Shown here one piece after another: positions 1-64,000 of a stretch of 64,000 nucleotides of DNA. The position numbers and the translations under genes are program-made. Source of the stretch: Ereboglobus sp. PH5-10 (GTDB lineage Bacteria > Verrucomicrobiota > Verrucomicrobiia > Opitutales > Opitutaceae); contig NZ_JAQFIP010000001.1 of assembly GCF_029504735.1 (NCBI RefSeq), forward strand, positions 248,001-312,000, read 5' to 3'. Positions within the stretch are counted from its first letter, which is position 1. Every line of letters starts with the position of its first letter. The notes beneath the pieces are model-generated. The model was given only the letters and a program-made list of their open reading frames with translations, ran no database searches and had not been told where the DNA came from.

Positions 1-234
1 GCGGGCGTTGTTGTAGAACTGCGTGAAGCGCAGGCCGCGCTGCGCGAGCTTGTCGATTGCGGGCGTGCGGATTTCCCCGCCGTAGCAGCCGATGTCGGTA
101 TAGCCCATGTCGTCGCTGAGGATGATTATAATGTTCGGCTGTTTCACGGATGCGGGCGTCTTGTCGGCGGCGGTGGCGGCAAGCGGGAGTGTGGCGGCGG
201 CAAGGGCCGCGGCGGTGAGGGTGGCGGGTTTCAT
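1..234 (-). CDS. Secreted sulfatase, N-terminal fragment (runs off window)
   Basis: Only the first 78 codons lie in the window; the gene continues beyond its left edge. The product begins with a signal peptide ([10 protein letters not shown], then an Ala/Leu-rich core) followed by the sulfatase metal-binding start [20 protein letters not shown]. The paired aspartates of SDD are calcium ligands in this family. The active-site Cys motif would lie just past the edge. It is a tandem paralog of the gene immediately upstream, whose stop is 15 bp away, so the two are probably co-transcribed. The start is the ATG that aligns with the paralog; no Shine-Dalgarno sequence is visible. Secreted sulfatases remove sulfate esters from glycans or small molecules; the substrate cannot be told. 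Completeness at the 3' end is unknown. Confidence 0.85.
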
Positions 235-249
235 GGAAAGAATGACCGG

Positions 250-2088
250 TTATTTTTTGGCGGACTTGTTTTTTGATTTTGACTTGGCCGCGCCGCCTTG
301 GGCGGGGGGAGCCTTGTCCCACGGCCAGGGTTTGGCCTTGGCCTCAACGGCCCAGTTTTCCCATGCGGCGGCGAGGCGGTTGGCGATGTCCTTGTGTTGC
401 GCGGCGAGGTTGTTGAGCTCGGTGCGGTCGGTGGCCATGTTGTAGAGTTCCCAAGGGCCATTGCGATCCTTGGCGACGAGTTTCCAGTCGCCGTCGCGCA
501 CGGCGCGGTTGCCCTCGTGCTCCCAGAATAGCGGCGAGGGACGGTGGACTTGGGCGCCGGTGAAGAGCGGGCGCAGACTGATGCCGGCGAGCGGCGTGAG
601 CGCGGTGTCGCCGCGCTTGGCTGGATATTTTGCGCCGGCCAGGTCAACGCAGGTTGAGGCGATGTCGATGATGTGCGCGGGCGTGCGGACAAGGGTGTTG
701 TTGAGCGCGGCGGGGATGCCGGCGGGCCAGTGGACGATGAGCGGCGTGCTGATGCCGCCTTCGTGAACCCAGTGTTTGTATTCGCGGAAGGGAGTGTTGG
801 AGACATTGGCCCAGTCCTGTCCGTAGCCGATGTAGGTGTCGTCGGGGCCGGGCATGACCGCGGGGCCTGTGCGCATGGGGCGTCCGTCGCGGGTTTGCAC
901 GGGATAGTTTCTCGTCTGGAGGTCGTCGGGGCCGAGGGGCGCGTAGGTGGCGGTGGCGGCGTTGGGGCGCTCGCGCATGAGGACGCGGCGCTCGGCGTGG
1001 CTGTAGGGGGGGCCGTTGTGCCAGCGGAACGTGAGGTCTTCCCGCTGGGTGAAGATTTCGGCGCAGGCGCCGTTGTCCTGCATGAAGAAGATGACGGTGT
1101 TGTCGAGTTGGCCGGTGGTTTTGAGGTGGGCGACGATGCGGGCTATGTTTTGGTCCATGCGGTCAATCATGGCGGCGTAAACTTCCATGCACCGGATTTC
1201 CCATTCCTTGTCCTGGATGTCTTTCCACGCGGTGTTGTCGGGCGGGGAGAGCTTGGTGCCGGGCGGGAGTAGTCCGAGTTCGGCCAGGCGTTTATGACGG
1301 GCCTGGCGGATGGCGTCGTAACCGGCATCGTAGGCGCCCTTGTATTTGGCAATGTCCTCGGGGAAGGCTTGCAGGGGCCAGTGCGCCGCGGTGAACGCGA
1401 CATACATGAAGAAGGGTTTGGACGCGTCGGCGGAGACGGAATTTTTGCGCGCGTGCTGCTCGAGGTAGCGGATGGCGTTGTCGCCAATGGCGTCGGTGAG
1501 ATAAAATTGATTATTGGCGGGGCGGTAGCCCTCGGGGTCGTTGTAGGGGGTGATGATGGTGTTGTCGCGGGCAAGCGCGGAGGGGTCGTAATAGCTGGCG
1601 GAGCCGATTAGCATTCCGTAGTAGTGGTCGAAGCCGCGCTGGAGGGGGAGGTTTTGCGTCTCTTTGGCGTTGCGGGAAACATGCCATTTGCCAACGGCGT
1701 AAGTGGCGTAGCCGGCGGGGCGGAGCATTTCGGCGATGGTCATGCAGTTTTCGCGAATGGAGCCGGTGTAGCCGGGGAGTTTGTGATTGCGGGTCATGGC
1801 GCCCATGCCGGCTTGGTGCGCGTAGAGTCCGGTGAGCAGCGCCGCGCGCGTGGGGCAGCAGCGGGCGCCGTTGTAAAATTGGGTGAACCGGAGGCCGCGG
1901 GCGGCAAGGGCGTCGAGCGCGGGGGTGCGAATTTCGCTGCCGTAACAACCAATGTCCGAGTAGCCCATGTCGTCCGAAAGGATGACGATAATGTTCGGTT
2001 GTTTTCCGGGCGCGGGCGCCTTGTCGGCGGCGGCGAGCGGGAGCGTGACGGCGGCGAAGGCCGCGGCGGTGAGGGTGGCGGGTTTCAT
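250..2088 (-). CDS. Secreted arylsulfatase-type sulfatase
   Basis: This 612-residue sulfatase has a signal peptide (about residues 1-21) and the alkaline-phosphatase/sulfatase fold. Visible motifs are the metal site [10 protein letters not shown] (D39, D40), the active-site signature CCPTRAALLTG (C77 would be converted to formylglycine, matching C-x-P-x-R), and KWHVS with a conserved histidine. The C-terminus ends in a lysine/serine-rich tail, KSKSKNKSAKK, which is unusual for the family. An ATG at 2115 is also possible and adds nine residues. I chose 2088 because it aligns with the neighbouring paralog. The protein probably acts in the periplasm or outside the cell on sulfated glycans. Maturation needs a formylglycine-generating enzyme, which is not in this window. 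Confidence 0.93.
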   Translation of the reverse strand: MKPATLTAAAFAAVTLPLAAADKAPAPGKQPNIIVILSDDMGYSDIGCYGSEIRTPALDALAARGLRFTQFYNGARCCPTRAALLTGLYAHQAGMGAMTRNHKLPGYTGSIRENCMTIAEMLRPAGYATYAVGKWHVSRNAKETQNLPLQRGFDHYYGMLIGSASYYDPSALARDNTIITPYNDPEGYRPANNQFYLTDAIGDNAIRYLEQHARKNSVSADASKPFFMYVAFTAAHWPLQAFPEDIAKYKGAYDAGYDAIRQARHKRLAELGLLPPGTKLSPPDNTAWKDIQDKEWEIRCMEVYAAMIDRMDQNIARIVAHLKTTGQLDNTVIFFMQDNGACAEIFTQREDLTFRWHNGPPYSHAERRVLMRERPNAATATYAPLGPDDLQTRNYPVQTRDGRPMRTGPAVMPGPDDTYIGYGQDWANVSNTPFREYKHWVHEGGISTPLIVHWPAGIPAALNNTLVRTPAHIIDIASTCVDLAGAKYPAKRGDTALTPLAGISLRPLFTGAQVHRPSPLFWEHEGNRAVRDGDWKLVAKDRNGPWELYNMATDRTELNNLAAQHKDIANRLAAAWENWAVEAKAKPWPWDKAPPAQGGAAKSKSKNKSAKK

Positions 2089-2139
2089 AAGGGATGTAAC
2101 TGCGGGGTTTCGCATGGGATTTTCGGGGAATGTTTTTTT

Positions 2140-2214
2140 AACCGCAGATGAACGCGGATGGGCGCAGATTAAATACAATAACAGTGTGGTTTGAATCTGT
2201 GTTTAGCTGCGGTT
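2140..2214. repeat. Family A palindromic repeat, copy 1
   Basis: This imperfect inverted repeat starts AACCGCAGATGAACGCGGAT and ends AGCTGCGGTT, with an AT-rich centre. The same layout recurs near 4484, 5737, 9957 and 38225, always between genes. It lies between a sulfatase start and the end of the GDPD gene. No coding potential is evident. Confidence 0.8.
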
Positions 2215-2219
2215 TTTTG

Positions 2220-2280
2220 GTAGGGCGAACCCTCCGGGTGAGCCGAGAATATTTCGGCTCACCGAGACGGTTCGCCCTAC
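2220..2280. repeat. Family D palindromic repeat, copy 1 (short form)
   Basis: The inverted repeat has arms GTAGGGCGAACCCTCCGG and GAGACGGTTCGCCCTAC around a short centre containing TTTCGGCTCA. It shares its arms with the 80-bp copies at 44156 and 51456, but the centre is about 20 bp shorter. It lies just downstream of the GDPD gene (minus strand) and could also act as an RNA hairpin. Confidence 0.8.
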
Positions 2281-2300
2281 CTGATATTATCGAAGTGAAA

Positions 2301-3230
2301 TCAGTCGTGCAGGCGGCGTTTTTTCAGGTAGTCGAGCAGGAGCTCGGAGCGGTCGGTTTGGATGATGCGCGTGCCGAGGTTGTCGATCAGGTAGCCGTAG
2401 GCGGCGTCGGGGCCTTGCGTGATCGCGCACTCGTCCTCGTGGCCGCCGGCCATATTTTCCCAAAGCGTGTTATACCAGATGAGCGCGTTGCCCTTCAGTT
2501 CGCGCGCGAGTTTTTTGGGGAGCGGGTTGGTGTCGTGCTTGTAGAGCAGCTCGTAGGCGACGGGGTTGATGCCGGCGCGGAAATCGCGGATGATTTGCTC
2601 GGCGTTCGGTTTGTCGAGGTTGACGATGGGCATGTAGATGACCTCGTCGAGATACGCGCCGTAGAGTCGCTTGACCTCGTCGTTGGGCTTGCCGCCTTTC
2701 ATGATGATTTGTCGGGTGGTGCCGGTTTTTTTGAGGAGCGCGAAGACTTCGTCGAAATAGCGGTCGGCCTTGTCGAGGTTGATGAGCACGCGGCCCTTGG
2801 TGGCGACGAGCAGTTCCTCAAGCGTGGGGACTTTGTGCTTGGTCCTGATTCCGCAGCCGTTTTTGAGGGTGAGTTTTTTGATTTCCTCAAGGGTTTTCTC
2901 GGAGACCTTGCCCTTGTCGCCGCCCTTGCCTTTGTAGGAGGTGGTGCGTTCAAGCGTGCTGTCGTGCATGAGGATGAGCACGCCGTCCTTGGTGCGCTGC
3001 AAGTCAACCTCGACGACATCCACGCCCAGCGAGATCGAGCGCTCGATGCCTTGCATGGAGTTTTCGGGCGCGTAACGCCAGTCGCCGCGATGCGCGACGA
3101 CGAGCACGTCGGGGATGTCGCGCGAGAAGAGTTTCGCGCGCAGTTGGTCAACGCGGTCGGCGGCGTTCAATGCGGCGCCGAGCATCAGGGCCAGCGCGAG
3201 GGTGAGGATGATATGCGGTGTTTTTTTCAT
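2301..3230 (-). CDS. Secreted glycerophosphodiester phosphodiesterase
   Basis: This 309-residue protein has a signal peptide (about residues 1-24) and a GDPD TIM barrel. The catalytic signature is complete: VVAHRGDW (H47, R48), APEN (E56), VEVDL (E74, D76) and MHDSTLERTT (H89). Family members hydrolyse glycerophosphodiesters, the deacylated phospholipid head groups, to glycerol 3-phosphate and an alcohol. The signal peptide places it in the periplasm or outside. It has no lipobox, unlike the second GDPD at 40638. The nearest genes encode a metallo-beta-lactamase-fold hydrolase upstream and sulfatases downstream. The product fits GlpT, encoded 34 kb away, as an uptake route; that link is inferred. 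Confidence 0.93.
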   Translation of the reverse strand: MKKTPHIILTLALALMLGAALNAADRVDQLRAKLFSRDIPDVLVVAHRGDWRYAPENSMQGIERSISLGVDVVEVDLQRTKDGVLILMHDSTLERTTSYKGKGGDKGKVSEKTLEEIKKLTLKNGCGIRTKHKVPTLEELLVATKGRVLINLDKADRYFDEVFALLKKTGTTRQIIMKGGKPNDEVKRLYGAYLDEVIYMPIVNLDKPNAEQIIRDFRAGINPVAYELLYKHDTNPLPKKLARELKGNALIWYNTLWENMAGGHEDECAITQGPDAAYGYLIDNLGTRIIQTDRSELLLDYLKKRRLHD

Positions 3231-3294
3231 GGGTTGTGTGTTTTTATTTCAGAGTTATCGGGAAAAAAGTCGGATGGAAGTCGGGGCGGGTTGG

Positions 3295-4386
3295 TCAGGG
3301 AATGTCCACATGCTCACCCCAGGCGGTGAGGATGACGGGGGCGGAGAGTTTTTGCACACGGCGCACACATTGCCAGTAGGATTCGCGGTGGTCAATGGTG
3401 TGGCCCATTTCGTTTTCGTGGCCGGTGAGCACAAGCGCGGGCGCGACGCCTTCCACGACGAGCGGGAGGCGCGCCATCCAGCATTGCGGGAGGAAAACAT
3501 CCACGCGGATTTGCTCGCGGATTTTGAGAAGCTTGGGGAGGTCCGCGCCGCCGCCGGTCTGGTCGCCGGAGTGCAGGATGGTCTTTCCCTCGGGCGTGGT
3601 GATCGCGTAGAGGTTGTTGGGCACCTTGCCTTGGTGGCCGGGATAAACGCGCACGGCGAGCGGGGTCTTGAGAGAGCGGAGCGCGACGGTGAAATCGATC
3701 GGCTCGGTGGCGTCGGCGGCGCGCGGATGGGTGATGAGCGGCGAAACATCCGTCCAAAGTCCGGGCGGCGCGACGACGGGTTTGCCGGCCTCGATGAAAA
3801 GTTTGGCGACGCGGAGGTCGGCATGGTCGTTGTGCGGATGCGAAACAAAAAGCGCGTCGCAACGCTCGATGATCGGGCGCATGAGTTCCAGGTCGAGATA
3901 GGGTTCCTCCTCGATGCCGGTGATGACGCGCTTGCCGCCGCGCACGATGTCGATGGCGATCGTGACCGTGGGCGTTTGCAAAATAAAACCGTGATTATAA
4001 AAACGGATGATGCGCAGCCCGGAGGCGGGCTTGGGGCCGGCGAGGGTGGCGGCGACGCGCTTGGCGGTGTCCTCCATGAACTCTGTGAACGCCTCGCCCT
4101 TGTCGAGTCGGGTGTCGTGGAAGAGCGAGTCGAGCGCGTAGAAGGCGAGCAGGCGTTCGTCGGAAGGCGTGGCGGAGGGCGGGTGCGCGGCGAAAACCTT
4201 GCGGGCTTGGTTGAAGATGACCCGCGCCTGCTCCTGAAGCATGGCATCGGATTTTTTTATAAAGCTAAACGCCCTTTGCGTGTCGGCGGGCTGCTTTGCG
4301 GGAGTTTGCGCGACGACGGGAATGGGGGCGGCGAAAATAAAAGTCAGGGCGAGAGCGGCAAGGTGGTGTGGAATTTTGAAGTTCAT
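3295..4386 (-). CDS. Secreted metallo-beta-lactamase-fold hydrolase
   Basis: This 363-residue protein has a signal peptide ending near VVAQ (about residue 27). An alpha-helical region (about 30-115) precedes an MBL-fold domain. The metal motif HPHNDHAD supplies H183, H185, D187 and H188 of the HxHxDH signature. Downstream HSGD and GHENEMGHTIDHRES are likely further metal or substrate residues. It resembles the UlaG/YycJ-like branch more than true beta-lactamases. Substrate and pathway are unknown; many relatives cleave phosphoesters or lactones. It lies 64 bp upstream of the GDPD start and may be co-transcribed with it. Its start codon is followed upstream by a long nest of repeats that probably holds its promoter. 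Confidence 0.85.
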   Translation of the reverse strand: MNFKIPHHLAALALTFIFAAPIPVVAQTPAKQPADTQRAFSFIKKSDAMLQEQARVIFNQARKVFAAHPPSATPSDERLLAFYALDSLFHDTRLDKGEAFTEFMEDTAKRVAATLAGPKPASGLRIIRFYNHGFILQTPTVTIAIDIVRGGKRVITGIEEEPYLDLELMRPIIERCDALFVSHPHNDHADLRVAKLFIEAGKPVVAPPGLWTDVSPLITHPRAADATEPIDFTVALRSLKTPLAVRVYPGHQGKVPNNLYAITTPEGKTILHSGDQTGGGADLPKLLKIREQIRVDVFLPQCWMARLPLVVEGVAPALVLTGHENEMGHTIDHRESYWQCVRRVQKLSAPVILTAWGEHVDIP

Positions 4387-4483
4387 TTTTTTGGAACACA
4401 GAGGAGACGGAGAGCCACGGAGGGCGCGGAGGACGGCTGGCTGTTTGGATGATTTTAAGGCGTGTTGGAGTTTTTGTTTTTTT

Positions 4484-4564
4484 AACCGCAGATGGACACA
4501 GATGAACGCAGATAAATACAGGAATAGGTGGTTTGAATCTGTGTTAATCTGCGTTCATCTGCGG
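4484..4564. repeat. Family A palindromic repeat, copy 2
   Basis: Arms AACCGCAGATGGACACAGAT and TGCGTTCATCTGCGG flank an AT-rich centre (AAATACAGGAATAGG, then GTTTGAATCTGTG). The centre and arms closely match the copies at 2140 and 5737. Located inside the nested mosaic. Confidence 0.8.
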
Positions 4565-4613
4565 CTTCTTGGGTTTGGATTAAAAAATTAAGATGAAAAA
4601 TTAAGTTATTTTT

Positions 4614-4710
4614 GACCACGGATTACACGGATATACACGGATGGCGATCCGGGCGTCGCAAGCGACGCCCCTACAGGAATTATCCGTGTTAATCCGTGTA
4701 ATCCGTGGTC
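4614..4710. repeat. Family B palindromic repeat with internal hairpin
   Basis: Arms GACCACGGATTACACGGATA and TAATCCGTGTAATCCGTGGT face each other. The centre contains GGGCGTCGC-AA-GCGACGCCC (4651-4670), a perfect hairpin followed by CCTAC. That hairpin also occurs alone at 5859-5878, so it is an independent repeat unit nested in this one. Confidence 0.8.
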
Positions 4711-4814
4711 ATTTTGGATATTCGCTTTGATGTGGATGAGTGGTGTCTTTCAGGTCTCCGTGGTCTCTGTGTCGGATATCCGTGGTCTCTGTGTTTAAAT
4801 GTATTTTTCAGTTT

Positions 4815-5720
4815 TTATAAAACGCCGGGGATGCGCCAGAGGCCGCCTTGCTGGCCGCAATATAAAAGCAGGGTGTCGCCATAGAAATCGCAGTCCTCCG
4901 GCTCGTAGGGACAGCTCGCGTTGATGTCTATGCTCTTCTCGATCTTCTTTGTCTTCAGGTTGACGACGATGATTTCGCGGCTCTTGAACTCCGGCGCTCC
5001 CTCGGGTGCGTCATGGAGACCAACGGGCAGGTAGAGATAATTTTTTCGGATGCACGCGCCTTGGGTGAGATTCGGAAAGAACACGTAAAACTGATCAAGC
5101 ATGTCGGCTTTCTGGAAGGTGATTTTCTTTTTCCCGAGGGGAGGCAGGGGCCACTTGGTGACTTGAACGCCCTTCCGTCCATCCTTCGAATAGCTGGCGA
5201 GCGAGTAGATGAATTTATTCTCGCGATCCACCACCCAGTCAAAACTGCGCTCCTCAATGCCGCCGGTTTTTATTGTGAGGGTCTGGAGCAGGCGCGGCCC
5301 CTTGGGCGAGATGCTTTCGACAAAACACTGGCGGTTGCCGTAGCACTCGGAGACGTAGATCACCGGAAAATACGCCCCCTTGGGCTGCTCGACGCCGAAG
5401 GAAACGCAGTTGACGTGATTGGAGCCGCCGTGGCTGGCGAGGTTGAACTCGGTGAGTTTTTTCTTGGTTATCAGATTATAAACCCGGCAATGCCCCTCGT
5501 TGTTAAAAAGCAGGGCAACCTCCTCGTAAATCGCCATGCCCTGCGCGGCCTGGCCCTCGTATCTGCCGGGAAAATCATATTCAAGCGTGGCCTTCTGGAC
5601 GATTTTCGGCTGCGCCGTGACGAGCACAGGAAACATGGCGGCGAGCGCGAAGGCGCAAGCGAAAATCGGGAGGAATGGAGCGCGGGGATGCGGTGTTTTC
5701 GGGTTCATGATTTTTGACAT
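4815..5720 (-). CDS. Secreted protein of unknown function, cysteine-rich, propeller-like
   Basis: I do not recognise a named family. The 301-residue product has a hydrophobic signal segment (about residues 15-36, ending VLVTAQ). The rest is a series of beta-strand-like blocks with aromatic and Lys/Gly turns, for example LIYSLASYSKDGRKGVQV-type stretches, as expected for a beta-propeller. About nine cysteines occur, including ECYGNRQC and SCPYEPEDC, suggesting disulfides outside the cytoplasm. The start may instead be the ATG at 5708 (MNPKT). It sits between the MBL-fold hydrolase and a phosphoesterase, with repeat arrays on both sides, so it may be transcribed alone. No catalytic motif is visible. 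Confidence 0.7.
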   Translation of the reverse strand: MSKIMNPKTPHPRAPFLPIFACAFALAAMFPVLVTAQPKIVQKATLEYDFPGRYEGQAAQGMAIYEEVALLFNNEGHCRVYNLITKKKLTEFNLASHGGSNHVNCVSFGVEQPKGAYFPVIYVSECYGNRQCFVESISPKGPRLLQTLTIKTGGIEERSFDWVVDRENKFIYSLASYSKDGRKGVQVTKWPLPPLGKKKITFQKADMLDQFYVFFPNLTQGACIRKNYLYLPVGLHDAPEGAPEFKSREIIVVNLKTKKIEKSIDINASCPYEPEDCDFYGDTLLLYCGQQGGLWRIPGVL

Positions 5721-5736
5721 ATTGAAATTTATTTTT

Positions 5737-5821
5737 AACCGCAGATGAACACAGATGGACGCAGATAAATACAGAAATAATAATATGGTTTGTATCTGTG
5801 TTAATCCGCGTTCATCTGCGG
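5737..5821. repeat. Family A palindromic repeat, copy 3
   Basis: Arms AACCGCAGATGAACACAGAT and CGCGTTCATCTGCGG surround an AT-rich centre with ATACAGAAATAAT. It begins only 17 bp upstream of the start of the propeller-like gene. Confidence 0.8.
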
Positions 5822-5858
5822 ATTACTTTGTTTGAATTCTGAGCGAAGATTATGCGGA

Positions 5859-5882
5859 GGGCGTCGCAAGCGACGCCCCTAC
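5859..5882. repeat. GGGCGTCGC hairpin, second copy
   Basis: GGGCGTCGC-AA-GCGACGCCC followed by CCTAC repeats exactly the unit at 4651-4675. It lies 5 bp past the stop of the phosphoesterase gene (minus strand), where it could form a 3' RNA hairpin. There is no clear U tract. Confidence 0.7.
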
Positions 5883-5886
5883 GGGA

Positions 5887-7881
5887 TTATTTTTTGGCGC
5901 GGGGAGCCAGGTTGACGCTGCCGGCGAGGTCGCCTTCGTCGGTGGAAAGCTGCCATGCGAGGGCGAGCTCGGGGATGAACTCTTCGCGGATGAGGCCGCG
6001 GTTGGGAAGCTGGCGCACTTCCCACTCCAGGCGGTCGGAATAAACGCGGCACACACGGTAGGCGTTGGGCCACTCGGCGAAGGCCGGGTTCTGGATGCAG
6101 GCGATGCCTTTGTGCGTGGCGACTTCGTTGTAGTGCATGTGGCCGTTCATCGCGGCGACGACGTTGGGGGCGGCGTCGAGGACGTCCATGAGGTTCTTGT
6201 TCAAATGAGAGTTGCCGCGGTCGTAACCGCTCACGGGCGAAACGCCGCCGTGCGAATAAAACGGATAGTGCGAAACGACAATGGTGGGCGTGGCGGTGTC
6301 CTGCGCGAGCGTGTCGCGCAACCAGTCGAGCGCGCCGTCGCGGAGGGTGGTTTTGTCGTTTTTCTTGGTGCGGTGGTCGTGGAGTTTTCCGGACGAATCG
6401 CGCCAGTGGGAACCGTCGAGCACGATGAAGCGCAGCGGCGGGCGGGCGAAGGCGTAATCGGTGTTTTTCGGGCCGTCGGGGAAAAGCATCGGGATGGTGG
6501 CGGCGATGTCCTTGCGGGAGTTGCGCGAGGTGTCGTGATTGCCGATGCAGCCGTAAACGGGGAGGCCGGCGCGCTTGATGACGCGGGCGAGGTCGGAGAA
6601 TTGGTCGCGGCGGGCGTCGTCGGTCATGTCACCCGCGATGATGGCGAAGGCGGCGTCCTCGCGTTTGAGCTGGCGGAGCACGGCCTCAAGTTGAGGGCCT
6701 GAGGGCGCGCCGGCCATGGTGTTGCGCCATTCGCGCCGGTTGTAGCTGAGGTGCGTGTCGGAGAGGAGTCCGAAGGCGTAGAGCGGTTTCTCGGCGGGCT
6801 TGGCGTCGGCGCGGAGTTCGAGTTTTGCGAAGTTGCCCGCGCCGCGGAAATGCGGGCTGGCGACGGTGATGTAGTTGCGGCCTTTCGCGAGGCGGAACGG
6901 CGTGAGCGCGATGGTGGCGGGCGGGCGTTCGCCGCGGAGTCCTTCGGGAACGCCGTGGATGGTGCGCGCGCCGCGCGGACGACGGACGGCTTTCCACGCG
7001 TCGGCTTTCACGGCGGGGGCCGCGATGACGGTGTCGTTCGCGAGCACGGTAACGCGCAGTCCGGGTTGCAGGTCGGCGTCGGGCTCGAGTTGGAGCGAAC
7101 CGGTGAGGCTCAGGTCGTCCTTGGCGTCGATGGCAAAGACGAGCATGCCGTCTGCGGGAATGGTGGCGGCGGCTTCGGCGGGCAGCGAAGTTTCCGCGCG
7201 GGCGATGTCGGGGGCGAGGGCGGCGTTGCGGGTGTCGAGCGCGAGGCTGCCGCCGGGCTTGAGCGAGGAGGCGCGCTTGCCCGCTGCGGAGTTGAGGGCG
7301 GTTTTGAGTTGGGGCCAGATTTGCGCGGGCGTTTTTTCAGGGTTGGGGCGCAGCGAGAGGTCGTCGATCCAGTAGGTGCCGTTGGCGCGGACGATGAAGC
7401 GGTAAGTGCGATCCTGTTTGCGCCAGTCGCCCGCAAATACCCGTCCGCTCAGGCGCGACCATTGGCCGGGTTTGATGGCTCCGGCGCCGTTGATCATCGT
7501 GTAGCGCTCGCCGGTGCTGTCCTCGGCGGAGATGTAGACCGAGATTTTCGTGGCTTTCTCGGTGTAAACCCAGACGGAGAAATCGTAGTTTTCGGAGAAG
7601 TCCAGCTTGCCGTCGAGTTCGAGCGAGTAGTATCCCCACGCGGCCTTCGTCGCGGAGGTGATGCGCAGTGAATTTTTTCCGGAGTGCGCGCGGCTAGAAT
7701 CAATGGCGGTGGTGAGTTTGTTTTCGTCGATGTCCGACGGAGCTCCGCGCTCAAAGTCGGTGTGAACCGGCGCGACGGCGGAAAACGCAACGGGCGCGGC
7801 AAGAAGAAATGCGGCGGAAAACGCAAAGCGCGCGAGGCGCTTTGCTAATGAAGAATGAATAATGAAAAATGAAGAATGCAT
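5887..7881 (-). CDS. Secreted calcineurin-like phosphoesterase with N-terminal carbohydrate-binding-like modules
   Basis: This 664-residue protein has a signal peptide (about 1-35), a jelly-roll CBM-like module (about 38-180, starting HTDFERGAPSD and ending YWIDDLSL), a linker/second beta module (about 210-360), and a metallophosphoesterase domain (about 365-620). Metal motifs are complete: LLSDTHL (D375, H377), GDMTDD, GNHDTSR, SHYPF and NGHMHYNE. The enzyme probably cleaves a phosphomonoester or diester outside the cytoplasm while bound to a polymer. It is paralogous to the gene at 19896. The ATG at 7881 lies inside an AT-rich inverted repeat that encodes the first residues (MHSSFFIIHSSLA). 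An ATG at 7926 would add 15 residues and weaken the signal peptide. Confidence 0.88.
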   Translation of the reverse strand: MHSSFFIIHSSLAKRLARFAFSAAFLLAAPVAFSAVAPVHTDFERGAPSDIDENKLTTAIDSSRAHSGKNSLRITSATKAAWGYYSLELDGKLDFSENYDFSVWVYTEKATKISVYISAEDSTGERYTMINGAGAIKPGQWSRLSGRVFAGDWRKQDRTYRFIVRANGTYWIDDLSLRPNPEKTPAQIWPQLKTALNSAAGKRASSLKPGGSLALDTRNAALAPDIARAETSLPAEAAATIPADGMLVFAIDAKDDLSLTGSLQLEPDADLQPGLRVTVLANDTVIAAPAVKADAWKAVRRPRGARTIHGVPEGLRGERPPATIALTPFRLAKGRNYITVASPHFRGAGNFAKLELRADAKPAEKPLYAFGLLSDTHLSYNRREWRNTMAGAPSGPQLEAVLRQLKREDAAFAIIAGDMTDDARRDQFSDLARVIKRAGLPVYGCIGNHDTSRNSRKDIAATIPMLFPDGPKNTDYAFARPPLRFIVLDGSHWRDSSGKLHDHRTKKNDKTTLRDGALDWLRDTLAQDTATPTIVVSHYPFYSHGGVSPVSGYDRGNSHLNKNLMDVLDAAPNVVAAMNGHMHYNEVATHKGIACIQNPAFAEWPNAYRVCRVYSDRLEWEVRQLPNRGLIREEFIPELALAWQLSTDEGDLAGSVNLAPRAKK

Positions 7882-7958
7882 GGGAGGCTGGATTGAGGTT
7901 TGTTTATACTGCGGAGTGAAAATCATTATTCATTATTCATTTTTCATTATTCATTAGC
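7844..7958. repeat. Family F AT-rich inverted repeat overlapping a gene start and a stop
   Basis: Arms begin GCTAATGAAGAATGAATAAT (7844 onward) and end TTCATTATTCATTAGC (7943-7958), about 35 bp each, with a spacer of about 46 bp. The left arm supplies the start codon and first dozen codons of the downstream phosphoesterase. The right arm contains the TAA stop of the upstream one. Confidence 0.75.
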
Positions 7959-9882
7959 GCTGGGCGCGCAGCGCCTGCGCGCTCGTGCGCGTGGTTTTGC
8001 CTTTGTCGCTGATTTCGGCGACCCATTCGTAGGTGGCGGAGGCGTCCATGTTGTCCAATGTCGCGGTCGCGGGCGCGCCGGCGGAAATCTCGACGGTGGC
8101 GACTTTGGCGAAGGGTTCGATTTTTGCGCCGAAGTCGTAGTCGAGCGTGTAGGTCGCGCTGCCGTCGAGCCGTCCGCGGTTGGCGTGCGGGGAAAAGACG
8201 GCGGCGTGGATTTTGTTGGTGCGCGGGGAGAGCGTGAGGATGCCGAGCATGCCGTCGCCGCCGTTTTTGTCGGACTGAAAATCCATGAGGATGGAGTGGA
8301 CGGTGGAGCCGTTGAAGGTGTCGGTGCGACGACCCTCGCCGGTGATGTGTCCGCCGATGATGAGCATGAGGTTTTTGTTGCCCTTGAGCGCGGCGTAGGC
8401 GGCGGCGCCGTCCTTGGTGTGCGCGGACTGGATGCCGGGGGTGAGCGTGGAATGGGTGATGATGATGGCGCGGCGGTCGGCGTGCTTTTTCAAAATGCCG
8501 TCGGCCCACTGGAGGACTTCGGGGCGCTTCGCGGGCGCGTCGTATTCGAGGGAGACGACGACGAATTTCTCGGGACCCGAGTCGAAGAATACATAGTAGT
8601 TGTTATTATTCTTTCCGTAGTGGCCGCCGTAGTAGCTTTTTTGCGAAAAATGTTTCACGCCGAAATATTCGTTGAAGAGCGTCGCGGGGCCTTCCCACGT
8701 GCCGTTTTCGTAACGCTGGTCGTGGTTGCCGACGGCGAGGATGTAGGGGATGCCTTCGGGGCGGCCGGTGGCGGCGGGATCGCCGAGCCGATACATGGCG
8801 TTGACGGCGTTGACCCATTCGTTGCGCTCGACGTCGCCGCGGTCGGTGATGTCGCCGAGGTGAAGCACGGCGGCGATGTTGAGGGGGCGGGCGTGGCGAA
8901 TGACCCAGTCGGTTTGCGCAATGAACATTGCGGGCGTGCCGTTGTGGCGCTCGCGGACGTAATATTGGGTGTCGGGGAGCAGGACGAGATTGAAGTCGCG
9001 GGCCGCGGCGGGGCGGCGTCGGGCGAGGAAGGTGACGGTGAGCGGGCCGCCGTCGGGATCGTCGGCGCGCAGGGAGAGCGTGGCGGAGCCGGGCGCGGCG
9101 CGGGCGGCGGCAAGGTTTGCGGCGACGGGCGCGCGGTTGGCGGGATTGGCGTCGTAGGTGATGGTGAGTTGCGGGCGTTTTTGGGCGGTTTTTGAATACG
9201 AGGAGACAATGCCAAGCGCGTTGGAGGTCTTGCGGAAAACGTGATGCAGGAGCCAGCCGTGATTGGGCGCGCCGCCGGACCAGGCGCGCAGCGTCCGGGT
9301 GACGTCGAAGTCGCGGGCGACATCTTTTTCGTTAAAAATGGCGAGGTCGTCGGGCTCGGCGGCCGCCTCGCGATCGTCGGCCTGGATGCCATTGCGGCCC
9401 CACGCGGGATAATTCCACGCGGCGGAAGCGTCCCACGGAACCAGCATGCGGTTTAGGTTGAGACGATTGCGGCTGTCGGCGTTTTTGGAGTGCCCGGAGT
9501 GGAGACGGAGGGTAGCCTTGACGATGGGCGAACCGGGGGGAATCTGGCCGGGGGCGCTGCCGAAAAGATTGTCGAAACGAAGCAGGGCGACGCTGTTGTT
9601 TTTGAATTTATTGGTTTCGGGATCGCGCTCGTATTGAATCCAAAAGACGGCGGATTTCGGGTCGTGCGCATCGGGGATTTTTTTTGCGACGCGGACATCG
9701 ACCGTGCCGGTGTAACCGCTCGAACCATTTTGAAAAGTGATGGTTTTGAAATCGGGGCCGGTGGTGCCGGCGGCGGTTTTGGTGTCCGCGAAAACGGATG
9801 CGGCGAGGAACGGAAGGATGAGCGCGGCGGCGAATGCGGTGATTGAGGCGAGGGAGAATGCGGAGCGTGTTTTTGGTTTCAT
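7954..9882 (-). CDS. Secreted metallophosphoesterase with N-terminal DNRLRE-like beta domain
   Basis: The 642-residue product has a signal peptide (about 1-33). A beta-sandwich (about 45-245) shows features of the DNRLRE family, such as ALLRFDNL, KATLRLH and WLLHHVF. A short linker precedes a calcineurin-like domain (about 295-555) with LLPDTQYYV (D304, Q306), LGDITDRGD, GNHDQRYE, THST and GGHITGEG. A C-terminal fibronectin-III-like segment ends the protein. The DTQ variant of the first motif is known in large secreted phosphoesterases. The start is set at the ATG giving MKPKTRS; an ATG at 9903 would draw its codons from the adjacent ACACAGAG repeat. The stop lies 73 bp before the next phosphoesterase start, so the two are likely co-transcribed. 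Confidence 0.88.
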   Translation of the reverse strand: MKPKTRSAFSLASITAFAAALILPFLAASVFADTKTAAGTTGPDFKTITFQNGSSGYTGTVDVRVAKKIPDAHDPKSAVFWIQYERDPETNKFKNNSVALLRFDNLFGSAPGQIPPGSPIVKATLRLHSGHSKNADSRNRLNLNRMLVPWDASAAWNYPAWGRNGIQADDREAAAEPDDLAIFNEKDVARDFDVTRTLRAWSGGAPNHGWLLHHVFRKTSNALGIVSSYSKTAQKRPQLTITYDANPANRAPVAANLAAARAAPGSATLSLRADDPDGGPLTVTFLARRRPAAARDFNLVLLPDTQYYVRERHNGTPAMFIAQTDWVIRHARPLNIAAVLHLGDITDRGDVERNEWVNAVNAMYRLGDPAATGRPEGIPYILAVGNHDQRYENGTWEGPATLFNEYFGVKHFSQKSYYGGHYGKNNNNYYVFFDSGPEKFVVVSLEYDAPAKRPEVLQWADGILKKHADRRAIIITHSTLTPGIQSAHTKDGAAAYAALKGNKNLMLIIGGHITGEGRRTDTFNGSTVHSILMDFQSDKNGGDGMLGILTLSPRTNKIHAAVFSPHANRGRLDGSATYTLDYDFGAKIEPFAKVATVEISAGAPATATLDNMDASATYEWVAEISDKGKTTRTSAQALRAQR

Positions 9883-9888
9883 TTTTTG

Positions 9889-10135
9889 AGACACAGAGGG
9901 CACGGAGGGCGGCTGGTTGGGTGGGTGATTGTATGCGTATGAAAGGTTATTTTTTTAACCGCAGATGAACGCAGATAAACACAGATACAAACCGCCTTAT
10001 TCTTGTATTTATCCGTGTCCATCTGCGGTCCCTTTGATTTTGACGATGCGATTCGTGTGGTGGCGGGGAAGTCTTGATGGCCTCCGTGACCTCTGTGTCG
10101 CGCTGCTTGGAGCGCGCTCTGTGAACTCTGTGTCT
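9889..10135. repeat. Nested repeat mosaic (C-A-C), second site
   Basis: The left unit GACACAGAGGGCACGGAGGG (from 9889) faces CCTCCGTGACCTCTGTGTC (10081-10099) and a further TGAACTCTGTGTC (10122-10134). A family A palindrome (9957-10029) sits between them. The order and flanks, including a following TAAATG-ATTTTTC stretch, match the site at 4395-4798. This fills most of the 282-bp gap; no gene is seen. Confidence 0.75.
9957..10029. repeat. Family A palindromic repeat, copy 4
   Basis: Arms AACCGCAGATGAACGCAGAT and TATCCGTGTCCATCTGCGG flank a centre with ACACAGATACAAACC. The centre runs in the opposite orientation to copies 1-3, judged by the position of the ACAAACC/GGTTTGT tract. Confidence 0.7.
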
Positions 10136-10164
10136 AAATGGATTTTTCTGTTTAAATCACCGTT

Positions 10165-13626
<3,462 letters not shown>

Positions 13627-16600
13627 TTAGAACGCGTGACGGTAGCCAAGGCTGATGGACCAAGGCTTCTGATAGCCTTCGCCAGTGGCGAACTCGTAGT
13701 CGAAGTAGAGCTGGCCGGCGGCGGTCGGACGCCAGATCAAGCCCACACCAGCCTCGCCACGAGCGCCGTCCACGTTGGGACGCCACGGGGTGCCGTCGTT
13801 CACGCGGATTTTACCGCCGGAGCTATCCTCGTAAGCCGCGCCAATGCGTCCGGCGATTTCGATATGGCTGTTGGCGAGCTTCCAAGCGCGTCCGGCGCGC
13901 AGTGTGGCGCGCAGGCGGGCGATGGTCGCGTCGTCGCTGTCCACGGCGAGATTGTCACCCTTGGTGGTGTAATCGTCGCGCATGAGATACACGAGCGAAA
14001 GCTGCGTCGAAGGCTCGGCGAACCAGCCCGCGCCGATCTTTTGGTCGAGCGCGATGCGCTTGCCGACTTCAAGAGAAAGGCCGATGGCGGTGTCGTCGTA
14101 GCTGCCCTTGGTGGGAGTGGACCCGTTTTGGGCGGTCGAGGTGAATTCGTTGTCGTAAAGCGCGCCGGTAAGGGTCGCGTTGGCGAACCAACCTTCGGTG
14201 TTCATCCATGCGGCATAGGCGCCGAGGCTGAGCTGGTCGCTGTCGCCGTCGGCCGAGCCGTTGCGCGCGTCGAAGTCTTGCGAGGCGTGTCCGTATCCGA
14301 GGTAGACGCCGAGAGCCATGCGCCCGGACAGGGCGGCGATAGTCTTGTCGGCGCCGATCTCGAAGCCGTAGAGATCCATCTCAAACGGACGCATGTTGGT
14401 GCTGGAGCTGAAGCTGGAGTTTTCGGCTCGGGCGCGCAGCCAGACTGAGTATTTGCCCGAGGGCTCCTCGCTGATGGAACGCAGTTCGCCGATGCGGCGG
14501 TAGAGGTTGTCCTGGGAGGCGAACCACATGACGCTTTGCGCGCCGTGGACGCTGCTGATCGCGCTGAACGCATCGGACTGGCCGTTGGTGGCGAGAATGA
14601 TGGTGCCGGGCGCGCTTTGGACAACGGCGTAGTTGGTGCCCTCGAAGTCAAGGCCGCCGGTGAAGGTGGCGTTGTTTTCGCCGGAAATCGTGGCAAGGAC
14701 GGGCGCCGGGCTGTCGCTGGTCGGCGCGATCGAGCTGGCGGCTGCGCCGAGAACCAGATTGTGGGTTCCCTCTGCGTCGCCGTTGACGATGAGTCGATCG
14801 CTCTCACCGGTGCCAGGGTTGACGTTCATGAGAACTGAGCCGTTACCGGAGAGTCCCTTGACCTCGACGGAGCGGTAGTCGTCGGAGGCAATGTTGCCAA
14901 TGTTCAGCACGCCGTGATTGGCGAGTTGACCGTAGCGATGCTCTACGGGGCCGCCGAGTTGAACCGTGCCCTCGGCGATGTTGAGCGCGCCGGTGAAACT
15001 GTTCGAACCGCTGAGGATAAGGGTGCCCGTGCCAAGCTTGGTGAGGGATCGTTTGTCCCAGCTCGGGTCAACATCGGCAACGCGGTTGGCAAGAGGGGTG
15101 TCCACTTCAAAGGTTTCGCCTTCGTTGATTGTGAAGGTGCCATGCGCGCCACTCATGGCATTCCATGCGAGGCGGTAGCCTGCGTAATAGGAAGAAGTGC
15201 CATCAGCCTCATCCCTAGCCTGGCCGCCCATCGTGATGTAGTCGGGCGTCGTGCCACCTGGGATTCCGATAATGGAGGTAAAGTTACCGTAAATGCCATT
15301 GGACGCGGTAACGATCAGCGCACCAAGATCCGAGAGTTCGCTAGCCTTGGTCACGGTGTTGTAGCCGAAACTGGCACCGTTAAGCACGAGTGTGCCCGAG
15401 AGCGATGCCTTGCCGGCGGTGATATAGGCATCCGTGCGCGAGGAAGCAAGGTCAACAGTGAGAGTCGAGTTGTGATTCTGCTTGTAATGGCCGCCCACAA
15501 GCATCGTGCCTGTCGAAGCGATATTAAGCGTGGCCACGCCATCCTTACTAACAAGAGCGTCTCCGTTGTTGACGGCGAGGTAGCCAGCGAGGTCGAGTGT
15601 GCCGCTGCCGGTGGCTCCAGCGCCGATGACAAAACCGGCAGTGTTTTCGCCTGTGCCGCTGGCGATCACAGTGCCAGTTTGCTCAATGCTCATGTAGCCG
15701 GCGCCATCCCAACCAATGCCAAAGTTGGCGTTGCTGGCATGCCCACGGGTGCCCGTGTCAAGAAATCCGCGGACAATGGCAGTGCCACTGCCGGCGGCGT
15801 AGCGGCCGAGGAGAACGTAGTTATCGGTGCCGCCCGCAAGGACGGTGCCGGTTTGTTCGATGATGAGGGTGCCGACACCGTTCACGCCAATCTGGAAGTT
15901 ACCGCCAGTTGCGTCCCATAGACCCGCGACCGTAACAGTGCCGTTAGCATCGGATTCGGCTGTGTTGGCGATGTTGGCACCACCAAGGGAGACAAGCTCG
16001 CCCCCCTGCTCGATGGCGAGCGCCCCAGTGCCGCGTTGGGCGACATAGGTGACGCCGGCATCCCAGCGTGCACCGTTTTTGATGGTGATGCCGCCGTTGG
16101 CTGTGGAGGTATCGCTGATATAAAGGTTACCGCTCGCGATGGAACCTCCTGTTTCGATAGTGACCGAGCCCACCCCATAACGTCCGACAACCATGGTTTT
16201 GCCGGTGTTATCAAGAAAGCCGTTGTTGGTCACATTGATGACACCGGTGCCGGAGGACGCGCCGTCAGCACCGCCGCCGAGGTAAAGCGTGCCGTTGTTG
16301 TTCACAACCGTGCCGCTGTTGATATTCAACTCACCGTAGCCGGCAGCACCGACGTAAGGCAATGCGTTGGCAACGAGCATTCCGTCGACATTGACTGTGC
16401 CACTGGAGCCCACAGCATTGGCAATGACAAAATTGGCCCCTGCCTGCACGGTGCCACCGTTGGCAATGTCGAGAAGGGCGGAACCCTCATTTCCAACAGT
16501 CAGGCTGCCTCGGGTTTCAAAAACTGCATCCTGCGAAACGGAAACGGAACCTTGGCTGCTCGCGTTAAACCCAATGTGAGTGTCGGAACCGCTGCCTAGG

Positions 16601-19600
16601 TAGCCAGCCACGGTTGCAGTGGCAGTGCCTTGAGCCCCGATGTAAATAACATCAGACGAACTGACTGTGCCGCCAGCTTCAACGGCGAACAAAGCGGTGG
16701 CGCTGGCATCATTGGCAATGCTGAGAATGCCAGTGTTTTCGACGACACCAGCCACAGTCACGTAAACCTCACTGTCGGCGGCGGAGGCGATATTAATCTT
16801 GCCGGTGTTCAAAGTGCCGGTGGCGGCAACCTCAAGTGCGCCAGCGTCCACAATGGTGGAATTAACCACAGTGGCATTACCGCCGATGTTGAGCGTGCCG
16901 AGGCCGGTTTTGGTGAGGATTGGCGTCTCAATGACTGCATTGATGAATGCCGTGCCGGTGGCGACGGTCGTGTTGACCGCCAGATTTTCGGCCACTGCGG
17001 CAAGCGTGCCCGTGCCGTTGATGGTGTAGACAACATCATCGAATTGCAGGCCAAAGGCGGAGCGGAAGCCAGAAACATCAATGGTGCCAGTGCCGGTGGC
17101 GAAAACGGCAAGAGCCCCGTTCTTCCAAGCGGCCGTGGTGACAACACCGCTGGTGCTGGTGCGCGTCCATGTGATGCTGTCCGTGTCCCATACGTCGTCG
17201 CCACCCTTCCAGTAGAGGAAGTCGAGCCCCGCGCTGCCGATGTTGATTTTAAGCGTGCCTGGAACGGACATAATGTCGAGCACTGCGTCGGCAGTCAGTC
17301 CGAAGTCCACACCGGTGATTGCCCAACTGCTGAGAAAGTCGGTGCCCGATATGGCAGTGTAGGTGGCGAGAGTGTAGGAGCCCGGGACGATATCGTCGAT
17401 TTCCAAAGTGTCGCGATCAAAGATAAAGGAGCCGCCTCCCCCGAAGACGAGGGTGCCGGAGACGTCAAGCGCGTGTGTGCCCGTAAGCGAATAACGCCAG
17501 ATGGCTCCGTTTTCCAAAGTAATATTGTCGGCCGTAAAAGCTCCTGAACACATATCGAGCGAACCGCCGGAAGCGATGGTGAGTTCCGCAACCGTGGCAT
17601 CAGCGGCGGTGGCACTGATCCTTCCGCCGTTGTCAACATAGACATTCCCCAGTTTCGCACCGATGCTGGTGTTGGGATCGGCGGCGAGCACAATGGATCC
17701 GGCCCGCACGGCGATCGTGCCGCTGAAGGCGGTGGAATCCGCTGTGAGCGCAAGGCTGCCGCTGCCGAGCTTGATGAGCGAGGCATCGGAGGTGCCGGCA
17801 AAAGCGTTGGTGGCAGTAACAGCCAAAGCTTGCGTATCGAGCGCGAGCGTGCCGGAACCAATGTCAAGATTCGAGAAGTTCTTGAAAAAGTCGTCGGTAT
17901 CGGTCCTGGCGCGAAGTGTTCCGCCTGTGGCCATAATCGTGGCGGAGCCGGCGCCAAGGACGAATTGGTTGGCTTCGAGCATGCCGCCGTTAAGCAGAAG
18001 CGTGCCGACGCTGGCGTTGCCGCTGGCGATCAGAACGCGGTCGGCAGTGACGAGCCCGCCTGAAACAATCTCAAGGGTGCCGGTGCCGGCGAGACCGATT
18101 GCGGTGTAACCGTTGTTGACGATGAGCCGACCAGCTATGGTGGCGATGCCATCGCCGGTGGCGTTGTTGCCGAGCGAAAACGCTGTGGTTTCACCGCCAA
18201 AGCCGGAAGAGACAGCGGTGCCGCCTGCCTCGATAAACATGGTGCCAGTGCCACCCCAGCCAATGCCGAAGTTTGCGTTGGGCTCGCTATTGCGGGTGCC
18301 TGTGTCAAGGTAACCACCGGAACGAATGATAATCGTGCCATGGCCGGTGGTGCCGGTGGTGGCGGTGCCAACGTAATTGTTCGTGCCGTGGGCGATAACC
18401 GTGCCACCATTGATAATTTCAAGCGTGCCGTTTCCGGAACCACCGACAACGATGTTTGTGCCAACGTCAAGCTGTCCGCCGACGATGACGGTGCCAGTGC
18501 CGGTGGGTTTGGCTCCAATGCTCATGCTGGAGCCAATGGAGACAGTGCCCGTGTCGTTGATTGTGAGAGATCCTACGCCGCTATTAGCAACCGTAATGGA
18601 GGTGCCGACTCCCAAATAGCCATTGACTATGGCGGTGCTAGATGCACCGGGAACGGTGTGATTGGCGTTGAAAGCACTATTACCGTCGGCAATCGTAAGA
18701 AAGGTGCTAACAGTAACAGTGCCTGTCTCGTTGATTTTAAGGTAGCCAACACCGGAGCGGCCAACCTTGAGATTGCCGCCCGTCATCTGCCAGACGCCAT
18801 CAACAAGAACGGTGCCGGATGCGTTGGTGGTATGATCGGCACCGGAAGGCAGTCCAATATGCCCAAGACTGGTTTCGGTGCCACTGAAGATGACCGTGCC
18901 AGTTTGGCCGATGATAAGAACGCCTGTAGCGTTTTTATACGCTGGGTTACTGCTATTGGTTCCTGTATAACCGATGGAATTGATGGCATTGGTGCCGTTG
19001 GTCCGGAGAAGTCCGTGAACAATAACGGTGCCAGAACTATTAATGCTATTACCGATGCGGATGTAATTGGCGATGGAAACGGTGCCGGATTCATTGATAG
19101 TAAGAAGACTGCCGTCGTTGACAGTGGGACTCTCTCCCATGTTGCCGACGATCATGTAGCCTCCCACATTCCAATTACCGTCAATGGTGGCCGTGCCCGA
19201 CCCTCCTATATTGCGGGCGAACCAAGCGTTGGCGCTATTGTAAAGCGTGGCATTCTCGCCGAGATAGAAGGTGCCGGAACCGTAATTGCCGACATAGAAG
19301 GTGCTGGCACGAACTGAGCCGGACTCGATGATGGAAAGCGATCCCTTGCTGCCAAGGCCATTGCCGATGGAGAGTTCTCCAGTCGTGTTGTTCCACAAGC
19401 CGGCAACAATGACCGCAGCCTCGTCACCTGAGCCAAGACCTATATTGGTGTCATTAACGGTGGAGGTGGAAATAATACGCACAGTGCCGCTGGCGATATT
19501 GATTACATCCTCGGGTTTGCGAGTGGCGGTGATTGTGAGGCTGGAATCGGCATACCAGTTGTAACCGTCGGTAATGTAACCTTCGCCGCCGCCCCAATAA

Positions 19601-19737
19601 ACATCGGCGGCAGGCATGGTCGCCGCAAATAAGAGCGAAAGAGCCGCCGCGGCACCCGCGAGCTTGGCCCTCAATTTTAACCGGTTTGCACGGAACGGAG
19701 AGGTGTGTGTTGAAGGTTCGGTTTGAGGTGTTTTCAT
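13627..19737 (-). CDS. Giant autotransporter with PATR repeats
   Basis: This 2036-residue protein has an extended signal peptide (about 1-44, ending MPAAD), a long right-handed beta-helix passenger and a C-terminal autotransporter barrel (about 1760-2036, ending GYRHAF with the usual terminal Phe). The passenger consists of short Gly/Thr-rich rungs such as GTGTLEIVSGG and SGTVTVAGLWD. PATR motifs are LTKLGTGTLILSGSNSFTGA and LIKLGSGSLALTADSTAFSG. Two stretches, near residues 475-500 and 1325-1350, share LDTGTR-NANFGIGW and point to internal duplication. It should be exported to the cell surface as an adhesin or glycan-facing protein; the ligand is unknown. It is the largest of four autotransporters here and is followed by a terminator. 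Confidence 0.92.
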   Translation of the reverse strand: MKTPQTEPSTHTSPFRANRLKLRAKLAGAAAALSLLFAATMPAADVYWGGGEGYITDGYNWYADSSLTITATRKPEDVINIASGTVRIISTSTVNDTNIGLGSGDEAAVIVAGLWNNTTGELSIGNGLGSKGSLSIIESGSVRASTFYVGNYGSGTFYLGENATLYNSANAWFARNIGGSGTATIDGNWNVGGYMIVGNMGESPTVNDGSLLTINESGTVSIANYIRIGNSINSSGTVIVHGLLRTNGTNAINSIGYTGTNSSNPAYKNATGVLIIGQTGTVIFSGTETSLGHIGLPSGADHTTNASGTVLVDGVWQMTGGNLKVGRSGVGYLKINETGTVTVSTFLTIADGNSAFNANHTVPGASSTAIVNGYLGVGTSITVANSGVGSLTINDTGTVSIGSSMSIGAKPTGTGTVIVGGQLDVGTNIVVGGSGNGTLEIINGGTVIAHGTNNYVGTATTGTTGHGTIIIRSGGYLDTGTRNSEPNANFGIGWGGTGTMFIEAGGTAVSSGFGGETTAFSLGNNATGDGIATIAGRLIVNNGYTAIGLAGTGTLEIVSGGLVTADRVLIASGNASVGTLLLNGGMLEANQFVLGAGSATIMATGGTLRARTDTDDFFKNFSNLDIGSGTLALDTQALAVTATNAFAGTSDASLIKLGSGSLALTADSTAFSGTIAVRAGSIVLAADPNTSIGAKLGNVYVDNGGRISATAADATVAELTIASGGSLDMCSGAFTADNITLENGAIWRYSLTGTHALDVSGTLVFGGGGSFIFDRDTLEIDDIVPGSYTLATYTAISGTDFLSSWAITGVDFGLTADAVLDIMSVPGTLKINIGSAGLDFLYWKGGDDVWDTDSITWTRTSTSGVVTTAAWKNGALAVFATGTGTIDVSGFRSAFGLQFDDVVYTINGTGTLAAVAENLAVNTTVATGTAFINAVIETPILTKTGLGTLNIGGNATVVNSTIVDAGALEVAATGTLNTGKINIASAADSEVYVTVAGVVENTGILSIANDASATALFAVEAGGTVSSSDVIYIGAQGTATATVAGYLGSGSDTHIGFNASSQGSVSVSQDAVFETRGSLTVGNEGSALLDIANGGTVQAGANFVIANAVGSSGTVNVDGMLVANALPYVGAAGYGELNINSGTVVNNNGTLYLGGGADGASSGTGVINVTNNGFLDNTGKTMVVGRYGVGSVTIETGGSIASGNLYISDTSTANGGITIKNGARWDAGVTYVAQRGTGALAIEQGGELVSLGGANIANTAESDANGTVTVAGLWDATGGNFQIGVNGVGTLIIEQTGTVLAGGTDNYVLLGRYAAGSGTAIVRGFLDTGTRGHASNANFGIGWDGAGYMSIEQTGTVIASGTGENTAGFVIGAGATGSGTLDLAGYLAVNNGDALVSKDGVATLNIASTGTMLVGGHYKQNHNSTLTVDLASSRTDAYITAGKASLSGTLVLNGASFGYNTVTKASELSDLGALIVTASNGIYGNFTSIIGIPGGTTPDYITMGGQARDEADGTSSYYAGYRLAWNAMSGAHGTFTINEGETFEVDTPLANRVADVDPSWDKRSLTKLGTGTLILSGSNSFTGALNIAEGTVQLGGPVEHRYGQLANHGVLNIGNIASDDYRSVEVKGLSGNGSVLMNVNPGTGESDRLIVNGDAEGTHNLVLGAAASSIAPTSDSPAPVLATISGENNATFTGGLDFEGTNYAVVQSAPGTIILATNGQSDAFSAISSVHGAQSVMWFASQDNLYRRIGELRSISEEPSGKYSVWLRARAENSSFSSSTNMRPFEMDLYGFEIGADKTIAALSGRMALGVYLGYGHASQDFDARNGSADGDSDQLSLGAYAAWMNTEGWFANATLTGALYDNEFTSTAQNGSTPTKGSYDDTAIGLSLEVGKRIALDQKIGAGWFAEPSTQLSLVYLMRDDYTTKGDNLAVDSDDATIARLRATLRAGRAWKLANSHIEIAGRIGAAYEDSSGGKIRVNDGTPWRPNVDGARGEAGVGLIWRPTAAGQLYFDYEFATGEGYQKPWSISLGYRHAF

Positions 19738-19895
19738 GATGGTGTTTAAAATACGATTTTACTTCGGGGCGTAAAAGTGAAGTTGTGTTTACGTGTTAAG
19801 TCCAATCTGGGTTTAAGGCGAGGTTTGCCAAATGGCGCGGGTTTAATGTTTTGTTCTGATTTTTTGATTAATTTGTGCTGATCGCAATTGATATT

Positions 19896-22298
19896 TCAAG
19901 GCCTGACAGCGCGCATTTTGACATTGTCGATCCAGCACTCGCCATAGGTGCGAACCACAAGACGGACATCCTTCTCGTCCATGCGCCAGTAGCCGGCGGG
20001 AATCTTGGCTTTCAACTGGCACCATTTGCCGGGTTCAATTTTGCCGGAAATGCGAGCCACGGTATGCCGATCCTTGTTGCCTATTACTTGGGCGGAAATA
20101 TACGATGACACTCTCGCCTCAGCCTCGGTGTAAATCCATAGGGAAACCTCAGCCGCGGCACCGAAATTCATCAGATGGTCGAGCTCAAAGCCAACGGTGC
20201 CCCAGTCCTTGCCCGTTGTCTTGATGCGCAATGATGATTTGCCAGAGTGCGCACGGGTTGTGTCAATGTCGCGGCTCACCCGATAACCGAAAACGTTGCT
20301 CGGCGGGGTGTTTCCCTCGAAATCCTCGTCGATCACAGTCGTCACGGGCGTGCGAGGCGACAGTTTCACAGTGCCTGCAAGGTCGTTCTCGGTTGTGGAA
20401 AGCATCCACAGGAGCGCCTTTTCTTTTACAACACCCTCGCGAAGCATGCCGCGATTGGAGATTTGACGAACTTCCCATTCCATGCGGTCGGGATAGACGC
20501 GGCACACGCGATAGGCGTTGGGCCACTCGACGAAGGCAGGGTTTTGGATGCTGGTAATACCATGATAATCGCCAACGGCATTGTAGTGCATGTGACCATT
20601 CAAGGTGGCGACAACATTGGGCGCGGCATCGAGAGCAACCATGAGTTTTTTGTCCATCACCGAACCTTTGCCAAGATCATAGCCGCTCACGGGAGATACG
20701 CCGCGATTGAGGAAGAACTCATAGTGGGAAACAACAATGGTGGGCGTGGTGGTGTCAGCGGCGAGGGTGGCACGCAACCAATCGACCATGCCCTCGCGAT
20801 AGGTGGGTTTGTCGGCCTTGCCGCCCCTGAAACCTTGAACGGGGGTGTCCTTGCCATACCAGTGGGAACCGTCGAGCACGATGAAACGCAAGGGAGCCTT
20901 GGAAAAGGCATAATCGGTGTTCGAGGGACCATCGGGGAAGAGTTTTGGTATTGTTTCCGCGATGTCTTTTTTACGCGAATCCCGGAAAGTGTCGTGGTTG
21001 CCGAGGCAGCCGTAAACGGGCAGGTTGGCGCGTTTGACGATACGGGAAAGCTCATCGTATTGGCTGCGGCGCCCGGCATCGGTCATATCACCCGCAATGA
21101 TTGCAAAGCCAGCGCCTTCGCGTTTGAGCTGGCGGAGCGCAGCCTCCAACTCGACGCCAGCTTGGGCGTTAAGTTTCAGGTTAATCCATTCGGGACGGCC
21201 GCTGCCAAGATGCGTGTCGGAAAGAAGTCCGAAAGAGTAGAGGGGTTTCTCAGCAGGCTGCGCGGCGGCCTGCAGTTCGAGTTTCGCAAAAGTGCCGCCG
21301 GAGCGAATGTGGGGCCCCGCGACAGTGATATAATGACGCCCCTTGCTTAAGCGGAAGGGCGCAAGGGAAACGGTGGAGGATGGGCGCTCGCCCTTGATGT
21401 TCGGTGCGGGCCCGGGACGATTGCCGGATTGAGTCCCCTTCCACGCCTTGGCCTTTACGGCGGGAGCGGCAATAACAGTGTCGTCGGCAAGCACAGTGAC
21501 GCGCAATCCGGGGCGCAGGTCAGCGTCGGGTTCGAGCTGGAGCGAGCCGGTAAGCGCAAGATCTTCCGTGGCGTTAATGGCAAACACCAGCAGTCCCTCC
21601 TCCGGAATGATGGCCGAGGCAGAGTCGGGCAGGGAAACTTCCACGCGGGCAGTGTCGGGAGCGAGGACAGCGTTGCGTGCGTCGAGAGTGAGGGTGTCGC
21701 CAAGTTTGACGGTTGAGATGCGCTTGGCAGTCCTCGACTGGATCATTGCCTTGAGGCGGGGCCAAGCTTGCGCGGGCGTCACTGTCGTGCTGGTTTCAAG
21801 CGAAACATCATCGACCCAGCACTCGCCATAGCTGCGAATGACAAAGCGCGTTTGCTGATCCTGCTTGCGCCAATCGCCCGCATAGACAACTCCCTTCATC
21901 TGGCACCATTTTCCAGGCGTAAGCGTGCCATATGCCTCGGCAACATTATAGCGGCCGCCTCCATCGTCCGTGGAAATGTAAATGGCGACCCTTGTTTTGG
22001 ACTTGGTGTAGACCCATACGGAGAATTCGCAGGCATCGACAAAATTCATCCGGCCATCAAGATCATAGTAAACGGCGTTTGATGCAGACCCTGCGTTTTT
22101 GGCAAGATGCAAGGAATATTTTCCAGAACGCGCATAAGCGGTGTCCGTGGCGATTTTGAAGTTTTTATCGGGACTGTATTCCCTCGGAACACCTTTTTCA
22201 AAATCGTTGTTGATCACCGTCTTGGAGAAAACGGACGGAGATGCCAGTAGGAAAACTACGAAAAGGAGCGAATAAATCTTTTTCTGAGTAAATGTCAT
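19896..22298 (-). CDS. Secreted phosphoesterase with CBM-like modules at both ends
   Basis: This 800-residue protein has a signal peptide (about 1-26), a CBM-like jelly roll (about 28-170), a linker beta module, a calcineurin-like phosphoesterase core (from about 360) and a second copy of the jelly roll at the C-terminus (654-800). The two CBM-like copies share FE-G-P starts, ARSGK/AHSGK, ISxD/ISAQ strands, PGKWCQ and YGECWxDxV. Core motifs are LLSDTHLG, GDMTDAG, GNHDTFRD, SHYEFF and NGHMHYN. It is paralogous to the protein at 5887, which lacks the C-terminal module. Start MTFTQKK gives a good signal peptide; 22487 would add 63 residues with none. It is embedded among autotransporter genes, suggesting a shared surface role. 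Confidence 0.88.
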   Translation of the reverse strand: MTFTQKKIYSLLFVVFLLASPSVFSKTVINNDFEKGVPREYSPDKNFKIATDTAYARSGKYSLHLAKNAGSASNAVYYDLDGRMNFVDACEFSVWVYTKSKTRVAIYISTDDGGGRYNVAEAYGTLTPGKWCQMKGVVYAGDWRKQDQQTRFVIRSYGECWVDDVSLETSTTVTPAQAWPRLKAMIQSRTAKRISTVKLGDTLTLDARNAVLAPDTARVEVSLPDSASAIIPEEGLLVFAINATEDLALTGSLQLEPDADLRPGLRVTVLADDTVIAAPAVKAKAWKGTQSGNRPGPAPNIKGERPSSTVSLAPFRLSKGRHYITVAGPHIRSGGTFAKLELQAAAQPAEKPLYSFGLLSDTHLGSGRPEWINLKLNAQAGVELEAALRQLKREGAGFAIIAGDMTDAGRRSQYDELSRIVKRANLPVYGCLGNHDTFRDSRKKDIAETIPKLFPDGPSNTDYAFSKAPLRFIVLDGSHWYGKDTPVQGFRGGKADKPTYREGMVDWLRATLAADTTTPTIVVSHYEFFLNRGVSPVSGYDLGKGSVMDKKLMVALDAAPNVVATLNGHMHYNAVGDYHGITSIQNPAFVEWPNAYRVCRVYPDRMEWEVRQISNRGMLREGVVKEKALLWMLSTTENDLAGTVKLSPRTPVTTVIDEDFEGNTPPSNVFGYRVSRDIDTTRAHSGKSSLRIKTTGKDWGTVGFELDHLMNFGAAAEVSLWIYTEAEARVSSYISAQVIGNKDRHTVARISGKIEPGKWCQLKAKIPAGYWRMDEKDVRLVVRTYGECWIDNVKMRAVRP

Positions 22299-22380
22299 AG
22301 CGAAGTTTTTGAGGCAGGCGGTAGAATTATTTGAAAAATGCGAATGTCCGCATGCCGAGCGATCTTGCCTTATTGATGGG

Positions 22381-22421
22381 GCAGGCCCGTGACCTTCCTG
22401 AAGAAAAAGGCGCGGGCCTGC
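22381..22421 (-). terminator. Hairpin downstream of an autotransporter, terminator-like
   Basis: GCAGGCCCG and CGGGCCTGC form a 9-bp perfect stem (extendable by G-T and G-C pairs) around a loop of about 22 nt. It lies 30 bp past the autotransporter stop. No U tract follows on the minus strand, so it may instead stabilise mRNA ends. Confidence 0.4.
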
Positions 22422-22450
22422 ATTTTCATTAATGATTGAATGAACGAGAA

Positions 22451-25400
22451 TTAGAGGGACAGGCGGAAACCGACACTGATACCCCAAGGTTTGTTGTAGC
22501 AGGTGCCGCCGGCATATTCGTAGTCAAAATAAACTTGGCCAACGTCAAAGGGTTTCCAATAAATACCAAAGCCTGCTTCGAAGCGTTCGCCGTCAAGGTT
22601 CGGGCGCCAGCGGTTGGCGGAACCGATATTGACTTCGCCACCAGTGCTGCGCTCGCGAACGGCACCACCGCGGACGGCGACCTCAAACCAGTTGCCCGCG
22701 AGCTGCCAAGTGCGGCCAACGCGCACGGTGCCGCGGATGCGGTTAATGGTGGCATCGGAGCCATGCACACGCAGTTGGGAGGCTACATCGCTTCCCTCCG
22801 TGGTGTAGCTGCCACGGATGAAACGAACAATCGCCCCCTGAACCGCGGGTTCGACAAACCAGCCATTGGTGATGTCGATTCGACGGCCAATCTCGGCTGT
22901 GACACCGAATGCTCGATCATCGTAGTCGCCCCTAGTGGAGTTGTTGCTGCCGTCCCTAGCATCGAATTTATTATCATACTGGGCGAGGCTGAGAGTGCTA
23001 TTGGCGAACCAACCGGAATCGTTCAACCATGCGGCATAGCCACCGAAGCCGAGGATATCGCTGTCGCCCGTGACCTTGCCGGCATTGGAGGAGGAAATGG
23101 CGCGAAAATCCTGATCTGCGCTACCATAACCAATATAGGCGCCAGCGGTGACACGGTCCGTGTCGAAGCGCCAAGTGTAATCGATGCCAATCTCGGCCCC
23201 CCACATGTCCACATCGGATTTGCGCATTTCCGTGCTGCCGCCGCCAAGGGTGGCGCTGGAGGCGTGGGCGCGAGCCCATAAATCAAGCCCCATGCCTTGC
23301 TCACGGGGAGCACGCAGCTCGCCGAGGCGCCGGCTAACATTGTCCTGCTGGTCGAACCAGAGGACGCTTTGCGCACCCGGCACACCCTTGATGGGGTCAA
23401 AGGAAACGGGATCAAGGCCAGTGTTGACGATGACAATGTTGTGCCCCTGCATTTCAACCGCGTAGTTGAAAACGCCGTAGTCAAAATTGCCCTCGAATGC
23501 GAGACCGTTGGGATCCGTGCCGCCAGCATTGTAATCAATGTCATTCACGCCACCGATGCTGAGCAAAGTAATCGTCGGCTCGTCGCCCGTGGGCATTGAG
23601 TCTCCGAGGCTGCTGCTTCCCGTGATGTTGAGGCGATACGTGCCGGTGGCGTCGCCGTTGATGACAATGCGATCCCCCTTGCCGGAAGCCAGATCGACGG
23701 CCATGTTGAATGTGCCGCTACCGGCGAGCGTGGACGCGGTAAGAGTGCGAAAACCTGTGTTACCTCGAATATCGATGACGCCGTTGTTGGTAAGATCGCC
23801 AATTGTATGTCTGACAGGCCCCGCAAAAAGGAGCGTGCCTGATTCCACAGTGGTCGCTCCAGTGTAGGCATTTTCAACGGAGAGGATGAGCGTGCCCTCA
23901 CCTTTTTTAACGAGGGATTTGCCGTCCCAACCGCTGTCAAACACAAGGTTGCGATCAGTGAGTTGGAGGTCGGCCTCAAACGTATATCCCGCACCAACTG
24001 TGAAATCACCATGAGCCGACGCGACACCGCTCTTCCATGCAAGACCGTAGCCTATGTCATAGCGGGTGTCCACAGGGCCGCCCTCGTTGACCTTAAGACC
24101 GCCGCCGCGGATGAAGTCAGGAAGGCCGGGAGGAATCGTCAAACCGTCGATCACGACGGTCGTGAAGTCTCCGGAGATACCACCGTTGGCGCGAAAAACA
24201 GGAATGCCGGTAAGGGTGCTAGCCTTGGCATATCCATCCGCATCGTATTCAAAGTTGGGAATATTTTGAATGGCATCGCCGTGAACATGCAACGTGCCAG
24301 AAAGAGTGGCAGCACCGCCCGCAGTGAACAGAGGGGCGGACAAGTCGGGATACAGTGTATCGGCTCTCCGAGCGGAATCGAGTTCCGCACGGAGGGTGGA
24401 GTTGGCATTCTGTGAGTAGTTACCACCAATGGTAACATTGCTGGTGGATCTGATATCAAGGTAACCGATGCCTTTTGTGCCGTTTTGTAAATCGGTGCCA
24501 ACCTGCAAATAACCGTCAACATTGACGACACCAACCGCTGGTGTGCTGCCGCTGGTAGCCAACCCCATGCGCAAAATGGTGCCCGCAATGACCGTGCCGG
24601 TGGTGGAAATGTCGAGACGCCCATAGGTGCGATTGCCAACCTGAATGTAAGTGCCAGCCTTGGCATAGCCGTCGACCATCATGGTGCCACCGTAAGAAGT
24701 GACGTAATTGTCAATGCCAATTTCGCCGGTTGTAATTGCATTGTTATGGGAGTCGCCCTGACCGATGGCGATGTAAGTGCCGGCTGTAACAGTGCCCGTC
24801 TGCCCGACAAACATGTCACTTTTCCCGTGATGGGCCAAAATTATATAAAGATTGGAATTCAAGACGCCGTCCACGCCAACTGATGCCGTGGACAGGGGGG
24901 TGCTATAGGTAATGCGCATTCCAGCCCCGGATTTAACATTGGTTGCAACCGTTCCTGTCTGGCCAATGTAGAGATCCCCTCTGGAACCGGCTTGGCCAAG
25001 ATGGAAATTGTCATTGATTTCCAAGTATCCATTCACCATGGCCGTGCCGCTGTTGCTGGTGCCGTTATTTCCGAGATACATATAGCTGTTTATTTTGACC
25101 ACACCTGTTTCCCCTATATTAAGAACAGAGGTGCCGTTTTCAGCAATGCGCATATAACCACCGGTATACCAGTAACCGTTCACTATGGCCGTGCTGAGTC
25201 CGCTACCCTCATCGGCGGGATTGCGCCCGAACCAGGAATTGGCGGTGTTGTCGAAATGAGCGCCTTCATTGAGGATGAAAGTGTTTTCACCGGTTGTCTT
25301 GTTGCCGATATACACAGTGTTCGCATTTATCACGGAACCGCTGATGATTGCCGTGCCGGAGGCGGCGAGGGAATTACCCATGACAAAACTTGCGTTTTTG

Positions 25401-26329
25401 AGCATGTTAAGAACACCCGTGTCTTTAATCTCCAAAAACCCAGTGCCTTCATTGCCTATAACATTGTTCCCAGTGGTGTTAACATTCCAGCGACCCGCTA
25501 TGGTAACGGTGCCCGAGGCACTTGCGTTTTTTGCAATGTCAATAATACCGGAATCCACGATGCCTGTTGCACCGAGGTTGACGACGCCAACCGAGCCGGC
25601 GGTATAGCCGACGGGCACATAGTAGGAACCCGGCACGCTGGTGTTGTTATATCCACTGATAAAGTGTCCATCAATATTAACCTCGCCGTAGGAACCGTCG
25701 TAACGGGCGATATACAGTGTGCCGTTGCGAATAGCCATGGTGCCGCCCGCCTCAATATTAATAACACCGGTGCCGCCGGTGCCGCCGACGAATATGCCGC
25801 TTGACTCAAAATATCCGCCATCCTTGACGTTAATCTCGCCATACGCGCCGTCATTTTCACCGAGACGAAGAAAGTCGCCATTGGCGTTGCTACCGCTGGA
25901 CATCCAGACGCCGCCGGATTCAACCGTGACAATTCCCGTGCCGCTGTTGCCAATCCATGTGGTGCCTGTGGGGAGTATCATGTCGGTGCCACTGGGCATC
26001 CAAACGCCACCATTGCCAATAGTGACGTAGGCAACCTCATCAATCCCGTGTCCAATGGATGCGGTGGTTGAAGTGCCCGAGACATTGATATAGACGGAGC
26101 CGGATCCAATGATGACGTTGTCCGCCTCGGTGGGAAGGGCTCCGCCCTGCCAATTATCGGTGGCATCCCAGTTGCCGCTGGAGCCTGACAACCAATAGAC
26201 ATCGTCAGCTCGAAGGCCGAACATCGTGGCCGCGACAAAAACCGCGCAGAGAAGCGGAAATTTGAGTTTTAGGTTTAAGAGTGCCGGACGTGTGGTGTTC
26301 ATCGGAGGGGGGGCATCGAGCGTTTTCAT
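22451..26329 (-). CDS. Autotransporter with PATR repeat
   Basis: This 1292-residue protein has a signal peptide (about 1-41, ending GLRAD), a beta-helical passenger of Gly/Thr-rich rungs (GTGIVTVESGG, GTGVINIEAGG) and one clear PATR motif (LVKKGEGTLILSVENAYTGA, about residue 815). The C-terminal barrel spans about 1015-1292 and ends VGFRLSL. The mature start DDVYW matches ADVYW of the 2036-residue autotransporter, and both barrels share blocks such as GFGGYAAW/SLGAYAAW followed by GWFAN, so the two are paralogs. The gene starts 24 bp after the stop of the next autotransporter upstream, implying co-transcription. Surface display is predicted; the ligand is unknown. Confidence 0.92.
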   Translation of the reverse strand: MKTLDAPPPMNTTRPALLNLKLKFPLLCAVFVAATMFGLRADDVYWLSGSSGNWDATDNWQGGALPTEADNVIIGSGSVYINVSGTSTTASIGHGIDEVAYVTIGNGGVWMPSGTDMILPTGTTWIGNSGTGIVTVESGGVWMSSGSNANGDFLRLGENDGAYGEINVKDGGYFESSGIFVGGTGGTGVINIEAGGTMAIRNGTLYIARYDGSYGEVNIDGHFISGYNNTSVPGSYYVPVGYTAGSVGVVNLGATGIVDSGIIDIAKNASASGTVTIAGRWNVNTTGNNVIGNEGTGFLEIKDTGVLNMLKNASFVMGNSLAASGTAIISGSVINANTVYIGNKTTGENTFILNEGAHFDNTANSWFGRNPADEGSGLSTAIVNGYWYTGGYMRIAENGTSVLNIGETGVVKINSYMYLGNNGTSNSGTAMVNGYLEINDNFHLGQAGSRGDLYIGQTGTVATNVKSGAGMRITYSTPLSTASVGVDGVLNSNLYIILAHHGKSDMFVGQTGTVTAGTYIAIGQGDSHNNAITTGEIGIDNYVTSYGGTMMVDGYAKAGTYIQVGNRTYGRLDISTTGTVIAGTILRMGLATSGSTPAVGVVNVDGYLQVGTDLQNGTKGIGYLDIRSTSNVTIGGNYSQNANSTLRAELDSARRADTLYPDLSAPLFTAGGAATLSGTLHVHGDAIQNIPNFEYDADGYAKASTLTGIPVFRANGGISGDFTTVVIDGLTIPPGLPDFIRGGGLKVNEGGPVDTRYDIGYGLAWKSGVASAHGDFTVGAGYTFEADLQLTDRNLVFDSGWDGKSLVKKGEGTLILSVENAYTGATTVESGTLLFAGPVRHTIGDLTNNGVIDIRGNTGFRTLTASTLAGSGTFNMAVDLASGKGDRIVINGDATGTYRLNITGSSSLGDSMPTGDEPTITLLSIGGVNDIDYNAGGTDPNGLAFEGNFDYGVFNYAVEMQGHNIVIVNTGLDPVSFDPIKGVPGAQSVLWFDQQDNVSRRLGELRAPREQGMGLDLWARAHASSATLGGGSTEMRKSDVDMWGAEIGIDYTWRFDTDRVTAGAYIGYGSADQDFRAISSSNAGKVTGDSDILGFGGYAAWLNDSGWFANSTLSLAQYDNKFDARDGSNNSTRGDYDDRAFGVTAEIGRRIDITNGWFVEPAVQGAIVRFIRGSYTTEGSDVASQLRVHGSDATINRIRGTVRVGRTWQLAGNWFEVAVRGGAVRERSTGGEVNIGSANRWRPNLDGERFEAGFGIYWKPFDVGQVYFDYEYAGGTCYNKPWGISVGFRLSL

Positions 26330-26353
26330 AATAGTTTCTGAAAGTATCGTTTT

Positions 26354-29300
26354 TTACCAGAGGTGGCTGTATCCAAGGAAGACGGAATAAGGGCGGTCGT
26401 AGTCGTCGGCCTCGGTGTAGGCAACGTCGAGATTTATTCGTCCGGCGCGGCCAGCGCGCCATGAAACACCAAGGGAAACCTCGGCGCGATCCTCGGCGAT
26501 TGTGTAAACGGGCGAGCCGGTCACGGATTTGAACTCGCCGCCGCTGGCGTCAATCGTCGCAGCCAGAACATGGCCGCGGAAACTCCAATTTTTGCCAAGC
26601 GTTTTGCCAAAAGCGAAGCGAAAAACATTTTGCGTGGCACGAACATCATCGATTTCAATGTCAATGATGTTATCCGCCCTAGTGGATTTGGTGGTGTAGG
26701 AAACACCCGGAAGGGAGGCAAACCCGATCTGGTATGCCGGCTCAAACCACCAGCCGGTTTCATCCTCGCCGAGATTGAATCGCCAGCCGAAATCGAAAAC
26801 CGCCCCAAGAGCTTGGGTATGGTAGTTCGCGCTCAACTCATTTGTGGGACTGTTGGTGTTGAGGTTGTTTTCGTAAACATCGAAACGGGCAATGCCGGAC
26901 ACAAAGGCTCCGGAGCGGTGTTGATAATGGAAGTAAAGACCGCCGCCCGCGCTGGTTGTATGCCCGTCGCCGGTGTTGATAAAGTCGCGATCTATACGGG
27001 CGGAATCCGCAAAAATGCCGCTCGAAACCGTGCCTGTGTCAAAATCCCAGCGCACGTCGGCACCAACTGTGAGGCCGAAGACTCTCGAGGTGAAATCACG
27101 GGAGGTTCCCGCAAGATTTACACGGGTGTAATCGGTTCGTCCCTGAAACCAGATTGAGCCCGAGTCACCATTTGCGGGGGAATCGACGCCAGAAAGAACG
27201 CCCCTATTGTTTTCTCGGAGCTGGTTGAGTCGCTGATTGACTGGAGCCAATGCGGCATACCAGTCTTCAACAGCGAGGGCTTGAGTGTTAAAAACAGCGG
27301 CACCGCCCGAACCAAAGGAACCATTGTCAAGTCCTCCAATAAGATAGGCTCCATCAGAACGGTTTTCAAGTGTGTAGCCGGCAAGCCCATAGTCAACAGG
27401 GTGCGCAAGAATAAGAGCATCGGATGCAAACGTATTCGTCTCATCGTGAATGACGCGAATTTCGCTGGCACCAAGGGCCTGGCTATCAATGGATTCAATA
27501 ATGAGGCGTCCGTTACCGCTGAGACCACTCACAAGAGTGAGGCTGTTGTTGGCCGCATTGGCGATGGAAATGCTCCCTAGCGAATCGGTTATGTTCAAAA
27601 GCCCCTCAAGGGTTGTTTTACCCGGAATTCGCCAAATACCCCCGAGTGTGAGACCGCGGTTAAGATAAATATCAGTATTTGCGAACGTGGAAAGCGCGAG
27701 CGTTGCACGTTCAAGCACAACAAGATCCCCCGTGAACTGGTCAACACTGGAGAGGACGATGGCGACGGAGGAGCTGCCGGAAAGTGTGACGCCACCATTG
27801 AGGGAAGTATCCTCCTCAAATCGGAAAACACCAGTGGCTTTACCGGTGGCTGTGATGCCGCCGGAAACAACGGAGTCGGCGCCAGTGAAGGTAAGGTCAA
27901 CCACGGAGGATCCGGCGAGATCAAACCCGCCTACTATGGCTGAGTTGTGAATGGTGGCACGGCGGTTGTTAAGATCAAGACCGGGCCGATTCTGGAGAGT
28001 AGCGGTGCCATCAAGGGAAATACCACCGCTTATGGGCGAACTGATGAGGTCGAGGAACGTGGTGGTGGAACCGGAAAGTGAAATATTACCGGTAACGGGA
28101 GTGCGAACAAAATTGAACGTTGAGAGCCCCCGATCGGTGGCGATTATATCACCGGTAAAGGTGCTATCCGAGAGATCGAATCTTGCCTGGTGCGTCTTGC
28201 GGGCAACATTGCTGCCCGTGATATAAAAACCTCCAGTGAAAACAGAATTGGTTCCCTGAACAAAAAGATTAGCCCCGCTGGTTTCCTGACTGGAGGTGTT
28301 TTGCGCCCCGGCTAGCATCTCAATGCAACCATTGATGGTTGAATCGTAAACATAGAAATTTGCCCAAGTGGAATAGGGACTGTTATCGGCACCGGCGGTG
28401 GCCAAACGGACGGCACTAGTGCCCGTTAGTGTGGAGCTGATAAATATAAGATCCCATGTGCTCGAAATAAGAGTGGTAACTTCCTTGCCGACACCGCCAC
28501 CGTCCTCGCCATAGTTGGTTGTATTCTTGATAAACATATCAAGGTCGATAGCCGAGGATTGCTGGGCTTCCATAACAACACCTGTAAAAATACCGGTGAA
28601 CTTGGACTCGTCCTTAGCGTCATTAGCTCCAGCGAGGCGAATAATGGGCGATCCGGTGCCGGTCGTGGTAAGTGTGCCGCCGGTGACTTCAGCCCAGCCG
28701 AGGCGCCCGGTCTGCTGGAAAATCGGAGCAAAATCTCCATGGGCCGTGACATTGGTGTTTTCGAGAAAAACTTTGCTGGTGAACCCGTCGGCCATGGCTT
28801 CGTTGCCGCCGGCGCTTCCACCGGTGCCCTCGGACGTTTTCCAGCGAAAGACAGCCCCCTTGCCACCGCCGGTTGTGACTGTGGAGTCCTTAAGGGTTAT
28901 GCTATTTCCGCCGTAACCGAAGGCAAATGTGCGTATGGCTACGTCGGGAGAGGTGTTGGTCACATCAATGGTGAGATTCTCGCCATAGAAGTGAGCCCCG
29001 CCTTGGGATTGCTGGTCATTGAGATTGAAAACCTGCGTGTTGGCATTGATGGCACTGATGGTGCTACTGATGATAGAATCATAAAGCTCGACCACTGTGT
29101 GACCATTGCCCTGATTGATGGCCTCAAGCGCCCGTCCGCTTGAAATAAGGGTGAGATCTTTGCCGTAGAGATATGCGGAGCTTCCCTTGCCCTCCTGATT
29201 TGCAACCATGTAGATGGTTTCGGAACCGTCGGCACCTGAGTTGGTATATGTTTTTGAAACTGTGCTACTGTAAAGATAGACCTCCGCCCCGCTGCGAATG

Positions 29301-29998
29301 GAGACGGCTTGACGCGAACTGTTGGTGGCGGTGATGGAGAGCACGTTAACATTGGTGCCGGTGAAGGTAACCGGATGGATGGTGGTGCCAGTGTAGCCCA
29401 CAGCCCATAAGCCGGAGCCATCGGCCGCATCCATCGTGAAAGTGACATCACTAACGCTCCATGTGCCGGAACGCACCGCATAAGTGGTTCCCGTCTCGCC
29501 CAAGGTGCCTGTAGGGGCGGTGGAATAGAGTCCGGCGTGGGCGTTGTGGAATTGGAATGTAAAGGAACCGCTTTCGACAACAGCGCGATAGGGGGAAATC
29601 ACCGGATAGGTCGCCTCTCCTCCAACAGTGGTATTGCCAGCACTGTCCACATAATAATACGTGCCGCTGTGGATGATTTCTTCAGTGACGGGATCGGTGC
29701 CGCTGAACGGCGCGACATAGATGTAACGATCGCTGGCGGCGTCGTAACCTTCGTAATAATAGGTGCCATTGACAGTAGGAAGAAGGGGCGTGCCAGAGAA
29801 TGAGCCACCCGACTCCGTGGATTGGGAGAATAGCGGAGCGGGAATGACGAAAAGCGAAAGAATCGAGGCAAGCGCAATGAATTTAGATTTGAAAAAACCG
29901 GAGATTTGCCTCCTTCCCGATGAGCCGGAGTGGAGTGGAAGCGATTGGATGCCGTTTCCATTTTGAATAACGGCGTCGTCGTTAGCATGTGTGTTCAT
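26354..29998 (-). CDS. Autotransporter with divergent passenger
   Basis: This 1214-residue protein has a long N-region and signal segment (about 30-59, ending PLFSQS), a passenger rich in Ser/Thr/Gly strands and a C-terminal barrel (about 948-1214, ending GYSHLW). Unlike its neighbours it shows no PATR motif. Its rungs resemble pectate-lyase-type helices (DSTFTGDI, VTGNISLSGS, ISGGISLDG). A tyrosine-rich start (NGTYYYEGYDAASDRYIYV) contains two related YYY segments. The barrel (IWFQGRTDYTRV, FGLTVGADVRWDF) belongs to the general autotransporter family. It is 58 bp downstream of the TonB receptor and 24 bp upstream of the next autotransporter, so it is likely in an operon with both. Function beyond surface display is unknown. 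Confidence 0.9.
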   Translation of the reverse strand: MNTHANDDAVIQNGNGIQSLPLHSGSSGRRQISGFFKSKFIALASILSLFVIPAPLFSQSTESGGSFSGTPLLPTVNGTYYYEGYDAASDRYIYVAPFSGTDPVTEEIIHSGTYYYVDSAGNTTVGGEATYPVISPYRAVVESGSFTFQFHNAHAGLYSTAPTGTLGETGTTYAVRSGTWSVSDVTFTMDAADGSGLWAVGYTGTTIHPVTFTGTNVNVLSITATNSSRQAVSIRSGAEVYLYSSTVSKTYTNSGADGSETIYMVANQEGKGSSAYLYGKDLTLISSGRALEAINQGNGHTVVELYDSIISSTISAINANTQVFNLNDQQSQGGAHFYGENLTIDVTNTSPDVAIRTFAFGYGGNSITLKDSTVTTGGGKGAVFRWKTSEGTGGSAGGNEAMADGFTSKVFLENTNVTAHGDFAPIFQQTGRLGWAEVTGGTLTTTGTGSPIIRLAGANDAKDESKFTGIFTGVVMEAQQSSAIDLDMFIKNTTNYGEDGGGVGKEVTTLISSTWDLIFISSTLTGTSAVRLATAGADNSPYSTWANFYVYDSTINGCIEMLAGAQNTSSQETSGANLFVQGTNSVFTGGFYITGSNVARKTHQARFDLSDSTFTGDIIATDRGLSTFNFVRTPVTGNISLSGSTTTFLDLISSPISGGISLDGTATLQNRPGLDLNNRRATIHNSAIVGGFDLAGSSVVDLTFTGADSVVSGGITATGKATGVFRFEEDTSLNGGVTLSGSSSVAIVLSSVDQFTGDLVVLERATLALSTFANTDIYLNRGLTLGGIWRIPGKTTLEGLLNITDSLGSISIANAANNSLTLVSGLSGNGRLIIESIDSQALGASEIRVIHDETNTFASDALILAHPVDYGLAGYTLENRSDGAYLIGGLDNGSFGSGGAAVFNTQALAVEDWYAALAPVNQRLNQLRENNRGVLSGVDSPANGDSGSIWFQGRTDYTRVNLAGTSRDFTSRVFGLTVGADVRWDFDTGTVSSGIFADSARIDRDFINTGDGHTTSAGGGLYFHYQHRSGAFVSGIARFDVYENNLNTNSPTNELSANYHTQALGAVFDFGWRFNLGEDETGWWFEPAYQIGFASLPGVSYTTKSTRADNIIDIEIDDVRATQNVFRFAFGKTLGKNWSFRGHVLAATIDASGGEFKSVTGSPVYTIAEDRAEVSLGVSWRAGRAGRINLDVAYTEADDYDRPYSVFLGYSHLW

Positions 29999-30056
29999 AA
30001 AAGGTAGTCTGGTTTGAAGTTTAACTTAAAACTTAAGGCGCACGGCGATTGCGCAC

Positions 30057-33000
30057 TCAGTATTTGCCCCTTATGCTGAAATTCCAAATGGTGTCGGGGA
30101 CGCTATACCAACTGACGCGTCCGGGGACGTTGGAATACCGAATGTAGGGCTCCTGTGTGAGATTGCGGATGGAGAAGACGAGCTCGAGATTCTTGTTGAG
30201 TCTCCAGCCACCGGAGAGGTCCACAATAAAGCGAGCCTTTTGATACTGATACTCCTGCACGTTCCATTTGCGGCCAGGATAGGGACGGGTGATGGACTTA
30301 AGGGCATCGTCTGTCCAAGAGCCGCGAAGCTGAACATTGAAGCGGCCATAGCGATATTTGATGCCGCCGTTGGCTGATTTGCTGGCGCGTCCGATCTTTT
30401 CCTCGTCGATTTCAGCGTTTTTAAGCTTGGCGGTGGTGAAGGAGCCGAAAATGCCGATACCCTTGAGCGGACCGGGGAGAAAAGTGAGCTGCTGGTCGTA
30501 TCTGACAGTGATGCCATAAACAACACGCGTGCCGTCGGCATTGATCGTGGAACGGTAGCCGATATCGCGGATATTCTTGAAGACCTCCTCCGCCACCTCT
30601 GTTTCCTCATCAACAATTAGTCCGGAGTCATTCATCATTCCTTTCATGGCGTCCTCGAGGGAGTATCCGAGTTGAGCCTCCGCTTGTTCCGAAGTAATTT
30701 GCATATTGTTGATTTGCAGATCCTTGATATCAAGCCGATAGGCTGAAATTTCAAAAATGCCGGACGGTTTGAGATACCATTGGAAGCCGGCGTAGAATTT
30801 GGTGGTTTTCTCGGGTTTGAGCTTGGGGTTGGGTATCCACAAATTGGTGGGATAATAATCAGGATAGTTTACAGTGCCCGAAATATTACCGTAGTCCGGA
30901 CGCAGGATGGCTTGGGAGAAGGAAAGCTGGAATCTCAGACTTTTGGTCAAATCGTATTTGAGACCGCCTGAAAGGAAGATATTATCATAGTCCTCCTTGC
31001 GCTTCTCGCGAGCGCCATAGTTATACTGAAACAGGACTCCTTCGGTGGTGTCGGTATTAAACATGCCTGTGGCGATTTCCTCCGGGGAGGCAAAGGTTTC
31101 GTAAGCCGTAATTTCCTCCTTGGAAAGCATCCGGGTAATGAGAACCTCTGTTTCGGTGCGCTCCGCGCGCAAACCAAAATTGATCTGAAATTTGCCCGCG
31201 CGCGTGGTGGCCTCGGCGTAAATGGCGTCAATGGTCTCGGTTAGGTCACGCCGACCCACGAGACGCTGGCGGATATGATCCACCTCGTTGAAGATAAACC
31301 ATTCGGGATGCTCTTCGAAGGTGTCCCATAGGGCGTTTTGGTCGACCACAGCCCAGTTCTGCTGGTTGACGTTGCCGGACTTGCCGCCGAGATCCATGTT
31401 AAAAACATAATTGTCGGCATACGGAAAGACGGTGGCCATCTGCATGCCTTCGGGGCCGATGTAGTCATAGCGTTTTCTGCTGTAACGGCGCTTGTATTCG
31501 TTTTCGAGGATGCCGCCGCCGGCACGGAAGGTGACGGGATGTCCGAACACGCGCGCGGCATAGGTGACATCAAGATAGCCGGACAATTGGGTGTTCCTGA
31601 CAAAATGGGGCTCGTCATACCAAGTGTCCCACAAATAGGTGGCGGCACGCCCCATGTTTTGGGGCTCGGTCCAGAGGGAGCCCGCCGTTTGAGTGAGGTT
31701 CCACTCCGGGGAATCGGTGGAAGGGCGCTCGGCAATCCAACCAACACCGCCGAGGCGGTTGCGGACGGCACGGAAACGCCCCTCATCACCGTCACTCAAC
31801 TCGGTCTTGGATGAGGAATAGGCTGTGCGCAGCTGGATTTCGAGCGGGCCGCTCTTGTAAGTGAGCCGGGGTGAAGTCACATAGTTTGTATTCTTTGTTA
31901 CGCGGAACGAGGGGGACTCTGTGAGGACAGACTCCAGCGCCTGGGTGCCGGCGGGGCCGGTGGGATTCACCACCCAGCGTGTGAGCGTGGAGGTGGGATC
32001 CAACCCCGGAGTGGGTGCGTTAACATTGACATCCATGTCATCATCACGGTTCGTGCCCAGCAGCTGGAAGTAGGTGTTGAAGTATTCGTTTTCGTTGTAT
32101 GTGTATTGGTTGCGAATGGCAAATGTGAGCTCGGGTGTGATCTTAAAGTCGACCGAAAGATTGGCGGATTGGGAGGTTTTGATGCGAGGACCGTCAAGCC
32201 ATTCGATTTGGCGAATTGTGGGGCCTTCCGCCGCTTCGAGATGGCCGTTGCGCACAACGAAGTTGGTTCCGGGATTCGGATTGCTATACGAACCATCCGC
32301 GACATTAATATGCGGCGCGGTGGGATAGGTATACTGGACAGTGTGCCGCTGGTCATTTCGATATTGCTGGTAGCGGGAGACACTGGCCTCTATGCCCAGA
32401 CGACGTTTTAGGAAGGCTCCGCCGAAACCGAGACGCCCGCCGATGTAGGTGCGCCTGTGTTTTTTGTTGTCGGGAAGGTATGCACTGCCCCATTCGATGG
32501 TTTCGCCGGTGCCGTCGAGGCCAAGATCGAAGCTGATTTCGGGTTTCTTGCGGTTAAAGGCATAACGGGTTTTCATCTCGAATTTTCCCGCGGGAGTGTT
32601 GGCGGGCATGCGGGCGAGAAGTGTCTGGTTAAACTCAATGGACTCGATGGCCGTAATGGACATTTGCTGGAAGTGATTGGCGCGAGTGCTGCCCTCGGTT
32701 GCGGAGGCAAGTGAAATGCCGTCCATGGAGAAACCCGCATACTTGGGGTCAAGGCCGCCGACGCGGACGTAGGCGGTTTCACCCTCGTCATCAAGGTCGA
32801 GGGTAACACCGGGCATATATTTCATAAATTCACCGACAGAGCCTTGAGTGAGTTCTCCGAACTGATCGACGGCGATGACGGTTTTGGCATTATCGGCGGC
32901 TTTTTGCTCCATGAAGGCTTGAGCTTGTCCGGCACGTTCCGATGTGACTGTAAATTTTTCAAGAACAACAAGGTCGGCCTCTGAAATCGGTTTTGTTGTG

Positions 33001-33368
33001 CCAGCGGTGCCAAGGCCCGTGCCCAAACTGATGGGTTGCAACTCGAAATCGAGTATGTTGGGAACTCCTACACGCGCATCAATGGTGAGGGTGGAGGGGC
33101 GGGTATTGGCATAACTGGCAGTGAGGGACACCTTGCCAACAGGAACAACAATGCTGTAAAGACCGCCGTCCTCGGTGTAGACGATGGTGTTCGTCCCATC
33201 AATGCGAACTTCAGCACTCTTGATATAAAGGCCGGAATCAACATTAAAGACGCGACCCGTGATGGTCACTGTTTGCCCGGTGCTTTGCGCCATTGACGGG
33301 GAATGGAGAACAAGGAATGCAAAAAAAGCGGCAATGGCGAATAATGATGGGAGGCGGTGCGTTTTCAT
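30057..33368 (-). CDS. TonB-dependent receptor with carboxypeptidase-like N-terminal domain
   Basis: The 1103-residue outer-membrane receptor has a signal peptide (about 1-27), a carboxypeptidase-regulatory-like beta-sandwich (about 33-112, ITGRVFNVDSGLYI), a plug domain (about 135-270, VGEFMKYMPGVTLD and YVRVGGLDPKYAGFSMDG) and a 22-strand barrel ending in aromatic WNFSIRGKY. It imports large or scarce ligands using TonB energy; the neighbours suggest glycans or phosphorylated compounds, but this is inferred. The architecture matches the TonB-Xanth-Caul type of receptors common in polysaccharide-degrading bacteria. It lies between two autotransporter genes, 58-60 bp from each. No SusD-like partner is present. 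Confidence 0.93.
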   Translation of the reverse strand: MKTHRLPSLFAIAAFFAFLVLHSPSMAQSTGQTVTITGRVFNVDSGLYIKSAEVRIDGTNTIVYTEDGGLYSIVVPVGKVSLTASYANTRPSTLTIDARVGVPNILDFELQPISLGTGLGTAGTTKPISEADLVVLEKFTVTSERAGQAQAFMEQKAADNAKTVIAVDQFGELTQGSVGEFMKYMPGVTLDLDDEGETAYVRVGGLDPKYAGFSMDGISLASATEGSTRANHFQQMSITAIESIEFNQTLLARMPANTPAGKFEMKTRYAFNRKKPEISFDLGLDGTGETIEWGSAYLPDNKKHRRTYIGGRLGFGGAFLKRRLGIEASVSRYQQYRNDQRHTVQYTYPTAPHINVADGSYSNPNPGTNFVVRNGHLEAAEGPTIRQIEWLDGPRIKTSQSANLSVDFKITPELTFAIRNQYTYNENEYFNTYFQLLGTNRDDDMDVNVNAPTPGLDPTSTLTRWVVNPTGPAGTQALESVLTESPSFRVTKNTNYVTSPRLTYKSGPLEIQLRTAYSSSKTELSDGDEGRFRAVRNRLGGVGWIAERPSTDSPEWNLTQTAGSLWTEPQNMGRAATYLWDTWYDEPHFVRNTQLSGYLDVTYAARVFGHPVTFRAGGGILENEYKRRYSRKRYDYIGPEGMQMATVFPYADNYVFNMDLGGKSGNVNQQNWAVVDQNALWDTFEEHPEWFIFNEVDHIRQRLVGRRDLTETIDAIYAEATTRAGKFQINFGLRAERTETEVLITRMLSKEEITAYETFASPEEIATGMFNTDTTEGVLFQYNYGAREKRKEDYDNIFLSGGLKYDLTKSLRFQLSFSQAILRPDYGNISGTVNYPDYYPTNLWIPNPKLKPEKTTKFYAGFQWYLKPSGIFEISAYRLDIKDLQINNMQITSEQAEAQLGYSLEDAMKGMMNDSGLIVDEETEVAEEVFKNIRDIGYRSTINADGTRVVYGITVRYDQQLTFLPGPLKGIGIFGSFTTAKLKNAEIDEEKIGRASKSANGGIKYRYGRFNVQLRGSWTDDALKSITRPYPGRKWNVQEYQYQKARFIVDLSGGWRLNKNLELVFSIRNLTQEPYIRYSNVPGRVSWYSVPDTIWNFSIRGKY

Positions 33369-33428
33369 GGAGGGGAAGCGTGATGTTAAAAGAAATTGTG
33401 AATGGTGTCGTGCTTTCGATTCTAATGA

Positions 33429-36272
33429 TTACCAAGTGTAACCAACCATTGCCGAGAAAGTAAGGCGGTTGCGACTGGATGCGGTCTCATAATCGCAGGC
33501 AAACCCGACGATTGAGTGCTGGCTCAGTGCCGCGCGGGCGGACAAACCGAAGGCCCATACGTCATCGTAATAGTCTCCTCGCTTGAGGGTGACAGGGGTT
33601 GTGGGAGAATCAAAATAATAGGTGACCAAGTTCGCACGCGGGGCGCGAATGTTGTGCTTGCGAGCGATGGTAAGGTCAACTGCAAGGTCACGCTTTAACA
33701 CAATAAAACTCCTGCCAAAGTCCACACCGTAGGAAGCTTGGGCCAAGGTGTCGTCGAAATTATCGACAACGAGCGGAGAGGCTCCGCGTTCATAGTAGTT
33801 GCTGATCTTGACTCTGGAATAGCGAAGTCCAACATGGGGCTTGACCTTGATTTTTGACCACGACTCAAAGGTGCCTCCGAACTCGGCGAAACCGGAATAG
33901 TAGGAAGTGTCCCATTTGCCTCGAACAAAATTGTCACTTTCGTAGCGGAAGGAATCCGTGGAAACTTTTCCGGTGGCTGCAACAAGGGAGAGATAAAATT
34001 TACCAAAACGCTGCGCCGCGTGCAGGCCGAGGTATTTTTGCTTCGAGGAGAGCGTCGTGTCGTTGGTAGTGTCGAGATTGTTATCCGCAATACCTCCGTG
34101 TATGCCGACGAGGAGACGTCCAGGGAGTATGCCATCAAGTCCGAAGATTCCGCCATTGATACGGCCACTAACCCCCGGAGTAACAAGTGATTCTGTCTCA
34201 AAATCAATCTTGCTTGTAAGATAACGAGCCCATGCAGAATTGACCCACTTACGCCCCTTGGAAGGAACATGCAAAATGACAGGGTCAATCAATTCGGCCG
34301 CAAGACGCGAGGAAACAGTGTCGTGAATTGCATCCACCGCAGTCAGGGTCATTGCAATGTCCTTGAGCGGATTGGCACCTTGGTTAACGATGACGAATTC
34401 GCGACACCATCCAGTGGAACTATTGTCATTGGGCAGGCTCTCGCTTGGAGGCACGGGAACAGGAATATCGTTGATAATGAGTTCCATGCCAGCGGGGACA
34501 ATATAACGAGCACTAGCATCAGCGTCAGGGGACCTGCTTATGGTGTCCGGGTCGATACCCTCCTGCCAGCGAAGGCGCATAACGCCGGAGGCGGTGAAGG
34601 CGATATTACAATTGCTGGTATCCGTGACAACAAGGGCGCCCGTGCTTAGAAAGGCATTGGGTTTGAGGACGAGCGTGGAGCCCCCGGCAAGGTCAATGCG
34701 ATTGGCAAGAATGGCATAGTTCATGGGGATTCCAGTGGCACCTGATCCGCGGGCGGACAAACCTTCGCGTCCGATGACAAGTGTGGAACCTTCGGTCACG
34801 GTAACATAAACATTAGCGCCACCGAGCACGGTGGAATACGTGCCGCTAGCGATTGCTGAAAAGCGGGACTGCCCCGAAATGGTAAGAGTTGCGATGTCAT
34901 TCATGGCGGGATGCCAGCTTCCATTTCCCGACATCATGTCAAAATTATCAAGGGTGCCATTGCGCCAGTTGAAGGTGAGATCGCTGCCTTGGGTGACCTC
35001 TATGTTTCCTCCGCCTATGAACGCCTGTCGCATGGTGCCGCTGACTCCGCGAAACTCCAAAATGCCACCGGTGTCGATCAAGGTTGCGCCGGTGCCAAAT
35101 GCATGCTGGTGGGTAAGGACGACACGTCCCTCGTTGATTTGGTTGTAGTTTTTGGAGCTACCGTAAAACCAGTTGCGGGAGCCGGTAATGGTGAGCGTGC
35201 CGGTGCCGGTTTTAATAATGCTGCCCGCGCTGGCGCCATAGCTGTTAGTGTTGCCCACGATTCGTCCGGAGATGGTGGTGTCGCCTTGAATTTCGAATGT
35301 GGCATTGCGGCTGCTGATGTAAATGTCGCCTGTAATATCGATTCCCGCAGCAGTGTCTTCAATGAGGAGTCTAAAGTTGCCGCCGTTGGCACTGTTGAAC
35401 ATATTGCCGCCAATATCCAAGACTGCGGCGGGCAGATAGCTATTCCCCGAAGTGACGCCGGGCTGCTGCACCAAGGGAAGCAACCTATCACCAATGAAAT
35501 GGCCATATTGCCCCTCAATACCGCCGGCAGTGGTAACATAATTGGAGACAATGCAATTGTCGCCGAGCGCACGATTATCAGCTATGGCCAAGGTTCCTTC
35601 AAAGAGATGAATGCCATTTTCAAAGTGGTTGGCCGCAGTGTTGGAGAGTGTGAGGATGCCCGGGCCCGTTTTGATAAGACGTCCGCCGGGGGAGGTCAAT
35701 CCAGCGGCAAGACCGACGCCTGTGCCTGAAAGTTGCACCGAATCGGGGGCAACGGAGGACGCAATGGCGGTGATGGCTCCACCAGTAAAAACATAACTGC
35801 CCGGACCGGAGATGATCATATCAGAAACCGTAACGCCTTCCGTGGCAATTTCAATGTTGCGCGTGATAGAGGCTGTGGGAGGCGCCCCACCACCTTCGCC
35901 GGGATCATACCTCCAAGCGCTTCCCGACCACGTCCATCCTTGGTCGGCTCTGCTATCGAAGGCAACCACGTCACCGGTGATAAAAGTCGCCTCGGGAATG
36001 GCGTCGATTTCGACCCAAGTCTCTGTCCCGGCGGTGCCGCTGGCATAAGTGAGGTAGCTTCCGGTGGTCATCCAGGATGCGGTATTATTGTTGTCCCACA
36101 CATCGCCATTGGTGCCCGTCCAAAAAATGCGGACATTGTCGGTGCGGCTTTGGGCGCAGACATCCACGGTGGCAACTCCGGTGACGAGAGCCAGAAGCCC
36201 AGTCAGCGCGGCGCGCATTACTTTGTGGGGAGTCAGTTTGTTCAGCGTGTTCGAGGGGAGTGTGGTGTGCAT
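33429..36272 (-). CDS. Autotransporter with PATR repeats
   Basis: This 947-residue protein has a signal peptide (about 1-41, ending VDVCAQS), a passenger with two PATR motifs (LIKTGPGILTLSNTAANHFE and IIKTGTGTLTITGSRNWF) and a C-terminal barrel (about 677-947, ending FSAMVGYTW). The N-terminal part has two Trp-rich repeats (WTGTNGDVWDNNN and WTWSGSAWRYD), as in many Verrucomicrobia autotransporters. A WCREF segment precedes the linker to the barrel. Its barrel differs from those of the 2036- and 1292-residue paralogs. It is the first gene of the surface block; a 560-bp gap upstream probably carries the promoter. Exposed on the surface; target unknown. Confidence 0.9.
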   Translation of the reverse strand: MHTTLPSNTLNKLTPHKVMRAALTGLLALVTGVATVDVCAQSRTDNVRIFWTGTNGDVWDNNNTASWMTTGSYLTYASGTAGTETWVEIDAIPEATFITGDVVAFDSRADQGWTWSGSAWRYDPGEGGGAPPTASITRNIEIATEGVTVSDMIISGPGSYVFTGGAITAIASSVAPDSVQLSGTGVGLAAGLTSPGGRLIKTGPGILTLSNTAANHFENGIHLFEGTLAIADNRALGDNCIVSNYVTTAGGIEGQYGHFIGDRLLPLVQQPGVTSGNSYLPAAVLDIGGNMFNSANGGNFRLLIEDTAAGIDITGDIYISSRNATFEIQGDTTISGRIVGNTNSYGASAGSIIKTGTGTLTITGSRNWFYGSSKNYNQINEGRVVLTHQHAFGTGATLIDTGGILEFRGVSGTMRQAFIGGGNIEVTQGSDLTFNWRNGTLDNFDMMSGNGSWHPAMNDIATLTISGQSRFSAIASGTYSTVLGGANVYVTVTEGSTLVIGREGLSARGSGATGIPMNYAILANRIDLAGGSTLVLKPNAFLSTGALVVTDTSNCNIAFTASGVMRLRWQEGIDPDTISRSPDADASARYIVPAGMELIINDIPVPVPPSESLPNDNSSTGWCREFVIVNQGANPLKDIAMTLTAVDAIHDTVSSRLAAELIDPVILHVPSKGRKWVNSAWARYLTSKIDFETESLVTPGVSGRINGGIFGLDGILPGRLLVGIHGGIADNNLDTTNDTTLSSKQKYLGLHAAQRFGKFYLSLVAATGKVSTDSFRYESDNFVRGKWDTSYYSGFAEFGGTFESWSKIKVKPHVGLRYSRVKISNYYERGASPLVVDNFDDTLAQASYGVDFGRSFIVLKRDLAVDLTIARKHNIRAPRANLVTYYFDSPTTPVTLKRGDYYDDVWAFGLSARAALSQHSIVGFACDYETASSRNRLTFSAMVGYTW

Positions 36273-36832
36273 GACGGGATATTTGGAAGATGGGATGATA
36301 GTGCAGTGATGCTGGTGGATGTTATGGTTTTTTACGAAAAAGCGATGGGCGTGTTTCTCAATTAAACATGCCGGGACAGGGGGACGAAAAGGGGGCTGTG
36401 TAGGAGCAGTGAGGTTTCAAGACGCTGGTGCGAACGGTTACAGGGATAAATCCCAGTGGGCTGGTGTGTGAAAAAGCTGGTAAGGAAAATTCATGAGTCA
36501 ATGTTTTTTAAAACGAATAATTATTCATCTCTTTAAACTCATTAACTTATCGTTGTTTTTTCGTAGAAAAAGGTGCTCGCGTGGGGCGCGTGGGTGTTGG
36601 TCAGAATGATTGTCATTGGTCGCCGCGTTTTCCAACACCAGCCTCAATGGCGCTGGAAACTTCGACGACACGGTAATAAAGGTCGATGGGGAAACGGGAT
36701 GAAAAAAATGAATATATATTCAAAACAGGTGAGGGTTTCAAATCTGCGTATGGCAATTTGCTTATTTTGGGTTATTACGTTTTGCGGCGAATCCGCCTGA
36801 TCAAAGACAGCGGAGTCGGTTTTATTGATCTT
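36273..36832. other. 560-bp gap without a supported gene
   Basis: AT-rich stretches occur, for example around 36500-36560. A 75-codon plus-strand frame (36573-36800) has no recognisable features and is not called. The gap follows the glpT stop and precedes the autotransporter start on the minus strand, so it probably contains the autotransporter promoter. I cannot define -35/-10 boxes with confidence. Confidence 0.5.
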
Positions 36833-38185
36833 TTATTTTGATGCAAGCTTATCGTTAGGTGTATTGCGATGTTTCAGCGTGAGCGCGCTAAACACCATCG
36901 TGAGCGCGCAACAGATGACCATGACTATGAACACGCCATTCCAGCCCCAGTGGTCCGCGAGCCAGCCCACACCGGTTCCCGCGATCGCCGAGCCGAACAC
37001 ATAACCGAAAAATCCCGTGAATCCGGCGGCCGTTCCGGCGGCATTCTTGGGGACGAGTTCCAGGGCGTGAAGCCCGATCATCATAACGGGGCCGTAAACG
37101 AAAAAGCCGATCGATATCAGCGCGGCGTAGTCGATCCACAGCGGGCCGTTCGCGTTGAACCAGTAAACGAGCACGCCAAGCAGGGTCATCGCCATGAACA
37201 GGATCGTGGCCGGGGCGCGCCGGCTTTTGAAAACTTTGTCGGACATCCAGCCGCAAAGCAGCGTGCCGGGGATCGCCGCGTATTCATAGAGCGACCAGGC
37301 GATGCTCGATTCCTTGAAGGAAAAGCCTTTCGCGGTTTGCAGGTAGGTGGGGATCCAGTCAACCACGCCGTAGCGCACAAAATACACAAAGGCGTTGGCG
37401 ATGGCGATTGCCCACAGATAGCGGTTGTTGAGGACGTTTTTGAAAAAGATTTCCTTGAAGCTGAGGATGCGTTCGTTGTCCGCGGAGTATTTTTCGGGAT
37501 AGTCGTTTTTATGCTTCTCGATGGGCGGCAGTCCACAACTTTGGGGCGTGTCCCGCATCAGCACAAACGCGATGATTGCGATGACGCCCGCGATGATTGC
37601 GTTGAAATAAAACTTCGCCCCCCAGTCGCCAAAAAGCATGACGCCCCACAGCGCAAAGGTCGCTACCAAGCCGCCGCCGACATTGTGCGCGACATTCCAG
37701 CCGGCAACCACGGTGCCGCGCTCGCGCGAGCTGAACCAGTGCACCATCGTTTTTCCGCAGGGAGGCCAGCCCATGCCGTTCACCCAGCCGTTCAGGGTTT
37801 GCAAAAGGATGATCAATATCAGCGACGAATAAACGGCTTTCACAAAGCCGCACACCATCATGATCGCGCAGGAAAGAAGCAGGCCGAGCGGAAGAAAATA
37901 ACGCGGATTGCTGCGATCCGACACCGAGCCCATCACAAACTTGGAAAGTCCGTAGGCGGCCGAAAGCCCCGTGATCGCCCAGCCGAGCTGCGCCTTTGTG
38001 TATTGGGGATAGTCCGCCAGGATGTCCGGAATCACCAGCGCCATGTTTTTCCGCACCAAGTAAAAGGCGGCGTAGCCGATAAAAATTCCAATAAACACTT
38101 GGATGCGCAGGCGCTTGTATTCGGCGTCAACGCGTTCGGACGGCAGGGGAGTCGCGGCGGGAGCGGGTTTGAGAAATGAGAACAT
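36833..38185 (-). CDS. glpT: Glycerol-3-phosphate:phosphate antiporter GlpT
   Basis: The 450-residue protein matches E. coli GlpT (452 residues) from end to end: FLKPAP at the N-terminus, GYAAFYLVRKN with the substrate-binding Arg, KFVMGSVSDRSNPR, GMGWPPCGKTMVHWFS, ARRDTPQSCGLPPIE-like (MRDTPQSCGLPPIE) in the central loop, YFVRYGVVDW with the second binding Arg, GTLLCGWMSDKVF and GPVMMIGLHALELVPK. Twelve membrane helices are expected. It exchanges glycerol 3-phosphate for phosphate across the inner membrane. It sits downstream of an S1/P1 nuclease, another organophosphate permease and a GDPD lipoprotein, which fits a scavenging role. A family A repeat separates it from the nuclease gene, so it may have its own promoter. 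Confidence 0.95.
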   Translation of the reverse strand: MFSFLKPAPAATPLPSERVDAEYKRLRIQVFIGIFIGYAAFYLVRKNMALVIPDILADYPQYTKAQLGWAITGLSAAYGLSKFVMGSVSDRSNPRYFLPLGLLLSCAIMMVCGFVKAVYSSLILIILLQTLNGWVNGMGWPPCGKTMVHWFSSRERGTVVAGWNVAHNVGGGLVATFALWGVMLFGDWGAKFYFNAIIAGVIAIIAFVLMRDTPQSCGLPPIEKHKNDYPEKYSADNERILSFKEIFFKNVLNNRYLWAIAIANAFVYFVRYGVVDWIPTYLQTAKGFSFKESSIAWSLYEYAAIPGTLLCGWMSDKVFKSRRAPATILFMAMTLLGVLVYWFNANGPLWIDYAALISIGFFVYGPVMMIGLHALELVPKNAAGTAAGFTGFFGYVFGSAIAGTGVGWLADHWGWNGVFIVMVICCALTMVFSALTLKHRNTPNDKLASK

Positions 38186-38224
38186 GGATGCTTTGTTTAT
38201 ATTAAAAAAATCAGAAATTCTTTT

Positions 38225-38309
38225 AACCGCAGATGGTCACGGATGAACGCGGAGTAGATACAAGAATCAGGAGGTTTGGTATCTGCGTTGAATTGCGTTT
38301 ATCCGCGTT
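38225..38309. repeat. Family A palindromic repeat, copy 5 (degenerate)
   Basis: The left arm AACCGCAGATGGTCACGGAT is well kept; the right arm ends TGCGTTTATCCGCGTT. The centre has GATACAAGAATCAGG. It lies between the S1/P1 nuclease stop and the glpT start. Confidence 0.6.
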
Positions 38310-38352
38310 TTTTCTGGCCTGTATTGAAGCGGTTTTCGAAAAACACTTTATA

Positions 38353-39129
38353 TTAATTGTCGAATAATTCGTTCAGCGTGCGGGCGAGGCGGTAGCCGGC
38401 TTTTACAATTTGCATTTCCGCGAGCTCGTGCGCCTGGTTTATATAATCCTGACCGAGATCGGCGCCCGGCTTGGCCCAGTCGTAGATTTTAACGCAGTCC
38501 TTCGCGCTTTCGTGAAACCAATCGGCGGGCGTGCCCTTGCTCATGGCGATCCGCTCGGCGTTCGAATAACGGTCGAGCTGGTGGCGGTATTCCATGTAGC
38601 CCCAGGCGTGCGAGGCCTCGATCAGGCCGGAATCCCAGACGGCGTGATATGTCATTTCCCTGCCCTTCAGCTTCACCTTAAAATTCATTTTGATGTCGGG
38701 ATACTTTATATGCACGGGGCAGTGCATGTCGCCGGCGAGGTGTATTACAAACTTCAGGTTCAGGTTGACCGTGGCGGCGTCGAGTTTTTTATAATTCTTC
38801 AGGGTGGCGATGGCTTTTTCGAGCTCGGCAACCGCGTCGCCGTCCGGCTTGCGTCCCTCGGGCGTGCTTTTCAAGTTCTTGTCAACCCCGCCGGTGTGCC
38901 AGGGGTGCGTGTATTTATATTCCGGTGTCCGCCTGTATTCATCCATCCATGTGGAATAATATACAATCGACCGGTTCCCCAGGTATTTCTCGATGGTGGC
39001 CTTCGCCTTCGGGGTGAGGTTGCACTCGGCGATGTAGGCGATGGCGTCGTGGCCCCTCTTGCCCCAGGCGAACATCGTTTGCGCGGAGCAGAGCGCCAGT
39101 ATTACGAGAGGAAGTATTATTTTTTTCAT
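38353..39129 (-). CDS. Secreted S1/P1-type nuclease
   Basis: The 258-residue protein has a signal peptide (about 1-21). Cleavage would leave Trp22 as the first residue (WGKRGHDAIAYIA). In S1/P1 nucleases that N-terminal Trp, with a nearby His, binds the zinc cluster. Other expected ligands are visible: Asp in STWMDEYR, His in YTHPWH, HLAGDMHCPVH and HAVWDSGLI. The enzyme degrades single-stranded nucleic acid and 3'-nucleotides outside the cytoplasm, releasing 5'-nucleotides. Its place between two phosphate-ester permeases supports a phosphorus- or nucleoside-scavenging role. It lies 58 bp downstream of the permease gene and is probably in the same transcript. Confidence 0.92.
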   Translation of the reverse strand: MKKIILPLVILALCSAQTMFAWGKRGHDAIAYIAECNLTPKAKATIEKYLGNRSIVYYSTWMDEYRRTPEYKYTHPWHTGGVDKNLKSTPEGRKPDGDAVAELEKAIATLKNYKKLDAATVNLNLKFVIHLAGDMHCPVHIKYPDIKMNFKVKLKGREMTYHAVWDSGLIEASHAWGYMEYRHQLDRYSNAERIAMSKGTPADWFHESAKDCVKIYDWAKPGADLGQDYINQAHELAEMQIVKAGYRLARTLNELFDN

Positions 39130-39187
39130 TTTGGGTTTATATTAAAATAAGAAGCGATGGTTTATTGGAAAATATAACAGGAGGGGC

Positions 39188-40576
39188 TCACGCCTGCTCG
39201 TCGTAGCCGTCGGCCTTGGCGCCCCACATCAGCAAAAAGCCGCCCATGCCGATGAAGGCCATGATGATGATGGCGATGTAGGCGAAGTTCCAGCCGTAGT
39301 GCTGGGCGACGTAGCCGAAGCCCACGCCCGAGACGGCGGTGCTCGCGTAGGCGAATATGCCCGTGATTCCGTTGGCGCTGGCGGCTGCTTTTTTGGTGGC
39401 CTGGTTGGCAGCGGCGATGCCGACGAGCGCCTGGGGGCCGTAGATGAAAAAGCCCGTGGAGCAAAGGACGGCCAGCAGCATCCACATGGGGGCGGAAGGG
39501 GGGATTTGCCAGAGGGCGATGGCGCAAATCGCGGCGCCGAGCATGCAAAACACGCAGGTGCGGTGCGCGCGGCCCTTGAGCCAGCGGTCGGTCGCCCACC
39601 CCGCCACGAGCATTCCGACGATGCCGGCGATCTCAAACAGAGCCACCAGCCAGCCAGATTTCGCCACGCTCACGCCCTTCGATTGCTGGAGCAGCGTCGG
39701 CCCCCAATCGAGCACGGAAAAGCGGACGACATAGACAAAGAAGTTGGAGAAGCCGAGAATCCAGATCAGCGGGTTGAGAAACACCTTTTCACGCAGAAGC
39801 GCCAAGTGCTCCGCCGATTTGGTTTTCCCGCTCGTTTTTTTCAATTTTACCGTGGTGCCCTCAAGTTCCGGCAGGCCGACATCGGAGGGTGTGTCGCGCA
39901 AAAACGCAAACAGCCCGATCGAGCCGAGCAGGGCTATGCTTGCCGGTATCCAGAAACACCAGCGCCACGCGCCCGCGTGGTTTTCGCCGGTGCCCATGTG
40001 CGCCATGATGTAGCCGCAGAGGATGACCACCAAGCCCGCGCCGATGGAATGCGAGGTGTTCCAAACCGACATTTTTGTGGCGAGCTCCCTCGGCGGAACC
40101 CAGTGCGTGAGCAACCGCGCGCAGGGCGGAAACCCCGAGCCTTGCAGGAATCCGTTAACCACCCAAGTGATGCCCAGAAACAAAATCAGCGCGTTGGAAA
40201 AGCCCGGTCCCGAGGGTTCGCCGGATATCCACGCGGCGATGTCCACGCCGAAACCGAACGCGAAGTTCGCCAGCGCGCACAGGGCCAGCCCCGTCGCCAT
40301 GTAAAAGCGGGCGTTGAGCACGTCGGCCAGCATGCCGTTTAGAAAACGCGACCCGCCGTAGACCAAGCCGTTGAGTGTGAGGAAGATGCCAAGGCTTGTT
40401 TTTGAAATACCCAAGTCCGCCTCCATGCCGGGCATGGCCATGCTGAAGTTTTTCCGCACAAAATAAAACAGTGCGTAGCCGACCATCGTCGCGATGATCG
40501 TGCGCCATTGCCAATACCGAAAGCGTTTCGCAGTTTCGGCGGAGGAGGGGTCTGCTATTTGCGCGGATGTGCTCAT
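39188..40576 (-). CDS. Organophosphate:phosphate antiporter family MFS transporter (UhpC/GlpT-like)
   Basis: The 462-residue, twelve-helix transporter belongs to the OPA family. It shows YALFYFVRKNFSMAMPGM with the conserved Arg, SRFLNGMLADVLNARF, GSGFPPCARLLTHWVPPRE, FAFLRDTPSDVGLPELEGT before the central loop, FVYVVRFSVLDWGPTLLQQ with the second Arg, and FFIYGPQALVGIAAAN. It is closer to UhpC/PgtP-like members than to GlpT. Likely substrates are hexose- or glycerol-type phosphates; UhpC-like members can also sense external substrate. It is 61 bp downstream of the GDPD lipoprotein gene and upstream of the S1/P1 nuclease. Confidence 0.9.
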   Translation of the reverse strand: MSTSAQIADPSSAETAKRFRYWQWRTIIATMVGYALFYFVRKNFSMAMPGMEADLGISKTSLGIFLTLNGLVYGGSRFLNGMLADVLNARFYMATGLALCALANFAFGFGVDIAAWISGEPSGPGFSNALILFLGITWVVNGFLQGSGFPPCARLLTHWVPPRELATKMSVWNTSHSIGAGLVVILCGYIMAHMGTGENHAGAWRWCFWIPASIALLGSIGLFAFLRDTPSDVGLPELEGTTVKLKKTSGKTKSAEHLALLREKVFLNPLIWILGFSNFFVYVVRFSVLDWGPTLLQQSKGVSVAKSGWLVALFEIAGIVGMLVAGWATDRWLKGRAHRTCVFCMLGAAICAIALWQIPPSAPMWMLLAVLCSTGFFIYGPQALVGIAAANQATKKAAASANGITGIFAYASTAVSGVGFGYVAQHYGWNFAYIAIIIMAFIGMGGFLLMWGAKADGYDEQA

Positions 40577-40637
40577 TTATGTAGGTATCCCAATAAAAGC
40601 GTGCGGGGTGCGTTTTTTAACAAAAAACACTGAAACC

Positions 40638-41504
40638 TCAGAGTTTGAGCTCTTTGCGAAGGTAGGCGGGGCGATTGGTGGTGATGCTCATCGTGCCGAG
40701 CTCAACCCAATGCCTGCCCAGGGTGGGGTCGTCAACCGTCCACACATGCAATTCGAGCCCGGCATCCTTGATCCGCTTCACATCGGCCTTGCTGAGGGGC
40801 CAGGTTGCCTGCAAGTCCAGTCCGGTAAAATTGGCGGTCTTGGCCTCCTTGATGACTTCGTCGATCGTGGGCTGCACGTAGCCGGGCTTGCGCTTGGCGG
40901 GATCGCGGTAGCCCTTGAGATACTGGGCGGGGATTTCAGGGAGCGCCTCATGGGCGGCCTTGAGGGCGTCGTAGTTGAAGCTGATGAAAGTGATGTTGTG
41001 CTTGCCGGCGCCGGCCTTGGCGAGGCAGCGGACGAGCTCGGGAACGATTTCGGGGCCGACCTTGATTTCGATGAACATGCGCTTGCCGCTGGGGATCAGC
41101 GCGAGCTGCTCGTCGAGCGTGGGGATTTTTTCACCGGCGTATTTCGAGGATTTCCATGAGCCGGCGTCGAGCGCGCGCAATTCGGCGAGCGTGGATTTCG
41201 AGGGCGTGAGCTTCTTCCCCGTGGTGCGATTGGTGGTTTTGTCGTGCAGGGCGATGATTTTGCCGTCCTTGGTGAGATAAATGTCGGTCTCAACGGCGTC
41301 GGCACCCTGTTCCCACGCGAGTTTTTGGGCGGCGATGGTGTTTTCGGGCGCGTCATAGGACGCGCCGCGGTGGGCAACGATGCCGACGGGGGCGCCGGGC
41401 GCGGATGCGGCGGACTGCGTGTTATCCTTGCTGGCGCAACCGGAAAGGAAAGGGAACGTCACAAGCGCGGCGACGACTAGAGCGGATGCTGTGCGGGTTT
41501 TCAT
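40638..41504 (-). CDS. GDPD lipoprotein (glycerophosphodiester phosphodiesterase)
   Basis: The 288-residue protein has a lipoprotein signal peptide with lipobox LSGC (Cys about 23), so it should be membrane-anchored. The GDPD barrel carries VAHRGASYDAPENT, ETDIYLTKDG and ALHDKTTNRTTG. Later motifs are EIKVGPE and VWTVDD. It hydrolyses glycerophosphodiesters to glycerol 3-phosphate and alcohol. It is the first gene of a minus-strand series (GDPD, OPA permease, S1/P1 nuclease, glpT). Its start faces the divergent SorC-type regulator across 181 bp of AT-rich DNA, a typical layout for local control. Confidence 0.94.
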   Translation of the reverse strand: MKTRTASALVVAALVTFPFLSGCASKDNTQSAASAPGAPVGIVAHRGASYDAPENTIAAQKLAWEQGADAVETDIYLTKDGKIIALHDKTTNRTTGKKLTPSKSTLAELRALDAGSWKSSKYAGEKIPTLDEQLALIPSGKRMFIEIKVGPEIVPELVRCLAKAGAGKHNITFISFNYDALKAAHEALPEIPAQYLKGYRDPAKRKPGYVQPTIDEVIKEAKTANFTGLDLQATWPLSKADVKRIKDAGLELHVWTVDDPTLGRHWVELGTMSITTNRPAYLRKELKL

Positions 41505-41685
41505 TTTCTTGGGTGTTGGAATATTGGGCGTTTTATCAAATAAGTAGGCAAATTTACTGGGGATTTAAATAACGCGGGCAACGTTCAAAAGAGAAGGGAA
41601 AAAAAAGACTTGTCGATTGGAAAGTTTATATGAATAAATATTTAATCTTTTATTTTCACCACTTTATTTGTTACCTCGATATCCC
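41505..41685. promoter_or_regulatory. AT-rich divergent control region
   Basis: This 181-bp region separates the GDPD lipoprotein (minus) from the sorC-type gene (plus) and is much more AT-rich than its flanks. TTTATATGAATAAATATTTA (41628 onward) and the nearby TTGTCGATTGG could be promoter elements for the regulator. A regulator operator is expected here; I could not define an inverted repeat with confidence. Confidence 0.45.
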
Positions 41686-42636
41686 ATGCCTAGAAAAGCC
41701 GACTATTCCGATGACGAACTCCGCCTGGTAGCCACACTCTACTACGTGGACGGCTTGGGGCAGGCCGAAATCACAAACCTTGTCCGCGTTTCGCAGACCA
41801 AAATCTCGCGCATGCTGGCCGTGGCCTTGGAGCGCGGAATCGTCCGCATCTCGGTCGACCAATACAATGCGCGTAACCCCAAGCTGGAACACGAGTTATG
41901 CGCCCGGTTTGGCCTGACGGAAGTCGCCGTCGTGAAAACCGCGCCGAACGCGAATCCCGAGACCGCGCGCCAGACAGTCGGCCACTTCGGGGCGCCGTTT
42001 GTATCCGAACAGCTCCCAAACTCCGGCACGCTCGCGATGGGCGGCGGGCGCAGCGTCTCCGAATTGGTGCACCGCTTCCGGCGCAACGACGCCCGGCGCC
42101 TCACAATCGTGCAGGCAATGGGCAGTATCGATTCCAACGTCTCCTCCGTTGACTCGCTCGAACTCGGACGCTCCCTTGTGAAGCTCTGGGGCGGCGAATT
42201 CCTGACACTGAGCACGCCCGCCTTCGTGGAGGACAAGAAAACGCGCGATTTTTTCCTAGCCTCCGAGCAAATCCGATCCGTGAGCGAACGCCTGAAAAAA
42301 GCGGACGCCGCGATCGTGGGTGTTGGGCCGCTCGATCTTTCGGTTTATGTTGAACGCAACGTGTTGGATGAAAACGATTTCATTCAACTCAGAAAAATCG
42401 GCGCAGTCGGGGAAATCTGCGGACGTTTCTTCGACAAAAACGGCCGCGAATGCGCCTCTTACTGGCGCGACCGGGTGATCAGCATCGACTTGGACGACTT
42501 GCGCAAAATCCCGCAAGTAATCGGGATCTCATCGGGAGCCGTGCGCGCCCCCGCCATCGCCGGTGCGCTAAAAGGAGGCATGCTTAAAACCCTCCTGACT
42601 GACGAAAGTGCCGCCGAAGCATTGCTTGCAATGTAA
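41686..42636 (+). CDS. SorC/DeoR-type sugar-binding transcriptional regulator
   Basis: This 316-residue regulator has an N-terminal HTH (about 8-55; YYVDGLGQAEITNLVRVSQT then KISRMLAVALERGIV) and a C-terminal SorC effector domain (about 60-312). The latter has GGGRSVSELVH, IVGVGPL, VGEICGRFFD and the typical end GISSGAVRAPAIAGALKGGM. SorC effector domains bind phosphorylated sugars or similar metabolites. Transcribed divergently from the GDPD/permease/nuclease genes, it most likely controls them, sensing an imported organophosphate. The ATG at 41686 fits the family N-terminus; a TTG at 41668 would add six residues. Confidence 0.9.
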   Translation: MPRKADYSDDELRLVATLYYVDGLGQAEITNLVRVSQTKISRMLAVALERGIVRISVDQYNARNPKLEHELCARFGLTEVAVVKTAPNANPETARQTVGHFGAPFVSEQLPNSGTLAMGGGRSVSELVHRFRRNDARRLTIVQAMGSIDSNVSSVDSLELGRSLVKLWGGEFLTLSTPAFVEDKKTRDFFLASEQIRSVSERLKKADAAIVGVGPLDLSVYVERNVLDENDFIQLRKIGAVGEICGRFFDKNGRECASYWRDRVISIDLDDLRKIPQVIGISSGAVRAPAIAGALKGGMLKTLLTDESAAEALLAM

Positions 42637-42780
42637 AAACGCTTGTCAATCAACGATATAAAAACGATCAGCCCGCATGACAAAGAATGTGAGTGCTCCG
42701 CCTTTCGCCTGCGCACAGCCGCGATTACTCCCGTCTTGCCGCATCGCATGCGCGCTGCTTTTTTTCTTCGTAAAATTTTC

Positions 42781-43236
42781 ATGCGAGCAATCGGCATAGA
42801 TTACGGTGAACGCCGCATCGGCCTGAGCTACGGCGACGAGATCGGCGTGGCCACTCCCCTGCCCGCCCTCACGGATGCCGACGCCGAAAAACGCTGGGCC
42901 GCGCTCGGATCCGTCATAAGGCAAAGGCGCATCACCGACATCGTCCTCGGGTGGCCACTCAACATGGACGACTCCGAGGGATTCAAGGCGAAGGAAGTCG
43001 AAAAGTTCGCGAGGCGGCTGGAAAGCGAGTTTCAGCTGCCGGTGCATTTGGTGGATGAACGGCTCACGTCCTATGAGGCCGAGTCGTCGATTCCCAAAGC
43101 CCAGCGGCGCGACGTGCGCGCAAGCGGGCTGATCGACTCGCGCGCGGCGACGCTCATCCTGCAAGATTTTCTGGAGCAGAACCTGCGCCTGCCCGCGCCC
43201 GAAGGCTTCCAAGCCGAAACGGAGGATGATTTGTGA
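42781..43236 (+). CDS. ruvX: RuvX/YqgF family pre-16S rRNA processing nuclease
   Basis: The 151-residue protein has the RNase H-like YqgF fold: GIDYGERRIGLSYGD at the start (catalytic Asp7), VLGWPLNMD, VDERLTS (Glu) and GLIDSRAATLILQDFL (Asp). Length and motif order match the family. It is annotated as a putative Holliday junction resolvase and, in E. coli, matures the 16S rRNA 5' end. Its TGA stop overlaps the GTG start of truA by 4 bp, so the two are translationally coupled. The intergenic region upstream (42637-42780) shows no clear features. Confidence 0.95.
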   Translation: MRAIGIDYGERRIGLSYGDEIGVATPLPALTDADAEKRWAALGSVIRQRRITDIVLGWPLNMDDSEGFKAKEVEKFARRLESEFQLPVHLVDERLTSYEAESSIPKAQRRDVRASGLIDSRAATLILQDFLEQNLRLPAPEGFQAETEDDL

Positions 43237-44123
43237 GCGACGGCCCTAAACGGAGCGGCGGCTTTCCAGCCGCCGGACGCGACGCAGTCGCGCACGGTTT
43301 GAAAAAAGGCGAGGCTTCGCCTCGTCCGGCGGCTGGAAAGCCGCCGCTCCTTGACGCACGCGTTCCTCGAAAGAGTGTTGCGGTCCCCCGCTGGAAATGC
43401 GTCTGCGCCTACGACGGCGCCCCGTTCGAAGGCTGGCAATCGCAACGCGGCGGGCGCGCGATTCAGGACGTGATCGAATCGCGCCTGCGCGAGATTTTCG
43501 GCGAACTGATTCGCGTGCACGCGAGCGGACGCACCGACGCGGGCGTGCATGCGCGCGGCCAGGTTTTTCATTTCGACGCGGCATGGAAACACGGGCCGGA
43601 AAAACTGCGCGCGGCGTTGCGCGGCGGGCTGCCGCAGCAAATCCAAATCAAGTCCGTGCGCGCGGTGCCGGAGGATTTCCACTCGCGCTTTTCGGCGACG
43701 GGAAAACTTTACCTGTATCATTTGTATCTCGGCGACGCCGACCCGTTCACGCGGCCTTACGCGTGGGCGATTGACCGCCCGCGTCCGCTCGACATCGCCG
43801 CGATGAAAAAAGGCGCGGCGGTGCTGCGGGGAAAACACGACTTCCGCGCGTTTTCCGCGCTGAACGGCCCGCCGAAGGAAGACACGGTGCGCGACCTGCG
43901 CCGGCTCGAAATCGCGAAGCGCGGGCGCCATGTGCGCATCGCCGCCGAGGCGGACGGGTTCATGTATAAAATGGTGCGCAGCCTCGTCGGCGCGCTCGTA
44001 GCGGTCGGCGAGGGCAAGCTCGCCCCCGATGATTTGCGCGAGTTGTTAAAAAGCGGAAAACGCACGACTCGCGTGCAGACCGCGCCGCCGCGGGGACTTT
44101 TTCTGGAAAAAGTATTTTATTGA
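43233..44123 (+). CDS. truA: tRNA pseudouridine(38-40) synthase TruA with repeat-encoded N-terminus
   Basis: The 296-residue protein carries the TruA core from about residue 53 (WKCVCAYDGAPFEGWQSQ). The catalytic Asp102 is in GRTDAGVHA. Other motifs are KLYLYHL, HDFRAFS and YKMVRSLVGALVAVG. It makes pseudouridine in the tRNA anticodon arm. The first 50 residues are unlike TruA. Residues 7-40 are encoded by a perfect long palindrome (43252-43350). No ATG or GTG exists in frame between this palindrome and the core, so the GTG overlapping the ruvX stop is the best start; a TTG near residue 23 is an alternative. The extension is Gly/Pro/Arg/Lys-rich and probably disordered. Confidence 0.93.
   Translation: MSDGPKRSGGFPAAGRDAVAHGLKKGEASPRPAAGKPPLLDARVPRKSVAVPRWKCVCAYDGAPFEGWQSQRGGRAIQDVIESRLREIFGELIRVHASGRTDAGVHARGQVFHFDAAWKHGPEKLRAALRGGLPQQIQIKSVRAVPEDFHSRFSATGKLYLYHLYLGDADPFTRPYAWAIDRPRPLDIAAMKKGAAVLRGKHDFRAFSALNGPPKEDTVRDLRRLEIAKRGRHVRIAAEADGFMYKMVRSLVGALVAVGEGKLAPDDLRELLKSGKRTTRVQTAPPRGLFLEKVFY
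43252..43350. repeat. Family E palindrome inside the truA 5' coding region
   Basis: Two identical 28-bp inverted arms (43252-43279, starting GGAGCGGCGGCTTTCCAGCC, and 43323-43350) enclose two smaller hairpins: GCGAC-GCA-GTCGC (43279-43291) and AGGCGA-GGCT-TCGCCT. The 99-bp unit keeps the truA frame open. Confidence 0.9.
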
Positions 44124-44155
44124 GGCAGCCTCGCATCGCGGTTGGATTTTCCACG

Positions 44156-44235
44156 GTAGGGCGAAGCCTCCGGCTGAGCCGCGAGCATCGCGCGACATTC
44201 GAACGATTTCGGCTCAGCCGGAGGCTTCGCCCTAC
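44156..44235. repeat. Family D palindromic repeat, copy 2 (80 bp)
   Basis: Arms GTAGGGCGAAGCCTCCGGCT and AGCCGGAGGCTTCGCCCTAC are perfect inverted copies. The centre contains ATTCGAACGATTTCGG. It is preceded by CCACG and followed by CCTC, as in copy 3. It sits between truA and cysE. Confidence 0.9.
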
Positions 44236-44270
44236 CCTCACTATCGGAAACACCGACGGCACTTCCAATC

Positions 44271-45182
44271 ATGAACCTCGAAAACATCAAACGCGCCCTG
44301 CTCGCCTCCTACCAAAACGAAGGCGGCATCAACCATCTTGAAGGCAGCAACCTGCCCGCCGAGGAATCGATCAACCAGCTCGCGCGCGATTTCATGTATG
44401 TCCTTTTCCCGGGATTTTTCGGGGAGGACGCGCTTGGGAAAAAAGACATGCAGGCGTTTGTTGACCGGATGCTGGAGCGCATCGAGACGCGCCTCGCAAA
44501 CGACATTCGCAAGAGCCTTGTCTTCGCGGGTGTCGAGGACGCCGAAACGCGCGCGAAGGAAAAAACAATGGCGCTGCTCGAACGCCTGCCGGAGTTGCGC
44601 CGCGTGATCCAGACCGACGTGGTGGCGGCGTATGAGGGCGACCCGGCGGCGCGCAGCGTGGAGGAAATCATCCTTGCGTATCCGTGCGTGCTGGTGATCT
44701 CGCTGCAACGCATCGCGCACGAACTTTACCTGCTGAACGTGCCGCTGCTGCCGCGCATGTTGACCGAATACGGCCACGAACGCACGGGCACGGACATCCA
44801 TCCGGGCGCGACAATCGGCACGCATTTCTTCATCGACCACTGCACGGGCGTCGTGATCGGCGAGACGGCGCGCATCGGAAACCACGTGAAGATTTACCAA
44901 GGCGTGACGCTCGGTGCGAAGTCGTTCGAGCTGGACGAAAAGGGCCATCCCATAAAAGGAGTGAAACGCCATCCGGAGCTGCGCGACAACGTGATCGTGT
45001 ATCCCGGCGCAACGATTCTCGGCGGCGACACGGTGATCGGCGAAAACTCAATCGTCGGCTCGAACGTGTGGCTGATGCAATCGATGCCCGCCAACAGCAT
45101 CGCCTATTACCAAGGCGACGCCGCCTCGGTGATCCGCCCGCGCTCGACCAAGGAGCAGCTTCTCGGGGAAACGGGCGATTGA
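44271..45182 (+). CDS. cysE: Serine O-acetyltransferase (EpsC-like)
   Basis: The 303-residue enzyme has an N-terminal helical domain (about 1-165) and a C-terminal left-handed beta-helix of hexapeptide repeats (about 168-290). Motifs are TGTDIHPGATIG, FIDHCTGVVIGETARIG, VKIYQGVTLGAKSF, KRHPELRDNVIVYPGATILGG and GSNVWL. The catalytic His lies in the FIDH segment. It transfers acetyl from acetyl-CoA to serine, the first step of cysteine synthesis. The longer helical domain and the DEKGHPIKGVKRHP insertion match the EpsC-type rather than classic E. coli CysE. A family D palindrome lies upstream, so it may be separate from truA. Confidence 0.94.
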   Translation: MNLENIKRALLASYQNEGGINHLEGSNLPAEESINQLARDFMYVLFPGFFGEDALGKKDMQAFVDRMLERIETRLANDIRKSLVFAGVEDAETRAKEKTMALLERLPELRRVIQTDVVAAYEGDPAARSVEEIILAYPCVLVISLQRIAHELYLLNVPLLPRMLTEYGHERTGTDIHPGATIGTHFFIDHCTGVVIGETARIGNHVKIYQGVTLGAKSFELDEKGHPIKGVKRHPELRDNVIVYPGATILGGDTVIGENSIVGSNVWLMQSMPANSIAYYQGDAASVIRPRSTKEQLLGETGD

Positions 45183-45226
45183 GCGGTTTCTTCGCGCCGT
45201 AAAAAAATTCATCCATCGCTTTCCGT

Positions 45227-45982
45227 TTGAACCTCATCCTTTTCACGCCTGACGATTTTTCGACGGCCTCGCGGGACGCCGCCACGCTCGCAAAAAACGA
45301 CGCGCGCGCCGCGCACATCATCGGCGTGCTTCGTCGAAAGCCGGGCGACACCTTCGACGCCGGCCTCGTCAACGGCCCGCGCGGCAAGGGCACGCTCTCC
45401 GGCATCGCCTCCGACGGCGCGGTTTCGCTCGCCTTTGCGTGGGACAAAACCGAGCCGCCGCCGCTCCCGCCCGTCACGCTTGTCATCGGGCTTCCGCGAC
45501 CGCAAACCGCGCGCAAAATCCTCAACGAAGCCACCGCGCTGGGTGTTTCGGAAATGCACTTTGCCGCGACCGCGCGCGGCGAGCCCTCCTACGCGCAAAG
45601 CACGCTCTGGACAACCGGCGAATACCGCCGCCATCTGGAGGCCGGCGCCGCGCAGGCGTTTTGCACGCGCATCCCGCGTATTGAGTTTTTGAATACACTC
45701 GACGAAACCCTCGCGAGCCTGGCTCGTGACCGGCCTTCGGCGCGACGCGTCGCGCTCGACAACTACGAGTCCCCCGCGTCGCTGGGCGAATGCCTCGCCG
45801 CCCCGCCGAAATCGCCGGCCATCCTCGCGCTCGGCTCCGAACGCGGCTGGACGGCGGACGAACGCGACCGGCTCCGCGCCGCGCATTTCGCCTTCGCGCA
45901 TCTCGGCCCTCGTGTGTTGCGCCTCGAAACCGCGGTCGTCTCCGCCGTCACGCTCGCGCTCGCGCACATGGGGCGCATGTGA
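45227..45982 (+). CDS. rsmE: 16S rRNA m3U1498 methyltransferase RsmE
   Basis: The 251-residue SPOUT methyltransferase has an N-terminal PUA-like domain (NLILFTPDDF, HIIGVLRRKPGDTF) and a C-terminal knot domain. Knot motifs are VIGLPRPQTARKILNEATAL, MHFAATARGEPSYAQS, ILALGSERGWTADERD and LGPRVLRLETAVVSAV. It methylates U1498 of 16S rRNA using SAM. The start is TTG, chosen because no ATG or GTG fits and the first residues align with the family. The central region is more Ala/Pro-rich than in E. coli. It is 44 bp downstream of cysE. Confidence 0.92.
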   Translation: MNLILFTPDDFSTASRDAATLAKNDARAAHIIGVLRRKPGDTFDAGLVNGPRGKGTLSGIASDGAVSLAFAWDKTEPPPLPPVTLVIGLPRPQTARKILNEATALGVSEMHFAATARGEPSYAQSTLWTTGEYRRHLEAGAAQAFCTRIPRIEFLNTLDETLASLARDRPSARRVALDNYESPASLGECLAAPPKSPAILALGSERGWTADERDRLRAAHFAFAHLGPRVLRLETAVVSAVTLALAHMGRM

Positions 45983-46059
45983 CAGGCCGCCGCCGCATTT
46001 TTCTCGCCCTGTTTCCCCGCCGGACGTAATCCACGGCCATTAACTACGCCCTCTTTCCC

Positions 46060-48036
46060 ATGAAAAACCCAAACATCGCATCATTGATAAAAGCGCTGGG
46101 CCTTGGCGCGCTCGCGCTTTCGCTCCCGGCAATCGCCTCCGCGCAAAACGAAACCAAAACCGACGCGCCCATGCTCACCCCATGGGCCGCCGACGCGCAG
46201 GCCGGACGCGGCTGGCAGGAATACCCGCGCCCGCAAATGACGCGCGCCACCTGGCAAAATCTCAACGGCCAGTGGGACTACGCCATCACGCCACTCGCCG
46301 CGGCCGCGCCCGCCAAATACGACGGCAAAATCCGCGTGCCCTATCCGGTCGAGTCCGTCCTTTCCGGCGTCGCGCGCGAACTCAAGCCCGGCCAGCGCCT
46401 CTGGTATCACCGCGCCTTCACGATTCCAAAGGCGTGGGACGGACAGCGCGTGCTCTTGCATTTCGGCGCGGTTGACTGGGAGGCGCACGTTTATGTGAAC
46501 GGCGCGCCCGTCGGCTCGCATCGCGGCGGCTTTGATCCGTTCAGCTTCGACATCACACCCTACATCAAGGCGGGCGGCGGACAGGAACTCGTCGTCGCCG
46601 TCACCGATCCCACGAGCGAGGGCGACCAGCCGCGCGGCAAGCAAAAACTCGACCAACAGGGCATCTGGTATACGCCCGCCTCCGGCATCTGGCAGACCGT
46701 CTGGCTCGAACCCGTGCCCGCCGAAATGAGCATCGCCGTCGTGAAATGCGAACCCAACCTCGACGCCGGCCTGCTCAAGCTCACCACGCTCGGCAACCGT
46801 GTCGCCGTTGGCAAAACACACTACGCCATCCGCGCGCGCGTGCTCGACGGCGGCAAGCTCGTCGCCGAGGCCGGCGGACGCCTGAACCGCGAGCTCAACA
46901 TCCCGATCCCCGACGCAAAAACCTGGAGCCCCGACTCACCCCACCTCTACGATTTGCAGATCGATTTGTTCCGCGTCGAAAACCCGTTCAAGGGCGAAAA
47001 AATCAACCCGAAAACCTGGCAATCCGTGCGTTATTTCGGCCCCGAGGAACAGGCCTTTTACGCAAAACTGCCCGACGGCGCCGTTCAGCTCGACTCCGTG
47101 AAAAGTTATTTCGGCATGCGCAAAATCTCGCTCGGCCAGGGGCCGAAGGGCGTCGTCATGATGCTCAACAACAAACCGCTCTTCCACTACGGCCCGCTCG
47201 ACCAGGGCTACTGGCCGGACGGCCTGCTCACGCCCCCGACCGAGGCGGCGATGCGCTTCGACTTGGACTATCTGAAAAAAGCCGGCTTCAACATGCTCCG
47301 CAAACACATCAAGGTCGAACCCGCGCTCTACTACGCGCACTGCGACCGCATCGGCCTGCTCGTGTGGCAGGACATGCCCAGCGGCATGGCCGAGGGCGCC
47401 TCGCGCACGCCCGGCGAGGACAGCCAGTTTGTCAGGCGCGGAGGGCAAAAAGAAGCGGTGCGCAGCCCCGGGTCCGCGCGGCAATTCGAGACCGAGCTCC
47501 GCGCCATGATCGACGCGCTCTATTCGCATCCGAGCATCGTCGTCTGGGTGCCCATGAACGAAGGCTGGGGCCAATACGACAGCGTGCGCCTCGGCGCCGC
47601 CGTGAAAGCCTGCGACCCCAGCCGCCTCGTCAACAACGTCAGCGGCTGGCTCGACACCGGCGCCGGCGACATGCTCGACTACCACAATTACAGCGAGAAA
47701 ATGCCCGTCATGGAGCGCAAGGACGCGCACCGCGCGCTCGTGCTCGGCGAGTTTGGCGGACTCGGTTATCCCATCGAGGGTCACCTCTGGTGGACGAACA
47801 AGCGCAACTGGGGCTACCAGACCTATCACAACGCCGCCGACCTCGAAAAACACTACATCGACCGCCTCTCGCAACTCCGTGAGTTTGCGGAAAACCAAGG
47901 CATGTGCGCCGGCGTTTACACGCAAACGACCGACGTCGAGGGCGAGGTCAACGGCCTGCTGACCTACGACCGCAAAGTCGAAAAAATCCCCGCCGCCCGC
48001 CTCAAGGAAATCCATCAGGCAACAAAACTCTATTAA
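46060..48036 (+). CDS. Secreted GH2-family glycoside hydrolase
   Basis: The 658-residue protein has a signal peptide (about 1-28, ending IASAQ), a GH2 sugar-binding jelly roll (about 55-225; LNGQWDYAIT, GQRLWYHRAFTIP, YVNGAPVGSHRGGFDPFSFD), an Ig-like domain and a TIM barrel. The acid/base Glu is in VPMNEGWGQ (about 501) and the nucleophile Glu in LGEFGGLG (about 564). It resembles beta-galactosidase/glucuronidase-like enzymes; the substrate is unclear. An insertion (MAEGASRTPGEDSQFVRRGG) follows the LVWQDMPSG motif. The gene sits between rsmE and rlmN, both housekeeping, so it is probably an independent insertion of catabolic function. Confidence 0.92.
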   Translation: MKNPNIASLIKALGLGALALSLPAIASAQNETKTDAPMLTPWAADAQAGRGWQEYPRPQMTRATWQNLNGQWDYAITPLAAAAPAKYDGKIRVPYPVESVLSGVARELKPGQRLWYHRAFTIPKAWDGQRVLLHFGAVDWEAHVYVNGAPVGSHRGGFDPFSFDITPYIKAGGGQELVVAVTDPTSEGDQPRGKQKLDQQGIWYTPASGIWQTVWLEPVPAEMSIAVVKCEPNLDAGLLKLTTLGNRVAVGKTHYAIRARVLDGGKLVAEAGGRLNRELNIPIPDAKTWSPDSPHLYDLQIDLFRVENPFKGEKINPKTWQSVRYFGPEEQAFYAKLPDGAVQLDSVKSYFGMRKISLGQGPKGVVMMLNNKPLFHYGPLDQGYWPDGLLTPPTEAAMRFDLDYLKKAGFNMLRKHIKVEPALYYAHCDRIGLLVWQDMPSGMAEGASRTPGEDSQFVRRGGQKEAVRSPGSARQFETELRAMIDALYSHPSIVVWVPMNEGWGQYDSVRLGAAVKACDPSRLVNNVSGWLDTGAGDMLDYHNYSEKMPVMERKDAHRALVLGEFGGLGYPIEGHLWWTNKRNWGYQTYHNAADLEKHYIDRLSQLREFAENQGMCAGVYTQTTDVEGEVNGLLTYDRKVEKIPAARLKEIHQATKLY

Positions 48037-48044
48037 CACCCTCG

Positions 48045-48071
48045 CAAGGGCGCGCGCGATGCGCGTCCTTG
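48045..48071 (+). terminator. Hairpin after the GH2 gene, terminator-like
   Basis: CAAGGGCGCGC and GCGCGTCCTTG form an 11-bp stem with one mismatch and a 5-nt loop, 9 bp after the GH2 stop and 7 bp before the rlmN start. No U tract follows, so termination is uncertain. Confidence 0.4.
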
Positions 48072-48078
48072 TTCGCTC

Positions 48079-49128
48079 ATGACATCACTGGCTGATTTTT
48101 CCGTGGAGGAATTCGCGCGCCACATTGAGGCGCGCGGATACAAGCCCGCGCACGCCGCGCGGGTGTTGAAGGCGTTTTACGAGGGAGACGGCTCGGCGGA
48201 TTTTGACGCGCTGAAACTGCCCTCGGGACTGGCGGAGCATTTGCGCGGATTTGCAAACGGCTGCGAAATCGCGACGCGCCAGCAAGCGGAGGACGGCACG
48301 GTGAAAGTGCTGCTGAGGCTTGCCGACGGACGCACGGTCGAGGCCGTCATGATGACGAACTTTGCGCCGGACAGCGCGGCGGGTTGTGTGTCGTCGCAAG
48401 TGGGCTGCGCGATGGGTTGCGATTTTTGCGCGACTACAAAAACGGGCTTCGAACGCAACCTGACCGCCGGTGAAATGGTCGGCCAGTTCCTGGCGGTCCG
48501 TCGCGAGGCGGCAATGGCGGGACGGCGGTTGCAGACGCTTGTTTTCATGGGCATGGGCGAGCCGATGTTGAATCTCGACGCCGTGCTTGAGGCGGTGCGC
48601 CGGATTGCGCCAAACGGCATGGGAAATCTCGGCTGGCGGCAGATCACCGTTTCCACCGTCGGCATCGTGCCGGGAATCGACGCGATGGCGGCGGCGGACC
48701 TGAACATCCACCTGGCGGTGTCGCTTCATGCGCCGGACGACGCCACGCGCGCGCGGCTGTTGCCGGCGGGGAAGCGTTTTCGCGTGGAGGATATTTTGGC
48801 CGCGGCGGATCGCTACCAGGCGAAAACAAAACGCATTGTGACGATTCAGTATTGCCTGTTGAAGGGCGTGAACGACTCGCCCGCGCAGGCGCACCAACTG
48901 GCGGCGTTGTTAAAAGGACGGCGGATGCACGTGAACCTGCTCCGCTACAACCCGACCGGAACCAGCCTGAGCGGCGCGGCGTATGCGGGCGCCGACGAGG
49001 AAACGGCGATGGCATTTTTAAAAGTGCTGCGAGAGAGCGGCGCGGTGGCGCATTTCCGCAGACCGCGCGGACGCGACATCGACGCGGCATGCGGCCAGTT
49101 GCGAAAACGCGCGGGCGACGCGCGCTGA
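48079..49128 (+). CDS. rlmN: Dual-specificity 23S rRNA/tRNA methyltransferase RlmN
   Basis: The 349-residue radical SAM enzyme has the CxxxCxxC cluster site in GCAMGCDFCATTK (C110, C114, C117). The second catalytic cysteine, which carries the methyl intermediate, is in DIDAACGQL (about C338). Other motifs are FMGMGEPMLN, TVSTVGIVPGI and LAVSLHAPDD. It adds a methyl at C2 of A2503 in 23S rRNA and A37 of some tRNAs. Its stop is 9 bp from the convergent lnt stop. Cfr-type enzymes share the fold, but the C-terminal ACGQL segment and sequence favour RlmN. Confidence 0.95.
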   Translation: MTSLADFSVEEFARHIEARGYKPAHAARVLKAFYEGDGSADFDALKLPSGLAEHLRGFANGCEIATRQQAEDGTVKVLLRLADGRTVEAVMMTNFAPDSAAGCVSSQVGCAMGCDFCATTKTGFERNLTAGEMVGQFLAVRREAAMAGRRLQTLVFMGMGEPMLNLDAVLEAVRRIAPNGMGNLGWRQITVSTVGIVPGIDAMAAADLNIHLAVSLHAPDDATRARLLPAGKRFRVEDILAAADRYQAKTKRIVTIQYCLLKGVNDSPAQAHQLAALLKGRRMHVNLLRYNPTGTSLSGAAYAGADEETAMAFLKVLRESGAVAHFRRPRGRDIDAACGQLRKRAGDAR

Positions 49129-49137
49129 GGACGTTCC

Positions 49138-50829
49138 TCACCGCCCGGCTTCGGTGTATGCGATCGGTGCCTTGTCGCGCGGATGGAAAAACCGCGTCAT
49201 CATGTAACCGAAAAACGCCAGCGCGCCGCTCACCGCGACAAACCAGTCGCCGTATCGCACATAAAAACTTTCCTTCCCGACCCAGCGCGTGTCGCGTTCG
49301 ACAACGAACGTCCCGGTGCCGCGAAAATAAATCGAGTCATCCTTGTTTTTCATCATTCCGCGCATCCCGCCGTATTCGTCGATCCAGCCGCTCCAGCCGC
49401 TGTTGCCGCAACGAATGACGGGGCGGCGCGTCTCCACGGCGCGCAGCATCGAATGCGCCGCGTGCTGGTAGGCCGCCCCGCCCTGCCCGAACCAACCGTT
49501 GTTGGTGACGACCACATGCACATCCGCGCCCGAGATCACGTTGTTCACGGCGAGACTCGGAAATATATCCTCGTAGCAAACCAGCATGCCCGCGGCGATG
49601 ATCCGGCGCGGCGTGTGAATGTAGAGCGGTTTGGCCGAGGCGCCGGCCTGCGTGTCGCCCGAGCTTGCGTCGGTTACCTTTTCCAGCCAGCCGAGCAAGG
49701 GACGCAGCGGCACGTATTCCCCAAACGGAACAAGGTGCCGCTTTTTGTAGCCCTCGGGTTGCACGCCCCCGCGCCCGGCATCGACCACGAAGGCCGCGTT
49801 GTAAAAGGTTTCGTCGGGTCGCGCGGGATCGTCAGCGGTGATCGCCCCCGTGAGCAGCGGCGCCCTGGCTTTTTCCGACACATCGACCAGCCATTCGCGA
49901 AGCTCCGCGCTCGAGGGCCAGCCAAACACGGCATAAGGCGGCGCCGCCTCGGGCCAGACAATGACCTCCGGGTGAGGTGTCTTTGGCTTCGTTTCAAGGC
50001 TGAGCCTGCGAAGCTCCCGGTAGCTCAATTCCTCGTTTTCCTTGGACCACTTGATGGCCGCGGGAATATCGGGTTGCACGAGCTTAAAAACGGCAACCGA
50101 CTCGGTCCGTCTGGTCATCAAGACATCGGTCAGGGACGGCGTCACCACAAGCAGGAGCATGATCAACGCCATGCTGAACTCGGGACTGCGCTTGCGAAGC
50201 CCCGAGTGTTTTTCCTTGAAAATTCGGTGCGTGTAGGAGGCGACCGCAAAATTAAACACGATCAGCACAAACGCAATTCCGCCCTGCCCCGTATAGGAGG
50301 CGACCTGCCACAACGAGAGCACATACCACTGGCTCGCGCCGAGCGGCAGCCACGGAAATCCGCTCAGGAACCACGCGCGCGTCCACTCGATGACAACCCA
50401 CAATCCCGCCAGCCCGAGCATGACCGCGGCGCGCACCAGGAACGGACGTCCCGCGAAATTGCGCGCGGCCCACCACACCGCGAGATACCAGACGCCGATC
50501 CACGCGCCCACGAACGGCCCGAGCAGGAAAACGCCGGCCCACGTCACATGATGCAGCCACCACAGAATGATCGTCCACGCCACGGCCTGCGCGCCGAGCA
50601 TGACGAGCGCGTAGGTTTTGAAACGCGGTTTGGTGAGCGCCCAAAAACACAGCGGCGCGGCAAACACATACGCAAACGCCATCGCCCTGAACGGCGGAAA
50701 CGAAAGCACGGTCAGCACCACCGTCAGCACGAACACGGCAAGCGGCGCCATCCACCGGGCGTTCAACGCCCAGAATGAGGGTTCGTATTTTTCAAAATCA
50801 AAATCGCGCGCTGTGTGTTTTCGCTGCAT
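49138..50829 (-). CDS. lnt: Apolipoprotein N-acyltransferase
   Basis: The 563-residue inner-membrane protein has about seven membrane segments before a periplasmic nitrilase-like domain. The catalytic triad is visible: Glu294 in VWPEAAPP, Lys363 in YKKRHLVPFGEYVP, and Cys418 in VCYEDIFP. It N-acylates the terminal Cys of lipoproteins, the last step in lipoprotein maturation. It would process the GDPD lipoprotein encoded here, among others. The N-terminal leader (MQRKHTARDFDFEKYEPSFW) is unusually long. It is 103 bp downstream of the exosortase gene on the same strand. Identity is secure from the motifs and their order. Confidence 0.95.
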   Translation of the reverse strand: MQRKHTARDFDFEKYEPSFWALNARWMAPLAVFVLTVVLTVLSFPPFRAMAFAYVFAAPLCFWALTKPRFKTYALVMLGAQAVAWTIILWWLHHVTWAGVFLLGPFVGAWIGVWYLAVWWAARNFAGRPFLVRAAVMLGLAGLWVVIEWTRAWFLSGFPWLPLGASQWYVLSLWQVASYTGQGGIAFVLIVFNFAVASYTHRIFKEKHSGLRKRSPEFSMALIMLLLVVTPSLTDVLMTRRTESVAVFKLVQPDIPAAIKWSKENEELSYRELRRLSLETKPKTPHPEVIVWPEAAPPYAVFGWPSSAELREWLVDVSEKARAPLLTGAITADDPARPDETFYNAAFVVDAGRGGVQPEGYKKRHLVPFGEYVPLRPLLGWLEKVTDASSGDTQAGASAKPLYIHTPRRIIAAGMLVCYEDIFPSLAVNNVISGADVHVVVTNNGWFGQGGAAYQHAAHSMLRAVETRRPVIRCGNSGWSGWIDEYGGMRGMMKNKDDSIYFRGTGTFVVERDTRWVGKESFYVRYGDWFVAVSGALAFFGYMMTRFFHPRDKAPIAYTEAGR

Positions 50830-50932
50830 GGAAGGTTGTGAAACTCGAAAGGATCACCGGCCCGGGCCCCCGCGACAAGAAAGAAGCTAGGGGCCGGGGA
50901 AACTAATCGGAGCCCCAACGCGCGCGCCTTGC

Positions 50933-52324
50933 TCAATCGCCGCACGCCACCGCCACCGTCACCGCCCACCACGGACCGCGTCCGCGCACCGCTGCCCAAT
51001 ACCAAGCCGACACATCCGTCCACGCTCCGCCCGCGTCATCACGCCAGCGTTCGCGCACGCGCCAGGTTTCACCGTCCTTCGTCGCAAAAAACTCCGACCA
51101 CATCACATCGTTGGCATCGCGGACGAGTCCGCCCGGCTTGATCGCAAACCCGCTCGCCCGGAAACAATCCGCCGCCGGATGCACCCCGCGCGACGCCTCG
51201 CGTATCCAGCGCAGCACCACAATGCGCCCGGCACCATCGGCGCCGGTTTGCTTGAACACGCCTGTTTTCCCCGCGAATCCGGAGGCGAATGCGGCGGCGT
51301 CCCGGGGATTCCGCAAACGTATCCACGGTTTGCCCTCGAACAACTCCGGCCAGCCGGGAAAGTCCGCGTCAGACGCGGTGCTGACCGTTCCTCGCTGGCC
51401 GGCCAACGGCATCACCGCCGCGCCGGAACACATCACCGCAAACACAAAAACCACGGTAGGGCGAAGCCTCCGGTTGAGCCGAACCCGCTCAAATGGCGCA
51501 TCCAATTTCGGCTCGGCCGGAGGTTTCGCCCCACCCTCGCGATTCGCCCCTTTCAGCCCGAATCCCAGCCACAACAAACCCGTGGCGAGCGCGGCGAAGA
51601 TTGCCAGCCCCACGCCTTCGTGCGCCCAGCCCGGCGCGCGCCACAATCCCGATTCGATAAAAAACAAAACCGCAGCGCGCACCGTGTTGCCGAGCAGGAT
51701 CGCGCACAATCCCGCGACGCCGAAAAAAAACGCGCGCCCCGCGCCAAGGCGCAGCCACGCCGCAACCGCGCACACCAGCACCCCGCCCGTCCAAAGCATG
51801 TGCACGCCGCTGCACGGCGCATCGACCACCACCACGCCGCCGGCCCACTCCAGCGCCACGCCGGATCGTTCCGTTGCGACACCAAACAACGCGATCAACG
51901 GACGCCCCAGCTCCGCGGTCAGCACGCGCAGCGGATACCCCGCGAAGAATTGCAGCGTGGCCGTCACCGGCAACGACAACGCGAGCAATCCCGCGCGGCC
52001 CAACGCACCCCCGCCCCGGCAAAACAAAACCGACAGCGCGCATACCAGCAACAGCGCGCGCAACAGCATGGGCGTCCCCGAAACCGGAAACGCGACGGCC
52101 AGCGCGAACACGCCCGCGACAATCAACCGCCACGCCGCAATGCGTTCGCGCCACACCGCGCGCGGCGTCAATATGAGCGCCAGGGCCAGCGCGACCAAGC
52201 CGAAGCGTTCGTCGCCGCCGTCGCCAAGCCGCGCCACAAACCAGCGCAACACCGGCCAGCCCGCAAGAAGCACGCCGGCGCATGGAGCGGCTTGCCCGCG
52301 CAATTCGCGCACGCTGTCGTTCAC
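50933..52324 (-). CDS. Exosortase fused to an EpsI-like soluble domain
   Basis: This 463-residue membrane protein has about eight helices (1-260) with the three exosortase catalytic residues: Cys171 in DAPCSGVHMLW, Arg216 in LGNTVRAAVLFF and His235 in GWAHEGVGLAIF. After a linker, one more helix leads to a soluble domain (about 310-463) with HPAADCFRASGF, resembling the EpsI/DUF3485 motif. Exosortases cleave and sort PEP-CTERM proteins. The GTG start overlaps the stop of the upstream VIT/vWA gene by 4 bp and has GGAGAGG 6 nt upstream, so coupling is likely; an ATG at 52363 would add 13 residues. A family D palindrome (51456-51535) encodes residues about 264-290 in the linker. Confidence 0.9.
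   Translation of the reverse strand: MNDSVRELRGQAAPCAGVLLAGWPVLRWFVARLGDGGDERFGLVALALALILTPRAVWRERIAAWRLIVAGVFALAVAFPVSGTPMLLRALLLVCALSVLFCRGGGALGRAGLLALSLPVTATLQFFAGYPLRVLTAELGRPLIALFGVATERSGVALEWAGGVVVVDAPCSGVHMLWTGGVLVCAVAAWLRLGAGRAFFFGVAGLCAILLGNTVRAAVLFFIESGLWRAPGWAHEGVGLAIFAALATGLLWLGFGLKGANREGGAKPPAEPKLDAPFERVRLNRRLRPTVVFVFAVMCSGAAVMPLAGQRGTVSTASDADFPGWPELFEGKPWIRLRNPRDAAAFASGFAGKTGVFKQTGADGAGRIVVLRWIREASRGVHPAADCFRASGFAIKPGGLVRDANDVMWSEFFATKDGETWRVRERWRDDAGGAWTDVSAWYWAAVRGRGPWWAVTVAVACGD
51456..51535. repeat. Family D palindromic repeat, copy 3, inside the exosortase CDS
   Basis: Arms GTAGGGCGAAGCCTCCGGTT and GGCCGGAGGTTTCGCCCCAC are the same as in copy 2 with few changes. The 80-bp length and the flanks (CCACG before, CCTC after) also match copy 2. 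The reading frame passes through it, encoding GGAKPPAEPKLDAPFERVRL and the next few residues. Confidence 0.88.
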
Positions 52325-54486
52325 GCCGCGCCTCTCCGCATTTTTTGTTCGCGCTTGCGCCACATCACCGCGGCGACCATCGCGGCGACGATCAGAAGCG
52401 CGACCGTTTCCGGTTCCGGCGATGTGGGCACGCTGTCGGCGGCGTCCTCGGTGACTCCGACCGCGAGCTCGCTCACGCCCTTGGGCAGCGGCAAAGCCTG
52501 CGTTACTTTTTTCGCCTGCGACGCGGCATCGGCGGACAAACGCGGCGTCAAATCAACCGCGACAAACGAGGTGAAGGGCGTCAGCAAGTTGTATTTCAAA
52601 CCCAACTCGATGATCGCCGCCTTTTGTTTCGGCGCGTCCGCGCGCAACGCGTGCAAGTCCTTCAACTCCCACAAGCGTTCGCGCGCCCAGAGCAGCGCGA
52701 GCGTGCCGTTCGCGTTCAGGTCAACGGCGTCGGCCACGGAGATTTCCGTGCTCCATTCGCCGCCTCCGGTTTGGCCGCCCAGCCGGATTGTCTGGGTTGA
52801 GGGGTCAATGTGGTCGGGCCATTTGCCGCACATCACGATGGGGCGCTGCGAGAGCACGTCGGGCGCGCTGAGCGAGCCGCCGGCGAACTCGACGCGCACG
52901 TTGGTAAGCACGGGTGACTCGATCATGTTGCGAAATTTCCCGGCGGCGTTTTGCGCGCGTTTTTCATTTTCGATCACGGTCGGCTCAGTGCGCCCGGCGC
53001 GCGCGAGACGCTCGATCAACTCGCGATTCACCGAGCTGCCGATGCCGAACGCGAACAGGTTGGCGTCGCCCAGGCTTTCATGCACGAGCGCGTAGGCCTC
53101 GGCCTCCAGATCGACATAGCCGTCGGTGATCACGACGATGTTGCGCGACACGCCCGCGCGCGTCCGCGGCAGCGCAAACGCGCGCTTGAGCGCGGGCAGC
53201 AACTCGGTGCCGCCGCCGTAATCGTTGTATTTGCGCCCGCTCTCGAAAAGGGCGATGGCGGCGGCGATGTTTTCAGTCGTGGCGGCGACGGAGGTTTCAA
53301 AAAGAGTGCGACTGGAGCCGGAAAAAAGCAGCACGTTGAACGTGTCGATGTCGCGCAAGTTAACCAGCATTTCCTTGAGAAGGCGTTGCGAGACCTCCAG
53401 CGGAAAACCCCACATCGAGCCGGACACATCCATGACAAACACATAGTCGCGCGCGGGCATTTGCGCGGGTTCGACGCGCGCGGGCGGCTGCACGGTGAGA
53501 AGAAAATAATTTTCGCCCTTGAACGAATCGACCATGAGCCCCGTGGCGAGCGCGCCGCCCGCGAGCCGGTAGCGCAAGATAAAATCGCGGTTCATAGCGA
53601 TGCCCGCGCGCGGCGGCAGCGACACGCGCACGCCTCCGCCGACCTCCTCCGTGTCGATGCGGTGCGAAACGCATTTCATCTTTTGCACGCGGGTGCCCGC
53701 GAGGATTTCGGCGGTGAGCGTGAAGACGGGCTCGTTTTCGCCGTCCTCGTTTTCGCCCAAGTATGCCAGGCCTTCGCCGCCGAGGCGCTTCGAGCCGGCG
53801 AGCGGGTCGGGCGGCAGCGCATCCGGTTTTTCCTGGACGGGCTTGGGCGCTTTCCTTGTGTAACGCGGCCCGACGACCGTCGGAAAAACCCATTCGTATT
53901 CGCCCTCCTCGGGCGTGATGAGTTCGTTGTAGCGAAGCTCCACGGTCACCGTGTCGCCGGGCAGGATGTTGGCGACATTCATCTCGAAAACATTGCTGCG
54001 GTGCGATTCGAGAAGCGATGCGGTTTTGCCCTCGCGCCTTGCCTTTTCATAGGTTTTGCGCGCCTCGGCCTTTTCCTTGATCTGCGCCTCGATGCGCCGT
54101 TCGCCGACGGTCATTGTCATGCCGTGGACGGCGGCGCGCGTGGAGGCGGGAAAAATGTAGCGCGCCTCGAGCGGCGTCGCGCCCTCGTTCTGGTAGGTTT
54201 GCACGACGCGCACCCCGGCGATCACGCCCGCGAGCACGGCATCGACCTGCGTGCTTTTGAGCGGGAGCGCGTCAACGCCGTCCTCCGCGCCCCTCACTTG
54301 GAAATAGGGCGAAAGCGAAACATCGGGATCATCCAAATCGGTCGGGCCGTCCGGCGCGGCGACGACCGTGATGCCAAGCGCGATGAAGCCGAGCAAAAGC
54401 GCCGCGACGAAAATCAGGGCGCTGAGTTTTTGGTTGGAGTTTTTTGGCGCGAAGTGATGCGAAGATTTTTCCATGCGCGCGAGCAT
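52321..54486 (-). CDS. VIT/vWA-domain protein with PEP-CTERM sorting signal
   Basis: The 721-residue protein has an N-terminal membrane segment (about 22-44), a VIT domain (about 60-190; VVQTYQNEGATPLEARYIFP and AEARKTYEKARREGKTASLL) and a vWA domain (about 345-520). The MIDAS motif is DVSGSMW (D353, S355, S357). The C-terminus is a PEP-CTERM signal: SPEPETV (from 690), a hydrophobic stretch and the basic RKRE cluster. The adjacent exosortase should cleave it and anchor or release it at the surface. VIT/vWA proteins are linked to dedicated sorting enzymes elsewhere (marine sortase and XrtN systems, as recalled). No other PEP-CTERM protein is in the window. A start at 54474 (MEKSS) is possible. 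Confidence 0.92.
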   Translation of the reverse strand: MLARMEKSSHHFAPKNSNQKLSALIFVAALLLGFIALGITVVAAPDGPTDLDDPDVSLSPYFQVRGAEDGVDALPLKSTQVDAVLAGVIAGVRVVQTYQNEGATPLEARYIFPASTRAAVHGMTMTVGERRIEAQIKEKAEARKTYEKARREGKTASLLESHRSNVFEMNVANILPGDTVTVELRYNELITPEEGEYEWVFPTVVGPRYTRKAPKPVQEKPDALPPDPLAGSKRLGGEGLAYLGENEDGENEPVFTLTAEILAGTRVQKMKCVSHRIDTEEVGGGVRVSLPPRAGIAMNRDFILRYRLAGGALATGLMVDSFKGENYFLLTVQPPARVEPAQMPARDYVFVMDVSGSMWGFPLEVSQRLLKEMLVNLRDIDTFNVLLFSGSSRTLFETSVAATTENIAAAIALFESGRKYNDYGGGTELLPALKRAFALPRTRAGVSRNIVVITDGYVDLEAEAYALVHESLGDANLFAFGIGSSVNRELIERLARAGRTEPTVIENEKRAQNAAGKFRNMIESPVLTNVRVEFAGGSLSAPDVLSQRPIVMCGKWPDHIDPSTQTIRLGGQTGGGEWSTEISVADAVDLNANGTLALLWARERLWELKDLHALRADAPKQKAAIIELGLKYNLLTPFTSFVAVDLTPRLSADAASQAKKVTQALPLPKGVSELAVGVTEDAADSVPTSPEPETVALLIVAAMVAAVMWRKREQKMRRGAA

Positions 54487-54588
54487 GCGCGCGCTGCGTG
54501 AACTCAGTATGAAGCCCGCGTGAAGTCGCGATGAAATCGCCGCGGTTCCACGCGAGGTGTTGTTTCAAATCCGGGATTTTTGGTTTCC

Positions 54589-56631
54589 TTAGCGGACAAC
54601 TGAGCCGGATGCCGAAAGGGTTGTCGTGAAAGCGCTTATTTTTTTGCGCAGGGGCATGGGGTTGGCCTCGATTCTTAATTGCGTGCCGAGCGGGAACGGG
54701 CGACCGATGCCAATCGCCACGCCTTTTTCGTTGGCGAGATAGGGCTCGGCAAATAACTGGCGTGGGACTCCGCGTGTTTTTTTGCCGACATAGGCGTGAT
54801 AAATCGCCCATTTCGACTCGCCGGTTGGCGAGGGCACGTAGCAGGCGTTGCCCGTGCCGACGACTTCGTCCGAGGCTTTGAAAAGGGGCTTGTCCGCCTT
54901 TCGCCAGTGGGCGGGATTCATCGGATCGCTGCCGATCAATTTCATCAGCCCGATCGCGTAATGCGGCGTCCAGTAACCGCTGCCCGCATAAAAGAGATAG
55001 AGCGCGCCGTCGTCGCCATAAACCGGCGTGCCGCCCTCGACCACTTCGGGATACATCCCCGCTTTTCCCGGGCCGGCGCCGTGTTTTTCCCACGCGAGCG
55101 TCGGACGGCAGATGATGGCGGGGTTTCCCGCGATGGTCCAGGGATTGAGCAGGCGGTCGATGCAGATGATTTGGTAGCGGTCGCCGGTGTTTTTGGATTG
55201 GGCGTCGCCGACTTCGCTCACCCAGATGGCGTAGAGGGTGCCGTTGTGCTTGAGGATTTTCGCGCCGCCGCACCAGGTTTTGTTGAAGGCGCTGCCTTTT
55301 GCGGCGGCTGTCACTCGCGTGGCGGTGTGCGGTTTGCGGGCGCCGGTCGCCTCGCCGTAGGGGCCGAGCGGGGTGCCGGAGAGCGAGCGGAGCACAAACA
55401 TGCGCTGGCCTTGCGAGGGGCGTCCGCTGCCGTCGTTGGCGGAGAGGTAAAGATACCAGCCGGCGTTTTCCGCGCCGACTTCGCTTTCGGAAAAGTGATA
55501 GATTTTTGGCGACCAGAGGTTGCGAGACCACGGTTTGCCGGCGGCGGGTTTGTAGATGACAACCGACTTGGCATGCGCCAGGTCGGGGAGGTTGGCGACC
55601 TGCATCATGTTGAGCTGCGAGCCGCCGGTGGCGGTGCTGTAATAAAAACCGTCGTGAAAAAATATCCACGGATCGGCTCCGCGAATGAGCGGGTTGGTGA
55701 AGGTGAGCGCGCCGGCGTTGCGTTTGTCGAGCAGGCCCGGCGAGGCCGTCAGCGTGGAGGTTTTGTTGCCGCGCAGTTCGCTCGCGCCGGTGACGGCGAT
55801 GGCGCTGGTGAAATCGCCGCCGTTGATTGTGAGCGCGTAGGCGCCGGCAAACTCCGCGCCGTTGTGACGCGCGGCCGCGATGCCGGCGTGAAAAACGCCG
55901 TTGTTAATTGTGACGCGGGCGTCGCCCCGAATCGACGCTTTCGCAAAGCCGCCGAGCACGGCGACGCCACCGTAAAACACGCCGCCGTTGATCGTCATCT
56001 CCGCGTCGCCGGTGTGCCGGCCCGAGCCGGCGGCGCACACCGCGCCGTGAAATTGCCCGCCGTTGATCGTCACACGGAGCGTGCCGGTTGTGGGTTCGGC
56101 ATTTTGAAATGTGCCGCCGGCCACGATGTCCCAGCGTCCGCTGTCGATGGTGACATCCGATCCGCCCGCGCCGCCCAACGCGCCGACGATGCTTGGAAAG
56201 CCGCCTCCTTCCGTCGGCTCGCAGGAAACATCGCCGCCGAACACGACCTTGCGGGCGTTGCAATAGATGCGGCTTGTCCTGGCATCCGGCGCGATGACGA
56301 GGCCGGCAAATGTCGCCGGACCGTTGATGATATAGCTGCCGCCGATGATCAGCCTAGCGCCGTTTTCCTTCCGGTAATCCCTTCCGTCGTGAACACTGGT
56401 GATGGTGATGCGCGCATCGTGCGCGGGCGCGAGGAATTTTTCGCCAAGCCGCGTCGGGCCGCGCACGACGATGGTGCCGCCGTCGGGGAGTTGTGCGAAG
56501 GCCGCTGAAAACTCGACGTCGCCGACGGTCGCGTCCGGACCGCCGACAAAGGCGACACGCTCCGTTTGCGCCGCCGCGAAAACTGAAAGCTGAATGCCGA
56601 AAAACAGAATCAGGCGCGCGGGGAGTTTCAT
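54589..56631 (-). CDS. Secreted GH43-like hydrolase with N-terminal TINGG beta-helix
   Basis: The 680-residue protein has a signal peptide (about 1-21). The N-terminal half (about 25-300) is a beta-helix-like region with recurrent VTINGGQFHGAV, MTINGGVFYGGV, VTINNGVFHAGI and LTINGGDFTSAI. The C-terminal half (about 310-680) is a five-bladed propeller of GH43 type: NPLIRGADPWIFFHDGFYY (Asp320 as general base) and VVEGGTPVYGDDGALYLFYA (Glu532 as likely acid). Such enzymes cleave arabinosides, xylosides or related plant polymers. The N-terminal helix may bind the polymer. The start was chosen at the signal peptide; the ATG at 56664 would add 11 residues. It is the last gene of the operon. Confidence 0.88.
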   Translation of the reverse strand: MKLPARLILFFGIQLSVFAAAQTERVAFVGGPDATVGDVEFSAAFAQLPDGGTIVVRGPTRLGEKFLAPAHDARITITSVHDGRDYRKENGARLIIGGSYIINGPATFAGLVIAPDARTSRIYCNARKVVFGGDVSCEPTEGGGFPSIVGALGGAGGSDVTIDSGRWDIVAGGTFQNAEPTTGTLRVTINGGQFHGAVCAAGSGRHTGDAEMTINGGVFYGGVAVLGGFAKASIRGDARVTINNGVFHAGIAAARHNGAEFAGAYALTINGGDFTSAIAVTGASELRGNKTSTLTASPGLLDKRNAGALTFTNPLIRGADPWIFFHDGFYYSTATGGSQLNMMQVANLPDLAHAKSVVIYKPAAGKPWSRNLWSPKIYHFSESEVGAENAGWYLYLSANDGSGRPSQGQRMFVLRSLSGTPLGPYGEATGARKPHTATRVTAAAKGSAFNKTWCGGAKILKHNGTLYAIWVSEVGDAQSKNTGDRYQIICIDRLLNPWTIAGNPAIICRPTLAWEKHGAGPGKAGMYPEVVEGGTPVYGDDGALYLFYAGSGYWTPHYAIGLMKLIGSDPMNPAHWRKADKPLFKASDEVVGTGNACYVPSPTGESKWAIYHAYVGKKTRGVPRQLFAEPYLANEKGVAIGIGRPFPLGTQLRIEANPMPLRKKISAFTTTLSASGSVVR

Positions 56632-56665
56632 GGGACGGGCGGTGCGGTGTGTTTGCGATGTCATT

Positions 56666-56717
56666 CGACGCGACTCGACTTAAATCGACTTATGTCGATT
56701 TGTGTCGAGTCGCGTCG
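56666..56717. repeat. Two-tier 52-bp palindrome
   Basis: The outer arms CGACGCGACTCGAC and GTCGAGTCGCGTCG are perfect inverted copies. Between them AAATCGAC and GTCGATTT form a second inverted pair around TTAT. It lies between a small secreted-protein gene and the GH43 gene. It could be an operon attenuator, an mRNA stabiliser or another repeat element; no U tract follows. Confidence 0.75.
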
Positions 56718-56730
56718 GGCGGGTGGGCGC

Positions 56731-57183
56731 TTACTTTTTCTTGTCTTCGTCGATCAGGGTGACTTCCCGCATTAATTTGTAGCCGAGGATGTCGCGGATT
56801 TCGACGCGCCCGGTGAAGGTCTCGGTTTGTTGTTTCGCGTCGCCTTCGATGCGGCGGGCGATGGGGTCTATTTTTTCGCGGTAGGTGTCGAGGGCGGCGT
56901 AGTTTTTGAGCTGCACCATGGACATCACGTTGAAATCGTCCGGCGACGAGGCCTGGCCGTAGAGGATTTTATAATCCATGATGATGCCCTCCTTCTTCGC
57001 CTCGTCGAAGACGGCCTTGAAGGTCTTGGAGATGCTTTTGAAGTAGGCGTCGTGCATGCCGTGCTTGAGGCGCACGAGGATGATGTCCCATACGGGGCCC
57101 TCGGTGTAGGGGGCGTTGCTTTGGGCCGGCGCCGGGAGGGCGGCAAAGATGGCGACGATTGCGGCGAGGAGTATTTTTTTCAT
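56731..57183 (-). CDS. Small secreted protein, alpha/beta-barrel-like (unknown)
   Basis: I do not recognise a named family. The 150-residue product has a signal peptide (about 1-20, ending LPAPAQS). The mature part has alternating strands and helices: GPVWDIILVRLKHGMHDAYF, a helix, MDYKILYGQAS, and DFNVMSMVQLKNYAALDTYR. This pattern recalls dimeric ferredoxin-like (ABM/NIPSNAP-type) proteins, but that is only a fold guess. The start is set at the signal peptide. Its neighbours are an MFS permease 10 bp upstream and the GH43 gene downstream, so it probably belongs to the carbohydrate operon. No catalytic residues are evident. Confidence 0.75.
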   Translation of the reverse strand: MKKILLAAIVAIFAALPAPAQSNAPYTEGPVWDIILVRLKHGMHDAYFKSISKTFKAVFDEAKKEGIIMDYKILYGQASSPDDFNVMSMVQLKNYAALDTYREKIDPIARRIEGDAKQQTETFTGRVEIRDILGYKLMREVTLIDEDKKK

Positions 57184-57193
57184 CGTGATTTTT

Positions 57194-58450
57194 TTATTTG
57201 TTGTTGTCTGCGGAAGGAAGGGGCTGGCGGTTGCGGGCGTAGTCCGAGGGGAAGAACGCGCGCGCGGTGACGAGCAGCGCGAGACTGCCGAAAACATAAA
57301 CGATTCCGAGCATCGAGATGCCGATGTTGAGCGCGTAGGATTGCTTGATCACGCCCAAGATGAGCGGGGCGAGCGAACCGACGCCGAAGGAAAATCCGGC
57401 CATCATTCCGGTTGCCGAGGCGTGGTGGCGCGGCGAGGTGACGTCGAAGAGCGACGCGTAAATATTGGAGTCGTAGAGACCGCGGAAGAAACCGAACGCG
57501 CCGAGCATCGCGTAAACCAACCAGAGGCTGTGCGTCGCGCCCATGAGGTAGAGCGTCGGCACGCACAACAACAGCGCCAGACCGGACAGCTCAATGCGGA
57601 AGGAGGGGCGGTTGCCGACAATCTTGTCCGAGACACGCCCGCCGAGGAGCACGCCGACAAAGGAGAAAATCTGGTAATAAAGCATGCTGAACAAACCGGC
57701 TTTCGCGGGCGTGAGGCTGAACGGCTCCAACTGCAAATACGTGGGCATCCACGCGAGGCAGCCCATGTTGACAAAGGTCGAGCAGCCGAGCGCGAGCGTC
57801 AGCACCAGCGCGGTCGGCGTGCGGAACAAGGCGCCGAGGACGGCGCTGATTGGCTCGCGCGCAACGGCGACGGCCGTTTTGGGCGCGTCTTTCAAGCGGG
57901 ACCACATCAACGCGACGAGGACAACACCCGCGCCGCCGAATATCCAAAAGGAGTGCTTCCATCCGTAATTTCCCGCAATCCAGCCGCCCACCCAGCCGCA
58001 CGACACCGCGCCGAAATACTGCGCGGTCTGGTAAATCGCGAGCGCCTGCCCGCGCGTCTTGACGTGATACTGGCCGATGAGCGCGGTGGCGGCGGGGAGG
58101 AAAAACGCCTCGCCCACGGCGGTCGCCAGGCTGCGCACGACGATGAGCGAAACCAAACCGTTGGTGAAGCCGGTGAGCATCGTCGCGACGCTCCATGCCA
58201 GCAGGCTCCACAGGATGATGCGGCGTCGGGAAAAACGGTCGCCGACGAAGCCGGCGATGGGCATCATCACCGCCATCGAGGCGATGAGCACGGTGTTCAC
58301 CAAGCCCGTCTGGATGTCGCTCAAGCCCAGCGCGTCCTGCACTTGTTTTTGGACGACGCTGTAAAGCTGGCGGTCGGCCTGGTTCATGAAGTAGGCGAGC
58401 CAGAGCCAGACAACGATCTCCCATGCGAAGGGGATTTTTCTTTTGGTCAT
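57194..58450 (-). CDS. MFS transporter, probable sugar or organic-anion permease
   Basis: The 418-residue, twelve-helix permease has MFS signatures: LAYFMNQADRQLYSVV in helix 1, GFVGDRFSRRRIILWS in the 2-3 loop, and RSLATAVGEAFFLPAATALI. The second half has GGRVSDKIVGNRPSF and ASLFDVTSPRHHASATGMMA. It resembles the anion:cation symporter or sugar-acid branch, but the substrate cannot be read from sequence. It lies in an operon with dehydrogenases of the Gfo/Idh/MocA family and two secreted glycan-related proteins, so it may import the released sugar. It is 46 bp downstream of the secreted alpha/alpha-barrel gene. Clear MFS assignment; low confidence on substrate. Confidence 0.88.
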   Translation of the reverse strand: MTKRKIPFAWEIVVWLWLAYFMNQADRQLYSVVQKQVQDALGLSDIQTGLVNTVLIASMAVMMPIAGFVGDRFSRRRIILWSLLAWSVATMLTGFTNGLVSLIVVRSLATAVGEAFFLPAATALIGQYHVKTRGQALAIYQTAQYFGAVSCGWVGGWIAGNYGWKHSFWIFGGAGVVLVALMWSRLKDAPKTAVAVAREPISAVLGALFRTPTALVLTLALGCSTFVNMGCLAWMPTYLQLEPFSLTPAKAGLFSMLYYQIFSFVGVLLGGRVSDKIVGNRPSFRIELSGLALLLCVPTLYLMGATHSLWLVYAMLGAFGFFRGLYDSNIYASLFDVTSPRHHASATGMMAGFSFGVGSLAPLILGVIKQSYALNIGISMLGIVYVFGSLALLVTARAFFPSDYARNRQPLPSADNNK

Positions 58451-58496
58451 GTTTTTTGGGTTTGGTTAATTTTTTCAGGCCGCGCGGGGCGGGGTC

Positions 58497-60764
58497 TTAT
58501 TTTTCGGCGGCGAGTTTTTTGTAGAGCTCCGCGTCGTAGTCGATGAGGTCGTTGATGCCGCGCAGGTGGCTGACGGTCACCCAGGGAAGCCAGACGCGGT
58601 GGCGGCCTTTTCCGCGCGGGAGGTCGAGCCAGCAGTGTTCCTGCTGCCAGCCGGGACCGCGGGTGCCGCGCAAGTCGTCGGGATTGCCAACCATCGCTTT
58701 GGTGTTGTGGAGGAGGATGCGGGCGACGTCCATGTAGTGGGTGTCTTTGCTTTCGCGGGAGAGGCGGGCGTAGCTTTCGACGTCCCAGGCCATGTAGGCG
58801 TCGGCGCCGGTGTGGCCGGTGGCGACGAGTTGCATGCCGACGGTGGACTGGCCGATGGGCCAGTGGATTTGTTCCTGCGTGGCGTCGGAGGGCATGGGGA
58901 CGTTCCAGATATACATCCAGGTTTCGGCAATGTCGGCGGCGACGCGGGCGCGGTCGAGCCACTTTTTGTCGCCGGTGGCGGTGTGGAGGGCGAGGTAGCC
59001 TTCGAGGGAAATGGTGGCGGCTTCCTTGTCGATGACGTCGGGGTTGTCGCTGGTGCCGCCGGCGAAGCGGCCGCGGTTATGTCCGGCTTTCCACGAGAAT
59101 TCGCCGGCTTTCAGAGCGGCGTCGAGGTAGGGTTTGTGCTTGGTGATGCGGTAGAGCTGAACGTAGAAGGGAATGACGTTGTAGGTGCTGGTCGGGGAGC
59201 CGTCTTTCAGGTCGCCGCTGATCGGTTTCCAGGAGCGCGGATAGCCGCCGCCGGCTTGTTCCTGTTTGAGAAGCCAGTCGCCGAATTTGCGTGTCCAGGC
59301 GAGCCATTCGGGATGGTCGCGGCCGGCCGCTTTTTCGCGTTCGTAGGCGCGCATGAGGGATTTCATGTCGTCGCAGAAGCTGCGGAGATAAATCGAATTT
59401 TTTTCCGGGTCTATGGGCTTGTGCGCGGCGACTTCGGAGACGGCGTATTCGCCGGTGGAGAAGACGAAGCCTTCGGCGACGGGCGGATCGACGGGCAGGC
59501 GGAGGAAGGTGGCGATGATTTTGTCGGCGGCCTGTCGCAGCGTTTTCGAGCGTTCGGAAGCGGGGTCGCGGTCGGCTTCGAAGAGCATCATTTCGGCGGC
59601 GCCGATGTTGTAGCCGAGGAAGCCGAGGATGAGTTTTGTCTCGGGATTCGTGGGAGGTTTGGGGTTGGCGTTGGCGGCGGCGAGGAAGCGGATGCCGGCG
59701 CGGTCGTCTTTCTCAATGTAGTTTTCCATCAGCATATCGACGAAGTTGACGCGCAGTGTTTCGACGGGCTGGGGGTTGAGTTGGGGTTTGAGTGTTTGCC
59801 AGGCCCAGCGCCAGTTGGCGGCGATGAGGTCGTTGGTGTCTTTGGCTGTCGAAAGGCGGAAGGTGACTTCGTAGCGTTGCGTGAAGCCATCCTTCAACGG
59901 GCTGAAACGGTAGCGCCAGAGCTGGACGGCGGAGGTTTTGTGCGCCTGGCCTTTCGGGCCGTAAGTGAGCGAGCCCTCGGAGCCGGGATAGGCGTAGCCG
60001 ATGACGGTGGCGTTGGAGCCTTCCTCGGCGATGATGGCGCCGAAGCGAAAATCTTCGCTGGCCATCGGCTTGTGCGTGAAGCTGAGACCGTCGGCGCAAT
60101 TGGTGGCGCCGTCGGGCGCGGAGTCGAGGACGGCGACGCTGGCGCCGTTGGGCAGGCGCGTGGCGAGCAGGGGCGCGGGCAGGCGGTCCTCGCGAATCCA
60201 GACGGTGTATTTGCCCTTCTTGTAATAATTGGCGGCGCCGAAGGAATTGTCGCGCAGGTGGTCGGAGTTGCCGTAAATCGCGCCGGGGACGAACCACTCC
60301 ATCTCCGGCCACGGACGCGCGCCGCCGACGCGCATGCCGATGACGCTGTTGAAGCCGCCGGGCGCGTTGCCGCGCACGCGCACCTCGCGGCGCAGGCGAA
60401 CCGTGTCGCCGGAAACGGTCCAGCGGTCGGTGAAGTCAAACTCGACGGCATTGTGCGGCGTCATCTTGCCGGTGTCGGCGGCGTCCGCGCGCAGTGTTCC
60501 CGTGCCCAGCCACTCGCCGCGTCCGGTCTCGCGCAACTGCGCGTAACCGGCACGCGCGGGCGCGAGGCCTTTTTTGGACGCGCCGTTCCAGAATGAAACA
60601 CGCATCGGTCCGTTTTGTGTGAGGACGGCCTTGCCGGAGGCGGCCGTGAGACCGAAGGAGCCGTTCTTGTTTTTGATGACGGAAACCTTGACGTTCTCCG
60701 CCGCGGTCGCGGAAAGCGCCGACAGAAAACAGAAAACGGTGAGGATTATGGATGCGGGTTTCAT
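58497..60764 (-). CDS. Secreted (alpha/alpha)-toroid protein, probable glycan-active enzyme
   Basis: I do not recognise an exact family. The 755-residue product has a signal peptide (about 1-21, ending SATAAE). A beta-rich N-terminal half (about 25-310) is followed by an alpha/alpha-barrel-like C-terminal half (about 320-755). The latter has helix pairs with tryptophan-rich loops: WLAWTRKFGDWLLKQEQAGG, GGYPRSWKP, ISLEGYLALHTATGDKKWLD and MAWDVESYARLSRESKDTHY. This arrangement is typical of polysaccharide lyases and unsaturated glucuronyl or rhamnosidase-type hydrolases. It is 54 bp downstream of the quinone-oxidoreductase gene, in the carbohydrate operon. Catalytic residues cannot be assigned. 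Confidence 0.85.
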   Translation of the reverse strand: MKPASIILTVFCFLSALSATAAENVKVSVIKNKNGSFGLTAASGKAVLTQNGPMRVSFWNGASKKGLAPARAGYAQLRETGRGEWLGTGTLRADAADTGKMTPHNAVEFDFTDRWTVSGDTVRLRREVRVRGNAPGGFNSVIGMRVGGARPWPEMEWFVPGAIYGNSDHLRDNSFGAANYYKKGKYTVWIREDRLPAPLLATRLPNGASVAVLDSAPDGATNCADGLSFTHKPMASEDFRFGAIIAEEGSNATVIGYAYPGSEGSLTYGPKGQAHKTSAVQLWRYRFSPLKDGFTQRYEVTFRLSTAKDTNDLIAANWRWAWQTLKPQLNPQPVETLRVNFVDMLMENYIEKDDRAGIRFLAAANANPKPPTNPETKLILGFLGYNIGAAEMMLFEADRDPASERSKTLRQAADKIIATFLRLPVDPPVAEGFVFSTGEYAVSEVAAHKPIDPEKNSIYLRSFCDDMKSLMRAYEREKAAGRDHPEWLAWTRKFGDWLLKQEQAGGGYPRSWKPISGDLKDGSPTSTYNVIPFYVQLYRITKHKPYLDAALKAGEFSWKAGHNRGRFAGGTSDNPDVIDKEAATISLEGYLALHTATGDKKWLDRARVAADIAETWMYIWNVPMPSDATQEQIHWPIGQSTVGMQLVATGHTGADAYMAWDVESYARLSRESKDTHYMDVARILLHNTKAMVGNPDDLRGTRGPGWQQEHCWLDLPRGKGRHRVWLPWVTVSHLRGINDLIDYDAELYKKLAAEK

Positions 60765-60818
60765 TTTGGGATTGGGCGTTCGTGTTGTTGCGATTGTTGC
60801 GGTGATGGGTTGCGCGCG

Positions 60819-61793
60819 TCAGTCCAGCGTCAGGACAACCTTGCCGGCGCTGACACCGTCGCGCAGCAGGGCGTGCGCGGCGTTCGCCTCGGTGATCGGC
60901 ATGATTTTGTAAATCGTCGGGCGCACCTCGCCCGTCTCGATTTTCGGCCAGACGTCCTTCACGAGATTCGCGAGGATTTGCGCCTTCACCTCCGGCGTTT
61001 TGCTGCGAAGCGTGCTGCCGATGAGGCGGATGTTTTTCATGAACATCGTGCGCAGGTTCACCGGGCTGATGTCGCCCGCGAGCGTGGCGATCATGATCCA
61101 GCGGCAGGCGTAGGCGACGTGCGGGAAGCACTCGCCGACTTTTTCACCGCCGAGGCAGTCGATCGCGAGGTTGAGCGGACGTCCGGCGTCCGCCTCGCGC
61201 TTCAAAACGTCGGCGATGTTTTCCTTGGAGGTATCGACAACGACGTCGGCTTTCAGATGTGTGATTTGGGCTGCCTTTTCCGCGTCGATGACGGTCGTGA
61301 TAACGCGCAGTCCGAAGGCGCGCGCCATCGGGATGATGACACTCGCCAGGCCGCTCGCGCCGGCGTGCATGAGGAAATTATAACCGGGTTTGCAACCGCC
61401 CTCGATGACGAGATTGAGGTAGGCGGTGGCGTAGGCCTCGGGAAGCGCGGAGGCTTCCGCCAGCGAAAGCCCCTTCGGAACGGGCATGAGCATGGAGTGG
61501 TGCACCGCGGCGAACTGGGCGTAGCCGCCGCCGCCGAGAAGCGCGCAAACCTGGTCGCCGACTTTCCAGCCGCCGGGTGTGCCGGCGGGGACTTCGGTGA
61601 TTTCGCCGGCGATCTCAAGGCCGGGCCAGTCGGGCGCGCCGGGGGGCGGCGGGTAGTTGCCCTCAACCTGCATGAGGTCGGCGCGATTGACCGCGGCGGC
61701 GCGCACTTTGACGAGCACTTCGCCCTCTTTTAAGATCGGGTCGGCAACATCCGACCACAACAGCTTTTTATCTTTGATGATGATAGCTTTCAT
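60819..61793 (-). CDS. NAD(P)H:quinone oxidoreductase-like MDR protein (PIG3-type)
   Basis: The 324-residue protein is a zinc-free medium-chain dehydrogenase/reductase. It shows KVRAAAVNRADLMQVEGNYP, then PPPPGAPDWPGLEIAGEI, both typical of the TP53I3/PIG3 quinone oxidoreductases. The nucleotide-binding site is in HAGASGLASVIIPMARAFGL, and DCLGGEKV follows. It probably reduces quinones or similar carbonyls with NADPH. The chosen ATG gives the family start MKAII. An ATG at 61814 overlaps the upstream stop by 4 bp (ATGA) and would add seven residues; coupling makes that a real alternative. It is co-transcribed with two sugar dehydrogenases. Confidence 0.9.
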   Translation of the reverse strand: MKAIIIKDKKLLWSDVADPILKEGEVLVKVRAAAVNRADLMQVEGNYPPPPGAPDWPGLEIAGEITEVPAGTPGGWKVGDQVCALLGGGGYAQFAAVHHSMLMPVPKGLSLAEASALPEAYATAYLNLVIEGGCKPGYNFLMHAGASGLASVIIPMARAFGLRVITTVIDAEKAAQITHLKADVVVDTSKENIADVLKREADAGRPLNLAIDCLGGEKVGECFPHVAYACRWIMIATLAGDISPVNLRTMFMKNIRLIGSTLRSKTPEVKAQILANLVKDVWPKIETGEVRPTIYKIMPITEANAAHALLRDGVSAGKVVLTLD

Positions 61794-61810
61794 GGAAAAA
61801 ATTTTCTTTC

Positions 61811-62899
61811 TCATCCGATCCAGTCGAACCGGGGATTTTGTTTTTTGATAACTTCGGCAAGACGGGCGACCTCCAGCGCGTCGGAATTTTTTATGGGAAA
61901 CGGAACGCCGTCGCGAATGGCCGCGTGGAGGTGGCGGGCGAGTTCGATTTCAACGTGATCCCACATGTTCACGTCCGGCGTGACGGCGCGGGTTTCCTCA
62001 ATCCACGGGAGCTTTTCGGCGCCTGCGTGCCAGGGGGCGTCCACGGGAAGGTTGCCCGTGCTCGCGGTTGCATCGTCCCAGCGGAAATCCGGCGCGAGGT
62101 AGCGAAGCCGAATCTCCTTTTGCTCTTGTCCGCAAACCAGCGTGCCCCTGTCGCCGTAAATCGCGCAGCACGGCGCGGGCAGCGCGACGGAATTGCTGAT
62201 TTCGATTTCGACAACAACGCCATTTTCCGACTCGAGCATGATGCGCGCATGGTCGTCGGCATCGCCCGGCGTGAGCACGCGCCGCAAATAACTCCACACA
62301 TTGCGCACCGGCGAGCCGGCGAGAAATTGCAACGCGTGATCGAGCAAATGCGGCCCCCAAACACTGAGCTGTCCGCCGCCGCAATCGAGCCGCATTTGCC
62401 AGTCGGTGCGACGCATGAAGGTGTGGTGCTTGGCGAGTTTCACCGCGTAAACATTTCCCAAGATTCCATCGCGGACGATTTCGAGTGCGTTTTGAAACGC
62501 CGGCTCAAAGCGGTGGTTGTGTCCGCAATAAAGTTTGCCGGGATACTCGCGGACGAGCCGTTGCAAAATCGCGTAGTCCCGCGCGGTGACGCCAATCGGT
62601 TTTTCCAGCAAAACCATTTTGCCGGCGGCGAGCGCCTGCTCGGCATGGCGCGCGTGGTCGAGCGAAAGCGTGGCGATGATCGCCAGCTCCATGTCCGGAT
62701 CGGCGATAAAATTCGCAAAATCCGTGTAAGGTTTTCCGTGATACTTCGCGGCGGTTTCGCGCGCGCGATTTTCGTCGATGTCGCAAAACGCAACGGGCTG
62801 ATACCGTTCCCGGTTTTCGGAGAAAAACCGGCAGTGTTGCGCGCCGATGCGGCCAAGGCCGCAAACGCCAAACTTGATGGGTGCCGACGATGTCTTCAT
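61811..62899 (-). CDS. Gfo/Idh/MocA family oxidoreductase
   Basis: The 362-residue protein has an N-terminal Rossmann domain (about 8-130; FGVCGLGRIGAQHC for NAD(P), VAFCDIDENRARET) with EKPIGVT, the conserved catalytic-loop motif. The C-terminal alpha/beta domain has GNVYAVKL, DCGGGQLSVWGPHLLDHALQ (with the usual Asp/His pair) and RGTLVC. Members oxidise or reduce sugar hydroxyls using NAD(P). It starts with a 4-bp ATGA overlap with the next upstream gene and overlaps the downstream quinone reductase likewise, giving a coupled operon. The substrate is unknown, probably a sugar derived from the GH43 enzyme. Confidence 0.92.
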   Translation of the reverse strand: MKTSSAPIKFGVCGLGRIGAQHCRFFSENRERYQPVAFCDIDENRARETAAKYHGKPYTDFANFIADPDMELAIIATLSLDHARHAEQALAAGKMVLLEKPIGVTARDYAILQRLVREYPGKLYCGHNHRFEPAFQNALEIVRDGILGNVYAVKLAKHHTFMRRTDWQMRLDCGGGQLSVWGPHLLDHALQFLAGSPVRNVWSYLRRVLTPGDADDHARIMLESENGVVVEIEISNSVALPAPCCAIYGDRGTLVCGQEQKEIRLRYLAPDFRWDDATASTGNLPVDAPWHAGAEKLPWIEETRAVTPDVNMWDHVEIELARHLHAAIRDGVPFPIKNSDALEVARLAEVIKKQNPRFDWIG

Positions 62900-63963
62900 T
62901 GCGCGACTGGCGTGGTTTGAGGTTTGCCAACGGCGTAACCGGAGGCGGCAAGCAGGACTTCCTGCACGAGGCAGTCGTGGTTGCCATTGAGGAGGATGTC
63001 GGGTGAGGCCGGGGACTTTGTTTCGCCGCGGATGGTTTGCGCGAATTCGAGCAACTGATCCTCGTAGCGGTCGCGGACGGGGCCGAAGTCGAGCGTGTGC
63101 GCGCCGGCCTCGCGCTCCTCGTTGCCATCGAGCAGGACGAGGCTCATTTGCAGCGGCTGCCCGTCGAAGCGTTCCAGCGGGCAGAGCTCGACGGAGCCCT
63201 TGGTGCCGCAGATTTTCAAGCGGCGTCGCTCAAGGCCGCCCACCTCGCGGCTGCAGGCGCGGAGCGTCACGGTGGCGTTCGGGTAATCCAAAATCGAAAC
63301 GCAGTTGTTGTGAATGCCGGGCTTGTCGCCGGGCGCGGTTTTCAAGAGGGGAAAAACACCCGACGGGCGCCCGAGCAGCGAGACAACGAAGTCCACCAAG
63401 TGGCAGCCGAGATTGAACATGAGGCCGCCCTGGAACTTCCCGATGTAATCCTCATAGGACTCGTTGCCGTAGTTGTGGCTCATGCTTGCCTGAACCTCAA
63501 AAATTTCGCCGAGCCAGCCGCGTTTTGTCGCGTCGAGAATCCAGCGCATCGCGGGGTTGCCGCGAAACATGTAGCCCATCTGGAACGCGAGGCCGCGCGC
63601 CTCGTAATCGCGCCGCAGCCGCGCGAAGGGAGCCAGTTCCTCGCCGCCGGGCTTGTCCATGTGAATCGGAAGATTGTGCGCAAGGCAGCGATTCGCCGCC
63701 GGCACCAGCTCGGAGTTGGGAACCTCGACGGCCACGGCGTCCAGGCCGGGCATCGCAAAAAGCTCCTCCTCGGTCAGGCGCGGCAGGCCCTCGTAGGCGG
63801 ATTCCTCCTTGTCCCAATGGATGTAGTTCGCCGCGCGCGTCGTGGCGCGATCGTCCACGACGCCGACAATTTCAAAGGCGTCCGGACGCAGGCGCAACGA
63901 GCGCATCTTGCCCGCGGCGTGCTCATGGCTCACGCCGAGCTGCGCGATCTTGATCGGTTTCAT
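62896..63963 (-). CDS. Gfo/Idh/MocA family oxidoreductase
   Basis: The 355-residue protein has a Rossmann-like N-terminus (KIAQLGVSHEHAAGKM, VGVVDDRATT) in which the usual Gly-rich loop is degenerate (GVSHEHAAG). MDKPGGEEL replaces the typical EKP motif with DKP. The C-terminal domain has GNPAMRWILD, GGLMFNLGCHLVDFVVSLLG and GTKGSVELCPLE. It is a distant relative of its neighbour, with which it shares a 4-bp ATGA overlap. The altered cofactor loop is common in one branch of this family (the same GVSHEH start is seen in others), so activity is plausible. Paired Gfo/Idh/MocA genes often act on successive or different hydroxyls of the same sugar. Confidence 0.92.
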   Translation of the reverse strand: MKPIKIAQLGVSHEHAAGKMRSLRLRPDAFEIVGVVDDRATTRAANYIHWDKEESAYEGLPRLTEEELFAMPGLDAVAVEVPNSELVPAANRCLAHNLPIHMDKPGGEELAPFARLRRDYEARGLAFQMGYMFRGNPAMRWILDATKRGWLGEIFEVQASMSHNYGNESYEDYIGKFQGGLMFNLGCHLVDFVVSLLGRPSGVFPLLKTAPGDKPGIHNNCVSILDYPNATVTLRACSREVGGLERRRLKICGTKGSVELCPLERFDGQPLQMSLVLLDGNEEREAGAHTLDFGPVRDRYEDQLLEFAQTIRGETKSPASPDILLNGNHDCLVQEVLLAASGYAVGKPQTTPVAQ

Positions 63964-64000
63964 TTGAGCAACCTCCAGTCGAAGACCGCGCCGATGGGGA
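63960..64000 (-). CDS. 3' end of a further operon gene (cut by window edge)
   Basis: The last codons on the minus strand read PIGAVFDWRLLK and stop at a TGA that overlaps the next gene's ATG by 4 bp, the same coupling seen twice downstream. Only 12 residues are visible, too few to name a family. It probably belongs to the same carbohydrate operon. Confidence 0.5.
   Translation of the reverse strand, partial: PIGAVFDWRLLK

Follow-up and report, generated by a model that had tools for sequence, protein, structure and literature searches.

The exosortase gene in the window, the stretch of 64,000 nucleotides of DNA analysed here, contains an 81-bp palindromic insert in frame, which adds one more case to a known kind of element, the intragenic dimers of GTAG repetitive extragenic palindromes (REPs). 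The evidence points to a REPIN (an inverted pair of GTAG REPs) with a cognate REP-associated tyrosine transposase (RAYT) as the mechanism behind it, and we consider it very probable that such a REPIN, copied by a RAYT, landed in the linker of an ancestral exosortase, kept the reading frame, was tolerated there and has since decayed as coding sequence. The interpretation offered in the initial annotation is partly supported. Its palindromic repeat was found in the exosortase gene where it had been placed. It is a dispersed element that keeps the reading frame and occupies a predicted disordered loop joining the membrane core to the C-terminal domain. The genome holding the window is referred to below as G000, and its congeners as G001, G002 and G003.

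The exosortase gene and its insert

The features of the window that bear on the insert are as follows.

50933..52363, minus strand: gene for an EpsH/Xrt-like exosortase of 476 aa that has a soluble C-terminal domain and contains the insert
51455..51535, unstranded: REPIN (inverted pair of GTAG REPs), 81 bp, exosortase codons 277-303
51456..51480, plus strand: REP arm, GTAG and hairpin, 25 nt, 0 mismatches against the degenerate family pattern
51510..51534, minus strand: second REP arm, inverted, 25 nt, 2 mismatches (GTGG, GGCCGA)
44155..44236, unstranded: intergenic REPIN of the same class as the exosortase unit, arms perfect, no unit at the syntenic position in G001
2219..2281, unstranded: third REPIN of the window, short-loop class, arm classes CCC/GGG and CCG/CGG

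As judged from its family matches, the gene at 50933-52363 is a real exosortase gene. A profile search gave 74.4 bits against PF09721 (cut-off 25.7), the exosortase/archaeosortase model TIGR04178 gave 38.8 bits (cut-off 23), and the top-scoring NCBIfam models were XrtQ and XrtT, each under its own cut-off. Residues C184, R229 and H248, which we take to be the catalytic Cys/Arg/His of the EpsH membrane domain, are unchanged across all 17 aligned sequences. The gene call rests on these family matches because the codon statistics are weak (flank scores of -0.008 and 0.016, with the antisense frame slightly above). The ORF at 52321-54486 on the minus strand, which overlaps the start of the exosortase gene, ends in the tail SPEPETVALLIVAAMVAAVMWRKREQKMR, presumably a PEP-CTERM-like motif, and its product is likely a candidate substrate of the exosortase.

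The palindrome had been given as 80 bp; with the closing G and C included it spans 51455-51535, or 81 bp, equal to 27 codons. Counting from the GTG at 52363 these are residues 277-303, and the residues 264-290 named in the initial annotation denote the same DNA counted from a GTG 13 codons further in. At its outer end one arm has GTAG and the other the variant GTGG. The insert encodes a proline-containing linker of 27 residues (G-G-A-K-P-P-A-E-P...R-R-L-R-P-T). In an AlphaFold2 model built from 17 sequences (mean pLDDT 80.3) there is a helix at 247-276, pLDDT below 50 at 277-296 and a helix at 290-321, with pLDDT again below 50 at 323-332, beyond the insert; the insert is thus predicted to occupy a disordered loop starting at the end of the last exosortase core helix.

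The repeat family and its candidate transposase

Folded as single-stranded DNA, the exosortase unit reaches -29.8 kcal/mol (z = -5.2, with none of 200 shuffles as good), and the intergenic copy at 44156 has z = -10.7. The 22-nt core of the arm has 82 matches at up to three mismatches in the 3.58-Mb genome, and a degenerate 25-nt arm pattern has 123 matches on many contigs; the reversed control gave 0 in both searches. From the core matches and 100 of the 123 pattern matches we catalogued at least 69 units in G000, a lower bound, comprising 58 inverted pairs and 11 single arms; a stricter mismatch limit again gave 69 units, of which 56 were pairs. The catalogue omits one double-counted arm by the RAYT gene and one stretch repeating the window, and two weak sites on contig C7 from the 22-nt core search fell below its threshold. 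Measured without the closing G/C, pair lengths cluster in two ranges, with 32 units at 61-62 bp and 15 at 78-81 bp.

The initial annotation had noted that the exosortase and 44156 copies share flanks of 4-5 bp. This is correct for that pair (CCAC and CTC) and does not extend to the family, where across the 58 paired units a single G/C alone is kept: the closing G or C just outside GTAG is present at 114 of the 116 arm ends, including both ends of all three units in the window, and 4 of 3306 unit comparisons match over 4 nt on both sides. We therefore rejected the view that the longer flanks belong to the element. In the arm consensus, GTAGGGCGAA-xCx-TCn-xGx-TGAGCC, the two triplets pair with each other, and the main stem triplet classes (CCC/GGG, GCC/GGC and CCG/CGG) are compensatory. 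This intra-arm stem pairs at 0.943, whereas 1000 shuffles averaged 0.667 and never exceeded 0.744. The two arms carry different stem triplets in 24 of the 58 paired units; within each arm these units still pair at 0.90, and the long hairpin is at 0.65, the latter by construction. Since within-arm pairing persists where the arms differ, the conserved object includes the single REP hairpin and is not one long inverted repeat alone.

A Y1_Tnp search of G000 gave eight matches. One of these, an ORF of 152 aa (G000:C4:189077-189532), is immediately flanked by a 79-bp unit on one side and an 80-bp unit on the other; its stop codon is the TAG of the downstream REP, and it scores 94.4 bits against the NCBIfam REP-associated tyrosine transposase model NF047646 (cut-off 80). 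None of the other seven has such an REP arm in the flanks examined, up to 1.5 kb. The family thus has GTAG outer ends, an imperfect palindrome in each REP, inverted doublets, dispersed copies and a cognate RAYT flanked by the same REPs, the features by which GTAG REPs and REPINs are recognised. G001 has 73 arm matches of this REP family, yet its best match to the 152-aa RAYT is only 44% identical; with no close copy in G001, a single genome ties the RAYT to the units.

The 25-27 nt inverted arms around a loop also resemble short terminal inverted repeats, and the Rickettsia palindromic elements (RPEs) behave similarly in genes, in the accessible part of PMC2229807. The unit could on these grounds be a MITE or RPE-like element mobilised by a DNA-strand transposase with terminal inverted repeats, a reading that we regard as very improbable: the hairpin of each arm is kept also in units with unlike arms, the GTAG ends and the unit-flanked RAYT are REP hallmarks, and no target-site duplication was detected beyond chance. 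For the last point, sixteen ways of setting the boundaries were compared with a dealt-out control. When the unit is taken to end at the closing G/C, matching 2-bp flanks occur in 4 of 58 units (4.25 by chance) and 0 of 58 match at 3, 4, 5, 6 or 8 bp; the maxima over the fifteen other settings are 10/58 at 2 bp (4.29 expected), 4/58 at 3 bp (1.03 expected) and 1/58 at 4 or 5 bp. A DDE-type MITE with target duplication was therefore rejected, there being no clear excess over chance.

The units have close counterparts in three described systems. Opitutus terrae belongs to the Opitutaceae. GTAG REPs are RAYT-associated and O. terrae has the most intragenic GTAG repeats, according to the accessible part of a 2013 survey (PMC3733652). 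In that survey, dimers or groups that encode 20-30 residues make up more than half of the intragenic inserts, and the targets include repair, helicase and RNA-modification genes. The O. terrae elements resemble ours in their GTAG tags, in forming dimers within ORFs that give 20-30-residue inserts, and in their targets (repair/helicase and RNA-modification genes); they come from another species with what is probably another REP consensus, and no exosortase is named among the targets in that part of the text. REPINs were defined in Pseudomonas fluorescens in 2011 (PMC3116915), and as described there they share with our units dispersed inverted REP doublets, palindromic cores and REPs flanking RAYT genes, although the passages available concern extragenic space, whereas about one seventh of the units catalogued here lie in protein genes. 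The RPEs of Rickettsia (PMC2229807, PMC3733652; both in part) are likewise palindromic, dispersed, in frame in conserved genes and apparently tolerated, and an RPE-bearing guanylate kinase is described as translated and active, with altered affinity (PMC2229807). Unlike the present units, RPEs measure 105-146 bp and are given no RAYT association in the same passages; the likeness noted here is one of behaviour. Our literature search found no paper linking exosortase with repetitive extragenic palindromes, and a single one that brings up REPs, RAYTs and Verrucomicrobia jointly.

Other repeats and RAYT-like genes were noted in the same genomes. A second RAYT-like gene in G000 (C3:21508-21933, L256), 44% identical to the 152-aa RAYT, is bracketed by a different GTAG REP, GTAGGGCGGTTTCGCCGAAACCGCC, which also lies beside its counterpart in G001 (C1:216053-216478). 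G000 would then have two transposases and two REP families, as expected if RAYTs each own a REP. In G003, the RAYT query gave 34 matches, nearly all of those listed being to approximately residues 84-141 and in open frames of 235-463 aa, which may represent a multi-copy transposase-like family. A second, unrelated palindromic repeat (GGAGCGGCGGCTTTCCAGCCGCCG...) occupies 43246-43386 of the window, at the start of the truA ORF, where G001 has a few bases only; searching the genus's four genomes with it gave 26, 42, 66 and 44 matches, with 40 candidates scored per genome and one palindrome possibly counted on both strands. The truA ORF has a long N-terminus that probably does not correspond to real protein.

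Units in other genes and the history of the exosortase linker

The initial annotation held in-frame insertion of this kind to be rare outside Rickettsia, which is not so here: ten units, about one seventh of those catalogued, lie in nine protein genes of G000. These are the genes below.

recF
metH
mnmG (two units)
mpl
hemH
menC
a penicillin-amidase-family gene
a Rad3-type helicase gene
the exosortase gene

The menC unit, the second arm of which is decayed (7 mismatches), was below the codon filter and is counted on the family match alone, and the family match of the Rad3-type helicase lies mainly on one side of its insert. Three further units lie in genes of G001, namely rsmA and the genes for an SNF2 helicase and an AddA/UvrD-type helicase. 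The G000 counterparts of the first two are without the unit, and the AddA/UvrD-type unit does not appear among the neighbourhoods catalogued for G000. In G002, units occur in mfd and hrpA. The units in mpl, menC and the SNF2 helicase lie at domain boundaries, and that of the AddA/UvrD-type helicase lies inside a domain match. In recF the unit is present in G000 and G001 and decayed in G003, and G002 aligns without it, showing a clean empty site. G002 also lacks the first of the two mnmG units.

Among 252 genomes of the family, 34 match the exosortase at E ≤ 0.001, some of them weakly. The initial annotation had named, as support for an insertion, orthologs lacking the insert and aligning cleanly on either side of it. 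The comparison comes out in favour of an insertion, but the insert is not lacking in the nearest relative, G001, whose exosortase (95% identity) has the unit at the same place. The exosortases of G243 (66% identity), G006 (53%) and G265/G266 (52-53%) align on both sides and have unrelated linkers of differing lengths, as do the more distant orthologs. In the G003 exosortase (L165) the linker keeps AGCCTCCGGTTGAGCCG, part of an arm in the same frame, with 16 of 17 arm bases; its local score of 14 exceeds that of all 1142 background windows (maximum 10), and none of 400 codon shuffles attained it. Compared ungapped with the whole 27-nt arm, the same linker gives 17/27, a value that 117 of 2000 codon shuffles also reached, as did 34 of 764 background windows, so that of these comparisons the local 17-nt sequence match alone is significant. 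As G001 has the unit and G003 keeps part of an arm, the insertion is old, not recent.

Between G000 and G001 the insert differs by 3 synonymous and 3 nonsynonymous changes in 27 codons, which are small numbers, equivalent to 0.132 and 0.051 per site compared to 0.062 and 0.022 in the rest of the gene; for synonymous and nonsynonymous changes alike, the insert thus differs about twice as much as the remainder of the gene. No ortholog was found that is close enough to display a nucleotide-exact empty site for the exosortase unit, and linker length and sequence vary among the relatives. The 44156 copy is absent from G001 and likewise has no clean empty site there, the intergenic spacer being different throughout. 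The G003 linker has been enlarged by 15-bp tandem repeats beside the decayed unit. Linkers grown by 15-bp tandem repeats occur in both the exosortase and recF (L182) of that genome, encoding VRQPA-like and QNSPG-like peptides, and the peptide EHGQDARAT occurs twice over in the N-terminus of the G007 exosortase (L035), apparently as a further translated repeat.

The full-length orthologs have a linker of other sequence in this position, and the present one is common to G000, G001 and in part G003, as it would be if it were ancestral protein sequence, palindromic by chance, with no insertion involved. The initial annotation had named a linker shared by all orthologs, distant ones included, as the mark of such ancestry; the distant linkers proved unrelated, and distant exosortases are without this sequence. 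The same sequence family moreover recurs across the G000 catalogue, mostly outside recognised genes, and is found in the unrelated RecF and MnmG, with empty sites in G002. An ancestral linker is therefore extremely improbable, and was rejected on the genome-wide family and the recF empty site.

Our preferred account is that of a REPIN insertion. By analogy with known systems, a RAYT, as a single-strand (HUH/Y1) enzyme, would recognise each REP via GTAG and the small hairpin, and would copy the inverted REP pair, with the variable loop between, around the genome. One such copy would have landed in the exosortase gene of an ancestor of the genus, between the last core helix and the helix toward the C-terminal domain, where the 81-bp insert would have kept the frame open and given rise to a disordered, proline-containing linker of 27 residues. 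The enzyme would have tolerated the longer loop, and the insert would since have decayed like ordinary coding sequence. We infer transposition by the 152-aa RAYT, translation of the insert, its tolerance by a working exosortase, and selection on surviving inserts and frames.

Reading frame, retention and possible recruitment

All 13 intragenic units (12/12 without menC) are read as GGT AGG GCG AAG CCT CCG GCT GAG CC. Of 116 unit readings, 103 are open in the frame in use and 89 in the alternative (GTA GGG CGA AGC...) that is usually free of stops. At these openness odds of 103:89, and taking insertions as independent, the bias has p ~3e-4 for 13/13 and ~2e-3 for 10/10. The count uses the best reading per unit for G001 and excludes the mfd and hrpA units of G002, which were found via a protein query. 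Two G000 ORFs (L113 and L134) that passed the filter in the common frame have no NCBIfam match and were left uncounted, and the two other-frame readings that passed it in G000 are antisense shadows of recF and the exosortase gene.

Intragenic units are also more often present in G001. Of those G000 units that the search pattern for G001 can detect, 9 of 10 intragenic ones are found in G001 as against 19 of 43 others (Fisher p = 0.013; repeated with other settings). Absence of the 24 other units mostly means that no pattern match was found, and may reflect loss, decay or later arrival in G000.

One frame out of two open ones, the higher retention, and the position of the mpl, menC and SNF2-helicase units at domain boundaries are what might be seen if the inserts had been recruited, the REPIN peptides being kept as proline-containing linkers that adjust domain spacing in the exosortase and other enzymes. 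However, frame bias and retention can be explained by purifying selection alone, and tolerance would yield the same pattern, with harmful frames and sites and frame-breaking deletions removed. The greater divergence of the exosortase insert between G000 and G001 argues against tight constraint, and in G003 the linker has decayed and been enlarged by tandem repeats. Recruitment in place of neutral persistence is in our view improbable. We put forward only tentatively, as a rather unlikely generalisation, that REPINs are a steady source of in-frame, proline-containing linkers of approximately 21-33 residues, with one frame and interdomain or loop sites selected and with in-gene inserts outlasting others. 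If true, a selfish repeat would have become a generator of protein linkers, that of the exosortase included.

In-frame REPIN insertion is itself already known; the fresh part is the frame bias and the high retention in genes. Frame bias of intragenic REPs was not found in the portions of the literature searched, which included passages of PMC3733652, PMC3116915 and PMC2229807. In-frame units are now known in about a dozen genes of the genus, in one frame throughout, and the single frame of all 13 copies makes the question 'tolerated or selected?' a testable one. Together these make an unusually complete case of the passage from selfish repeat to protein within one genus, where the family can be seen together with its likely transposase, copies both shared and private, the empty recF site in G002 and decayed remnants in G003. 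For annotators, orthologs in this genus differ by mobile peptides in loops.

The rsmA and SNF2 helicase counterparts in G000 offer no clean empty site, the same loop being occupied by other short repeats. In rsmA (L226/L249) and the SNF2 helicase (L223/L244) the loops carry a REPIN in G001 and TTCAGCCC- and GAGTCAG-type repeats in G000, and may thus be landing places for different kinds of repeat.
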